From Metarhizium brunneum (lineage: Eukaryota > Ascomycota > Sordariomycetes > Hypocreales > Clavicipitaceae), in assembly GCF_013426205.1 (NCBI RefSeq), contig NC_089425.1, positions 2,046,001-2,110,000 of the forward strand: a stretch of DNA of 64,000 nucleotides. Direction: 5' to 3'. The notes beneath the pieces were generated by a model. That model did not search any database, was not told the origin of the DNA, and saw only the letters and a list, made by a program, of their open reading frames with translations. This document shows, piece after piece, positions 1 through 64,000 of the stretch. Every line of letters starts with the position of its first letter. Positions within the stretch are counted from its first letter, which is position 1. The translations under genes and the position numbers were made by a program.

Positions 1-161
1 CGGCAGGTATCATCATCATAATATAAAAAAAAGACCGAATAATATCCCATCTTCGAGCTGTGACGAACACCGAAACAAACCCCCTCCCTTCAAAGGAAGA
101 TAATAGAAAATGATGCCTTTCATCTGATACTGTGAAACGTACAACAGCCTTCCGCAATGAC
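1..161. other. left-edge intergenic sequence
   Basis: This is sequence downstream of the stop codon of the first minus-strand gene. It probably contains that gene's 3' untranslated region. I see no coding signal or RNA gene. Confidence 0.4.
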
Positions 162-513
162 TCACTGGATTGTAGCTTCCTTATCCTCTTCAACCGTCAT
201 GCCGTAGTCTGTACCCCACGCCTGCACCTTTTGCAGCGCCTGCAGCGCCTTCTCTGGTGCGATCACGACAAATCCTCTGTTTTACTGCGAGTTAGTTGAA
301 GTCTAAGAGTCTAGCCTGGCTAACTCACTTAATGATCGTATAAGAATGAGTAATTTTCCCTCCGGCTTCTATCAACGTATTTTTTGCCTTTTCTATTACG
401 GAATCGGGCGTGGAATCCTCTTGAAAATACACAATAGCTGACATCTTTTGATTCATAGCCAAAACTGCTGGGAGGGCCGCAAGGGCGACGACCAGACTCG
501 AGAGAAACTTCAT
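162..513 (-). CDS. secreted peptidase-inhibitor-I9-like small protein
   Basis: A 99-residue product from two exons, 329-513 and 162-276. The first 19 residues form a clear signal peptide (MKFLSS, then a hydrophobic core, then AVLA). The mature part has the compact I9/subtilisin-propeptide layout: a beta strand (SAIVYF), a helix (DSVIEKAKNTLIEAG), ITHSYTIIKGF, then a second helix and a GMTVEED-like strand. Such proteins resemble yeast Pbi2, which inhibits vacuolar proteinase B; the signal peptide here suggests a secretory-pathway or extracellular target. The 52-nt intron (277-328) was placed at the second of two close AG acceptors, because the first (8 nt upstream) leads straight to a stop. 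The family call is from the strand/helix pattern and the IIKGF motif. The target protease is unknown. Confidence 0.75.
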
Positions 514-1215
514 TTTCTCTACTAAGAAACGAATAGGTTTGCGGAGGCTTCTCGGCGAGATAGAAGATGCTAGTATTCTTGTTTTGTACGAGGAAAATGC
601 CTAAAGAAGGGGTACGGCGGGCAGTGGTTGCAACTTGCAAGTGATGATGAGTTTGAGTGGCAGTCATGTTTCATGGCATCATAAGCCACCGTCCGCTTTA
701 ATATTAGTCCGGCATCATTTCACCAAGCGCGCAGTCCATAATTGGAAGGTGATTAATACCTAAGTACTACTTAGCCTCACTCCCCGAGTGAGGCGCAGTA
801 GAGTCTGTTCAATGCTCGGGTGAGAGATGGCAACGGCATTTGAGGACCTTATTAATGGAAACACTCCACGTATACGTTTTCTTCCCTTGATAAGAAGAAA
901 ATGAGAGGTAAGGCTTGTAGATGAATGAGAGATTATTGGGCTCTGCGATCGACATACAAACCAGACGCAATAAGGTGTGCAACTCGGCGCACTGGTCTCC
1001 ATGTCACCACCTGCCTAGATAGGGAGCTCAGTTTTGCACATACACTAAAAAAAAAGTCAGCTAGAGGAAATAGGAGCCGTGGAGTGGCAATGCATCCATC
1101 GATTTATAGACATGGAGTCAGATGGGATTTCAGTTACCTGGGAGTAATTTGAGATTGGCAAGCACAAGAACAGGGAGCATCGTGACGCGTGAAGGGGTTG
1201 CTCGCTCAAGTTTCA
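514..1215. other. intergenic, no gene seen
   Basis: About 700 bp between two minus-strand genes. It holds the upstream region of the inhibitor-like gene and the downstream region of the next gene, plus a small CTAAGTACTACTTAG-type near-palindrome at about 758-773. Short open frames here lack ATG context, codon bias and recognisable motifs. Confidence 0.4.
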
Positions 1216-2043
1216 TTAGTAACGTGTATCGATAGATTTGTCCTCATTCCAGACATCCTGGCTTTCCTGTTCGACTGCTCGCATAGCCACCGTAACGTTT
1301 TCCAATTTTGCTACCACGTCAATGACACCATCGTTAACCCTTTGAAAATATTTATCGTTGGCCTCTCTTCTTTTCCGGCCAAGAACAATATCCATCTCCG
1401 TTTCCTCAATGATCTTGGACCCAAAAGAGCCCAAAGCTTCATTCTTGCCCTTTAATCCTTCACCAGATGTCTTGTTAAGACTTTTCGCTTGTTCAGTTCC
1501 CTCGAAGGCACTCGATTTCGGCGGTTCCATGAAAACGCCACGCAAATTGTGAAGCTGCTCGCCAGGAGAGGGAATGACTTTATCCCGTGCAGATGCCCCA
1601 ATTGACTCATCAGTCTCGCTTCTTGCCCAGGCTTGTGCGAGTCCTATTTGCGCAGAGCGTAGCTCAGAAAGCTTTTGATCATGCCCAGGTCCAAACACGT
1701 GAGTGCCACCTGACGCTGACAATTCAACCTCCTCTAAAGTAGCCTGCATCTCCGCCCATAATGCATCAGTCTTATCCGTACTCCGAGTGCTCCCTGCTTT
1801 ACCGGATCGCTGCAAATTTGTTGGAGCAGATCCAGAACGAAGAGATGTGCTGCGCTCCAAAGTAGAGAGTTCTCGTCTTGAAGTCGGCAGAGCTGGTCCT
1901 GGAGCTGAAGTGCTGGACAGAGAAACGCGTGATCCGCCCGGAGAAGGATGAAGAAAGAGTACCGGGGGAGGGTCGCGTTGTCTTCCCACTGGTTTCGACA
2001 TCGGAGACATTAATGCTGCAGGCAGGGCAATAGCAACATTCAT
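1216..2043 (-). CDS. uncharacterised Ser-rich protein with C-terminal helices
   Basis: A single-exon frame of up to 275 residues that I do not recognise. The first 90 or so residues are low-complexity, rich in Ser, Pro, Thr and Arg. A more ordered stretch follows (TDKTDALWAEMQATLEEVE, then a helix with SELRSAQIGLAQAWARSE). The C-terminal 80 residues look helical and charged (IIEETEMDIVLGRKRREANDKY). No signal peptide or membrane segment is evident. The start is uncertain: in-frame ATGs at 2043, 2010 and 2001 are possible, and the last two give an N-terminus like MSPMSKPVGR or MSKPVGR. It is transcribed away from RPS23 with about 0.5 kb between them. The long uninterrupted frame and helical composition support a real gene; function cannot be assigned. 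Confidence 0.65.
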   Translation of the reverse strand: MNVAIALPAALMSPMSKPVGRQRDPPPVLFLHPSPGGSRVSLSSTSAPGPALPTSRRELSTLERSTSLRSGSAPTNLQRSGKAGSTRSTDKTDALWAEMQATLEEVELSASGGTHVFGPGHDQKLSELRSAQIGLAQAWARSETDESIGASARDKVIPSPGEQLHNLRGVFMEPPKSSAFEGTEQAKSLNKTSGEGLKGKNEALGSFGSKIIEETEMDIVLGRKRREANDKYFQRVNDGVIDVVAKLENVTVAMRAVEQESQDVWNEDKSIDTRY

Positions 2044-2120
2044 CCCTAATATGACAAGATGCCCAACAATAGCTCCTCGTTATTATCCCATTCTGAAGTG
2101 AGGTCCAATCGAGTATCTGC

Positions 2121-2180
2121 CCGCCTACCTACCTAGACCTAAGTACTTAAGGTAGTAACTACTCGGTAGGTACCCAGTAC
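2121..2180. repeat. CTACC/CCTAG/GTACTTAAG palindromic repeat tract
   Basis: A low-complexity tract of short self-complementary words (CTACCTACCTAG, AAGTACTTAAGG, GGTAGGTACC). It belongs to the window-wide family described for 33181-33455. Confidence 0.6.
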
Positions 2181-2326
2181 AGATCACGCAACCAGACAGT
2201 AGTAGTTGCCAGTTAGCACAGGCAGTGACCGCCTGCTAGTGGACCCATGAGAGCACCCTGCGGAGGCATATGCCACGTGAATAGGCACGTGAATGAAAAG
2301 CCACTGGGACTCGAAGTCGTTTCCTC

Positions 2327-2347
2327 TCTAGGGCCAGGAAACCCTAG
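2327..2347. promoter_or_regulatory. inverted CTAGGG/CCCTAG (telo-box-like) pair upstream of RPS23
   Basis: The sequence has CTAGGG (2328-2333) followed 8 nt later by CCCTAG (2342-2347, inside AAACCCTAG). AACCCTA boxes are known in fungal ribosomal-protein promoters as Tbf1-type sites. The position, about 170-190 bp upstream of the RPS23 start, fits that role. The binding factor is an inference. Confidence 0.45.
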
Positions 2348-2435
2348 TGTCAAACTTGGCATGCAGACTCAACTTTTTGCTGCTCCGCTCGAAGTCATCA
2401 TCACACCCATTGCCGAGCGGTAACGACAAAAATCG

Positions 2436-2514
2436 GTACGTACATCAACATTCGAGTAGGAACGATCTTGAAAATAAAATGTTAATGTGATTATTTCGTT
2501 GCTAACTAAAATAG
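2436..2514 (+). other. probable 5'UTR intron of RPS23
   Basis: The segment begins GTACGTAC and ends with a canonical branch site (GCTAAC) a few bases before an ATAG acceptor, five bases upstream of the RPS23 ATG. Leader introns are common in ribosomal-protein genes of filamentous fungi. This is an inference from splice signals only. Confidence 0.5.
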
Positions 2515-2519
2515 CAATC

Positions 2520-3018
2520 ATGGCTGGAGGCAAACCCCGTGGTCTTAACGCAGCGCGAAAGTTGCGAACGAACCGAAAGGACCAGAAATGGGCCGATCTC
2601 CATTACAAGAAGCGTGCCCTGGGCACCGCTTTCAAGTCATCTCCTTTCGGTGGCTCTTCTCACGCGAAGGGAATTGTTCTCGAGAAGGTCGGTGTTGAGG
2701 CCAAGCAGCCTAACTCTGCTATCCGAAAGTGTGTCCGAGTGCAATTGATCAAGAACGGCAAGAAGGTCACTGCCTTTGGTATGTTACGCAGGCCTGGTCC
2801 ACCGAATTATTCCCTTAGCTAATTGGCTATATCATATAGTTCCTAACGACGGTTGCTTGAACTTTGTGGACGAAAACGATGAAGTCTTGCTTGCTGGTTT
2901 CGGTCGTAAGGGCAAGGCAAAGGGTGACATTCCAGGTGTCAGATTCAAGGTTGTGAAGGTCTCTGGCGTTGGTCTTTTGGCTCTGTGGAAGGAGAAGAAA
3001 GAGAAGCCTCGTTCTTAA
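2520..3018 (+). CDS. rps23: 40S ribosomal protein S23 (uS12)
   Basis: A 145-residue product from two exons, 2520-2778 and 2840-3018, the same length as the yeast protein. It sits in the decoding centre of the small subunit and controls accuracy. The sequence keeps the family signatures [16 protein letters not shown] start, [15 protein letters not shown], the KQPNSAIRK loop and the C-terminal [10 protein letters not shown]. Pro64 in the loop corresponds to the prolyl residue hydroxylated by Tpa1/OGFOD1 enzymes in other eukaryotes. The 61-nt intron splits the Val codon of TAF-VPND. ATG 2520 is chosen because MAGGKPRGL aligns with known N-termini, and an in-frame TTG upstream at 2487 is not plausible. 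A leader intron and telo-box-like motifs lie upstream. Confidence 0.97.
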
Positions 3019-3246
3019 AAATGGCAACGGATGAAAAGGGGCGACGCTAACTGGTCAAATTTTCGGCATGAGGAGTCGGATCGGCTTGCTTGCATTGGCA
3101 TCACAGGTTGGGTTTTGATCATAAGAGGCTAGATTCCACAGTTTAAATGGAAGTTTCGTTTTGAAGCATGACAGAACACTATATCTATAAAGAATAGCCA
3201 TACGTGGTTATTGGAGAAATGAAGTATTGTACAAACAGAAGGTCCC

Positions 3247-4473
3247 TTAGTATTGACATCGTTCCGGATCCATGTCATCACCAGCAGTAGGCTTGTCTGA
3301 AAGTTGGATGAGATAATCTGCTGCTAGGCCCAAGCTAATAGTGCCACCCGTAATCCAGCATCCATTTACGAACCACCACCAACAATTCTTGACACTTTTA
3401 AGGTTGACTTTCCTGATCATAAGTGCCAGAGTGACTGCAGCTCCGCCGCAGCTTCCGATGAAGAAAGCCGGTCCAGCACCAGTGGCAATGCCAGCGGCGG
3501 CAAGAAGAGCGATTTGCGTTGTAGCTAGCCCTGTGAGGATTTGCTTGGTTTGTGAATCGTGCTTCAATGCAATACTTTTAATGCCAGCCTTAGCGTCGTC
3601 TTTGATGTCCATATGCGCATAGATCATGTCATACAAGACGGTCCAGGCGATGTTGGAGCCGTAAAGGCAGGCGGCAGCCGCTAGAGCTGACCCGTTTGAC
3701 AACAAGTCTATGCCCAAAGCTGGAAAGCCCATTATCGCGCCCCATGAGAATGTCAAACCTAGGACAAATTGTGGATAGTAGGTTACTCGTTTAGCCAGGG
3801 GGTAACTCGCAACGAACAAAAGACTCGGTATGCCATAGAAAAGACAAGGCGCTGGAAATTGAATCAAGATGCCTAGACCAGCTAGAAGTTGAGCCCCGGT
3901 AAACACTAAGCCGTTGAAGGGAGAAATGGCGCGCCGAGCAATTGGTCGAAGTCGAGTGCGGGAGACGTGAGGGTCGAGATTTCGATCCCACAGGTCATTG
4001 ATGGTACATCCTGCTCCGCGCATTATCAGGGCACCAGAGAAGAACAGTAATGAGGTACCAACGACTGAACCAACCGAGGGCATCGGTGAAACCATTGGTG
4101 CTGCCATCAATGTTGAAAAAAGGCATGGAAAGTACAAGTAATAGGTGCCTGTTGGTTTGTCAATTCGAATGAGTTCGGCATATGGAACCCATGATGCTGG
4201 AATCAGTGAAAGAATCCCAGAATTGGGTGGTTGATAGGCTGGAAGTATCCTATGGTTCTCTAGCTTGGCTTGATGCTCAACAGAAGACGATGCTAGATGA
4301 TGCGTTTGATGTTGTCTACCAAGCTGCTGTCTGAGGAAGCCAGTTTGAAGAACGCGCAAACCGTCGCACCCTCTCGCATAGAAAGGTATCTTCTGCCCCG
4401 CGGGCGTAAGCTGAAGCCCTCTGGAAATTTTAGACGCCGCTGTAGAGACACGGGACACGTTTGGCGGCCTCAT
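3247..4473 (-). CDS. coq2: 4-hydroxybenzoate polyprenyltransferase, mitochondrial (COQ2)
   Basis: An intronless frame of 408 residues. COQ2 attaches the polyprenyl tail to 4-hydroxybenzoate, an early step of ubiquinone synthesis, in the inner mitochondrial membrane. The first aspartate-rich motif is NDLWDRNLDPHVSRTRLRP, and the second is MDIKDDAKAGIKSIA. Both bind the Mg-diphosphate of the prenyl donor in UbiA enzymes. Around them lie about seven to nine hydrophobic segments. The first 80 or so residues are Arg/Ser/Gln-rich and acid-poor, as expected of a mitochondrial presequence. The length is slightly above the yeast enzyme because of this leader. It shares a 550-bp bidirectional promoter with the JmjC gene. 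Confidence 0.95.
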   Translation of the reverse strand: MRPPNVSRVSTAASKISRGLQLTPAGQKIPFYARGCDGLRVLQTGFLRQQLGRQHQTHHLASSSVEHQAKLENHRILPAYQPPNSGILSLIPASWVPYAELIRIDKPTGTYYLYFPCLFSTLMAAPMVSPMPSVGSVVGTSLLFFSGALIMRGAGCTINDLWDRNLDPHVSRTRLRPIARRAISPFNGLVFTGAQLLAGLGILIQFPAPCLFYGIPSLLFVASYPLAKRVTYYPQFVLGLTFSWGAIMGFPALGIDLLSNGSALAAAACLYGSNIAWTVLYDMIYAHMDIKDDAKAGIKSIALKHDSQTKQILTGLATTQIALLAAAGIATGAGPAFFIGSCGGAAVTLALMIRKVNLKSVKNCWWWFVNGCWITGGTISLGLAADYLIQLSDKPTAGDDMDPERCQY

Positions 4474-5026
4474 GGTTCTAAACCTGGGAGTAGTAATGGC
4501 CCTTAACCAACATTCGCGGTCCTCAAATTAGTAGTAGATAGTTCCTTCAAAGCTTTAGGCTTTCAGGCATAGTACTGATAATCATTTTTGGTCGACTCGA
4601 AACAGAGTGAGCTCTTTCCAGCACTTCGTTCAGTATCGAAATTAAATTTGACGTCTGGACTATGGCACATATGACGTCACGTGATGTCCGTTATGTTTGA
4701 GTCGAGTTGACTGCTGACTACACACGTTTGTCATTGTTGGTGCGTCGCATTCATTGCCCGTTCAACCCTGCGCAAACCAATCCCCGTCGCGTCCGGACGG
4801 CCTTTGCTAGTAGGATCCTGTTTGCAGGATGCCTATGACTACTTTAACGTCCTAACTCGCTCACTCCCGGACTCCTATGCTTCATTTACCTCAAGTTGAA
4901 AGCAGTGCATGCAAACCTCGCATCCACGCACTCTCTCACTTCCTCGCCCTGTCATCGAGGTTATTTGGCTGGTGATTGGCGTCCGCAAATTATGGATGTA
5001 GAGCCCACAGTGCCTGTATCGCAGAG
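4474..5026. promoter_or_regulatory. bidirectional promoter, COQ2 / JmjC gene
   Basis: The two genes diverge from this 553-bp region. It contains overlapping perfect palindromes: TGACGTCA (4672-4679, a CRE/bZIP site) and TCACGTGA (4677-4684, an E-box/Cbf1-type site), sharing three bases. No gene is seen inside. Confidence 0.55.
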
Positions 5027-8000
5027 ATGCCGACTTCACTCCATCCGCAAGCTAAATTCGATCCCATTCCGCCAGACCTTGATTTGTACGGCCTGGTAGA
5101 TCGGACACCGAATTTCAAATGGGTACAGAGAGTCTCAAGGTCTCAAGTACTTGGTCTTGGTCAGCAGGGGTTTGAAAAGCTTATTCAAATACATGTTATC
5201 GCTGGAGGGAAACCACTGGTCATTGATGGCTGGGATGCGCTCTTCCCAGAGGAGCTCTTCAATGTCAACTGGCTCGAAAAGACATATGATAAAAAAGGTA
5301 AGTAGGTTCTTTGTGCATCTTGCCATTATTTATTGCTTAGCTCACCTCACTGCAGAGGAAAATGTTCGCGACGTAACTGCCGGTACAGATATTCCAATGA
5401 CAACTGGACATTATCTAAGGTCGATGAAGCAACTGACAAACCAATGGACTCCACAAAACTTCCGGGATGAGCGCCGGCAAAGACTTTACCTGAAAGACAT
5501 CGACTGTCCCGTGGAGTGGCGATATGAATTGCAAACAATTTTGCATCCCAACTTATTTTATCTGAACGACAACGTCACAAAATCAGGTTCATCGAATCCA
5601 ACACGACGGCCTGGAGGCGATGGTCAACATGGCGAAAACTCCATAGCTCCTGCGGGAGACCTCATGTCAAGCCTACCCGAGGAGATGCGGGCCGAAAACT
5701 TAATGTGCTATGTTGGTCACGAAGGCACCTATACACCAGCTCATCGAGAGATGTGTGCTTCTGTTGGACATAATATCATGGTGGAGACCTCAGGTGATAG
5801 CCCTGGAGAAAAACCCGGAAGTTCTATCTGGTTCATGACTGAAAGTAAAGATCGTGATGTGGTCCGTGAATACTTTTTGTCGATGTTGGGCCATGATATT
5901 GAGATTGAAAAGCATTTTGCGCAAATTAACGCTTGGAAGAAGGCTCCTTTCGATGTCTACCTTGTCGATCAGCGTGCTGGGGACTTTATCATCATTCCGC
6001 CGCTGGCAGCCCATCAAGTCTGGAACAGAGGTACTCGAACAATGAAAGTGGCCTGGAACCGAACTACCCCTGAGACTCTGCGTTTGGCATTGCGCGAGGC
6101 TCTACCAAAAGCGAGACTGGTGTGTCGTGATGAACAATATAAAAACAAGGCGATTATATATTTCACCCTGCACAAATATTACCAGCTCTTGAAAGAAATG
6201 GAAAGACAAGAAGATATCACCCAGAACAGCTTCATGGGCATTGGAAGAGACATCGTCAGAAATTCACCCCGGGCGAGACAGCTTGCTGGAGATTTTAGGT
6301 CTCTCTTCAGTCTTTTTACAGAAATACTTATCGATGAGGCCTTTGCATACAACGAGAAACAAGTCGAAAGACTGCCCTTTGACTCATGCGTCACTTGCTC
6401 ATACTGTCGCTGCAATATATTCAATCGATTCCTCACCTGCAAAAATTGCACAAGGGTCCTTGTTAACGGAGATGAAGATGCATACGATATATGTATGGAA
6501 TGTTACGCCATGGGAAGGTCCTGTGCTTGCTTATCTGGTCTTCAATGGTGTGAACAATGGTCTTGGTCTGAGCTTAGCGGGAAATATGAGCTATGGCGTG
6601 AGATGGTCATTGTCAATGATGGTTTTGTTGATCTGCATAGCTCACCTCCTCCTTTCGAGACGGCTCGACAAAAATCAGCCAAGAAATCAGTGGCGCAGAT
6701 ATGTCAGGAGGCCCTCATCAGGCGTCCGTGGAAAGATATTACGAAGCAAGACGTTGGCAAAGTTGCAAGTGATTCTGAGCAAGGAGACGTTGAGGATGAA
6801 CCTAAGAAGAAAACGAAAAGGAAGCAGAAGAAGGGCGAAGTCCGCCGATGTCACGTATGCTGCCATAAGGACTACAGTTATCGAGTTCATGAATGCTCGA
6901 ATTCGGAGTGTGCAGAAGCATATTGCTACGGTGTTCTCTATAGAGCTTTCGATATGATGCCGCAGGCAGTTTTGCAAAATGAAACTTGGCAGTGCCCAAA
7001 ATGCTTGGGCATTTGCAATTGTGGTTATTGTCGTCGGGCAGGAAACACGAACCCATATACACCTAAGAATACTTCTCTTGGCCATGATACTCGACCAATT
7101 GCGGATGACAGAAGTGTTGAAGCCCTGGTTGATTTTCGGGTGCATAATCTGTCATGGCTGAAGGCTGCTGGAGAAGAAAGCCGGAGCAGAGATAGCCGGA
7201 GAATGCAAATATTGCGGCAACAAGCTGACCACGCCAAGGCACGAAGCGAGCTGGCTGAAGTCGAAAGTGAAAGGGCCCTTCTTGGAGACGGCGATAATTC
7301 TCAGAGGGCCACGAACACCGACCCAGAGGGTCGCGATCCTGAAAGACAGAGTGCTCATGAGTATCCTACACTCGCCTTGGAGTCCGAAAATAGCTCACGG
7401 CTAAGGTCGGATTCGGCGGGACCACCGGTTGCGCATAACGGCATATCTCCTTACCCAGATCCTTCTGTAGCCTCAAACTATGGTATCGGGATGGGGTATT
7501 ATGAGCAGGATGATACACCCGACAAAATCCTCTTCGATCCATATAAAGCCCCCTCTCCTAGTGCTATACACCTCGCCGACCTCGAAGTACCTGATTCCGT
7601 CAAGAAGTCTATTCGCGCTGCGAAGAGTAAAGCCAAACGGGAGAATGAGGACCCAGATTTCATAGTCGGGAGATCTAGTCACAAACGGTCACGGCATACA
7701 AATGGCATAGATATATTGGATAATTTGGATCCAGCGCTTTTTGATGTGGAGCCGTCGACGGCATCATCAATGTTGCGTCAGAGGCGGCTGCCATCGAGTA
7801 ACACCATTAGACACCCCGCGGAAAACCAAGATGGAAATCTAGAGACACTTTCAACGGAACCCGTTACCGAGACCATGCCCACGGAACCTATTCTTCGGCA
7901 TGCAAGGCCTCTAGCATCATACGTAGAAGTTGATGATGTTGACATGGATGAAGTAGAGGAGGGTGAAATGGTTGGCGAAGGATCTGGTCAAGAGGCCTTT

Positions 8001-9125
8001 TTGGACGATAAGGCTGCGAAAGCGATTGAAGAAGCTCGACTCTCGGAGGTTCAAAATAGTGGACTTCAACAGGAGGCGTCGGTAACATCAAAACACTTGG
8101 AATCAACTCAGGGTCGGAAAAGCCGCGTACGACCTTTACAGGTCAGTTTGAGGTCTGTCGACTCTGTATCAATGACCGACCCGATAAGCCCCAGGCCGGC
8201 CATTCGCAGGCGTGGGCGACCAAGAAAATCAACGGTTGTCTCTCTTAAACAATCGGATACAGCAGCAGATGGTACAGCAGGAGCATTAAGGGATCAGGGT
8301 GAATCTCTAGGCGAGGCTCCTGATACCTCTAATGTGAGGTCAAGCAATTACCAGCAGTTGAAAAGCAACTCTTCAATCGGAGCGTCTTTGCAACAACACG
8401 AGGAACCATCAGTGCGTAGCGTTGCGACGGTCGGAATATCCCAAGAACGTAATCTCAAAGATATTGGACGTGAACTGCGCTCTAACCCCAGAGGCAGGGA
8501 ATCACAACCAGAGGCCAAGAACCCAGCTTCTCAAGTAAGAAATTTGAAGTCTGCAAGTCAGCCATTCATGTCAATGGCGGAAAGATTGGCTCTCAAAGGC
8601 AGGAAATTTAAGATCGGGAAGCGAAGAGCCGCTGCCAGTCCATTACTGAAGGATAAGGATGGTGGACCACATGTTTCTGAAGCATCAGAATCTACGATTA
8701 GAGAGTCGCGTCAGGTTTTATCGGCGGTGGCTGGTCGCACAGAAGGTAGCTATCGTCATCAGTCACGAAGTCGGCCTGGTCCACGAACAAGCTCGGCGGC
8801 GGCGGGACCGCTAACCAATCTCTCAGACGATGAGCAGGAATCCGTCTCCAAGTCATCAGATATCTCCACTACCCGGAAAACAGTTGTTAGATTGTCGGAT
8901 ATGGTGTCTAGCGAAGACGAGCACGGGAGCACCATAGACATGGCGGTATCATCTAGTGATGACAGCGGCGATAGTGACATTCCTGCAAGCGGAATGAACA
9001 GCAGAGAACGTGCTTCGACTGAACTAGGCTATACCCAGTCCCGTGGGGGAAGAAGGGGAGGGGGAAGGGGAAGAGGAAGGCGCAGAGGTCGCCCTCGTGG
9101 CTCGGGCCGCGGAACTATTTCGTGA
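5027..9125 (+). CDS. large JmjC-domain protein with Cys-rich zinc domains (putative histone demethylase)
   Basis: Exons 5027-5297 and 5356-9125 encode 1346 residues. The JmjC core lies at roughly residues 190-330. Putative iron ligands are His220 and Glu222 in PAHREMCASVG and His310 in LAAHQVWN. Two cysteine clusters follow. The first is about residues 435-490 (CVTCSYCRC, LTCKNC, ICMEC). The second, about 589-651 (CHVCCHKD, CSNSEC, WQCPKCLGICNCGYC), matches the 4CXXC_R1 type found in KDM3-like and CDCA7 proteins. The remaining C-terminal half is disordered and charged, with an AT-hook-like RRRGRPRKS near 1041 and a Gly/Arg-rich tail suited to DNA or RNA contact. It is probably a nuclear Fe(II)/2-oxoglutarate oxygenase acting on chromatin; substrate and activity are unproven. 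The ATG at 5027 gives MPTSLHPQ; the reading frame upstream has only a TTG. Confidence 0.88.
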
Positions 9126-9993
9126 CATGCTTGAAGGATTTATGTCGAGTTGTTGTCCGCCAGTTGAGGGCATGTTTGTCTAGCAAGGAGCGACTCAATG
9201 TATTTGTGTAGCTAGACCGTTGCGCACGGAGACGTGTGTAGGACATGGTCGGATATCGAAGGGAGATGGCCTCAAATGGAACTGCATGATCAGTATGGAA
9301 TTCGACGGATTTCCAATATACCTGGCATCGTTAATTGCTAAAATGCCAGACGCACAATGGTGTTCAAAGATATTACATGGGTTACACCCAGGACACCCCA
9401 AGTTCCACCAGAAGAACGGTATGATTTGGCGTGTGATCAGGGCATAATCGTCTAAGACCCGTACAAGGGTAAGGAAAACTCATAGTGACGTTTGTGGCAA
9501 GAACCAGACTTGTTGATAAATGTGTCAAGTACTTTGAAGTGTCTGGTGTAGTTTGGCACCTGGACATGCTGTCTCTGGCGTCCACGTGGGAGGCATCTGG
9601 CTCATTCACTCGTTCATGCACATGCAGAGGCACCGGCACCTGTTGGCTGACAGCCTACATGTGTATATTGCACCTGGTCTTGTTAGTTCCAATCCAGGCA
9701 CCGGACTTGCTGGGAATCCTCTCCGCAATACGGGGTCTTCTCAATCTCATCAAATTCATTGTGGTGATAACCCGGTCTGCTAGGTTCAGCCGCGTCGCAA
9801 CCGGACTACTACTAGGCACCTAGTCCAGGTACCTAATACTTGCATACCTCGAGCTCAAGGCTCAAGTACAATCCGAGTCGACATGTTAAATAGCACGACG
9901 TCCCCCGCTCCAGTAGACTTGTCTCACCAGCGGACAGGAACGAGGAGGAGAGAAAAAAGCTGTTCATTTACTATGCCTTTGGCACACAACACA
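9126..9993. other. intergenic, no gene seen
   Basis: About 870 bp covering the 3' region of the JmjC gene and the promoter of the phosphatase-like gene. A short CACCTAG/GGTACCTA palindromic tract lies at about 9805-9840. Open frames here show no family motifs and lack acceptable starts. Confidence 0.4.
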
Positions 9994-11973
9994 ATGGGAC
10001 GGCGTGTACTATTTGCCGAGATCATGATACCTTTGGTGGTGGCAAGTTCGGCCGTCCACGGCACAAGGGCTATTGACACAAGCTGGCACGCTCCGGCAGA
10101 AACACAGCTCAACAACCTTACGTCGGCGCTGGCTTCCAATGGGGTCTATGGGTTTATTTTTAATTCGTCAAATACTCCCCAACGCGATTATGGAGCATAC
10201 AACTGGTGCAATATGCCACATGTTCGACCAACAGAGTACGTTGTGGCCGACAAGGCATATGAATTACAATATGTTGAATTGGTATGTTCAGGAGCCTACG
10301 TACCTCGTTCTGTACCTGACTTGGAGCCGTTACTTCCTCCATGTCGTTTATTACCATCGATCTCCTACTTACCTATTTTTGTAGATTCACAGGCACCACA
10401 AGCGGACGCCGTACGCTTCAAATGCTTTCCCGGTTGAGTCTTACCAGTGGAATTGCGAAGATGCACACTTGTTTCTCTACGGCGAACCTTTGCAGGGAAA
10501 GCAATCTTCTCCCGTATTTCGAAAAGGGCATATTTCTCCGATGAACCCATTCGTGCCACCTGGCTGGATTGGGAGCTGTAATTTTCCTCAAATTACGTCT
10601 GGCGGTCTAAGTGACTCGTGGCACCACGGTGCTGATCTGTATGCCGTGTATCATGATCTCTTGGGGTTCCTTCCATCGAGAAATTCGGACTACAAATCCT
10701 CTGTGCGATATCGCGTTACTAATAATGTTATCACGAGCCAGGTTGCTGGCATGGTAGTCAGCGGCATGTGGTGGACAAACGACCCATATCCCCTAATTGT
10801 TGAGGTATGTTACGCAGCCGGATCACTCACCTCTCCCTACCTATCTCTCTTCTAGATTTCATTCACGTCCCATGACTATCCTGCTTCTATTTCCGTTCTC
10901 GTAACGGCACCCTCCACAATAGCCTACTTGGTCTACCTCCTCACTCTGCTGCTGACAAAAGCTGTTGTTCCTAGGCCCCAGGAGTCGACAGCTTGGAACC
11001 ACAATACCCTTGTCATTCAGCCGATACACTCTTCAATGGCATCAAATCCAACAAAAATCCTGATTGGAAACAGCATCTAGAGGCGTCCGCAGCGTTGTTC
11101 AGTACCCTCGATGGTATCTCGGGAGTTCCCTCGAGCGATGGCGCATTCCACTCGTCATTCGACCACTACTATGATAACCTCTCCGCCAGACAATGCCATG
11201 CTAAACCCTTACCCTGCAAGCTAGTTGATGGCCAAAACAGCACTAGGTGCATCTCGCAGGACCTTGCCAATGCGGTCTATCGTCTGGGAAACTGGGAATA
11301 CAGTCAAATATATCGTGATCATCCCTCGTCACTCCCCGCTAGTGTGGCGTCTCTCGGGGTCTGGATTGGAGAGCTCACGTCCCATCTGCATGATGTTATG
11401 GGTGGATCAAGTGACATACGCTACTTCCACAACATAGCTCATGACGGATCATTGTCTCGTCTACTCTCCGTCTTGCAGATTAATGAAATGGTGTGGCCAG
11501 GAATGGGCGCAGAAGTAGTCTTTGAGCTGTACAAGCGAAAGGACCATGGACCAAACCCTAGCCCAACGACGTCCGTGGTCGCACCTCGTTGTCATCATGA
11601 CAACTGCCTTCGACATATGCTTCAGCATCCTACATCAGCAAGTATACTATGTCAAAACGTCACCAGTTCGACAAGTGGCTCTCCAACTTTTCCACGCTCG
11701 TTCCTGGCAGAATGCTCTAGTCAATCTCGACTCGTGTCAGCCTGCTCCTGTATATCTAGCACGACAATAAAGACGGCTCCAGCTCCTTCGCAAACTCCCT
11801 TGTCTATTCCCTCCCGGCATTACATTCGTGTGTTATTTGGTGGCAGGATTCTTCAATCTTCCAACCCCGACCTAGGCCGCATGGATATGTTGCCGGTCGA
11901 AGTTCTGCTAGACTATCTTGAAGGTCTAGTTGGGAAGGGCGGGGGTCTTGTGAAGTCCACGTGTCAAAACTAG
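9994..11973 (+). CDS. secreted histidine-acid-phosphatase-like protein
   Basis: Exons 9994-10281, 10385-10804 and 10975-11973 give about 568 residues. The fold is the histidine phosphatase superfamily, branch 2 (acid phosphatase/phytase group). The catalytic motif is the variant RHHKRTP, split from its neighbours by the first intron, in place of canonical RHGxRxP. The distal motif is HNIAHDGSLSR, which supplies the HD pair. MGRRVLFAEIMIPLVVASS followed by AVHG looks like a signal peptide, so the start at 9994 is preferred to ATGs at 9883 and 9973. The 170-nt second intron joins PYPLIVE to APGVDSLEPQYPC. A Ser/Thr/Pro-rich insertion of about 90 residues (11545-11815) interrupts the C-terminal part; an in-frame optional intron from 11642 is possible. 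Several Asn-X-Ser/Thr sites fit secretion. Substrate unknown. Confidence 0.8.
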
Positions 11974-12854
11974 ATCTATACCACATTGGGTTTATGTCCT
12001 GCTTATGCAACTCATGATGGCTCGCCACATTTGGATTCGACACAGTCAAGGCTGTGGGGAGATGCGCGTTGTTCCGCAAGGACTGTATACTATTCAGTCT
12101 TCGCCTTAGCTAGTCGTGCAATACATGTCCTCTGCTCCAAATGCTCGAAGTGTCTTTGGCAATCTAAATCGAGCTTACTCAATGACTGGGAACCGGGCTC
12201 ATCAAAGTGGTAGGCGCCTTGCTGCCTCCTGGAGCATCTTAATTGTCAACCTGTCCTTGATAGGGGTATACTCAACTAGGGCTTCATAAATCTGCTCTAC
12301 ATCTAGATGTCCTCGAAGAAGTTCATGGATACAGCTAATACCGTTATTTAATTATGTTGAGTGATCTCCCACTGGCATTTCGCTGGCGATGGCCCGTTAC
12401 CACGGGTTCGGCCGCCACAATAGATGAGGTCGGATGAAAGTGCCATGTGCGGTCGATTCTCAAGCCCTACTTTCAAGGCACTGGCGAACAGTCTCACCCT
12501 CTATCAATGGTTTCAGATGAGTCGAGAGCCTCTTAATATGTGACCTGAAATATGCAGATGGTAAACTCACTTTCGACAACTTCGGAGCAAGAATTTGACG
12601 AGTTCCGTCTGTGCCAGGTAGAAAATTTGAAAGACCATTGTGGATGATATTGGTTGGGTAATTAAATTAAACCCTCAACAATGCTTTTGCCGGGGAGGGC
12701 CGGGGCCTCTAGGAGTCATAGGCATGAAGACCGGATCAAGTACGATAGGTCCAACAACTGAGCTACCCTTTTCGTTTATGCACAACCTGGTAACGTTGCA
12801 AGGAAGCTCGGAGAAATGATCACAGCCCAGAGACTGCCCGGGGAGAGGGTTTAT

Positions 12855-12888
12855 TGGGGGGGGCGTGGGGGTTGTCGGGATTTCTTGG
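12855..12888 (+). other. potential G-quadruplex tract
   Basis: Four G-runs of 3-8 bases are separated by loops of 3, 5 and 7 bases (CGT, TTGTC, ATTTCTT), which fits the G3+N1-7 rule. It lies in gene-poor DNA, so a role is not evident. Confidence 0.45.
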
Positions 12889-13359
12889 GTGGCGGCGCTG
12901 ATAGCTACCGGACTCGACACCTAGTGGTCCCACGTGCCTCAATGCAGGCCCTGGCCGTAGTGACGCCAGACCCCACTGATGGGTCAATACTTAACATTTG
13001 AAGTTCGGACGGAGATTGACGCCCTGGGATTTGATCAATTCCTCAACCTTGCCTCCCAGAGCCACGTTCCACAAGCCCAACAACCACATGATGGATAGGT
13101 ACCTAGGTATGTAACTACTTATGTACTTAGGGATGATGTAACGAGTTGTGCTATTATTTGTGCGGCAGAAAATCGTTATTCATGCAGTCCCCTAGTTAAT
13201 CTGAGCATCTAGCGCACAAAAAAGTAAGTTGAGCTAGTTAAACGAGTCGCGACGCAACAATGGAGACGACCTCGCGATAGTCCTGGACAGGTAGATAGAC
13301 AGCCCACAGTGCAAGCAGCGGCAGAATGGTCGCCGGAAATTCAGGAAATTATCCTTAAA

Positions 13360-13608
13360 TCTCTTTGAAGGTCGAGCACCTTGTGGGGTGCCAAGCCTAG
13401 GGGTCAATAGCTAATAGGATAATAACGGTTAAACGGTACTTTTTTTTACTTATAACTCAAGTAATATAAATTATATTAATATCCCTGTTAAGTATAAGGA
13501 GTTATATTATATTAATTACACTATGCTGCTACTACTTGGTATTGGCCTTGTTCCACCACCATCCGTGGGGCAGCGGGGCCCCCATAAGGTGCTTGACTTT
13601 CAAAGAGA
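13360..13608. mobile_element. MITE-like element with 29-bp terminal inverted repeats, RIP-like decay
   Basis: The left end (13360-13388) and the reverse complement of the right end (13580-13608) begin with TCTCTTTGAA. They match at 26 of 29 positions, and all three differences are G-to-A transitions. The right end is followed by TA (13609-13610); the left flank is AA, so a TA target duplication is only possible if one base has mutated. The interior is very AT-rich with no coding frame. This fits a short non-autonomous DNA transposon altered by C:G to T:A mutation. Confidence 0.65.
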
Positions 13609-15082
13609 TACAGCCATCGCGGTATTAAAAGTTATCAGATTTAAGTTGAGCAACGGTTAATTTTTAAAAGGCGGGCACGACTATATACGGTGGGGAGTGG
13701 CTAATAAGTCAAGTGCGGCATTGATACCTACTACTACGCGCGCGGCCCCTGGTTCTGGTGACAGCACAGCTATTTTAAGACAACTCGTGAGAGTTTTTAT
13801 TTAGTTTATTAGATTTTTATTAACTTTTTTTTTATTTCCCTCTTGAGACAAATATTAATACAAGCATGATACAAGTATCGTGCAAGCACAGACTTTTACA
13901 CTATCGTATAATAGTTGTGCTACATCGTGGGCATGTAAACACACCAAGAGACAAGCGAGTGAAAAGGGCAAATGGGGAAAAAATAGAGAGAAACCGCCAT
14001 ATATCACACACGCTAATCTATGACATGCTAAGTACCAATTCCTTCGGCGTAGGGTGCTTGGGAAGAGTTTCCCGTCGCCAAGCTCCCAACAAAATGCATT
14101 GTATCAGTAGCATTTAAAGCACCAAATACGGGAAGCCCTTTCCCATTTACTCAATATTCAAGCTAGAGTTAGAACTCATGCTACTCTCGTTATTTCCACG
14201 TCCCTTCTCTATGTCCAGGGGACGGTAGTTTACATTTATTGCTTACATACCTAGGTAGCTATTTCCCAAACACTGGCTCATGCTGAAGCAGTAGAAGAAG
14301 CAGAGGCCCACCGAGGGCCGGGGAGTAAAAGAGAAGTAATGCACATACTACATACCTAGGTACTTAGGCAGCATGAGAAATGGCGGTCGGTTATGTATTG
14401 TATGCTGCAGTTTCTTGACTACTTGCCACATTAGTAAGGAGACAATAAACAAATATCGGCTAAGCTGGTTGGCTTCGAAAGCACACATTGGCAACATGCC
14501 GGTTTCTCTGGCGGTGGCATCCAAAACCGATCCTTTAAGAAAGGTCTAGCTAGGAGCGGAAGGGGCACGCATAAAGCAGATGGCCGTTGAGCACACATGG
14601 GACATGACAGCAACCCATTGGCACTAGTCGCCAGACCTGCATGTGCTAGCTCATTAAATTAATTCATGCGGCGGTTTTCTGGCTATTGAAGGACTGTCAT
14701 CCGGGTTCAAGGCTCTAATACAGAGGTCCGGACAGGTTCCAGGGCGGGGGTCAGATGGGGACCAAAGATAAGATTAGGTGGTGGCACGCGGGAGGGTTGG
14801 GTGATTTGATGCAAGGTTCATATTTGTCCCGTGGTTCTCAGAGCCCCCAACTACCAAGGTTGGTATTGACTGGTCACCAGACCAGACCAGACATACCTAG
14901 CAAATGAGTGGACGCTTTCGGATTCTACCTACCTGCCTAGACAGTTGGATGATACGAAGCTCTGAAGATGACGGAATTAAGCGCTCGATTACTACATACA
15001 GATAACATCCCATGATGATTGCACTTGGTGAGAAGCGTCCCTAACAAAAGGGGCGTGCGGCTCCACTACAGTAAACCAGGTC

Positions 15083-15180
15083 TATCTCTTTAGCTGCCCA
15101 ATGGCTCATGAAGACTCGGTTACCTAAGAAAACTACATGGCAGAGGAAGCCCCACGAGCCATTGGGCAGCTAAAGAGATA
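15083..15180. mobile_element. 98-bp hairpin/MITE-like element with perfect 25-bp inverted arms
   Basis: The arm 15083-15107 (TATCTCTTTAGC...) is exactly complementary to 15156-15180, with a 48-nt loop; pairing resumes for two bases after a single mismatch. If the outer TA on each side is read as a target-site duplication, the element ends in TCTCTTT, the same seven bases that end the element at 13360-13608. That is the pattern of TA-inserting (Tc1/mariner-type) MITEs. A structured transcript or protein-binding hairpin is the alternative. Confidence 0.65.
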
Positions 15181-16030
15181 ACGACGACGTTCCCCAGTCA
15201 TTCTTTAATATGGGCGAATGGTAGTTCTGACCACCAGCAGCAGGACGCCGTGATAGCTCCTTCTCATCCCAGATACAAAATTGAACCTAGGGTGGGGGCC
15301 ACTGGCGCTGAATCTGGTGCGAGACTTGAAATCATCTTCAACCAGCCCATGTTCCGTCAATACCAGCATGCGCAAGCTTCAGACTTCATGTGGGCTTTGT
15401 AGTTTCTGCACAGCTTCACAACCCGCCCTCTGGAACCTCCCCCACCATCTTTACCGTCTCATGTGAGGTTTTTGCACACATGCATGGAGCACGGAACTTG
15501 GTTACTGGGGTGTAGTGCGTACTTTTGACATCTTGTCACTTCCTGTCCATTGCTCATGCGTCGTCCTGTTCATCGCCAAACGTGCCAAGGTGGAGCGCTT
15601 GCTGCGATGCTCCCAGCTGCAAATGGCTGTACGGAAATGAGAGAAGTATCCTTTTATGGACTGCACCAACTACTCAGGTAGCCACGAATAGGCTACGTGT
15701 GGTCAATTAGTGAGTCGGTATTTTTCAATTGAGCGCATCAGCAACGTTGCCGAGCCGAATGATGAGTACTGTCTCAGCCCAGGGCGAGCCTACCAGCCAG
15801 GTAGGCCTCCTATCCCAGTCAAGACTATCACGAGATCAGCATTGCCCAGTAACCAGTGGTATGCTAAGGAAATGGATGAGTGGCATGTTCCCACCACTCT
15901 CTAACCTGCCTAATGGTCTTCCATGCTAGATGAGACGGCAAGCCTTTCTTCGCCTCAACCATGCTACCCATGTAGACAATTTCCTTATCAACTACCGAAT
16001 ACCTGCGAAGCCAACGTCGTCGTGGTCTTG

Positions 16031-16037
16031 TATAAAT
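16031..16037 (+). promoter_or_regulatory. TATA box of the chitinase gene
   Basis: TATAAAT lies 170 bp upstream of the chitinase ATG and is followed by a pyrimidine-rich stretch (a C-run at about 16102-16112) typical of fungal leaders. Role inferred from sequence and position. Confidence 0.5.
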
Positions 16038-16200
16038 AGGGGCCACATTCCTTCGAGGTAGTTCTACGGAAGACACGCTACCACTACATCACTCCCTACA
16101 TATCCCCCCCCCTTTTCTACCCGGCCCTGGTGGCTCTTTCATCAATTCGACAAGCACTTCTATTCAAATTACAGTACAGAGATAAACTCGGGTCAACGAA

Positions 16201-17726
<1,526 letters not shown>

Positions 17727-18991
17727 TTCTAGCCAGCTTTCAACACACAAATCGGGTCAGCACCGCAAGCAATTTCTAGGGTCAGTTTTATGCCGACTTG
17801 TGTGTCATAACCGACGACCCTGGGCCATAGGCCCTTGTCTCTCTCTTTCCATTTGCTCAGCACACTGGTGATATTTTCAGTGCCATCTATCATCATTGCG
17901 GGTCCATCTTGCATCCGTCTCTCTTGGCCAGTAGGATAAGGATGGTATTAAATGTTGAGCATGAGTCATGCCAAGTTTGGCTGGGGTGGTCCTGCTGAAT
18001 TCGTCGTATATATATGCCCTTCATACTCGTAAATAACCATCGTCTTAGCTACCTCGGTAGGCTGTGTACATAGATGCTTGGCCGTTTCCAAGACGGTGCT
18101 TTACTGAATCATTTTTTACTTTCATATATATCGGCCCTGCAGATAGCCGTGGTTCTAACTCCCGTCACTTGCTGAACAAGGTTACAAGGTTCTCAGCGCT
18201 CTACCTCCCCCAAGGCTGTTTAGATTTACCTGTGACCGAAAGTTTTGAAAAGCGTGATGCAATGCAATTGCGAATTATGGTGCTCCTCATCAAGATGTCG
18301 ATGCTCCTAGTGAGTATACTCAAAGAGTTGGGAGGACAGTGCGGCTATGCTTGACTACTTAAATACGCTCGATTGTTCAGCCCTGGAAACAATTGGATAT
18401 CTTGTGCCTTTCCCAACAATACAAACACATGGGGCATCAAAGTATTGACTGGTCTCTGAGCACTACATGCAACTACTACTAGGTAGGTAGGTACCTAGGT
18501 ACTTTACTTAGATGCAGGCACGTAGGCAGCACCGGACTTCAACACGCAAGTTCATACTCAAACTGGCAAGACCGATCAATTGATCAGCAACCTGACCAGA
18601 CGCCGCCACATCAAAGCAGGTAGCTTTCAGCCCGTGAAAATGAATTGTTTTTAGGCCTGCGTCACTCGTACAGTAGTACTTCCTCTTCTCTCCTACAGCA
18701 ACGCAATTATTTATTTTTACCTGTATCCAGTAAAAGACTTTGTATGCTTGTTGCACAATTGAGATTTGTGATATCGGCACTTGTATCCCCCTAGCTGTTC
18801 AGAGTTCCAGGCCTGGTCAACTGCATGGTGCTATTTCTGGCTCGCTATCGGGACGCTCTAGTCAGCATACCACGTTCTTCATTGGTGATATATCGAGAAC
18901 GCTGTGCTATCTCTCTACCTGACAGTATAGATTCAAGTTGTGGCGAGCTAACTTGTTACTTCGAACCGAGACCTCAGGATCATCGCCAGAA
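17727..18991. other. intergenic, no gene seen
   Basis: About 1.27 kb between the chitinase and the APC/C activator. A palindromic tract (CTACTAGGTAGGTAGGTACCTAGGTAC-type, about 18474-18512) lies in the middle. No frame has coding character. The right part should hold the promoter and leader of the next gene, which could include an undetected upstream exon. Confidence 0.4.
18474..18512. repeat. CCTAGG/GTACC palindromic tract
   Basis: A tandem of AGGTAGGTAGGTACCTAGGTAC-like words. It is the same repeat family as at 33181-33455. Confidence 0.6.
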
Positions 18992-21624
18992 ATGCAATCA
19001 AGTCAGAACGATGCACTGGCTGCGCGTTACCGATCCATAAATGCAGATGATGCAGGCAGTTTGAACTCCTCAAGTGAGGCCGTCGGAGAGATTACGGCAA
19101 ACTTATCACTTAACACCAGCATCTCTACTGGCGTCGGCTCTCCATCTAGTTCATTATTTAGACTGGACAGCAGGGAACTCCTGCCTGCTCTGCGTGGCTC
19201 ACGGCATCTGAATCGACACGGTAGAGTTACATCTCGAATTGGACACGATAATGCATCAAATAGCACTAACTCGAGGGCACAAGCTTCATCCAGGGCAAGC
19301 GAAACCGTCCAAAGCAACGCTTCGCATCCCACCTTGCACAAACATTCCTTGACACTCAAATGGTCACCAGCTATTAAACGTGTCGACAGGGAAATAGAAT
19401 GCAAGGTTTTTAGAAGACAATTTTTCAACTCTGGGCTAACGTTTGCGAGAGTCGACCGATTTGTTCCGATCAGAAACTATTCGACTCCATGTTCAGAACG
19501 ATACCGAACCAATAAAGAGCCAGACACGCTGTCTCGGACAGAGAGGGCAATGAGAGCTGGCGTTTGTCCGGTGTTGAGAAGCTTTCATCTACACCAAACA
19601 CTGTCAATAGTGTATTCACTGCTTAGCTTTCAGCCATCTCCAGATATCGGCACCAGCAGTCGAACGGGTAAGATTACCACAACCCTGTCTTTCGGATATC
19701 TGAAGGGGCTGAAAAAGTACAATCAAGGACACTTCCAACGGGTCTTCCCTTTATTTGGACATGGTCTCACATTACCACCCGATCTCTGGCCTTATTCACA
19801 AATTGTATCCGAGTCAAGTACGGAGGGCAGCCTAGTTCACAGGCCAACAAATGCTCATGCACAGTCTCTCAAGCGACCGTTCGCGGGAAGACGTCAGAAA
19901 TCCGAACACGAGAGAATTCAAAACAGCCTTGGTGTTGCTCTCAACATCAATTTCTTCCGCAAAATCCTAGATTTCAATCTGGAGCCTTCAAGTGCTTCTT
20001 CCGCAATCCCTTTGGGTGATTCCGCAATGGGCACATTCTCTGGTAGATCGAAAGAAGCCACGCTTCCTGGGAACTCTAGCGCTCTAGGATCCCGTAAACT
20101 CCAAGTATTACAATTCTATTTGCCCTGAGCTAACGTGCACTTAGTCAATGCCTCGCGAGGCAGTACAAGATCTCTTCCCGTAGCACCATTCAAGTACTAG
20201 TGCCCTGCCATCGTGGCTTGTGACTGTCGGCTTGGCTAATCTGCTTTTACAGAGTTCTAGATGCTCCTAATTTGCGAGACGACTTTTACTGCTCAGTTCT
20301 TGCGTATTCATCCAGTTGTCAAACCCTTGCTATAGGTCTGGGTAACATCATATATACGTGGTCCGATAAGGAAGGAGTTCGTTCCGTCAATGGCTCTCAG
20401 CAAGATGGGACGTGGCTCACATCGATATCATTCTCTTCCGTGGAAGGTAACAAGAATTTATTTGCAGCCGGAAGATCAAACGGAACATTCATCGTGATGT
20501 CACTCCTGGAAACAACTCCTCGGTTTGAAATACAACAATCATATTCAGTCGCTTGTCTCAGTTGGCGCCCTTGTTCGACATTGCGATTTTCTAGCAATCC
20601 TCTCAACCCAAATACTCTGGTAACAACAGAAGACCTTGTTGTGGGAGATGAACGCGGAGATTTGTATTATTACTTAGTTGAGTGGCCAATGGCATCAGAA
20701 AACATAAGTGATAATTGGCCTGGCTCGATATCCCTGGTAACCCGAATTTCGATACACAGCCAGCAAATTTGCGGTCTAGCATGGTCGCCAAATGGAGATT
20801 TGTTCGCTTCGGGGGCCAACGATAACCTGTGTTCTCTTCTTGACGTGAACGAAGTCCTAGCGCCTCAACATCTTGGTTTGCACCCAGATGATCACGACGC
20901 ATACAGTCCGTACCCTAGCAGCATCGTCGACACTTTGATTCAGATGCAGACGACTCCTAGCGTCTCGCCATCCTCTCTTGGCAGGGAAAATGGTCAAGGG
21001 TCCTTTCCCACAGTTGTTGGAGGATCCCTTAGGATGCCTATAACCGCACAAACGAATGTTCGAAACCTTCTTACCGGATGTCAGAGTCAGGTTTGGACTC
21101 ATCAAGCAGCTGTTAAGGCTATTGCATTCTGTCCATGGCTTCAGGAACTGGTGGCTACAGGCGGCGGCTCGAATGACAAGTGCATACACTTCTTCCACAC
21201 AGTTTCTGGATCATCGCTTGCCACCATTTCCGTCGCAGCCCAGGTCACATCTCTAATTTGGTCAAATACAAAACGAGAAATAGCCGCCACATTCGGTTAT
21301 ACTCACCCAGAGCACCCATACAGGGTTGCTGTATTTAGCTGGCCCGACTGTTCGCAAATTGCAGCCATCCCTTGGGATGATGATTTACGCGCTCTCCATG
21401 CCGTTCCCTACCCTTGTATTCTAAAAGAATCGAAGGCATCCAATAGAAACCCGAGCGCTGTTAATGAGTGTATCATCGTTGCGTCCAGCGATAAAACCGT
21501 TAAGTTTCATGAAGTCTGGTCAACGGAAGGAAGTAGAGCAGTGACCCGGTCTAGGATGTTTGGTGGCAGCGATATTCTCGAGGATTTGCAAGGAATCATA
21601 AAGGAGGGGGATGTGATTCGTTGA
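18992..21624 (+). CDS. ama1: Cdc20/Fizzy-family APC/C activator, Ama1 (meiotic) type
   Basis: Exons 18992-20093, 20145-20193 and 20253-21624 encode 840 residues. Features of an anaphase-promoting-complex activator are all present. A C-box (DRFVPIR, residues 155-161) is followed by an extended disordered linker. The PVAPFKVLDAPNLRDDFYCS entry into the beta-propeller is rebuilt exactly across two short introns. WD-type repeats follow (GLAWSPNGDLFASGANDN, VKAIAFCPWLQELVATGGG). The protein ends in Ile-Arg, the tail that docks on Cdc27-class TPR subunits. Propeller repeats diverge from mitotic Cdc20 and Cdh1, and the phrase RVLDAPNLRDDFYC-like and layout resemble fungal Ama1, which triggers ubiquitination in meiosis. 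The Ama1 assignment rather than Cdh1 is an inference. The first exon could be extended upstream. Confidence 0.85.
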
Positions 21625-21996
21625 CACTCTTAGGTTGCACTCTAGCTTTGTGCTGTGTGGTCTGAACCCTGTCCGGATTTTGAGAACATGAAACGGCAAT
21701 AGATCAGAGAAGTGGTTCAACAAAGGGAATATGTATCCCGAAACTACTAAGTAATGTCAACTAACAACGGGTGTCGAATTGCAGCTATGCCTGGCCGTGG
21801 GTAGGGCTATGGTGGACTATGTAACAAAATAAAAGGGGGGAAGGGAGGAAGTGGCAAACAACGCACCGACGCACAATGCAACGGACTCGAACTCAAAACC
21901 CACGAACATTCAGAACCCACCCAAATACCACAGCATACAGGCGAAGCAGCTTGTTCTTAGCAAGTAGCAAGTAGCGGAGTCGGATCGGCCAGTTCT
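21625..21996. other. convergent 3' regions, no gene seen
   Basis: The 372 bp between the stop codons of the APC/C activator and the SNARE gene. It contains an AATAAAA-type A-rich signal near 21826 and purine-rich sequence after it, consistent with 3' ends. Confidence 0.4.
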
Positions 21997-22837
21997 CTAT
22001 TTCAAAATCGCAATTAATAATATCAAGATGATGATGAGCACGACTATGGCAGTCATCTGCTTATTTTCTCCAGCTCCCTTCGCTACTTTTCCTAGTGCGC
22101 CTTTAGCTCGGTCTAAACGGCCTTGATAACGGTCAACAGTGGTATCCATTTCATCCAATATTGCCACATGACTGTCCAATTCGTCTCCGATTTGAATACT
22201 GATATCTCTTTGACGACCGATCGACTCTCCCAGGCGGTCGAGTTGTTCATCTTGTTCATCTAGAATCTGCGAGTGGTACTGATGCAACTGTTTATTTGTC
22301 ATTTCAGCAGCTTGATCACGATATCCGGCCGAATCTATCGCTGGGTCGTCTCGGTACGGTCCTAGCGGCTCTTCTGTTGGCGCCAATGGAGAATCACTGA
22401 AGCGAACGGTTTTTGCTCCTCGAGAGGATGCATGGGAAAAGTCTTCTGCTAACTCATTTGAGTTTGGCACGGTGAGAGTGTGTTCTATGGAAGCGCTGGT
22501 AAAGCCGTGGAACTGAGCCGTCAAGTCCTCCAGCTGCCGACGCAGAGTCGCTAGAGAGTTCGCCGACCTGGTGAGAAACAATAACTGAGTTAGCACAGAG
22601 GCAAACTTCACCTACCTTACCCGGGGTGTCGGAATCTTACTCAGTATCCCTTTCTTGCTCATGTTGAGACTGCTCTTGTTCAAGAGACGCGAGACCTGAA
22701 CGGAACTGATCCAGCGACCGGGATATATGTCCATCTTGACTGTCACTGTCCAAATGAAGACTGGTCGCACGCTGGCGCTCTAGGAGTGAAAGCTTGATGT
22801 GGTCCGCCAACAAAAATAGCTGGCTGACTTTAGTCAT
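21997..22837 (-). CDS. syn8: Qc-type SNARE, Syn8/syntaxin-8 family
   Basis: Exons 22641-22837 and 21997-22567 give 255 residues. The C-terminal half is a SNARE motif (about DEQDEQLDRLGESIGRQRDI through DRAKGALGKV), with a glutamine at the predicted central layer, followed by a tail anchor of hydrophobic residues ending IAILK. The N-terminal MTKVSQLFLLADHIKLSLLE helix is typical of fungal Syn8. It should act in endosome/late-Golgi fusion as the Qc partner. The 73-nt intron has a GCTAAC branch site and restores the Glu codon of RDTESANSLATL. ATG 22837 is used because further upstream the frame has only non-ATG starts. Confidence 0.88.
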
Positions 22838-24371
22838 GGCGGTGGTATCAAGAGGACGAGTGTCCAGCAGCCAAGGTTGAATAGAATGTTGCGTATAGCC
22901 AAGTCTGGTGCAGCCGAGGTCAGGTCGTCGTGAGTAAGATGATGACCAAGGGTATCGAGATACGCTACTCGTGGACTCGATGTCCAGTGCTGAAGTATAC
23001 AACAAAAATCTATGCGTGACAGAACAATAATGAATTGAGAGAGGCTCTATGGAGTTGACCAGGTCGTCATCATGGGGAGTATGTGCTCAAGTGAGCAACC
23101 TGGATGAGTCGGGTCTTATGGGTCAGGAGTCTGTCACCCACCAACCAGAGTGTCCCAACCATCGCTAGCCAAGATCGAAGCTCCGCAGCCTGGCTACCTT
23201 CGTGTTACCCCAGGTACTTAATACACTAGATTTGGAGGCTGTTGATCGACGTGACAACAAGCCCATCAATGCTCTCTGCTCCTAACGTAGGTAGTTGGAG
23301 GGAAGGTAGGTTTTCTTAGAGGAGCACACTGGCAGGGCTATTTGATCAAATTATTTACCAAGTCAGCGGATGCTGGAAGATCCTGTCACTCCAACCTGGC
23401 CTGACTACCTAGGTACCTACCTACTACCTAGGTACTTAATTTATCAGACTCTGGATCATTAAACTGACTTGACTGAGTTCATTCCCGTGGCTCCATCATC
23501 CCCAGCCAATAACTCCAGTACCCACCCCAGGAACGACCGAGTACCCCTGGTTTTTGCAACAAGAAGAAAAAAAGGAAAAAGAAAAAAGAGTATTCGACTA
23601 GTTCCTACGAGGTATCTTCTATGTGTGTACCTCATACCGGGTCTCCCAAAGACGACTCATCCGGTACCTCGGCAGGTGTCAGCCTGACCCACAGAGTCGC
23701 GCTAGCACTTATGACTAAGCCCTGTGAGCTTCCAAGTCGAGGAAATCAGCCAACCACGACACTTTATCGGTGCCCGCTAAGCACGTCAATCCTTACTGTT
23801 CCATCAGGTACTACTGCCAAGTGTAGTCCAGACCATCATCCACGAAAACGGACGAATGAAATCACATCAACCCGCTGAGGTCTGGCGACCCGTTCTGCCA
23901 TGGCTTTTCACTGGCTGGTTAGGATTGTACATCCTCAAGTTCTTTAACAAGCCCCAGTTGCAACGCAGCGTTGCGCAGTAACCTCCCTCCTGCATCCTCA
24001 CCAAGACCAATTGTCTGTACACCCAACCACCAGTTCCTGCGCGTCCATTGCGCACAACTTTGACCAGTCAAAGAAACTATATGACGTCTCTATATTTCTT
24101 AGAAGATTCTTTGCACTATAAAATCGAATATTGAGCAATTTGATTGCCTTGGAATTCTTCAGCGGCGTCCATCCTCTCGCCGTCGACACACCTTTCTGCC
24201 TGTTCTTTGGTTTTCAAATTACTTGGTCTACCACACATTGAATCCGAACTACGCGCCTCAGCAATATCAAGCTATTTTTGCGGTTTGTTCAAACGTTTTG
24301 CGTACTGATATTAACATTAGCAGCTCCAGCTTCACCAAGATCACGTCTTCTTGCCTAACCCTTCACCAATT
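22838..24371. other. divergent intergenic region, no gene seen
   Basis: About 1.5 kb serving as promoter for Syn8 on the left and the unknown gene at 24372 on the right. A palindromic tract with ACCTAGGTACCTACC words lies at 23405-23443. A purine-rich A/G tract occurs at about 23563-23590. The last 200 bp are pyrimidine-rich, as is usual before fungal start codons. The open frames lack motifs. Confidence 0.4.
23405..23443. repeat. CCTAGG/GTACC palindromic tract
   Basis: Consecutive CTACCTAGGTACC-like words, capable of pairing with themselves. Member of the window-wide family. Confidence 0.6.
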
Positions 24372-25247
24372 ATGGCCAATTTCGCCCGACAATACTCTAC
24401 CGCTTCCCCAGTACTTGCAATCCCCCCGCAGCCGCACTATCAGACACAGCTCTCTGCAGGCACCTTTGGGCGATATCACCCGTTGCCAATGTCACTCAAC
24501 ACTGCACCGTCAGCCCTAATTCCCCCCGTACGATCTGCGGGACGGAAACGCTCTCGTGATGAGGCATCGATAAACCTAGAACCGGATTCGCAAGACGTAG
24601 TAACCCGAGGTTCCCAGGAATATAGGGTATACGGCGAACAGATGATTTCGATAAAGCCTGACAAAGGCTTTGTCGCGGATGCTTCTAACCAATCCGGCAC
24701 GTGGTTGGAAGAGAAGAATGCTCCAGAACACGAAGCGAGATGCCGAAACGAAGCTAGTCAACATAAAATACGGAGCCACAAGTCACAACGTCTAGATTAT
24801 GATCTATGCCAGGCATCACTGCAAAGAACCACCATATCACCAACGTCCTCGAATTCTTGCCACCAAAGACCTGTTGGTGACGACACCTTGAGGATCGACA
24901 ACTTTACGATTCATCTTGGTATTGGCTGGAGAAAATTGAGTAGTGAGGAACATATCCAAGCTGCTGCCCGGGGCTGGGCCAGGTTTATCGAAAACAACTT
25001 TGCATTATCGAAAGTCAGTATTTGTTTAGAGAGCAAAGGCCTCCAATCCTATCTCGTCGAAGCATCCGATGGCTACTACCTTTTCACCGAGAATCTGCGT
25101 CAGGGTCGGTTGGTTAGCCGAACGGCTGAGGGAGCACTCCAAAACTTACAGCTATCCCCACCGAGCTTTGAGGGCCCAGAGCTTGGTCTCATGGCAGGAG
25201 GCGACCGACAGAGTAATGTCCCAGATTCGGCGATGGTAATGGATTAA
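24372..25247 (+). CDS. uncharacterised protein with nuclear-type basic motif
   Basis: An uninterrupted frame of 291 residues that I do not recognise. The N-terminus (MANFARQYST, then PPQPHYQTQ) is Pro/Gln/Ser-rich. A basic RKRSRDEA cluster near residue 60 could be a nuclear localisation signal. The C-terminal 110 residues are more ordered (DTLRIDNFTIHLGIGWRKLS, EEHIQAAARGWARFIENN, SYLVEASDGYYLFTENLRQG). This reads as a small folded domain with an alternating strand/helix pattern, followed by a flexible tail. There is no signal peptide or membrane helix. The start ATG at 24372 follows a pyrimidine-rich leader; a TTG in frame upstream is ignored. Function unknown. Confidence 0.7.
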   Translation: MANFARQYSTASPVLAIPPQPHYQTQLSAGTFGRYHPLPMSLNTAPSALIPPVRSAGRKRSRDEASINLEPDSQDVVTRGSQEYRVYGEQMISIKPDKGFVADASNQSGTWLEEKNAPEHEARCRNEASQHKIRSHKSQRLDYDLCQASLQRTTISPTSSNSCHQRPVGDDTLRIDNFTIHLGIGWRKLSSEEHIQAAARGWARFIENNFALSKVSICLESKGLQSYLVEASDGYYLFTENLRQGRLVSRTAEGALQNLQLSPPSFEGPELGLMAGGDRQSNVPDSAMVMD

Positions 25248-25997
25248 TGACGAGAGCTTCACCTTGTGTCCTGGGTATTAGCATGGCCTTTCGCTCGTTT
25301 TTCCAGCGAAAGTATCGCAATAATTTTTGCGAGATGTATTTTTAGCCTAAATCAGATTCACCTTTATTTTATATGCATGCAAGAAGAACTGCTAGATGAG
25401 AACACTTGCAACTATAACAGACGTCGGCATTAGGCACTGAGTCACAGCCCTGGAAAACTAACAGCATCGCCGCATGTTGAAAGATACAAATGCATGGAAT
25501 TCAGGACGCAGTAGCAAGGAACCCAAAGCTTGATGTAGCTTCTCTCTAAAGCATCACCTTTGCCATGTCAGTCATTAGCCACAGGTAGAAGGCGTGCATT
25601 GTAGGTGTCTTACGCTAGCTATACCTATATTTGAAACCAGCTGAGAAAAGCCGGCAGCATCTCCTGCACCGAAAGCCATGGGTTTCTTCAAGGGATTGAT
25701 CCTAGAATGCAGTGGACTCGCCGTTCGTGGATTTCCTTCTATAATGCCATGGAACGTAGTCACACAACGCGGCAATGTGATTCGCAGAGGGGTTGCCAGG
25801 TGCGATGGGACAACTGAGCCTCGCGCTTTGCCGCGCACCAGCCTCATTAGGTAAGGCAACAAGCAAGTCGCTCCGACGCTCGAAGTACTGCAGACACACG
25901 TCACCAAGACCCGTCACCAGATTCCCTTCCAACTCACCTGGAAAGCGTCCTCGTTTAATTCAAGAGGACCAGGCTAGAGGCTCTGACACAACTCACC
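25248..25997. other. intergenic, promoter of the PDK1-type kinase gene
   Basis: About 750 bp between two plus-strand genes. No coding signal is evident apart from short antisense frames. The right half probably carries the kinase leader. Confidence 0.4.
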
Positions 25998-28371
25998 ATG
26001 AATGGAGACTTAAGTCTCTCTCGGGCTCTTGGCGGACTGCGAATAGCCAACCCCGATGAGGCCAGCAATGGTGCACTCCCTGCCTCTGGCCTAAACGCTC
26101 ACGAACCAAATTTGAGAATCTCGGGTACAAACGACGCCGACCATGATACCGATACAATGCAGACAGGACCGGAAGAGTATAGTCGTCTCCATAATAAGGA
26201 ACAAGCCATCGAAATTGGACGGCCAAGCTCTAGCATTTCCATTCCCTTACTTGGTATGGATGACCCCTCAACAGGTGCTTCAGCTCGAGGTGATAGTCTG
26301 CTAGACAACCAACGCATCCCTCCATCGATACAAAAAGAACAGACACAAATCTCATCCGGATACGGAGTTCCGATGCGCGAAAGCTCAAGGAGTTTGGGGA
26401 ATCACTTCTCCACCTCGCCCAGCTCTGCGTTGAGCCGAGTAGCAATAGATCAAGGATCATCGCATCAATCCAGCGAGGACTGGAAGGATCGGGGTGCAGC
26501 TGTCGGTATTCGCCGTGAAGTGGACAGCAACGGCCGCATGATCGTCCGACAAATCAAAAAGGGCGTTCGAGACTTTTCCTTCGGCCGCATCTTGGGGGAG
26601 GGCTCGTACAGCACAGTATACTTGGCCACCGACCGGCAGACTCTGAAAGAGTATGCTATCAAAGTCCTCGAAAAGAGGCATATAATCAAGGAGAAGAAGA
26701 TCAAATATGTGAACATTGAAAAGAATACCCTCAACCGTTTGACGGAGCATCCCGGGATCGTGCGGCTCTATTACACATTTCAAGACGAAACCTCGCTATA
26801 CTATGTACTTGATCTGTGCAATGGCGGAGAATTGCTAGGGGTATTGAAAAAGACTGGAACGTTTGATGTGGATTGCGTCAGGTTTTATGGCGCACAAATA
26901 CTGGACGCTATTGACTACATGCATTCTCGCGGGGTGATTCATCGCGATCTGAAGCCTGAGAACGTGTTGTTGGATGACCAGATGCATGTCAAGATCACCG
27001 ATTTCGGTACTGCAAAGCTTCTCGGCGACCCTCAGGAAAGCAACGACACGGGCTCTGTTAATCGCAGCGATATACAAGGTCGGCCGCTACGGGATGCCGA
27101 GGAAGACCGCCGTGCTGCATCCTTTGTCGGCACAGCAGAGTACGTTAGCCCTGAGCTGCTTACACATAAAAGCGCAGGGAAGGCTAGCGATCTATGGGCT
27201 TTTGGATGCATCATTTACCAACTATTTGCAGGCAGGCCGCCGTTCAAGGCAGGCAGCGAGTATCTTACTTTTCAGAAGATTGTTAACCTTGAGTACGACT
27301 TTCCACCGGGATTTCCAATTCCAGCGCGTGATCTTGTTGAGAGGTGCCTAGTCTTGGATCCGGCAAGAAGGTTGACGATAGAGCATATCAAGAACCATGA
27401 GTTTTTTGATGGACAGCAGTTTGGAAAAAGTTTATGGCGAGCAAAAGCGCCGAGGCTACGACCGTATGTCCCACCCGCTCAGGAGCCAAATATCATTCAA
27501 TTAAATGGCTTCTCTGGTGCTGGGCCATCAAGCAGCAATGCATCTCTTCCTAGATCTATGCCACATTCACAAACTGCTACCACGGGTGGAGGGAATCGTC
27601 CGGCTAGAATTATTACAGAACTTCCTCCGCCTACACAACTTGACATAGAATGGTCACCGGTGTTAACAAAGAACAATGAGCGAATATTGAAATTAGGAGA
27701 TCTAATGGTTGTTTCCTCGCCACTTCCGAACAGTATACATCGCAAAGGATCCGATGAGGGACATAAGAAACTATCACGTTTCTTTGGAGGCAGTACAACC
27801 AAAAAGAGGCAGCGCCTTGTAATGGTGACCTCAAGCGGTCGCATTGTGTTGGCTCCTGCAGGGGGCGAGGAGAAGAGGGCAAAGCAAGAATTATCACTGC
27901 TAGCTTCGGATTCATGCTGGAGAACACAACGGGACGCAAAGGGGCAACTCGTATGGTGTGTTGATACGGTGAGTTTTTTCATTCCCCTACTGCCTGTTTC
28001 GTTATTGACACGTCCCGTAGGCCGGCTATCACTATACATTTGAAGAAAGCAAGCCCTCTATAAACAGTGACGAAGAGCGACCGTCAGCGGAGGAGTGGGT
28101 CGAATGCCTCGACAAAGCAAAAGATATGGCTTTGTCCCAAAGTGCAAATGCTCAACGCAATGATGGCCCATTCGGGGACATGTCCTCGACTGTATCTAGC
28201 CCGTCTAGCACCTTGGGTAGTAGAGTCCAACATGCGGATAACCATACTACTCATGACCGAGGCGGGCGCAATCATTTGAGTAAAACCCAACCTAGCCACG
28301 ATGATTTCACACCGAAACGAAACCGATTCAGCAAAAGACAGTCTCGAAACGGATTGGGGTCTGCATTTTAG
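25998..28371 (+). CDS. PDK1/Pkh-family AGC-kinase kinase
   Basis: Exons 25998-27968 and 28021-28371 give 773 residues. The kinase domain spans about residues 190-470. It has the Gly loop GEGSYSTVY, catalytic Lys222 (AIKVLEK), HRDLKPEN with Asp317, DFG at Asp335, and the activation-loop SFVGTAEYVSPE, where Ser375 corresponds to the PDK1 autophosphorylation serine. The NGGELLGVL and KKIKYVNIEKNTL elements are typical of PDK1, including the PIF-pocket region. The C-terminal part (about 600-710) resembles a divergent PH domain, and the final exon adds a basic tail. The N-terminal 180 residues are disordered. In fungi these kinases sit at eisosomes and activate Ypk, Sch9 and Pkc1. The 52-nt intron is phase 0 (DT-AGYHYTF). 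Whether this is Pkh1 or Pkh2 cannot be told here. Confidence 0.93.
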
Positions 28372-29438
28372 GCTTGGTTGATTCGCGGTGTGCATTTTAA
28401 AGTTTCCAATCCGCAGTTGTACAATAACTACTGCCATCCTTGGTCTTGTCATCAGTTGTCTTGTCCTCTTTTTTGGTCATTTGAGCAGTTACACATTCGG
28501 TCTTATCATTTACTGTCCGAAGAGTAGACATAATCATGGCATTGTCAGCGAGGCGTACAAATAAGGTATTCTTTTCTATCATTGTTCGTATTAGTATGGG
28601 TCGGCGGCCGTGTTCTCTGTCTTCGGTCTTTCCCTACTTGTTTTAAGACAAGTCAAGGGGATTGGTCCGTACATACAGGAAAATGCTCACACGCAACTAA
28701 GCATGGTAAATACTTGTCCATATGATATCAGATTTCATGGTCCGCTGTTTCCTTGAAGAAGTGGATTAGAATGAGTCTTAGCATTTAGACAGGAATATTC
28801 GAGTCATTGTTTCCCCTTGATTACGGGACTGAAATTCGTTGCTCATAGAGAAAATCATACTACTACTCTCGCTAAAATGAGTAGTTCCAGTAGGTTCGCG
28901 CAATTCTGCCGTCGTCTCATGTTTACCTTGAGCTAAGTATCTAATCATCAGTAGGGGACCAGAGCCGGGGCGCGAGCGGGGAAGTAAAGGGAGGATGGGA
29001 GAAAAGATAAACTTTTTATGGGCGAGAATTTTGCGGTGTACATTCCTTTGAAAGCCTGTTCATTACTGCATCTGTAGTATATACTGGGTAGGCAAGTTTC
29101 CTTTACCAATGATTATGCTCCAAGTAAAACGAAGCAAAATTCGCGGTATCTAATCATTATACATCGCATGTAAACCGATGACTCGCAGGTTTCTCTTCAT
29201 AACTCTTTCACAGAGTACTTGCAGTCTCGTAGCCATAATTAATAATTACAGCTTGCGTAGAAAAAATGTTACCTTTTCACCATTGTTGGAATTTGTTAGC
29301 ATTGTGCTTGGTCATGTGATGGATCACGTGGGGCTCAAATCATTCGCGATGCAGACACGCTCAGAAGTCATTGCAACGAAACAGTATTATTGTACGACCA
29401 TTGGATATCTAGTGGTAATTCACCAACCCGACGTCACA
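28372..29438. other. intergenic, no gene seen
   Basis: About 1.07 kb between the kinase and the SWI/SNF subunit. A GTCATGTGAT motif and a CACGTG E-box palindrome lie close together (about 29308-29330), some 110-130 bp before the SWIB gene start. Nothing else is recognised. Confidence 0.4.
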
Positions 29439-31171
29439 ATGCAGCCCCAATATCGCAACTACGCACAGCAAGTCCCCCAACGCTCTCCTCATGCTGCAAA
29501 TCAGCGTCGGGGAGGGATAGGTAAGAGCGCGCACTTCCGACCCTTGCCGCCAAAATGCGAACGACTAACCTCTGTTAGGGCCAATGATGTCGTCTGGTCC
29601 CCATCCCTCTGTGCCATTAACGCAAGCCCAGATTGCCCAGCAACAGCAAGCGCAAGCTCACGCCCACGAGCTTGCGAGACGCCGAAGCCGCAAGCCTACC
29701 GATAAGAACATTCCCGAGGGAGTAGAAGACAGCATCGTCAACCAAGAAGCGGTTCAGAGATATAAAGCACTGAGAGATGTTGAAAGAACTCTTGACGCTA
29801 CGATAACTCGCAAACGTCTTGATGTCTCCGAGGCATGTAACCGAAATAACAACAAGGTATGTGATAGAAAATACCATGTTCAAAAGGCTGATTCCATACT
29901 TTGTGTCCACCCACACCTTGCTAACAGGACTTTCAGCTCTCCAAAACACTTCGAATATGGATTAGCAATACGGTTGAAGATCAATCTTGGCAGGGCGCTG
30001 GGCTAAATGTTGACACTTTTGATTTCACATCCAATATGGAAGCATCATTTCGCGTCAAGATTGAAGGTCGTTTGCTAGATCACGACGAACACGGCAATAG
30101 GCAACCAGGCGTCGGCGATGGGAAGATGACATCAAATGCTTTGTCACATAACAGAGAGGTGGCAGATAAATCCCAAGAGAATCAAACCAGCTCCACAGCT
30201 TCCACAGCTTCTGCGACCTATCGGTTCTCTCATTTCTTCAAGTCACTATCTGTTGACTTCGATTCCTCTCGCTTTCGGAACGGAGGAGCACAGAATGTTG
30301 AATGGAAAAAACCAGAATCTACGTCAAAAACTCAATCTGGGAGTAGCACAGCCTCCGCCTCTGATTTCGATGAGCTCACGTTCAAGAGAAACGGTGATGA
30401 AAACATCAACGTCATGATTCACTTGCACCGGCATGAGTCTCCTGAACGGCATCAACTAAGCCCCGAATTAGCTGAGGTTGTTGACATGTCTGAGGCGACA
30501 CTGCAAGAGGCAGTCGCAGCCCTATGGGAGTACATCAGATTTTGGAACCTTCAAGAGGATGAAGAAAAAAGGAACTTCCGCTGCGATGAACTCTTGAGAA
30601 AGGTGAGACTATTAGCCTATTATATCCGATTGCCATTTATTGATCTTTACGTCGTTAGGTTGTCGGAAGAGGCGATATCGGCTACATCCCAATGTTGAAT
30701 GATTATGTGACTCACCACCTTCGGCCGCTACCACCAGTCAGTTTGCCATATACGATTCGCGTCGACGAGGACTTCCATAAAGATCCGCATGCTACAGTCT
30801 ACGATGTACAAGTTCTTGTCGACGATCCTTTACGCAATACACTACAACCTCTGATCAATAATTCACAATATGCATCGATGTTGAAGGATGTTACAGTGCT
30901 TGATGATCAACTGGCTCGTTTGATACAAGCCATCGCAGTCTCAAAAGCCAAGCATTCGTTCTTTTCGTCCCTGAGCGAAGACCCCGCAACCTTTGTCAAG
31001 AGCTGGCTTAGTTCCCAAAGACGAGACCTGGAGGTAATTCTTGGGGACGCTACCAAAGGCGGAGGTGATGCTCTAGCGGCTGATGAATGGAGGCGTGGAG
31101 GTGCAAACAGCGTTTGGGCAACACAGAACGCGCGTGAAAGTGTTAATGTGTTGTTGTCCAGACAGCGATGA
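29439..31171 (+). CDS. SWI/SNF-RSC complex subunit, Snf12/Rsc6/Ssr3 type (SWIB domain)
   Basis: Exons 29439-29520, 29579-29856, 29937-30602 and 30659-31171 give 512 residues. The protein has the BAF60 layout. A Gln/Ala-rich N-terminus is followed by the KNIPEGVEDSIVNQEAVQRY helix and the LSKTLRIWISNT block. An SWIB/MDM2-like fold comes next (HQLSPELAEVVDMSEATLQE, AALWEYIRFWNLQEDEEKRN, FRCDELLRK), and a conserved C-terminal helical part closes it. BAF60-type subunits link ATP-dependent chromatin remodellers to transcription factors. All splice phases match (1, 0, 0). The third acceptor has two AGs nine bases apart (CAG then TTTCAG), so isoforms with or without Asp-Phe-Gln are possible. A single BAF60 gene may serve both SWI/SNF and RSC, as in fission yeast. 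Confidence 0.9.
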
Positions 31172-31574
31172 GGTGCAACAGTGGCAAAGTTCTTGGTCCA
31201 CGGTTCATAGCATTGTCTTATTGGTCCGGATCAGCTAGGTGGTAGTATTGGCGTTTCAAGCTCAGTGGGGCGTTATAGGAGCGTCTAAACTCTTCAAGAT
31301 ATGTATGTACAGTATCAGATTCAGATGATAGTTTCATTGTGATTGTATTTCCTTATGTGTTCGCCTGTAATAGTAATGTATTGGTACTGAATGATGATGA
31401 AGGGCCACAGCAAAGCCAATCACGCCATTGCCCCTCCACAAACCCGCATTCGCAGGCTGGGAGCTTCCCGGTAGCGGCAGCTCAAACCAAAATAGCCCTC
31501 CGTGGTTCGGCAGGTCATATTGTGCGAAATTGTCAACGGTCAGATTCCCACCACCTCTGCCAACGTTTGTCACG
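31172..31574. other. convergent 3' regions, no gene seen
   Basis: The 403 bp between the stop codons of the SWIB gene and the HymA gene. It has short A/T-rich stretches but no coding signal. Confidence 0.4.
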
Positions 31575-32918
31575 TCATCTTTGTATGGGAACTGGGTTGA
31601 GGGGCATGTTTCGTATCTGCTTAATCAGGAACTCTCGTTCATCGATGAATTGCTCGTCGTCAGTCCGATCCTCGAGGAAGTGTGATAGAAATGCCAAGAG
31701 CTTTTCGCGATTCATAATGAGGATTTTTTGCACAGCGATAGATTTATGTGGATTAGCAACAAATACTTTGAACACATGAAAACCCTCATACTGGACCATC
31801 TTCCGATCGTCGCGGAGTAGATTCATGCATATTTTGAGGTGGTCTCCCTGATCAACATACGCGGTCATGACGCTATAGTTGGAGCGATCCAGTAAAATCT
31901 CTCCTAGGAGTTTGATGGACTGACGCTTGGTGACATAGCTGCTGGATTGCACCAAAGTACCGTTGTATTTCTCGAAAAACATGTCGAAATTTACCGAAAG
32001 ATATCGCGGAACAAGGTCCTTGTGCCTGGTCAATAGTTCCTATGAAATCTGTCAATCACATGTACCGTCAGGAGATGGTCGGTCAACGAGCATGGATGTA
32101 TACTGTAGAGTTCGTACCCTGAATGTGGTAAACGCATCGGCTGCTACCTCAAATGAGCTCTTGTCTATCCAATCGAAAAACCTCCAGAACACTCCCCTCC
32201 CACTTTGCGGTCGGTCGCGATCAATGGCATTCAACCCCTTGGCACTGGAGCCAGGCTCATCCCCGTCGTCATAGAGGATGACAGCCGCTGCAGCCTCGTT
32301 CTTAAGTAATTCTCGTAGGACTGACCCAGCTGGAGTTGCACTCTCTTTGTAGCCGTAGGCTCGGCATAGTTCAACAAGAACCTGTGGCCGGTTACATACG
32401 ACATACGACAAGGCGATGGGGTCGCTTTTCGGAGCTGCAGATGCTGGTCGAAACCTAAACACATAGGAAAATATAACTTGGGTATCCTTTCGCGATTCAA
32501 AGGGCAGACGATAAAGATTAATCGCAAGGAGGTACAGCAAATCTTCGTCAATGAGACCGGTTACAAGTTGATAAATCTGTTCTGGTGAACTGTCCGTTTC
32601 TATTTAGGAAGTTAGCCGTTGCAAATCAAAATTTTGGGTGTTCTCATTAGGCATACTCCGGGGGAAAACTAAGCGCACATACCTTGTGTTCCTTGTAGGA
32701 CAGTTTTCATTTGGTTTAAAACCCGCGATAGCTCTTCGGCCTTGGAGGTTCAATGAGCCTTCGGGGAAATTGTCTGCCAGTGAGATGGCAAAACAAGTGT
32801 CTAAAGAACGTACCTTGGCTGCAGAGTTTGGGCCTTCAAGACGTAGCACATGCTCTCTGGCCTGTCTAGGCAGGTCGGCCGCGGCGCGAGATCGTGCCCT
32901 ACCGAACAGGAATGACAT
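31575..32918 (-). CDS. hymA: HymA/Mo25-family scaffold protein
   Basis: Four exons (32814-32918, 32683-32740, 32118-32599, 31575-32039) encode 369 residues, the usual Mo25 length. Mo25 proteins are armadillo/HEAT-like scaffolds that bind STE20/GCK-type kinases in the RAM/MOR pathway. In Aspergillus, HymA is required for conidiophore development. Signatures include MSFLFGR at the start, FEVAADAFTTFRELLTRHK (rebuilt across the third intron), YLSVNFDMFFEKYN, and SNYSVMTAYV followed by LKICMNLLRD. The four exons keep phase throughout (0, 1, 0). The promoter region shared with the isoleucyl-tRNA synthetase contains the dense palindromic repeat tract. Confidence 0.96.
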
Positions 32919-33684
32919 CGTCGTTGTTAATGTCGGACTCAGTTGGGAATCCGTATCTCGTACTTATTCAGCGTAACGACATCGATGCTTCCGCCGTCTA
33001 CCGCTGTCAGTTGTTTGGCGAACAAGGAATTGCCCATGTCCCTCTGTGCTGTATTAAACAATGGATGAGTGAACGCCTGCTAAAGTGAAGTATCTGGCGC
33101 CACAACATTGAATGTTCTGATGTCAACAGCCCACCACGCGTGGGGTGACGGGTCGACGCGCCGGAAGTCCTCATGTCTGCCTGACTACCTTAGGTAGGTA
33201 CCTAGGTACTCAGTACTCAGCCTACTTAAGTACATAGGTACTTAAGTACCTACCTAAGGTACCTAGGTAGCTAGGTGGGTATCTACTAAGTACTTAAGTA
33301 GGTATAAGTACTTAAGGTAAGTAGAGTACCTTAAGTAAGTACTTAGTAGTAAAGCCAACCTGGGCTGCCCCCTCTCCAAGAAAAGACACTTCAGGTCCGG
33401 TTGCCAGGTTGCCACAGGTACGTACCTAGGTAGTACACGTAGTACTACTATTACATCAAAACATTGACGGCTCGACCCCTCCTCCCCCGCTATGACTCTA
33501 CCAACCCCACCTTGACTCACGGGAGAAAAAATCATCGTCTTGACCTCACCAAGCCCATTTCGTGAACTCTTGGATTCCAAATATCGGAAACTGGGGAATT
33601 GGCGGGCTATAAGTGGTGAAGGTGTTGGACATCCCAGCGTTTTTAAAATTACCCCGAACATTCTTCATTTACAATATCGACGCC
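32919..33684. promoter_or_regulatory. divergent promoter region between hymA and IleRS
   Basis: This 766-bp region separates two divergently transcribed housekeeping genes. About a third of it is the palindromic repeat tract (33181-33455). The IleRS-proximal 150 bp is ordinary sequence with the likely leader. Confidence 0.5.
33181..33455. repeat. dense palindromic CCTAGG/GTACTTAAG/GTACC repeat array
   Basis: About 170 bp (33181-33350) is almost entirely built from interleaved self-complementary words: GGTACC, CCTAGG, CTTAAG, AGTACT and TACCTAGGTA. After a 65-bp gap the same vocabulary returns at 33417-33455. There is no fixed period, unlike a satellite. The tract could extrude cruciforms. 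Weaker copies occur at 2121, 9805, 13096, 14245, 14348, 18474, 23405, 46738 and 55310-55400. Confidence 0.75.
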
Positions 33685-36600
33685 ATGTCTATAGATTTTC
33701 CGAAGGAGGAGGTAGCCACAATTGAGCGATGGCGCGCCATCAACGCATTCCACCGCCAGGTACGAGAAGAAATCGCTTTATAGGCCTCCATAACCTCTCA
33801 TGAAACATACTAATTCTGTTTGTTGATAGCTGGAATTGTCCAGCGGCCGTCCGCATTATACGTTTTACGATGGCCCTCCCTTCGCAACTGGATTACCTCA
33901 CTATGGTCATTTATTGGCATCGACAATCAAAGACATCATTCCAAGATACTGGTCTATGAAGGGCTATCATGTCGAGCGTAGGTTTGGCTGGGATACTCAC
34001 GGACTACCAATCGAACACGAAATCGACAAAAAACTAGGTATCTCCGGAAAGGCAGCCGTTACCAAGTTCGGAATCGAAAAGTACAACGAAGAGTGCCGTG
34101 CCATCGTCATGCGCTATGCTTCGGAATGGCGACTGACAATCGAACGATTGGGACGGTGGATAGATTTCGACAATGACTACAAGGTGAGAAACTTAAACTG
34201 GTCAGCAACATGGCGTATGCTGACCCATGCCACAAGACAATGGACCCGAAGTTCATGGAGTCACTGTGGTGGGTTTTCAAGCAGTTGTTCGAGAAGGGGC
34301 AGGTGTACCAAGGCCACCGGGTCATGCCCTACTCCACTGTCCTTACCACTGCGCTAAGCAACTTCGAAGCAAACCAGAATTACCAAGATGTGACCGACCC
34401 TGCAGTAGTGGTGTCTTTCCCCTTGGTTGAGGATCCCAATGTTCACCTGTTGGCCTGGACGACAACTCCTTGGACACTGCCTTCTCACACTGGTCTCGCT
34501 GTGCATCCTGACTTCGAATACATTAAGATACATGACGAGAAATCCGGCAAAATCTTTGTGATACTGGAACAGCTTCTGTCAACGTTGTATAAAGACCCTA
34601 AGAAGGCCAAGTATTCCGTGGTAGGTAAAGTCAAGGGTAAAGACATGCTGGGATGGCAATACAAACCACTTTTTGATTACTTCTATGAAGACTTCAAGGA
34701 CAGTGGTTTCCGTGTTCTCAATGGAACCTATGTCACAGCAGATAGTGGTACTGGAATTGTACATCAAGCGCCCGCCTTTGGTGAGGAGGATTATAATGTT
34801 GCCGTTGCCGCTGGAGTTATCAGTGAAAAACGGCCTCCGCCAGATCCACTTGATGATACTGGCCACTTTACTGAAAAGGTTCCAGACTTTGCTGGCATGC
34901 ATGTCAAACAAGCGGACAAGCTCATCATCAAGCACTTGAAAGCTGCCGATCGCTTGGTTGTCGAGTCACAATTGCGACATTCATATCCAATGTGTCCTAG
35001 ATCGGATACTCCCCTTATTTACCGCGCAGTGCCTTCCTGGTTCATTAGAATTCCTGAAGTCATCCCCGATATGCTTAAAAATATAGAAGACTCCCACTGG
35101 GTCCCTTCCTTCGTTAAAGAGCGTCGTTTTGCTAGCTGGATAGCTAATGCTAGGGATTGGAATGTTGGGAGAAACCGATATTGGGGCACACCTATTCCTC
35201 TTTGGGTCAGTGATGACCTGGAAGAAAGGGTCTGTATCGGGAGCATAGAAGAGCTCCGCGAACTTAGCGGCTACCAAGGCAAATTAACAGATCTGCATAG
35301 GGATAAGGTTGATCACATCACCATCCCAAGCAAAATGGGCAAAGGTACACTGAGACGAGTCGATGAAGTCTTCGACTGTTGGTTCGAATCAGGTAGTATG
35401 CCGTATGCTAGCCAGCATTATCCGTTCGAGAACGTCGAAAAATTTCAGAAGTCCTTCCCCGGAGACTTTATCGCTGAAGGACTCGATCAAACAAGGGGAT
35501 GGTTCTACACTCTGCTTGTACTTGGAACGCACCTGTTCGGCTGTTCGCCTTTTCAGAATTGTGTCGTGAATGGAATTGTACTTGCGGAGGATGGAAAGAA
35601 GATGTCAAAGAGACTGAAAAACTATCCGGACCCGTCCATTGTAATGGATAAGTATGGATCAGATGCTCTCCGACTTTATCTCATTAACTCACCAGTTGTT
35701 CGAGCCGAACCGCTTCGTTTTAAAGAGTCGGGAGTTAAGGAAGTGGTGCAGAAGGTTTTACTCCCTCTTTGGAACAGTTTCAAGTTCTTTGAAGGACAAA
35801 CCGCTCTGCTAAGGAAGGCAGAGGGAGTGGACTATATGTGGAACCCAGATATGGAATCCAAAAATGAAAATGTCATGGATCGCTGGATTCTGGCGAGTTG
35901 TCAAAGCCTGCTGGAGTTTGTTAATGAGGAAATGCGAGGTATGAACCCAACCCCCCCACCCATATTGCTACGAGATTTGTAAACCTAACACAAAAACAGG
36001 ATATCGACTATATACTGTTGTTCCACGTCTGCTCGAACTCATTGATAACACCACTAATTGGTATATCCGGTTCAACCGCCGTCGCCTCAAGGGAGAAAAC
36101 GGTCTGCAAGATACACAACATGCATTAAACGCACTGTTCGAGGTTCTATACACCCTTTGTCGAGGGTTAGCCCCATTTACGCCGTTCTTGTCAGATACCA
36201 TTTATCTGAAGCTACTTCCCCATATTCCCCCAGAGCTGCAAGCAGAAGACCCTCGAAGCGTACACTTCCTTCCATTTCCAGAGGTCAGGCAAGAGCTATT
36301 CAACTCGGAGGTCGAGAGGAGGGTCTCGAGAATGCAACGAGTAATTGAATTAGCCAGGGTATCCAGAGAACGAAGAAGCCTCGGTCTGAAAACCCCACTG
36401 AAGACACTCGTCATCATACATCACGATCCTCAATATCTTGACGATGTTAAATCTCTGGAAAATTATATTACCGAGGAGCTCAATGTTCGAGACCTTGTTC
36501 TTTCTGGAGATGAGGCAAATTACAACGTTCAACTTAGTGTCACTGCAGACTGGCCGGTTCTTGGTAAGAAACTGAGGAAAGACATGGCTCGGGTGAAAGC

Positions 36601-37084
36601 GGCCTTGCCGAGCTTAACCAGCGAGCAGGTCCAAGAATACTTACAGAACAAAGAGATTTTGGTAGATGGTATTCGACTAGAGGAAGGAGATCTGGTCGTG
36701 CGACGCGGGCTGCGGGAGGATGCAACGTCGAAAAATCTGGAGATCAACTCTGACAATGAAGTTCTTACCATCCTGGACTCCGAAATCCACCCGGAGCTGG
36801 CGCAAGAAGGTCTGGCAAGGGAGATTATCAACAGAGTACAGAGGCTTCGGAAAAAGGCTGGGCTTCAGGCCACAGATGATGTCAAGATGGAATATCAAGT
36901 CTTATCTGACCCTGAAGGCGTGGGATTGGCTGACGTTTTGGTCTCTCAATCTAGCACGTTCGAAAAGACATTAAGACGACCCCTTGAACAGGCGCAGGAG
37001 AGTGGTGCACCCTCTGCAATAATTGTGGAGGAGGAGCAAGAAGTGCAACAGGCCACGTTCCTATTGCGATTATTAAACATCTAA
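33685..37084 (+). CDS. ils1: cytosolic isoleucyl-tRNA synthetase
   Basis: Four exons (33685-33759, 33830-34183, 34237-35938, 36000-37084) give 1071 residues, one fewer than yeast Ils1. It charges tRNA-Ile. The class I signatures are present: HYGH in [16 protein letters not shown], and KMSKR in [17 protein letters not shown]. The editing (CP1) domain carries [16 protein letters not shown] and [16 protein letters not shown]. The anticodon-binding region has [16 protein letters not shown]. All three introns (70, 53 and 61 nt) are short and restore conserved codons. No mitochondrial presequence precedes [16 protein letters not shown], so this is the cytosolic enzyme. Confidence 0.97.
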
Positions 37085-37196
37085 GGCACCACATTTCATA
37101 TATTGTCATACTCGTCTTGGCGGCATATACAACAGAGCAGGAGTCGACTCGTGTTATGCAACTGCCTCCCGCTTCTCCTGCTATCAAGATAGAAAA

Positions 37197-37202
37197 AATA
37201 AA
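37197..37202 (+). terminator. possible polyadenylation signal of ils1
   Basis: AATAAA lies 113 bp beyond the IleRS stop codon. Weak evidence, position only. Confidence 0.3.
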
Positions 37203-37333
37203 CAGACATGGAAAGAAAATATAGTGTAGTGGAACGAGAATTCAAGACTTGAAGGAATAAATGCTCGCAAACAATGAAAATATATTTGAAGAAGTTGCTA
37301 CTTCTTTGATACTGCCTTCTGCGCATTCTAGTG

Positions 37334-37594
37334 TCAGCTAGGACATTGATGTTTGAAGGTGTCGCAGCCTACCAGGTAGCAATCCTTAAGTTTGATGAAC
37401 TCTTTGGCACATTTCCCTTTCTCCATAGCATTATAATCGGCCACAACACATCTCCCATAAACAGCAGCCTAATAAGCCCTAGTTATTAAATGAACGCGCG
37501 GGAGAGCTAGGGATTTCTAACGCACCTGAGTTGAGCACAGTGAAGCCGCAGAAGCCAGCCTATGAAGCTGACAACGACCAACTGCTTGAGGCAT
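37334..37594 (-). CDS. small twin-CX9C mitochondrial protein, NDUFAF8-like
   Basis: Two exons, 37526-37594 and 37334-37468, encode only 67 residues. The cysteine framework is C20-x9-C30 and C43-x9-C53, the twin-CX9C CHCH pattern imported by Mia40. Around it are LASAASLCSTQAAVYGRCVV and GKCAKEFIKLKDCYL. These correspond closely to the AACGAEAAAYGRC and FCAREFEALRSC blocks of human complex I assembly factor NDUFAF8 (from memory). That protein stabilises NDUFAF5 in the matrix. Extra cysteines (8, 58, 65) lie outside the pair. The 57-nt intron (phase 0) falls between Gln23 and Ala24. The gene sits tail-to-tail with the IleRS gene. Filamentous ascomycetes have complex I, so the role is plausible but not proven. 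Confidence 0.82.
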
Positions 37595-38116
37595 GGGCTG
37601 TATGGTAAGCCCTCTACGGGGTACGGTTGGTGCTCCTCGGTTCAACGTTTCATGAAATGCGAGACAGGGTCTACTTTGAATCAAGATATCAAGACATCAA
37701 CTCGGTTCAATTGATATGAGCGAATGGAAAACAAGCGGCAGCGAAGTCTTTGTTCTGAAGAGGAGACGTCAAACTGTCTTAGGAAACTTGGGTCTTTTAA
37801 GTTTGTGCACTGTTTTCGACCAAAGTGTTGCTTACATAATACACTTACGCCAGTTGATATGACAATCTCCCACCCCTGCTTCGCGTCCCCGTCGCGGACT
37901 AACTGATGGCGCGAACGAAGTAAAGCACGACATTTCCGAAGAGTTAATTCAGTTCAAAAGCGCTGCAGACAAGGCAGGACTTCCCCCATAGTCCTGAAAT
38001 TATTCACACGTCATCTATCCCTGGTGGTTAGTACAATGGACGAACTGTGACAAGGAACAATCGCCTCCAGTAAGCATCACACCGAGCGAGCCATCGTGAC
38101 GGGTCGGTCGAAACTG
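37595..38116. promoter_or_regulatory. divergent promoter, NDUFAF8-like / Sfi1
   Basis: The 522 bp between the two diverging genes. No strong motif was recognised, and no RNA gene was found on either strand. Confidence 0.35.
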
Positions 38117-41100
38117 ATGTCTTTAGTGGCAAATGTTCAGTCTTCAACTAATGGTCAAGACCATAGTTTGGCCCAACGCCCTAGCCAAAGCAGCCCCAAC
38201 CAGACACAACTAACTCAGGAACCTTATTATTCAAATAAAGGTACGGAGTGAGAAGCTTGTCTTTTCGCCCCGAACTTTGTGCGTTTGCGCTGACACATCC
38301 GATTCTCAGATATTGCAATCCTCCATTCCGTGGTTTCCTCAGCACAAGATGAATTCGATAGATCGCCCTTCCCAAAACCCCTACCAGCCGCGGTTCTATT
38401 CAAGGCTTACGACGATGTACTTCCTACTTTTGGAATCGACCCGGACTCCGATCATCACCTGTCCGCCTTGGTGTTTCGTATTGGGGGTGAGCATGGTGGG
38501 TCTTTACTGGACAAGTTTGAGGCAATTCTGAAGCGAATGGGGATATTGCTTGAATTTGGCGAGAATACGACTACATCACAACATCCATCCCATTCGAGGT
38601 CCCCCTCCGTAACGCAGGATAAACAAGATACGATCGAACTTACAAACGCGCTCGAATTAGACGCCTCTCCTGGTAAGGACAGGAACCTATCATCTGACCT
38701 AGTTCGCCCAAGGTCATCAACGCCGGGTCGTCGTCTAGAACAGCCGAAACACGTAGTTGTTACTCAGGAAGCCCCGACGTTGGCTCATACAACCACAATC
38801 CACTCGCTGCATCGCTTGCCAAATTGTGAGAAGTATGGTGGCGATGCGCCTCCAGTAATCACGGCCAAAGACTTGGTGAAAACATCATCTACCAATTCCA
38901 ATGGACTGAAAGTAGCAAACACATCCAGGATCGGTTTGGCGCCGGTGAAAGATCACTGGCCTACCATTGCATCCATAGGGGCAGGGCATGACCATGCCTT
39001 AAATACAACGCTCCCAGCTACTTTTCATGAGAAACCAAATGACAATCTCCCATTCAACAATGCGCAGTCGCCAACATCTGCACTACTGGAAAATAGGAAG
39101 ACCCCCGAGATTCATTCGCGTCTAGATACAAATCAATCCGACTTGGACACTCTTGAAAATGAATTTCTTGGAAATAGAGCAGCGCGAGCACGCCAAATTT
39201 TTCTCGCTAGCAAAGTATTCAACAAGTGGGCTGATGAGACTGCAGTACGACTTGAACGGGAAGCTATTGCAAGAAGGCACATGGTTCGCTTCCGTTGCTT
39301 CAACAGCTGGACACTCGCTCCGGATTCAAGAGTTCCAATGGTGAGACATCTGAAAGCTGTTACTGCTGTCCAGAAGCTTCGGCGTGCAGTTAAGTGTCAC
39401 GAAGAGCAGTTGAACGTGGCTTCATTGTTAATTTATCAAAGCTACATACACATGAAAGCCGAACGCTTTCTGAGCTATTGGCGTACTTGTGTTTTGGCCA
39501 GGCAGGCTTTCAAAATGTCGGACAGGCGCATAAAAAATTGCGTAGTTGGGCACTGGCTCAACCAAGCTATTACTGACAACAGGTTCGCCAGCAAAGTTGT
39601 GGGAAAATCCAACTATTACAAAGGCAGTCATCTGTGTGCTAAGTGGATGAGACGAGCAAAATCACATGTCGCCCAAATAGACGCAGCTCGGCAAATTAGC
39701 GCCGCTTCAGGTGTCATGGCCTGGCTTCACGAGTGGAGAGATCAATGTGAGGCAAAATTTCGAGCTCGTACTTGTCGGAGGCTTCTGGCAACTGAGAATT
39801 CACTACGGGTATTCGAAGTATGGAATCTTCGAGCTCGAGCACAGGCATTCCGCTGGAAATGCGAGTATTTCTCTATCCTTGAGTTAATGAACATGTGGTC
39901 TATAGCTGCGAAGCTCGACTCCGTGCAAGAAACCGCATCAAAGAAGTATTACACGAAAAGAACAACCAGCATGCTTATCAGTCACATGCGTTCTCACAGC
40001 CAGGACCAGCGCGAGCTGAGTTACTTAGGGCGGCGCGCAAGATGGTATATTCAAGCCACTCGCCTAGTGCAGGTTTTCGATAGTACTGCCCGGTATCATA
40101 AACATCAATCGAGACTGGTGATTAGGCGATATCTCATGATGAGATACACTCAGGTGTCGTCCAGGAGGAGGCAGCGCAGCTTCTATGCGGCACTGGGTCG
40201 CTGGCATTCACATGCCACCCAAATGTTAGACTTGGTACGAGCAGGACATGACTACCAAATGAAACATGATGTGGGCTGCAAGCTTGCCGCGGCTATGTCC
40301 TGGGAGCAGCACAGGCTGCAGGCTGAGACATTGCTTTCTCTAGCCGTGGATTATCACAAGGAACATATGTTGGACAAATGGAGATATGAGGCTTTGACTG
40401 ATGAACGACGGCAAACGGAAGCGTTGGGATTATGGTCAACCGAGAGGCAGCGCCAGTCACTTAAGGACTGGACAATTTCCGCACTTCAGAGGAGCGGGCA
40501 GGCGCATTCTGCGATAACGGTCAGACAAAGACACAATCGGGAAAATCGTAATCGAGCTCTTTTATCATGGAGGCGGCTTGCGAGCCCAGCGAAGGCAGAT
40601 TTGCCAGAACTACAATCGCCGGCCTGGAATGGCCCATTACACAGCTCCCGCAGGGTCATGAAGTCGCTTTCGAGGCCGCGTCCTGTTTTTCGCCAATTCG
40701 AAGATGGTCAAGACCTTATGAGTCCATTGAAGACACCTTCTCGTTCAACAGGGCTTTCACTGACAGCAACCCGCACGCTCCCTCTGCGCTTGATGGATCC
40801 TGTGGAGGAAGTGGATGGGAAGTCGGTGAACCAGGGACAAAACAATATGGCTAACCTCTGGAACCATGACGACCCGCGCCGTAGTCGCATGGCCGATCCT
40901 GGAACGATAAGCTCAACGACGCCGCGGGCTCCAATGCCAAAGGACACGCCCTGGACAATGCGTTATGCCTCAGCTTCTGCAGGGCATCGGGGCCATGCAT
41001 CATCTTTGGGACTAGTCGGGGCGCGTCGAATTCATGAAAATGGCGATCGGTTTGATGAAATCTCCTTCACAGGCAGGGTGTCAAAACCACTTGTTTCAGG

Positions 41101-41152
41101 ACAACACAAGCGGACAATCGGCGAGAGAAATGTCATTGAGGCGAACTTGTGA
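38117..41152 (+). CDS. sfi1: Sfi1-like centrin-binding spindle pole body protein
   Basis: Exons 38117-38240 and 38310-41152 give 988 residues. The central region (about 280-780) is a string of helical repeats with a regularly spaced Trp in a hydrophobic context, for example KVFNKWADETAVRLEREAIA, FNSWTL, MKAERFLSYWRTCVLARQAF, VVGHWLNQAI and LHEWRDQC. This is the Sfi1 pattern that binds centrin and builds the half-bridge for spindle pole duplication. The N-terminus (DIAILHSVVSSAQDEFDRS) is conserved-looking, and the flanks are Ser/Pro-rich and probably phosphorylated. The first exon was placed from the splice signals: its ATG at 38117 gives MSLVANVQSS, and a 69-nt phase-1 intron restores the Asp codon. 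A GTG in the second exon is otherwise the only start. Confidence 0.87.
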
Positions 41153-42040
41153 ACTACTCCCTTATCTCGTCCTCGACTTGCCAAGCCCAGTAAGTGACTT
41201 GACTTCGGCTGGCAACGGAATGTGGATAGCGCCCTTGGCCGGGTGAGGCTCGTCCCCATATAGTATACATGTGATAGCAGACACCGGCCACTTTAGTAAA
41301 TGAAGTAGACTGCCCTCGCCGCATTGCCTCCCTGGCGTGGGGTTCTACTGCGCGGGCTTTCGCTAATTGAGTATCTTTGGCTCTTCCAGTGAACGTGTAT
41401 TTGATGGCTGCTCTTGTGCTGCAACTATCGTGCTGGGCCTGTGTTGCGTGACGGGTCTAGTGCATCTTCGCACTGTATAGACAGATGCGCGTGACTCTGG
41501 CACAGACTTGGACAATGTCCGTTATTGACCAACGTGCCAAAGCCGCTCGCTGGTTCCGTACTCTGCTGTGGGGATGCATGGCAATGTTTGTGTCTCCTTC
41601 GGGTTAGATCGAGAGTAAATGGAGTGAGTATATTCACACACAGCTCGGGTTCAATACGAGGCTTGGATGTCATCAGCAACCCGCCACATATTATCAGTTG
41701 CGATTGTGTAGCTAGGTCAACGACCATGGTTTGTGAGTACAGACGCAGTAGATGGATATCATAACCGTCTCATTTGATATGCAAGTCCGTGTAGCAATCT
41801 ATCACTGGAAGGACTAACCTGAGCAGCATTTTGTCTTCAGGGTAGGCAAAAGTTATCGAACGACATGTGCCATTACATAATGTACCTATTGCGTCACTGG
41901 TCCAAGTTCCACACGTGCAGGGCTCCAGCAATTTACCAAGCTAAAAATCGCTGTGACTGGCATGAGTAGCCTGCAAACAAGAATGAGCCAGCCGCCATAT
42001 TGACATCTAGACATGAGAAATATCATTGAAATCCGGTAGT
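41153..42040. other. intergenic, no gene seen
   Basis: About 890 bp between two plus-strand genes. It should hold the Sfi1 3' region and the Rav1 promoter. Short antisense frames have no motifs. Confidence 0.4.
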
Positions 42041-45000
42041 ATGATTGCCGTCCTTCCCGGCCAACCCCCACCAAGGCTTCAAGGCGTAACGACTGGCTTT
42101 TGGGATGGGCGTCATCAAAATGTGAGTTGCCCCCAATGACCTAGCTAGACCCTGCTCTCATACCATCTGCCCCAACAGGTATATATAAGCGGCAGTGCCT
42201 TCACGATACTCGATGGGGTCTACCGAATCTTGCAAACGGTGTATGACGACGACAATGAACAGCAGCTTGACGCGATTGCTATCGACGAATTATCCGGAAA
42301 GATTGCAACTTGCACAGCAGAACAGGTCCGCATATATCGGCCACTTATTCTACAAGATGACAACAGAAAGGTTGTGCTGTTTCCCTTACAGGCTTGCTCG
42401 CACTTGACACAACGTCCATCATACTGATATTATCCCAGTGGGCACAACAGTCGTGTTTTGATATACCACAAGCTATTTCGAAAGCTACCTGCGCTTTGTC
42501 CTGGGGCGGATCCGAAGAGCTCCTAGTAGCCTCAAACTCACTTTACCTCTTTACCACAGCCTCATTCCCCGTGAATATATGGCAAAAGGTCTTACCCAAC
42601 CCGGCCAAGTCTGCCATCATCTCACACGACTCGGCATACATCGCTTCCATTGGTCAGCACGATTGCCTGACCAAAGTTTGGAGGCGACTGGTCTACGGTG
42701 CAGACGAAGTTCGATTCGACGTGACGTACCTTCGCCACCCCGACATAGTTGTTTCTATAAGATGGCGCAGACCACATCGTCCAGATCAGTCGGCGGACAA
42801 TGTCCTGTATACAATATGTCTCGACAATTCAATCCGTGTCTGGATCCCAACGGAGGCAACTGAAGGTCGACACTGGCAACTGCTGGGCCGAGTTGATATG
42901 AACGAGTCTGCCATAGAGATGCCAGTACGATCAAACCCTCCGCTCATATTCATTGTCGATGGATCTGAACTTACTGCTGCCGTGGAGAAAGCTGTTAAGG
43001 ATCGAAGGGCTGATGATCGAAGTACGGACGATGCAGCTCTGGATCCGCTTGTTACTACTGTTGTAAACAAGAATCCTGAAATGTGTGTCAGTATCGACAA
43101 ACTTGGCAATATGTCTGTATGGGCACTAGAGAATGTAGGGAACAACAAGCCTGAGCAATTCAAGGTCTTTAGCGTTGCGAAGTTCAAGCTGCCGCATTTT
43201 GAACCCATGGACGAATTCTTGAACGGCCAAGAAGGAGGGGGACACACTGAGGTTCAAAGCTACTGTGACAGATCAAGTGGAAGGCTTCATATCGTGCTGC
43301 ACTCTTTTGATGGCAAGATCGGAATTTTTTCTGGAAACGTGGCGGACCTGTTGGATCCTAAAAAGAATGATCGACGCCTCAACCTCCAAACCGTCTGGAC
43401 TGGACATTCTGCACCTGTCAAAAAGATTGTGCGTAATTTCAGTGGTCATGCAGTGGTTTCACGAACTACTAGCGGAGAATGTATTCTCTGGAACCATTCT
43501 GCCCTCGATGGTGAGCGGGAAGACCAAACACTTATTCGTAGGTCTGTCATACCGGAAAATGGCAATATACATCGCATCTGCGTCTTACGGAAGGGGCGAT
43601 TTGTCGTCCTTTTATACCACAAAGCTATCGTCGTCTGGGATTGCCGTAATGGATCCGCATCGCGGCTCGCCGAATGTTCCTTTGAGACGCAAGAAACACC
43701 TCTATGTCTTATAGTGCTTCCTCGACCGCGAAATACACAATATATGTTGGCTTACATTGCCACAATAACATCCAGCGGCCACGGAATCGCGTGGGAAATA
43801 AAACTCCCCCAATATCTTAGCAATGATACCACAATTGGGAATGTGGTAGGGCTCTCTGAATTCTGCCGGTTCGAGCTTGCCACAGCAGACGAATTGAAGT
43901 ATGTGCTCCCTGTGGACCCAGCTGGAGCAGCTCCGTCTATGTCTGGTTTTCTTGACATATTTGCTCGTGATGTAGCGATTTCATACACCCGCTCCGGGAG
44001 AGTAAACTTCTGGGCGGCACGTGTTAACCTGGCAAGCCGAGCGGTGGATTGGTTGTCGACATCCTGTACGGAAACTGGCCTGCTGGACCCGGCACTTGCA
44101 AGTGGTAGCATGCTTAAAAAAGCAGCTTTGGTGAATCTCACAAGATCGCAACTCACTATTTGGGATATCGGTGATTCACGTCTTGAGTATGATATGGACT
44201 ATGAGGCACACCATAGTATCCAAGACCTTGATTGGACGTCCACTCCAGATGCACAGGCCATTCTGGCCGTTGGGTTCCAACATCGTGTCATACTACTGTC
44301 TCAAATGAGGTTCGACTACCTGAATAAAGGACCAGCGTGGGCACCCATTCACGAGATCGACATTCGGGATCTTACAGCACACCCCATTGGAGATTCCACC
44401 TGGCTTGCTGACGGCCATTTGGTAGTTGGTGCAGGAAATCAACTTTTCGTTTATGACCGACGTATAGATACAGGGGATTCCTCCATCACACCCATCAGTC
44501 ATCTGAACAGAGATGATCGTAGGGACCTGTTTGAAGTCGTGCAGAGATTTAATGGTCCCATTCCTATATTTCATCCCCAATTTCTCAGCCAATGTATTCT
44601 GTCTGGCAAGGGTCCTGTTGTCCGTCGCATCTTACTAGCCCTGTACAAAACGTTGAGATACTTGATTCCAGGTGATACCATGGACGATTACCTGGGTCTT
44701 CCGCTATCAGAGTTCTACATTGAAAATGTAAGTCAGAAATCGCCAGAGAGATACTTTGGTTCTAATGTCGTCTTGTAGACGTCTCCAATAAGCTCGTGGG
44801 GCAAAACCAAGGAATCTTCGTTCTTTGATGGCAATGATTGCGGAGAGGACGATATGTTTTCCGCAGAGATGGCAGCGTACATAAACGACAAATTGACGAA
44901 GATACGAATCCCCCAGCTCACTGGACACGAACAAATCCAATTGGCAGATATTATTGAATGCGTCGCGGTGGTGGAAAGCCATAGAAGATCGATGGACGAA

Positions 45001-46500
45001 AATGGAGCTCGGTTTATGCTATTCTTTCGACAGCATGCGCTTCGCAAAGGCCGAATCAATGACATGCACCTCTCGTGGAGAGAAATAAACTGGGCATTCC
45101 ATTCTGGTAGTCAGGACATGCTGCTGGACTTTGTGTCCCGCCAAAACCACGGGGCCATGTTGTGGGAACAAGCTCGCGAATGTGGAGTTTTCATGTGGCT
45201 TTCCGACTTAACAACATTGGTATGCCCATTACTCTTTTAAGTCTTTGTCTCGCGAACGCTCTATGTTAACATGGTACAGCGTGACCACTTTGAAGGACTA
45301 GCAAGAAATGAATACACCAAGAGCGAACTGAAAGATCCGGTGAATTGTAGCTTGTTCTACCTGGCCTTGCGCAAGAAGACAGTCCTGCAAGGCCTTTGGC
45401 GTGTGGCAAGCTGGAACAAAGAACAAGTGGCCACCCAGAAATTACTAGCAAATAATTTTGACGACCCAAAATCGCGAAGGACAGCATTAAAAAATGCATA
45501 CGCATTGCTCAGCAAGCGAAGGTTTCGTGAGTTATCAAGCAGACTCAAGGAACAAGGGGTCTATATACTGACCGCTAAGCAAGATTACGCCGCGGCATTC
45601 TTCCTGTTGGCCGACCGTCTCGAGGACGCTGTCGAGGTTTGCCTCCGGCAAATCAAGGACCTGCAACTAGCCATTGCCATTTGTCGTGTGTACGAAGGTG
45701 ACAGTGGGCCAGTGCTTCGAAAACTCATCCGAGATGAAGTTCTCCCTCTTGCCGCACAAGAGGGAAACCACTGGCTTGCCTCATGGGGTTTTTGGATGCT
45801 TGGCCGCAAAGACATGGCTGTCAGGGCATTAATTGTAAGTTCTCCTACCGAGGAAGCTGACAAGCAAATGCCAAGTTCGTTATATATTGACTGAATTCAA
45901 CAAGATGCCTGTTTTTGCGCTTCTGGAGACTCCTTGCTCCCCCGACATCAAGTCTCGCTTGTTCTTGACCGATGACCCTGCTCTTGTTGTTCTATACTCT
46001 CAGTTGCGTCAAAGAACTTTGCAGACGCTTCAAGGTGCCTCCAAGATAACACCAAAAGTCGAGTGGGAGTTTGTTCTTCATAGTGCTAAGCTTTATGACC
46101 GCATGGGATGTGATCTTCTCGGGCTAGATCTTGGTGAGTGTTCATTCAAAGATGGAGAAGCGGTTTGACGCTTGTTGCGTTTCAAACTTTCTGTCTATCG
46201 ATGTCTCTTTGCCTGCACTTGAGAATTTTGAAGTATGAAGATGGTTTTGGCTGATGTGATGTGTTAGTTCGCAACTGGGAATTCCAGCAACCTATCGCCA
46301 CTGGATTTGGTGGTGAAATAAACCCCTTAAAATTGTTACGACGGAGAAGTTCACTGGTAGTGGATGATCTCTCAGCAACAAGACGCAGCCTAGGCTTGGA
46401 CCGGACCCGTGACAATACGAGCCACGGGCCCCCTAAGTCGACACCGTCAGCATTCGTGGAGCCCGAAGCTTCATCACTACTTGACAGTTTTGGACTCTAG
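42041..46500 (+). CDS. rav1: Rav1, RAVE complex subunit (V-ATPase assembly)
   Basis: Seven exons (42041-42121, 42179-42370, 42439-44727, 44779-45219, 45280-45834, 45905-46133, 46268-46500) give 1339 residues, the size of fungal Rav1/rabconnectin-3 proteins. RAVE, made of Rav1, Rav2 and Skp1, reassembles the vacuolar proton pump. The N-terminal half is beta-propeller (ATCTAEQVRIYRP, CALSWGGSEELLVAS, KKIVRNFSGHAVVSRTTSGE). The Rav1p C-terminal domain shows RNEYTKSEL, NCSLFYLALRKKTVLQGLWR, FFLLADRLEDAVEVCLRQ and KVEWEFVLHSAKLYDRMGCD. Every splice keeps phase, including the 68-nt second intron that joins DNRK to WAQQSCFDIP. The gene looks intact. Confidence 0.94.
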
Positions 46501-46951
46501 ATGTAGATTTTATGAACCTCGGGTTGTGTCGATGTGTCCTGCTAGTTGGGATCCGAGCTTTAACCGACAGTGGGTGTAAAAATGGCAAACCTACGTTGTC
46601 AAGTCTTGTGGCAGGCAGGATATGCCATGCTGCCACCCCCTATGTCTACTTATTTAGTCCGAATGGTAAAAAATTCCATGTGCGTAAATTTATCATGATT
46701 TCAGCGTTAGGGGTTGAGCAGGGTGTTATCTATCCTACATAGTACCTACTTAGGTATGCTTAGTCATGTCTTGAACCTGGGTAGGTATGTTAGGGGTGGT
46801 ACTCCGTAGTCAATTGGAGAGTTCATACAGTTTGTAAGCAGGAGTACCTAGTAGATATGGGGTTTAGCCATGGTTCTCGTTCCGCGCGCGTGTAACCAGC
46901 ATCCTGAAGGCTCACCCATCACGACCGCATTCTCTGGCAGACTTGTTCATC
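46501..46951. promoter_or_regulatory. intergenic / promoter of the OPT transporter
   Basis: The 451 bp upstream of the transporter ATG. A short palindromic tract (TACCTACTTAGGTA-type) lies at about 46738-46760, and a TACTCCGTA motif at 46800-46808. An undetected first coding exon could lie here, because the transporter's N-terminus is shorter than usual. Confidence 0.4.
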
Positions 46952-48374
46952 ATGGTTCCGCCGGCATTGGTGATAGAAGGGAAAAGCTTCACGCTGCGCA
47001 GCGTGGTTGCGGGCCTTGCTGTTGGGACGGTCATTTGTGCGGCCAATGTTTACTTTGGACTACAGACTGGCTGGGTGTCAATAATGTCCATGCCGGCGAG
47101 TCTGATGGGTTTTGGAATTTTCAAAATATTGCGACCTCATTTGACCTTCCCGTTCTCTCCAGTCGAAAATGTCCTATTGCAAAGCGTTGCCTGTGGGATG
47201 GCTATAATGCCGCTTGGATGCGGCTTCGTTGGAGTGGTTTGGCCCCCCTTCCCTTTTGCTGACAACCACGAGATATATGGCAAATTGACGCGATAACTAC
47301 AGATTCCTGCTATGAGCTACCTATTGAAACCTGATGAACAAGGGCCTATATACCTCAGCACTATACAACTCATTATTTGGTCACTTGGGCTGTGCTATTT
47401 CGGAGTTGTATTTGCTGTACCTTTGTGAGATAAACCTCTCTAGCAACTATATCACTGTGACAAAATTTTGTCGAAAACAAGAAATAAAGCCTGGCTAACA
47501 GCCGAGATTGGTCCATATCCTTTCGTAGGAGGCAGCAGGTCATTATCCGAGAGCGACTAAAATTTCCCAGTGGTTTCAGCACTGCTGTCCTCATATCAGT
47601 GCTTCATGGCAAACTGTCTCAATCTTCCAAGCCAGAGAATCTAGATAGCGCCGCACGGGGTGGTTTTGCCAGCCTAGTTCCACGTACGGCTATTCAAGAC
47701 CTCGCTGTGCCAAATACCATTACTGATAGTGGTGCCGAGAATGACATCGAAACTCAAGCAGATCCGCCACCTGACTGCGCATCAAACATGGGACTGCTTC
47801 TCATTTGTTTCCTCATTTCTGGCTTCTTCACTATACTGACGTATTTCTTGCCTATCATGCGAAATCTTCCAATATTTGGTACTGTTGCCGCAAACACTTG
47901 GCTCTGGACATTGAACCCTAGCCTCGCTTATGTTGGCCAAGGTGTTATTATGGGCACTGAGACAACACTGCATATGACGTTGGGAGCCATTGTTGGTTGG
48001 GGTATCCTCAGTCCGTTGGCAAAATTCAAGGGCTGGGCTCCAGGGCCAGTGGATGACTGGGAACATGGCAGCAAAGGATGGATTGTCTGGGTATCCCTGG
48101 CCATCATGCTGGTAGATGCCGTCGTTAGCCTCGGTTATGTTGGATGCCGTTCTATTCCCTCCTTTCCAGGAATTAGATTCATTGAAAACTTCAGCAAAAG
48201 ACTACGCAAAGCAAGAGAACACATATTTGGAGATTCACCTCTTCAGTACACCCTGCTGCAGAATCAGGACGAAGACTTTCAGCCTCATACGCCAGACACC
48301 GCCAATGATACAATGGAGGCTAGTCGCGATGGTAACGACGACGTTGATAGAAATGACGATGGCGATGACGATGG

Positions 48375-48410
<36 letters not shown>

Positions 48411-49581
48411 TCCGGCGGATCAGCGTATTGGAGGGAGGTTGGTAGTCATCGGACTTATCACTTCCATTATATTATGCATTGGAACGACCCACTTCGTGTT
48501 CGGCGATCTTGTTCCTTTATACGCAACCGTTCTTGCTGTTTTCATTGCTTTACTTTTGAGCATAATGGGTGTACGGGCGCTCGGGGAAACAGATCTCAAC
48601 CCTGTTTCAGGAATCAGCAAGCTGGCCCAGCTTTTTTTCGCCCTTATCATTCCACAGTCTAACAAGTCCAGCGTCCTGATTAATCTTGTGGCTGGTGCAG
48701 TGGTAAGCCAATTCATTCCCTTGCCATATCCCTCATAGCACATGACTATCTGTGTTGCGATGTATAACGACATGACTGGAAATATTACTAACTTACACAC
48801 TAGTCAGAAGCAGTGAGTGTTGAAGTGCCATGCGTAATACTTTGTATCACCTAACCATGTCAGGGTGCATTGCAGGCCGGGGACCTCATGCAAGACCTCA
48901 AAACTGGGCATTTACTAGGGGCTGCCCCAAACGCCCAATTTTGGGGGCAAGTGATCGGTGCCACTGCTGGAGCGATCCTGAGTGCCTTCATTTACCGAAT
49001 TTACACATCGTAAGCATTTGTTTTGCCAGATCTACGATTTTAGGGTCCATCAACTAACAGACATGACTCTTCAGGGTCTATGCGATACCGGGAGACCTTT
49101 TTCAAGTCCCTACTGCTTATGTTTGGATATTCACAGCGAGGTTAGTTACGGGGCAAGGACTACCATATATGGCTAAAGAGTGGGCTCTGGGGGCAGGAAT
49201 TGTGTTTGCTGTTACAACATTGATTCGAACCGCTGGTGTGGACAAGTGGTGGCGCCCATATGTTCCGGGAGGCATCGCTGTGGCGGTCGGTACGTTTATA
49301 TATCTATGTACCAGGGCTGACAGGCTTACTAATTTTATTCAGGAATATATAATGTACCGTCATTTACCCTTGCTCGAGCGGTAGGCGGGATCATTTGTTG
49401 GTACTGGACAAGAATTCTAGGACGATCGAATGCACAGCTCATCATTCTCGCGTCGGTACGCCAGACTTAGCTCTGTTTATCTACTTGAACATGCTAACTT
49501 TTGAAGGGTTTTATTCTTGGAGAAGGGTTCTTGAGTATTGCGAACTTGATTCTCCAGGGCCTAAAGGTGCCGCATTTATAA
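46952..49581 (+). CDS. OPT-superfamily oligopeptide/metal-chelate transporter, with 9-nt microexon
   Basis: Eight exons (46952-47236, 47303-47424, 47529-48702, 48804-48812, 48864-49009, 49075-49289, 49343-49455, 49507-49581) give 712 residues. The protein is a polytopic OPT carrier of the YSL-like branch. Signatures include EGKSFTLRSVVAGL, YFGLQTGWVSIMSMPASLMG, the NPVSGISKLAQ segment, AGDLMQDLKTGHLLGAAP and WWRPYVPGGIAVAVG. Substrates in this branch are oligopeptides or metal-chelators. Exon 4 is only nine bases (Ser-Glu-Ala) but is needed to keep the conserved EAGALQAGDL block. A poly-Asp stretch lies in a cytoplasmic loop. The first intron's GTTTGG donor is weak. The N-terminus lacks the usual leader of several dozen residues, so a further upstream exon or a true truncation is possible. 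Confidence 0.85.
48356..48415 (+). repeat. GATGAC hexamer microsatellite encoding poly-Asp
   Basis: Tandem GAYGAC/GATGAC units inside the transporter exon 3 encode an Asp run of about 12 residues, preceded by DDGDDDGDDD. Because the unit is six bases, length changes would stay in frame. Confidence 0.8.
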
Positions 49582-49671
49582 CCAGTATGCCCCATAGATG
49601 TTACAGCCGCAGTCATCCAAGTCTGTAGGGGGGAAAGTTGTGCACCGTCCATCAAAATAGTAGATGGCTAT

Positions 49672-51445
<1,774 letters not shown>

Positions 51446-51795
51446 AGACTCCTTTGTTGGATATTGAAGAGAGCGCGGGCAGTATGCTTTCTATAGAAAG
51501 CTATGTCATATGTGTTGTGGACGAACGATGTCTTTTATTTGTGCTTTTATGTGATGTTCCTAGTTGGCTTTTGTAATATTGTCCTAGGGCCTTCACGAAT
51601 CGAGTTTTTTTTTTTTGGCCCGGCCCCCATTATTTTGCAAGTAGACCAGCGCTTACCCAAGCGGCTTGGCCTAAATTATACTTAAGGCACCTATCACATC
51701 GATTGACAGATGGGACCCGCGCTCACCAATGGTAGCGCCATGATGCAATTAGAGGGGTGGTCAATCAATATCGCTGTAGCGGTACAGCTTTCCCA
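51446..51795. other. intergenic, no gene seen
   Basis: The 350 bp between two minus-strand genes, with a T-run of 13 at about 51604-51616. It should contain the Uso1 3' region and PRMT3 promoter. Confidence 0.4.
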
Positions 51796-54700
51796 TCAAT
51801 CCACCTCGCCATCAGTATCGTCTGGGCCATCCTCTTCATCATCCTCGCCCTCGGACACATCCTCACCAAGCTTACGAAGCCGTGTCTGTGGTTTAGGGGT
51901 TGTTAGCTGGAGCCACTTTACTCTACCGAAAGATTTACCTTATAACGAGCGACTTTCTCCTCGAGGTCCCCAAATACTATGAGCAAATCATCGAGCTCAG
52001 TTTGAGCTGTTCTCTTGGCGCCTGATTCTTCTGACAGCGTTTTCTCAACCTGGCCAGTGAAAGCATTCACACAAATTAGCCTCTACTCATCAATTGGTCA
52101 TGTCTTCTGTCATCGCGAGCCAGACCATCGGGGCGAATAACTTACACGTTCAACTTTGCGCTGCAGCTCCTCGATCGTTGTCCTGGCTTTTTGAAGCTGC
52201 CCCTCTAAATCTGAATTCCGATTCTCTGCTTGTGTTTTCTGGTCAACCTCAATCGCCACCAGCCTGGAATTTTTCTCCTGGAGCTTTTGCAGTTCCAATG
52301 CCTTAGACTTATTGGCCTTGGTGCTTACATGTCAACATAGAATATCCATTCGGTATGTTATATGTAGTTGCCTCACCTTGATAATATCAACTTCAAGACG
52401 ATTCATAGATGCCTTGAGGTCTGCGACCTCTGCATCAGCTCGTAACCTGACGCGTTCAACTTCCGAGTGTGCGGACTGTTGAGCCTGAAGTAGCTCATTC
52501 TGATATTTGGCCTCTCTTGCTGCAAGCTGCGCTTGGAATGACGCAATATGGCGCTCCTGATCGGCCAATTTTGCTGAATGTTTTTGGGCCAGCCTTCTGC
52601 GGCCAGTGTTAGTATTGATGCATAGACATGAGTCCACCGGAGACGTACCGTAGCTGTTCTTCGTGACCACTCTCTGCATTATCGAAGGAGGCTTTGAGTT
52701 TAGATAACTCAATCGCGGCAGCTTCGCTGGATTGGCGATGTTCTGCCTCTCGGCTATTAAGAGCTTCCTCAAGCGATATTATTTTGGTTTTACTTTCCTG
52801 TAATGCACGATCCTTGTCTCCGACTTGGCTACGAAGAGAATCCACCAGCTCCCTGGATATCCCTTTCTGAACGCCGTTTGTCATGACAGAGATCTCGAGC
52901 TCTGGCGCCCTATCAATTGAGCGTCCAATCCGACTGTAGTTATCCTTGAAAAAGTCAACGAAAACCGAGTCAAAAAAGATATCTGGTAGGCTGTTCCCCA
53001 AAGACGGATGATGCTTCTGCGATGTGACTTCGAAATCACGCATAAGAGGATGACTCCGGAGTCGTGTCAGTCGCTCCAAAAATTGCTCTCTATCCAATCT
53101 TTTCGAAAGAATAGAGTGAAAACTGGTCCTTGAAAGTGGTGAATCTTTTGTTGAAAATTCATATACAACACCGAGAAGGAATGCACAAAGGCCTTGAATG
53201 AGGACCCCCTTAGCAGGAACAGCATGTGATATGGCCTGTATCAAGCTTTGAACGTTGCTTCCTTCAGCCAAAAAGTCGTTCACAGCATCGAGATCCTCAA
53301 AGGTCCAGCCTATCAGCAGCATCAAGTATCCAACTGAAATTCTAGCATCGTCATTACGTGTGATGCTGGTGATGAGATGAGCAGCAATCGTTTGTATACT
53401 CGTGACGACCTCCTCATCTTTAGACGAGTCTCCTTCTGTGACTTGAAGCAGCCTTGCCTTTGCGGTAGGGTTATCATGTAGCAAATGGAACGCGATGACG
53501 GAGGCAAACCATTGGCGGTAAGGGTCACGGGCAAGTGCCGCAGCATCTGGTCGTAGGAGAACTGTCAGGATATTGGCAGATTCTTCAGCTGCTGCCATAT
53601 ATCCGTCGATTGCCCTGGATAAAAAATGAAGCCTGACCTCGGAGTGGTTCGAAAAGTATGCCTTCAAGCACTCGCAAGCCGAAAACCGAAGGTCAAATGC
53701 TGACTGATCAAACGAGTTGAGTGTCAAATCCAGCAAGCCATCGATTACATAGGTCTTCGCTGCGAGTGTAGAACTTGCATCCTCCCCTGTGTCAACAAGT
53801 AACGGAGCGGGCACCATCAATTGAGCAAAGGTTTCCTGGAGAGGCTTTGCGTCCCGAATCATATCACCACAAGTATTTAATGCCTACGTATAATTGTCGG
53901 TTAAGATATAGTCACCCATAAAACGGTGCAAGTCCATTTTCTTACCTCTGCCTTAATAGTGACTTGGCCTTCCTCGCGAGAAAATGCTAACTGAAGAATA
54001 TTATAAACAAGCCCCTGCTTCCAAAAGGCCTGCTGATTCTGCGAGACGCCCGCTGAACCTGAAAGTAGAAAAAGACGAAGGACGGCGAGGAATGCGTACA
54101 CATTCCGGTTACGCTGTGCCTGGGCCCATACCGCAATATCGGCATTGGACAGTTGTGCCTGCAGCAGGCCTTCCAACAAACTAGCCAACTTTGAGATGCA
54201 ACCGGATTCCCGAAAGAGGGATTGGTTGGAAGCATTCCGACGTAAAAGATTTGCTAGAAGAATTAAACAGTCTTCGACGGTTCTGCCACCCTGGGTTAGC
54301 GAGCCGTCGGCTGCCACAATAGCAAATATTCGCTCGAATGCATTTTCGAACGCCACCAGTTTTTGTATTTCCGTGGATGTGGGCGTGAGAGCTATGAGCA
54401 GGCTGACACACTCGTTCCGCACGGCCTCACGTTGGTCGTCGAGAGTAGCAACGAGCCTGCTTATACCTAAAGGTGCAGTGAAAATGCATTCTTCAGTTCT
54501 TTCGGTCCGGGCTGACAGTATAGCTGCGAGCAATTGCAACGAGTACAGGCGCGAGTAAAAGTCGTTCGATTCCACGAAGTCTAACAGAAGTGTTATGTTC
54601 TCCTGACGCTGAGTAAATTCGTCAGCAAGCCAAAGAACCACTTCGTCGGAAGCCTCAGGGCTGCTCTCATTGGGGCTAAATAGCATCAGCAGCGTTTCCA

Positions 54701-54929
54701 AGACGATTTTGACAGTGTCGACATCGTCGCCGTCCTTAGCCAAACTCCCAATGAGACATCTTAATGCGCCAGAGGCCACTGATGCCGGGAAATCTTTAGC
54801 AAAGCTCCGTAAGCCCAGTATTGCCGCTCGTCGATCTTCGAGAAGGGTTGCCGAGTTAAGACGGCCGCTGTAAACTGTTATGGTTTCGCTAACGGACTGT
54901 TTGGCTGGTGTCGTTGAAATCGAAAACAT
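51796..54929 (-). CDS. uso1: Uso1/p115-type vesicle tethering factor
   Basis: Six exons (53946-54929, 52649-53883, 52377-52596, 52146-52316, 51939-52049, 51796-51885) give 936 residues. Uso1 tethers ER-derived vesicles to the Golgi. The head (residues 1-650) is an armadillo-like repeat fold beginning MFSISTTPAKQSVSETI and containing LLEDRRAAILGLRSFA, GWTFEDLDAVNDFLAEGSN and the DFFKDNYSRIGRSIDRAP boundary. A long coiled coil follows, cut by introns, and the tail is acidic (SEGEDDEEDGPDDTDGEVD). Phases agree at all five introns. The protein is far shorter than yeast Uso1 (about 1790 residues) but typical of filamentous fungi and p115. An upstream in-frame TTG was rejected in favour of ATG 54929. 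Confidence 0.95.
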
Positions 54930-55555
54930 GTTGCGGTCGTGCAATGCGCCATTGAGCAATGCAAACGCGCCGATTCTAAGGGCGTGCTTTGAATCTTAAG
55001 CTGAGAAGTCGAGTGTGGGTTGGCTGCGAAAGCAAAGGACAGCAAACATGGTCTTTCCACACTTTGGTACGGAGTAGAAGTCACGTTGTATGTTTGCCCC
55101 TGTTAACATACCAGACGGATGTACGTACTACAATAATGGGGTCCAAAGTACTAGCTGGAGTTTGACCTTGGGCCCACGAGCTTTGTGGCCATCGAGTCAA
55201 GTTGGTACCTGAGTGGCCCAGGTTTGTCTTAGCCAGATCAATTGATGAGCTTCAATGCCCAAGTGCCCAAGTGGTAGGTGGTACTCCGTACTTTAAAGGT
55301 ACTTAAGCACCTAACGCTTTCTTGCAGCGACATTAGGAATATGCGGCTCCACACCACCTTTTAGTCCTGATGACATAATCATAAGTACTTAGGTACTTCA
55401 ACCTGGCAATTGTTCATTGATAGTGAATGCGCTGGCGACTAATGGGGAAAATTTCAGTTATCGTACAATCCTCACTGTTGTGCGTGTCCTACACGAACCC
55501 ATCGACAAAAATAGCATCGCAATTGACTGCTTTTAAATTCCTCATTGCCGTCAAG
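54930..55555. promoter_or_regulatory. divergent promoter, Uso1 / Rat1
   Basis: The 626 bp between diverging genes. It has palindromic tracts at 55310-55330 and 55385-55400 and two TACGGAGTA/TACTCCGTA motifs (55068-55076; 55282-55290). No coding frame is convincing, although the frame of Rat1 is open for 43 codons upstream of its ATG. Confidence 0.5.
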
Positions 55556-58470
55556 ATGGGTATCCCAGCTGCCTTTCGATGGCTCTCCAACAAATATCCC
55601 AAGATCATCTCACCGGTGATTGAAGACCAACCGGTTGTAATGCCGGATGGTTCTATTGTACCTGTTGATACGAGTAGTCGCAATCCGAATGGCGAGGAAT
55701 TCGATAACCTCTACCTTGATATGAACGGCATCGTTCATCCTTGTTCACATCCGGAAGACAAACCCGCGCCTGAGGATGAGGAGGCAATGATGCTCGAGGT
55801 ATTCAAGTATACAGACCGTGTCGTCAACATGGTTAGACCTCGGAAGCTCCTCATGATTGCTGTTGGTATGTAATTCTCCTACACACGGGCCAGCCCATAC
55901 TGACGAAGATTTTCTTCTAGATGGTGTTGCACCTCGCGCCAAAATGAACCAGCAACGCTCTCGACGGTTCCGATCCGCGCAAGATGCCAAAGAAAAGGAA
56001 GAGAATAAGAAGGAGCTGCTGAAACTTGTGAAACAACAAAACGGCGGAGTTCTGCCGCCGGATCACATCGAAAGTGTCGCCAAGAAAGTTTTCGACAACA
56101 ACTCCATCACACCGGGTACACCTTTCATGGATATATTGGCCGTGAGCTTGCGGTATTGGTGCCAATATAAACTAAACACGGATCCAGCCTGGGCTAAAAT
56201 GAAGGTCTTGATTTCTGATGCCACAGTCCCGGGCGAGGGCGAGCACAAAATCATGTCCTTTATTCGGTCTCAGAGAGCATCGCCGGAATACGACCCCAAT
56301 ACCCGTCATGTTATCTATGGGCTGGATGCTGATCTAATCATGCTAGGCTTAGCAACACACGAGCCGCACTTTCGAGTTCTTCGAGAAGATGTATTCTTTC
56401 AGGAAGGAAGGGCTAGAACATGCCAGCTGTGCGGACAAAAAGGACATGAAGCACGGAATTGCCGAGGCGAGGCAAAAGAGAAGGCGGACGATGTCGATGA
56501 CAAGCCTGGCAATGTTACACTCAAGCCCTTCATCTGGCTACACGTTTCGGTGCTGCGGGAGTATCTCGCAGCTGAATTAGCCGTTCCTGGATTACCATTT
56601 CGATTCGATCTGGAGCGGGCGATTGATGATTGGGTCTTCATGTGCTGCTTTGTCGGAAACGATTTTCTTCCACATCTGCCAGCCTTGGAGATCCGAGAGC
56701 ATGGCATTGATACCTTGACAACCATCTGGAGAAATAATTTGCCAACCATGGGCGGTTATGTTACAAAAGACGGACACATAGATCTAGAAAGGGCACAGCG
56801 AATTTTGGATGGTCTTGCAAAGCAAGAAGACGAGATATTCAAGCGTCGAAAAGAGCAAGAAGACCGCCGTGAGGCAAACGCAAAGCGGAGAAAGCTGCAA
56901 CAGAACAACAACTCATATCGCGGAAGCCGCGGAAGCCTTGCTGAAGACCGCAAATATGGTCACCACGATCCATCTCAGGGACTGCCTCTTTATCCTATCT
57001 CCTCATACCCTAAGGAACCACCTCGAGCTATCACTCATGATATGGTGGTGAATAAGAGCTCTGCTCAAGCCGCGAATGTTGCCAACAAAAGCGCCGCAAG
57101 CATCATTAAGGACCAAATACGAGAAGCGAATCGACATGGTTCTGTCACGACTGAGCCCGAGGCTTCATCTTCCATCTTGGGCAAGCGTAAAGCGGAATCC
57201 CAGTCGGACACGGAAACGGCCAATACAAACACTGAAGTCGGCACTGTGCAAGCTAGTAAAGCAGAGCATCCAGCGTCAGCGGAAGACCATGTTGACACAG
57301 TCCGCTTGTGGGAGGATGGGTACGCCGATAGGTATTACCAGCAGAAGTTTCACCGCAGTCCCGATGATATCTCTTTTCGACACGAGGTAGCTCGGGCGTA
57401 TGTTGAGGGGCTGGCTTGGGTCCTCCTATACTATTTTCAGGGCTGTCCTTCGTGGGAGTGGTACTACCCGTATCACTACGCCCCGTTTGCAGCGGATTTT
57501 AAAGACCTTGCGAACATGGATATCGTCTTCGAGAAGGGGAGGGTGTCCAAACCGTTCGAGCAGCTGATGAGTGTCTTGCCAGCAGCCTCACGCCACGCCC
57601 TCCCTGAAGTTTTTCACCCCTTGATGACAGATGAGGACAGCGAAATAATTGACTTTTATCCTGAAGATTTCGAAGTAGATCTGAATGGGAAAAAGATGGC
57701 ATGGCAAGGTGTCGCCTTGCTACCGTTCATTGACATGCCCAGACTGCTGGCCGCTGTGCAGACCAAGTACCCACTTCTAAGCTCTGCAGAGGCCGCGAGG
57801 AATGCTACGGGAAGAGATGTGCTTCTGTTGTCGGACAACAACGGGAGCATGTATGACGATATTTTAACCAAATTTTATTCTAAACGACAAGAATGCTCCA
57901 AATTCAAGCTGAATCCGAAAAACAGTGATGGCTTGTCGGGGAAAGTTGAGAAGCGGGATGATTATGTCCCACACGGAGCGCTGCAGTATCCTCTAGCAAG
58001 GGGTGCCATGCCGAACTTGGACTATGATAAGTCTGTTAGGTAAGCCTTGCCCAGTGTGCAGATTGAACAGTTTGAACAGAATATAACGAAGAACGCTAGC
58101 TAACGAACGCCCAACACTTTGCAGCGTCTACTATGATATGCCTCAAACATATCAAACCCATAAATCAATGTTGTTACGAGGAGCAAATCTTCCGCCTCCT
58201 GCGCTTACCCCCAGTGATGTGGAAGTTATTCGGGGTAAATCAAGGCGGGGGGGTCCTGGGGGTCCTGGGTATGGATATGGAGGAGGGCAGTACAATAGTG
58301 ATAGACGAAGAGGTCCTAGGGCTCCTAATTTTGCGCCACAGGCCCCATGGCGCCCACCGCCTCCTGGTGGCCGCGGCTTTGGGATAGGAGTTCCGCCGCC
58401 GCCGCCGCCAGCATATGGTGGTAACCAATCGAGATATCAGGGGTGGAATAATAACGTGCGTAGGTGGTAG
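55556..58470 (+). CDS. rat1: nuclear 5'-3' exoribonuclease Rat1/Xrn2
   Basis: Exons 55556-55865, 55921-58039 and 58125-58470 encode 924 residues, the usual fungal Rat1 length. It degrades 5'-monophosphate RNA in the nucleus, in rRNA/snoRNA processing and torpedo termination. The catalytic N-terminus starts [15 protein letters not shown] and has the acidic active-site motifs [54 protein letters not shown] and [16 protein letters not shown] zinc knuckle ([14 protein letters not shown]), normal in nuclear Rat1 but not cytoplasmic Xrn1, sits at about residue 265. The C-terminus is a Gly/Pro-rich tail ([23 protein letters not shown]) ending NVRRW. The last intron restores Ser. It is divergent from Uso1. 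Confidence 0.97.
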
Positions 58471-58861
58471 GTAGGTTGGGATATGAAGGGTGCTGTGATT
58501 TTAATTGTTTTTTTTTTTTTCGGTAATAAAAAAAACCAGAGGAATATAATCCACTAAAATTATCCTTGAAAAAATCGCTGAGTGGTAAAGAAATTAATAA
58601 AATTTTCCTAAAAACCGCTTATAGATTTTTTTTTAAAAAAAAAAAAAACAAGAGTGGTTTGTTGTGGAGAAAAAAAATTATACTGCAGGAAAAAAAAAAC
58701 CAACTATAAAATTTTTTTCAGCCGTGCGTCAGTGGACATTACTTATTTATTTTACTACTTTCATTTAATGCTAAAAAAAAAATTCAACCGCTATTTCGTA
58801 ATAATCTATTGACTTTATCGCTAAAAAGCTGTCCCCTTTTTATTATTATTAAAAAAAACAG
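58471..58861. other. homopolymer-rich AT intergenic block
   Basis: The 391 bp between the stop codons of convergent rat1 and the NRPS-like gene. It consists of repeated runs of 7-14 A or T (for example at about 58506-58519 and 58626-58648), with little else. It probably contains the 3' ends of both genes. The base composition is quite unlike the surrounding coding DNA. Confidence 0.6.
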
Positions 58862-61800
58862 TTATTTTGTTCTATGTCCACTGTATCTAGTCGCTGGCCA
58901 GCCCTGCATTGTCCAATTGTTTTCTACCGTATCACCACCCATAATTAGTGTGTGCTCGAGCAGGCAGCTATCGTCTTTCATCTTTGCCCCGCTGAGCAGC
59001 CGGCTGCCAGTTCGTAAAACGCAACGGTTCCCAATTTCTAAGCGATTGAGATCGAATTTACCACGTGTGTTAATATGAGCAACGACACTGGCGTCATCTA
59101 CGGTCACCCTGTCGCCAAGAGTGATTAGATCTGGCTCAGTAAACATTAAGTTCGGGCGGCCATTTGCAAACAACGCGCAGTCGTTTCCGATTTTAGCACC
59201 CAGGGCTCGAAAGTACAGGACTATCCAGTTTGTGCCAGTCAAGAGACCAAGAATGCCCTGGCCACGATAACAGTGTTTGCGGAGCCTTTCAATGCTTAGG
59301 AAGAGCTGCCACCGTTGGCAGTACGGTGACTTGTCCCAGTCATAATTGCCAGGCTGTCGCCAACCAATCAATACCCACTTTGATGCTATGACAATACAAA
59401 GTGTCAAAATAGCTTGAAGCGATGTCAGTATAGCAAAGACAAGTGTACACAAGCTAAACAGCACCCCGGTCTCGTAAAGGATGCTGTTGTTTCGAGCAAT
59501 GAACCGATTCATAAGATAGTCCACCAACTGAATCGAAGAGATGTTTGGTATGTTCCAGTAGAAAGCAGTAAATACGGTCATAAACGAAGAATAGCAGAAG
59601 ATGGCGAAGGGTCCAAGAACACAATATGGAGCCAGCTTTAGATAGAAAGCCTTCCCAAACGGCGAGATTGTTTCAGGGACGCGCGACTCGTCGTCCGTAT
59701 CACCACCACCACCACCACTAGTCTGGAAAGACTCCATGTTCTCCGATGTGTGCGACTCGGTTAAAGTGTCGTCACTGCTTATACGTTGGATTCGCGTTCC
59801 TGGTGACAGTGTCTTGGAAATGCTTCGGTTACCGACCAAAGTATCGTCGCTGCCCAGATGACGGATCCTTTGTCGGGGGTTCTGCTTCGCTCTGTCTCCC
59901 GCTGATAAACATATGGCATCGCGTCCTTTCGATCCTACGTATGTAGCACCAGCCTTATATTTCTTGTTTCTGCTTGTCAAGGCACCAGATCCCATCGTGG
60001 TTCGCTCGCCAATATCTACTCCGGGAAGGAGACAGACTCTATCTGCAATCATAGCGCCGTCCCTAATTACAATGGGCTCAGACCCCATGCCATCAGATGT
60101 TATGAGATGTGCTCGAGAGCCGAATACCACATCATTGCCCACATCGAGTAGGTGATAGTCGCCGATGCTAGGTCCGGTTCCCGGCCAGTAAACTCGTTTA
60201 CCAATCTTACTCCCCAGCATACGCAGCGCAATCGACGTCGCTTCGTAGTGTTGACCAAACATTGCCGTCATATCACGCAGTCGAGAAGCGGGCAAAAGGC
60301 TCTTCATCAGATTTGCTCGCCAGGTCGAAATGGTACCGTCATGTTCTGTCTGGTGGAGCAGACTGGGCTTCCCAAATATCGCATCCAGAACAAGTTTGAC
60401 GGATATCGAGAACGCGAATACGATAAAGGGGCTGAAAAAAGACCTCAGAATCAAAGCGAGATAGTGAAATGCAACACGTCTGGGTTCCGTAAACCAATCC
60501 AGCATGTTTCGAATCGGCGTACCAGCAACCGCAGGCTTCTGAACAACCATGCCAACCAACCCTCCAATCCAAGGCGTGAGAGACAAGAACCAAGATATCA
60601 GCCGCAAGGGTGTAGTAAGCAGAATCGTCAGCAGCCAGTGAGGTCGTGGTACCGTACCCTGTGAAAGGTGTCGGTTTTCTTCGTCCGCATCCTGCAACTC
60701 CCAACTTGAAGAGTTTGGTCCAATGCACGTGTTTGGGGGGACTTCCGTGCCGGCCGCTACGATGGATGATGTTCCAACAGAAGACCGCTCTCCGATAGTG
60801 ATTTTTCCTAGATACATGGATGTGTTTCCTTCGGCTGCAAAGGGTCGGCATATGCAGCGACTCAGGACGGCGCTGTCGCGGATATCTAGAAGATCCCACT
60901 CCCCCAATGATGCTCCGGCAAGCTTGACATTCTTTCCAATTCTCGCACCCATGAGTTTACAGTACCACGTCTGGGTCGTATCATTCAAGCCGAACCACCC
61001 TTTGCCAGTGACACTGACGACCTTCTGGACCATCCACCATCTCGTATGATATGACCCCCACATCGGGTAGAGGCCTTCACGATACCGGCCTATGATGATC
61101 CACTTGGCAAGGATACCTACGAAGGGAGCGACAAGCCTGACGACCATTCTAGAAAATAGAATACTCAGTGTGAGATTGAGGAGCCGGCCGGGAGCAGTTG
61201 TATTGGTTGGCCAACCCTGCGTACAGCTAAACGCCACGATAAATATGGTCCATTGGAAAGCGCGGCGTAGCGGATACAAGATGACGAGGGGGATCAGTTG
61301 AATCGCCATCAGGAATGGATTTGTCGAGCTGTTCGTTTTTGTACATCCAACGACTTCGTCTTCAGTCCCGCTAGCTATGCTTGTTGGCGCAACCTTGTCC
61401 ACGTAGGCCGAAATGGCTTGAATAGAGCCAGAGTTAAAAATGACGTTGATGGGAATCTGAATGCCGAATTCGCTCCTCACAGCTGAAGAAAGACGGCCGG
61501 CACGGAGAGAGTCGCCACCAAGACTGAAAAAATCGATGTCTCTGGGCAACTGAGCAGGGTGGCAATAGAGCATATTCGCAAACACTTTGGCCACCTTTCC
61601 CTCTGTTGAATCGGCCAGCTTGTCCATAGACGCCTCAAGCAATCTATCCACCACAACCTGGAGTTTGTCATCGTCCACTCGTCCTCCATCATCGGCAGGA
61701 AGCGGCTCTTCTAGTAAGTGAACTGTTTCCGGTACCATGTAGTTATGAAGGGAGCCACAGAGATGTTCTTTCAGGTCTGTCGCGAACGCCGTGGAAGGCG

Positions 61801-64000
61801 GTGGGTAAATCCGTTTCGCTGGAGCGCAGAATAGTTCCGGCATATCCTCTGTACTTCGCCGGCGCACGTGGCATCTCACATCAGCCGATGCTGCGGCACC
61901 CAGTGATTGTTGTATTGCCTCCGGGTCAATACAACAGGGAGCACATTCAATCGACACAGACAACGCCGTGTCAGGAGCAGGGCATATTGCCTCCCAGTGT
62001 CTTCGCAGGTATGGTATGTTTTCGCTAAGGACCGGCAAACCAAGCCTTTGCCCAAGTTTGATTCGTAGCACCTTATTGTTCTTCTTTGGTAGGTCATCCA
62101 TGTATACTATTAGTGTCGGCCACTTTACTTGCTGCAACGAGGAGCGTAGTGCGTTCTGAAGTCTTTTCAAGTCAACCCTGGGTTTACCAGGCGGTGTTAC
62201 GAGCACCACAGCGGCAACCTCCTGAAGAACGTCATGTGATGCTGAGAATGCCATTACTTGGCTGACTTTGCCCTTGATGGGGGAGGTTGGTGATAGTGAC
62301 GCGTTCATGATTGCATTTTCAACCTCAAAGGGCGAAATTATTTCTCCCCCGCGGTTAATAACTTCTTTGCTTCTTCCCGTAATGTAAAGGTAGTCGTCAC
62401 TGTCCATGTAGCCCAAATCACCCGTATCAAACCACCCGTCAGTGTTAAACGAAGATTTATCGAACGAGCCGTCGGGCAGCAAATAGCCAGGGAAAACAGG
62501 GTCACCTCGGACGCAAATCCTGCCAACCACCCCAGGGCCGACCTTGCAATCTGACAAGTCCAGTATAGTAAGCTCCGGGCCGATGCTGATGCCGGAAGTT
62601 CCTTCTCGACCAGACTCAAGCTGAAGCGGTGGTGTTGATATTGGCATACATCTGAAACAAGGCATTAGCAACTTCTCTCTCAACTTTGCTCCATTATTTA
62701 TTCGACTCGGAGGCAATGCGTTTCAGGTGAGCTCAGACAGGCCAGAACATACTCCGTCATCCCATAGCTTGGTAAAACAAGGCAGTTAAAGGTATCGCAA
62801 AGTTGAGTGGCCAACGACGGCAAAAGTCCTCCTGCAGCGTTACATATGAGTCTAATTTTGCTCCTTTTCAGCGAGCCTGGTCGTTCAAGTGCCTGAGCGA
62901 GAATGACGGAGTGTATAGAAGGAGACGCATAGTACCATGTTGGCTCCAGGGATTCCACAACATCCCAAAATAAATTCGGATCGAATGCAGTGCAGCAGAC
63001 CGTAGATCCTCCAGAAAATATAGGCGCAAGTATATTTCTGACTAATCCGCCGCTTTTGAATCGTTAGCCGCGGTATCAAAGTATCCGGCTTTGAATCCGG
63101 TAAAGTAAATCAACACTTACACATGATACAGGGGCATCATATTCAGGCATGTGTCTACTGGGCTCAGAGCCCAGGAATCCATGACAAATACCACTCCAGC
63201 AACTATCGAATGCAGTTTCATTGGAACGACCTTCTTCGTTCCGGATGTACCGCTAGTAAAAAGGATCAAGGCAATATCGTCAGGTGCATTTGGTCGTGGG
63301 CGTGTGTCGTGGGGCTTCAAAACATGTCCGGCAGTATTGAGAATACGAATGTCATCACGATTATTCCAGTCAACGACGAAAATTTCTATATTTTCGTCAC
63401 TGGCCCATTCATCTCCTAGCTGTAACTTCTCGTAGTCCTGTGAGCTGGTCAAGATGACCTTTGCACCTGACTGTAGCACGTCGGCTCGAAATTGCTCTAT
63501 CCCAGCCATTGGGTTGATCGGGGCAGCAGTGTGATAGGTAGTGACGGCGATGCATGTTGCCGCCAGAAGCGGTCCATTGGGAAGGGCAATAGCAACAACC
63601 GGTTTCCGTTCCGCAGGGCCGACAGCCAGGGGGAAAGTTGCGACAAAGTCATGCAACCCTTTATGTGTAATAAATTGGTCTGGATTCGTTGCTCGCAGCG
63701 CTGGACGTGAATCGTGACAAATAAAATCCAACAATGACCCGTATGAGTCTTTAATCATCGCCGATATCGTTTGCCTAAACTTCGCAACCTCTCTTGCAGG
63801 ATTTGACTTGAGTTGTTTAGGTAGGAGCTTCGAGAGTCTTGCATAACATCGTATAAGTGGTATCGTGGGCCATGGACCAGGCACCTGTGTTAGTAGAGCG
63901 TGCAAGAGGTGCAAAGAACGTTCAGCTTGCTCAACAGTATCCGGAATCGATGCCAAAATGTCCCCCTTGTCCCATTGGCAACCGTCCAGACTACCTTCCA
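58862..64000 (-). CDS. NRPS-like enzyme of Pls/PosA architecture (A-T-membrane/beta-helix), 5' end outside window
   Basis: Three exons are seen (63121->64000, 62753-63052, 58862-62651), giving at least 1656 residues; the frame is open to the window edge, so the start is missing. Order: an unassigned helical leader; an ACS-like adenylation domain (LILFTSGTSGTKK, SYGMTECMPIS, FDTGDLGYMD, YITGRSKEVINRGGEIISP, KKNNKVLRIKL); a second, partial adenylation C-terminal subdomain (SLHNYMVPETVHLLEEPLPA, where the usual NGKVDR Lys is Arg in DGGRVD); a carrier domain (DFFSLGGDSLRAGRL); then several membrane helices alternating with three LbH hexapeptide blocks (KLMGARIG, RMLGSKIG, RALGAKIG). This is the layout of Pls/PosA synthetases, such as epsilon-poly-lysine synthetase, where C-terminal soluble domains join monomers. 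Product unknown. Introns restore E-C (MTECMPIS) and V-G (YHVGGLV). Confidence 0.85.

Follow-up and report, generated by a model that had tools for sequence, protein, structure and literature searches.

What a membrane-bound, NRPS-like synthetase would make in a fungus is the question raised by the gene at one end of the window, the whole 64,000-nucleotide stretch of Metarhizium brunneum DNA analysed here. We modelled the gene and its domains (Table 1). The start ATG was located at position 64097 on the minus strand, just beyond the window edge, on the side where an earlier note on this DNA had expected the N-terminus, and the stop lies at 58862. The gene model, the domain profiles and a structure model all confirmed the layout observed in that note, with adenylation and carrier domains followed by a membrane and beta-helix part, and the condensation domain that it had reported missing was indeed absent. 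A length of at least 1550 residues was found for 103 of the 174 homologues among the matches listed. The neighbours are housekeeping genes, unlike a secondary-metabolite cluster. Polymalate synthetase of the Aureobasidium type is associated with a Crz1-controlled promoter; a scan of 1600 nt upstream for Crz1-type sites detected one GNGGCKCA against 0.23 expected and none of the three other patterns, a count too low to be informative.

Table 1. Positions of the gene and of its predicted features in the window
Feature	Position	Strand	Remarks
Gene, three exons, 1688 aa	58862..64000, start outside window	(-)	first ATG in frame
Exon 1	63121..64000, running on to 64097	(-)	
Intron 1	63053-63120	(-)	68 nt, GTAAGT...AG
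Exon 2	62753..63052	(-)	
Intron 2	62652-62752	(-)	101 nt, GTATGT...CAG
Exon 3 including stop codon	58862..62651	(-)	
Adenylation core, acyl-CoA-synthetase type, residues 163-483	62480..63611	(-)	PF00501 E 7e-48; both introns cut through
HVGGLVRN pocket-helix motif, residues 325-332	63034..63125	(-)	split by intron 1; Arg331 at 63037-63039
First A-domain C-terminal subdomain, residues about 528-628	62045..62347	(-)	catalytic Lys in KKNNKVLR
Relic second NRPS-type A-domain C-terminal subdomain, residues about 665-761	61646..61936	(-)	A10 Lys lost
Carrier (T) domain, LGGDSL, Ser807	61400..61594	(-)	PF00550 E 4e-11
TM helix pair 1	61091..61294	(-)	model; hydropathy peak 2.07 second helix, none first
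C1 beta-helix block	60704..60961	(-)	model; TIGR02353 positions 2-192 cover TM pair 1 + C1
TM helix pair 2	60374..60637	(-)	model; hydropathy 1.66 and 2.06
C2 beta-helix block with YWPG(T/S)G	59900..60208	(-)	model
TM helix pair 3	59366..59611	(-)	model; hydropathy 2.56 second helix, none first
C3 beta-helix block	58886..59191	(-)	model; TIGR02353 positions 580-695
HINTRG, residues 1618-1623	59060..59077	(-)	His1618 candidate catalytic base; site of HxFxDR in Pls/PosA

We compared the protein with the Pls/PosA enzymes (epsilon-poly-L-lysine and delta-poly-L-ornithine synthetases, and the fungal Epls), which link a diamino acid into a homopolymer through isopeptide bonds. It shares with them the domain order, the carrier, the C1-C3 units and the C3 His, and its C-terminal half matched the TIGR02353 profile with an E value of 1e-55. 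This supports the Pls/PosA homology proposed in the earlier note but not membership of that family, as the score of 189 bits lies under the curated cut-off of 423.1; the bacterial relatives L021 and L022 scored 182.7 and 166.4 bits. In the C-terminal comparison and tree, which leave out locus L052, the query showed 17.6-22.5% identity to 11 canonical sequences, a narrow set of nine from one bacterial order, one from Myxococcota and one Epls. The protein also differs from Pls/PosA in its acyl-CoA-type A domain, a relic A-domain C-terminal subdomain, the missing A4 Asp and HxNTRG in place of the C3 HxFxDR. Since it misses the cut-off and lacks the A4 Asp and HxFxDR, and since a true Pls (Epls, 540 bits with TIGR02353) is encoded on another contig of the same genome (G000:C2), the identification as an epsilon-poly-lysine/PosA enzyme was abandoned; epsilon-poly-lysine synthetase in particular was rejected in view of this separate canonical copy. 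The fungal precedent named in the earlier note does exist (PMC7179176), and an epsilon-poly-lysine cluster of M. brunneum has already been published (PMC11457142). By its sequence, the enzyme belongs to a sister family of Pls/PosA.

The A domain indeed resembles an acyl-CoA synthetase, as had been suspected: the core matched PF00501, the PDB sequences closest to it were the oxalyl-CoA synthetases 6qjz, 5ie0 and 8aff, and the domain was closest to oxalyl- and malonyl-CoA synthetases, with other acyl-CoA synthetases scoring only slightly lower. Its fold and motifs are like those of oxalyl-CoA synthetase (AAE3/Pcs60) and MatB, but these enzymes stand alone, whereas here a carrier and membrane domains are fused on. 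The pocket differs as well, with HVGG..RN and TECMP standing where the three oxalyl enzymes displayed have HVHG and TEA(S/T)H; the available part of the paper on the grass-pea oxalyl-CoA synthetase does not give pocket residues (PMC9935904). That the protein is a peroxisomal CoA synthetase, as suggested by database names and the similarity to Pcs60, was already disfavoured and is highly improbable, with a carrier and membrane domains coming after the A domain and a PTS1-like end ([SAC][KRH][LM]) in just one of 174 rows, some of them possibly incomplete.

In the alignment, HVGGLVRN occupies the position of FDxS..E in NRPS A domains, and Arg331, which pairs with PosA Glu221 when a one-residue gap is allowed, is a candidate pocket residue. 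Asp217 and Glu221 of PosA are described as binding the amino acid and its side chain (PMC10522769). The amino-acid A4 motif (F/Y)DxS..E was found at A4 in none of the aligned rows, versus 11 of 11 canonical enzymes. A loose Asp-motif pattern matched three of the 174 rows of the fungal list and two of the four bacterial rows; the bacterial rows displayed in the alignment carry HxGG at the A4 site. Of the monomers that the earlier note had considered possible, another carboxylic or amino acid, an amino acid is probably not the right one. A non-standard amino acid might still be homopolymerised as PosA does it, for example via the side-chain carboxyl. This would agree with the homology to a poly-amino-acid polymerising domain, but it appears improbable for an A domain that is not of the amino-acid type and lacks the A4 motif in the aligned rows, in a protein that has also lost HxFxDR.

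Two A-domain C-terminal subdomains were found ahead of the carrier. The first gave a PF13193 match on residues 554-618 (E 6e-4; 21 bits, under the cut-off of 24.5), and its catalytic Lys was present in 105 of 105 measured rows, out of 179. The second aligned with the Pls/PosA A-domain C-terminus by hhalign (E 9.2e-11 at a probability of 97.0, against 0.9 for the best among 40 shuffles); the fungal rows P0150, P0155 and P0163 were excluded from these alignments by a motif rule. Its detection required the profile comparison, Pfam alone being insufficient: the isolated pieces from the window and from L022 gave no Pfam match, and that from L021 gave a sub-threshold AMP-binding_C match (E 0.076). 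Of 179 rows, 159 yielded a reading for the second A10 residue and 105 for the first, with patterns that may misplace some rows. This relic NRPS A-domain piece ahead of the carrier points to a domain swap, in which a Pls-like ancestor would have had its amino-acid-activating core exchanged for a complete acyl-CoA-ligase A domain, leaving behind a dead remnant of the ancestral A-domain C-terminus.

The C-terminal part was modelled as six membrane helices in three pairs, with three left-handed beta-helices, and a hydropathy peak was found for four of the six helices. The YWPG(T/S)G motif was present in 166 of 174 rows of the fungal list and all four bacterial rows, and in none of the 11 canonical sequences. 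Conversely, HxFxDR in C3, by our own definition set after inspecting the alignment, occurred in 0/174 fungal-list and 0/4 bacterial rows, where HxNTRG replaces it, versus 11/11 canonical ones. In structure matches, the beta-helix fold matched O- and N-acetyltransferases, and no solved Pls polymerising domain was among the matches listed. As a beta-helix O-acyltransferase, the enzyme might, rather than build a polymer, take a single acyl unit off the carrier and attach it to a sugar, a membrane lipid or a polymer of the wall. This fits the acetyltransferase fold, the location among housekeeping genes and the absence of evidence for polymerisation, but we regard it as unlikely, because all of the C1-C3 units and membrane pairs of the known polymerising domain are retained, and an enzyme described with similar domains makes polymalate.

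That enzyme is the polymalate synthetase of Aureobasidium melanogenum (QHD40385.1; 5049 bp, 1682 aa), whose description gives A-like, T and C-like domains, six membrane segments and no thioesterase, as in the 1688-residue protein here; the comparison is by description only. The membrane segments are C-terminal here versus N-terminal in polymalate synthetase according to one review, and for A. pullulans an alternative route by a malate-CoA ligase and an unknown polymerase has been proposed. The Aureobasidium sequence was not among the best 120 of the 583, 964 and 1226 matches of three protein searches. The two enzymes may be kin. Since this similar enzyme has already been described, the "undescribed chemistry" anticipated for the locus is doubtful.

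Our tentative proposal, which we put just short of an even chance, is a membrane-bound, iterative A-T-polymerase enzyme of core-swapped, Pls-like origin that polymerises a non-amino, likely hydroxy-dicarboxylic acid via ester bonds, perhaps to a polymalate-like product. The A domain would take a small carboxylic acid that has no alpha-amino group, activate it by forming the AMP ester and load it onto Ser807 of the carrier; the likeliest substrate is a C4-type hydroxy-dicarboxylate, for example L-malate. The C-terminal machine of Pls/PosA lineage, with His1618 as its probable base, would couple the units head to tail by ester rather than amide bonds, and the growing chain would be passed into or across the membrane. 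With the front part replaced by a loader of small non-amino acids, the polymer made is probably not poly-lysine but another one, perhaps poly-malic acid or a similar polyester.

All of the named fungal relatives among the matches listed are Sordariomycetes, including Trichoderma reesei RUT C-30. Bacterial relatives were found in three Novosphingobium genomes, where the gene adjoins a phosphopantetheinyl transferase gene, and one Myxococcales MAG; 31 viral pattern matches included no true relative. When 396, 377 and 385 genomes around the Novosphingobium and Myxococcales matches were searched (thresholds 1e-10, 1e-25 and 1e-25), the only family-level relatives were the starting genomes themselves, which is weak evidence of rarity, since the draws missed two other known Novosphingobium holders. 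Weaker matches came from 11 further genomes of the 396-genome draw and two of the 377-genome draw; of 11 stretches taken, with G315 and G355 (396-genome draw) and G747 (377-genome draw) left out, 10 were usable, two of these 10 from one genome, and all 10 were of the canonical Pls/PosA type. It is conceivable, although we hold this with more reserve, that a whole Pls branch was turned from amide to ester formation by the core swap, and that a gene widely kept in Sordariomycetes and in a few bacteria makes polymalate-like polyesters; we found no report in the literature of such polyesters being sought in these organisms. If true, this would give a function to a fungal gene that is conserved widely and now often goes by the name 'peroxisomal-coenzyme A synthetase'. 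Polymalate synthetase would then derive from a Pls-type polymerase whose activation domain was swapped and in which the scar can still be seen. The reading would also predict polyester production for many fungi and some bacteria, and would provide paired amide- and ester-forming relatives in one genome for dissecting the uncharacterised Pls polymerising domain.

The adjoining sequence on the right, where the earlier note had expected the N-terminus of the synthetase, was fetched from the 37.8-Mb, seven-contig genome that holds the window, and indeed contains the start of the gene (an M. brunneum assembly in seven chromosomes is described in the accessible text of PMC7842015). The C-terminal half of the encoded protein was 100% identical to the M. 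brunneum protein P0001 in the protein search. A Pfam run on 13 neighbouring open frames, the four nearest and nine further left, gave no evident biosynthetic cluster among them, two of the nine having no Pfam match.

Synthetase gene, Pfam-assigned neighbours and canonical enzyme of the same genome
Feature	Position	Strand	Remarks
Kinase, tRNA synthetase, Sfi1, Rav1, OPT transporter, Uso1, CDC20-type WD40	further left		7 of 9 frames (Pfam)
OPT-family oligopeptide transporter	window 47599-48735	plus	about 10 kb from synthetase
XRN-type exonuclease	55857-58043		among 4 nearest frames (Pfam)
Synthetase gene	start 64097	minus	three exons, 1688 residues
RRM protein, Syf1, poly(A)-polymerase-head protein	right of synthetase		among 4 nearest frames (Pfam)
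Canonical epsilon-poly-L-lysine synthetase (Epls type)	locus L018 3967-8013, contig G000:C2	plus	single exon

Three protein searches (E <= 1e-3) returned 583, 964 and 1226 matches, of which 120 were listed per search (174 distinct). Among the matches listed, 103 of the 174 reach at least 1550 aa, and the named proteins, alongside many nameless rows, all come from genera that we take to belong to the class Sordariomycetes. A scan of 84,980 prokaryote species, one genome each, with two peptide patterns gave 46 matches, including at least four relatives, three from Novosphingobium and one from a Myxococcales MAG. The database names 'peroxisomal-coenzyme A synthetase' and 'oxalate--CoA ligase', carried by P0001, P0002, P0068 and others, seem to be misnomers for this family. 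Of the 174 matches listed, 1 has a PTS1-like end.

The same genome also encodes a canonical Epls-type synthetase (C2:1022863-1024938), which scored 542 bits against the Pls/PosA polymerising-domain family TIGR02353 (540 for the full protein) and whose A domain matched the epsilon-poly-lysine synthase structure 7wew with an E-value of 1.4e-184. An epsilon-poly-lysine cluster has already been reported in M. brunneum, according to the accessible text of PMC11457142. The possibility that our synthetase is itself the poly-lysine enzyme was rejected in view of this separate copy and of our synthetase's distance from canonical enzymes in A-domain motif, C3 motif and identity. Canonical A domains carry (F/Y)DxS..E, whereas the synthetase has HVGGLVRN at that place; in PosA, Asp217 and Glu221 in the A-domain stretch are essential to substrate activation, with Glu221 bonding the side-chain amino group (PMC10522769, accessible text). 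The canonical set was narrow (n=11), comprising the C2 enzyme, nine enzymes of the order to which the Novosphingobium genome belongs (two of these nine share one genome) and one from Myxococcota. When patterns picked after inspecting an alignment were counted, HxGG..RN was present in 99 of the 103 proteins of at least 1550 aa among the matches listed, in 4/4 bacterial relatives and in 0/11 canonical enzymes (105/174 across all lengths among the matches listed, many of the 174 being without an A domain). In C3, HxNTRG occurred in 159/174 of the matches listed, 4/4 bacterial relatives and 0/11 canonical enzymes, and HxFxDR in 0/174, 0/4 and 11/11, respectively. Over the C-terminal part, identity to the synthetase was 17.6-22.5% for the 11 canonical enzymes and 31.7-32.7% for the four bacterial relatives; over the A domain, it was 19.6-22.5% and 40.7-43.2%, respectively. 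The tree of the C-terminal part grouped 14 fungal with 4 bacterial sequences in a clade of support 100, within which the fungal clade was supported by only 58. Separately, five loci in the Novosphingobium genome's order (L055-L058, L060) form a second canonical subgroup, whose A domain has YDSS(L/I)EE in place of FDMS(L/V)E; their substrate may differ.

A second stretch separates the carrier from the C-terminal piece that belongs to the A domain itself. Missed by Pfam alone in the window's protein, it matched, as a profile of 14 sequences, the canonical Pls/PosA A-domain C-terminus (probability 97.0, E 9.2e-11, 90 columns). The first, working piece matched the same canonical profile (94.1, 1.2e-7), and profile comparison gave no match between the two pieces (4.3); among the controls for the second stretch, the best of forty column shuffles scored 0.9, and reversing the profile gave 0.2. 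The corresponding lysine is that of GKVD in NRPSs. It is kept in all 105 proteins measured, out of 179, for the first piece, and in only 11 of 159 measured for the second. On these sequence grounds, we read the second stretch as what probably remains of an original adenylation domain for amino acids, whose core would have been displaced by a whole acyl-CoA-ligase domain.

In all three Novosphingobium loci (L019-L021), the synthetase is preceded by a gene resembling, by eye, an outer-membrane receptor (no Pfam match at 1e-5 in L021) and followed by a phosphopantetheinyl-transferase-like gene, Pfam-confirmed in L021; a histidine kinase lies ahead of the receptor-like gene in L019 and L021. Farther away, L021 has genes for a TonB receptor and for cation efflux (Pfam-confirmed), L020 has look-alikes, and L019 has a receptor plus, by eye only, a ferritin-like gene. 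Since TonB receptor, cation-efflux and ferritin-like genes lie nearby, a metal-related use of these synthetases is faintly hinted at.

In the titles, abstract beginnings and passages searched, mostly from outside subscription papers, the family was neither named nor described; it may be present unnamed among the 'NRPS-like' regions of genome papers (e.g. PMC10989895 and PMC11457142). The accessible texts of PMC9210645, PMC11905612 and PMC10751350 describe an Aureobasidium melanogenum polymalate synthetase gene of 5049 bp, under Crz1 control; the enzyme combines adenylation, thiolation and condensation-like domains with six transmembrane segments and lacks a thioesterase. Removing the gene left growth unaffected, and restoring it brought back one third of the product. 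The gene length equals 1682 codons plus stop, against 1688 residues in our synthetase, a likeness by description only, and canonical Pls/PosA frames are 1303-1416 in length. Counting against a match, the accessible text of the review PMC9210645 places the six segments N-terminally, and a malate-CoA-ligase route has been proposed in A. pullulans. On balance, we favour placing the polymalate synthetase in the same family.

From family knowledge, a carboxylic acid would be converted to its acyl-AMP and loaded onto Ser807. The motif loss supports a substrate without an alpha-amino group, whose second carboxylate might be held by Arg331, speculatively, as that residue is aligned only by opening a gap of one residue. 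Inside the C1-C3 assembly, transfer would then proceed with His1618 as the putative base, since His occurs in both families, and the membrane domain suggests a subsequent export step. The change from HxFxDR to HxNTRG, together with the polymalate precedent, points to units joined through an ester bond and, more tentatively, the synthetase itself might make polymalate or a related polyester.
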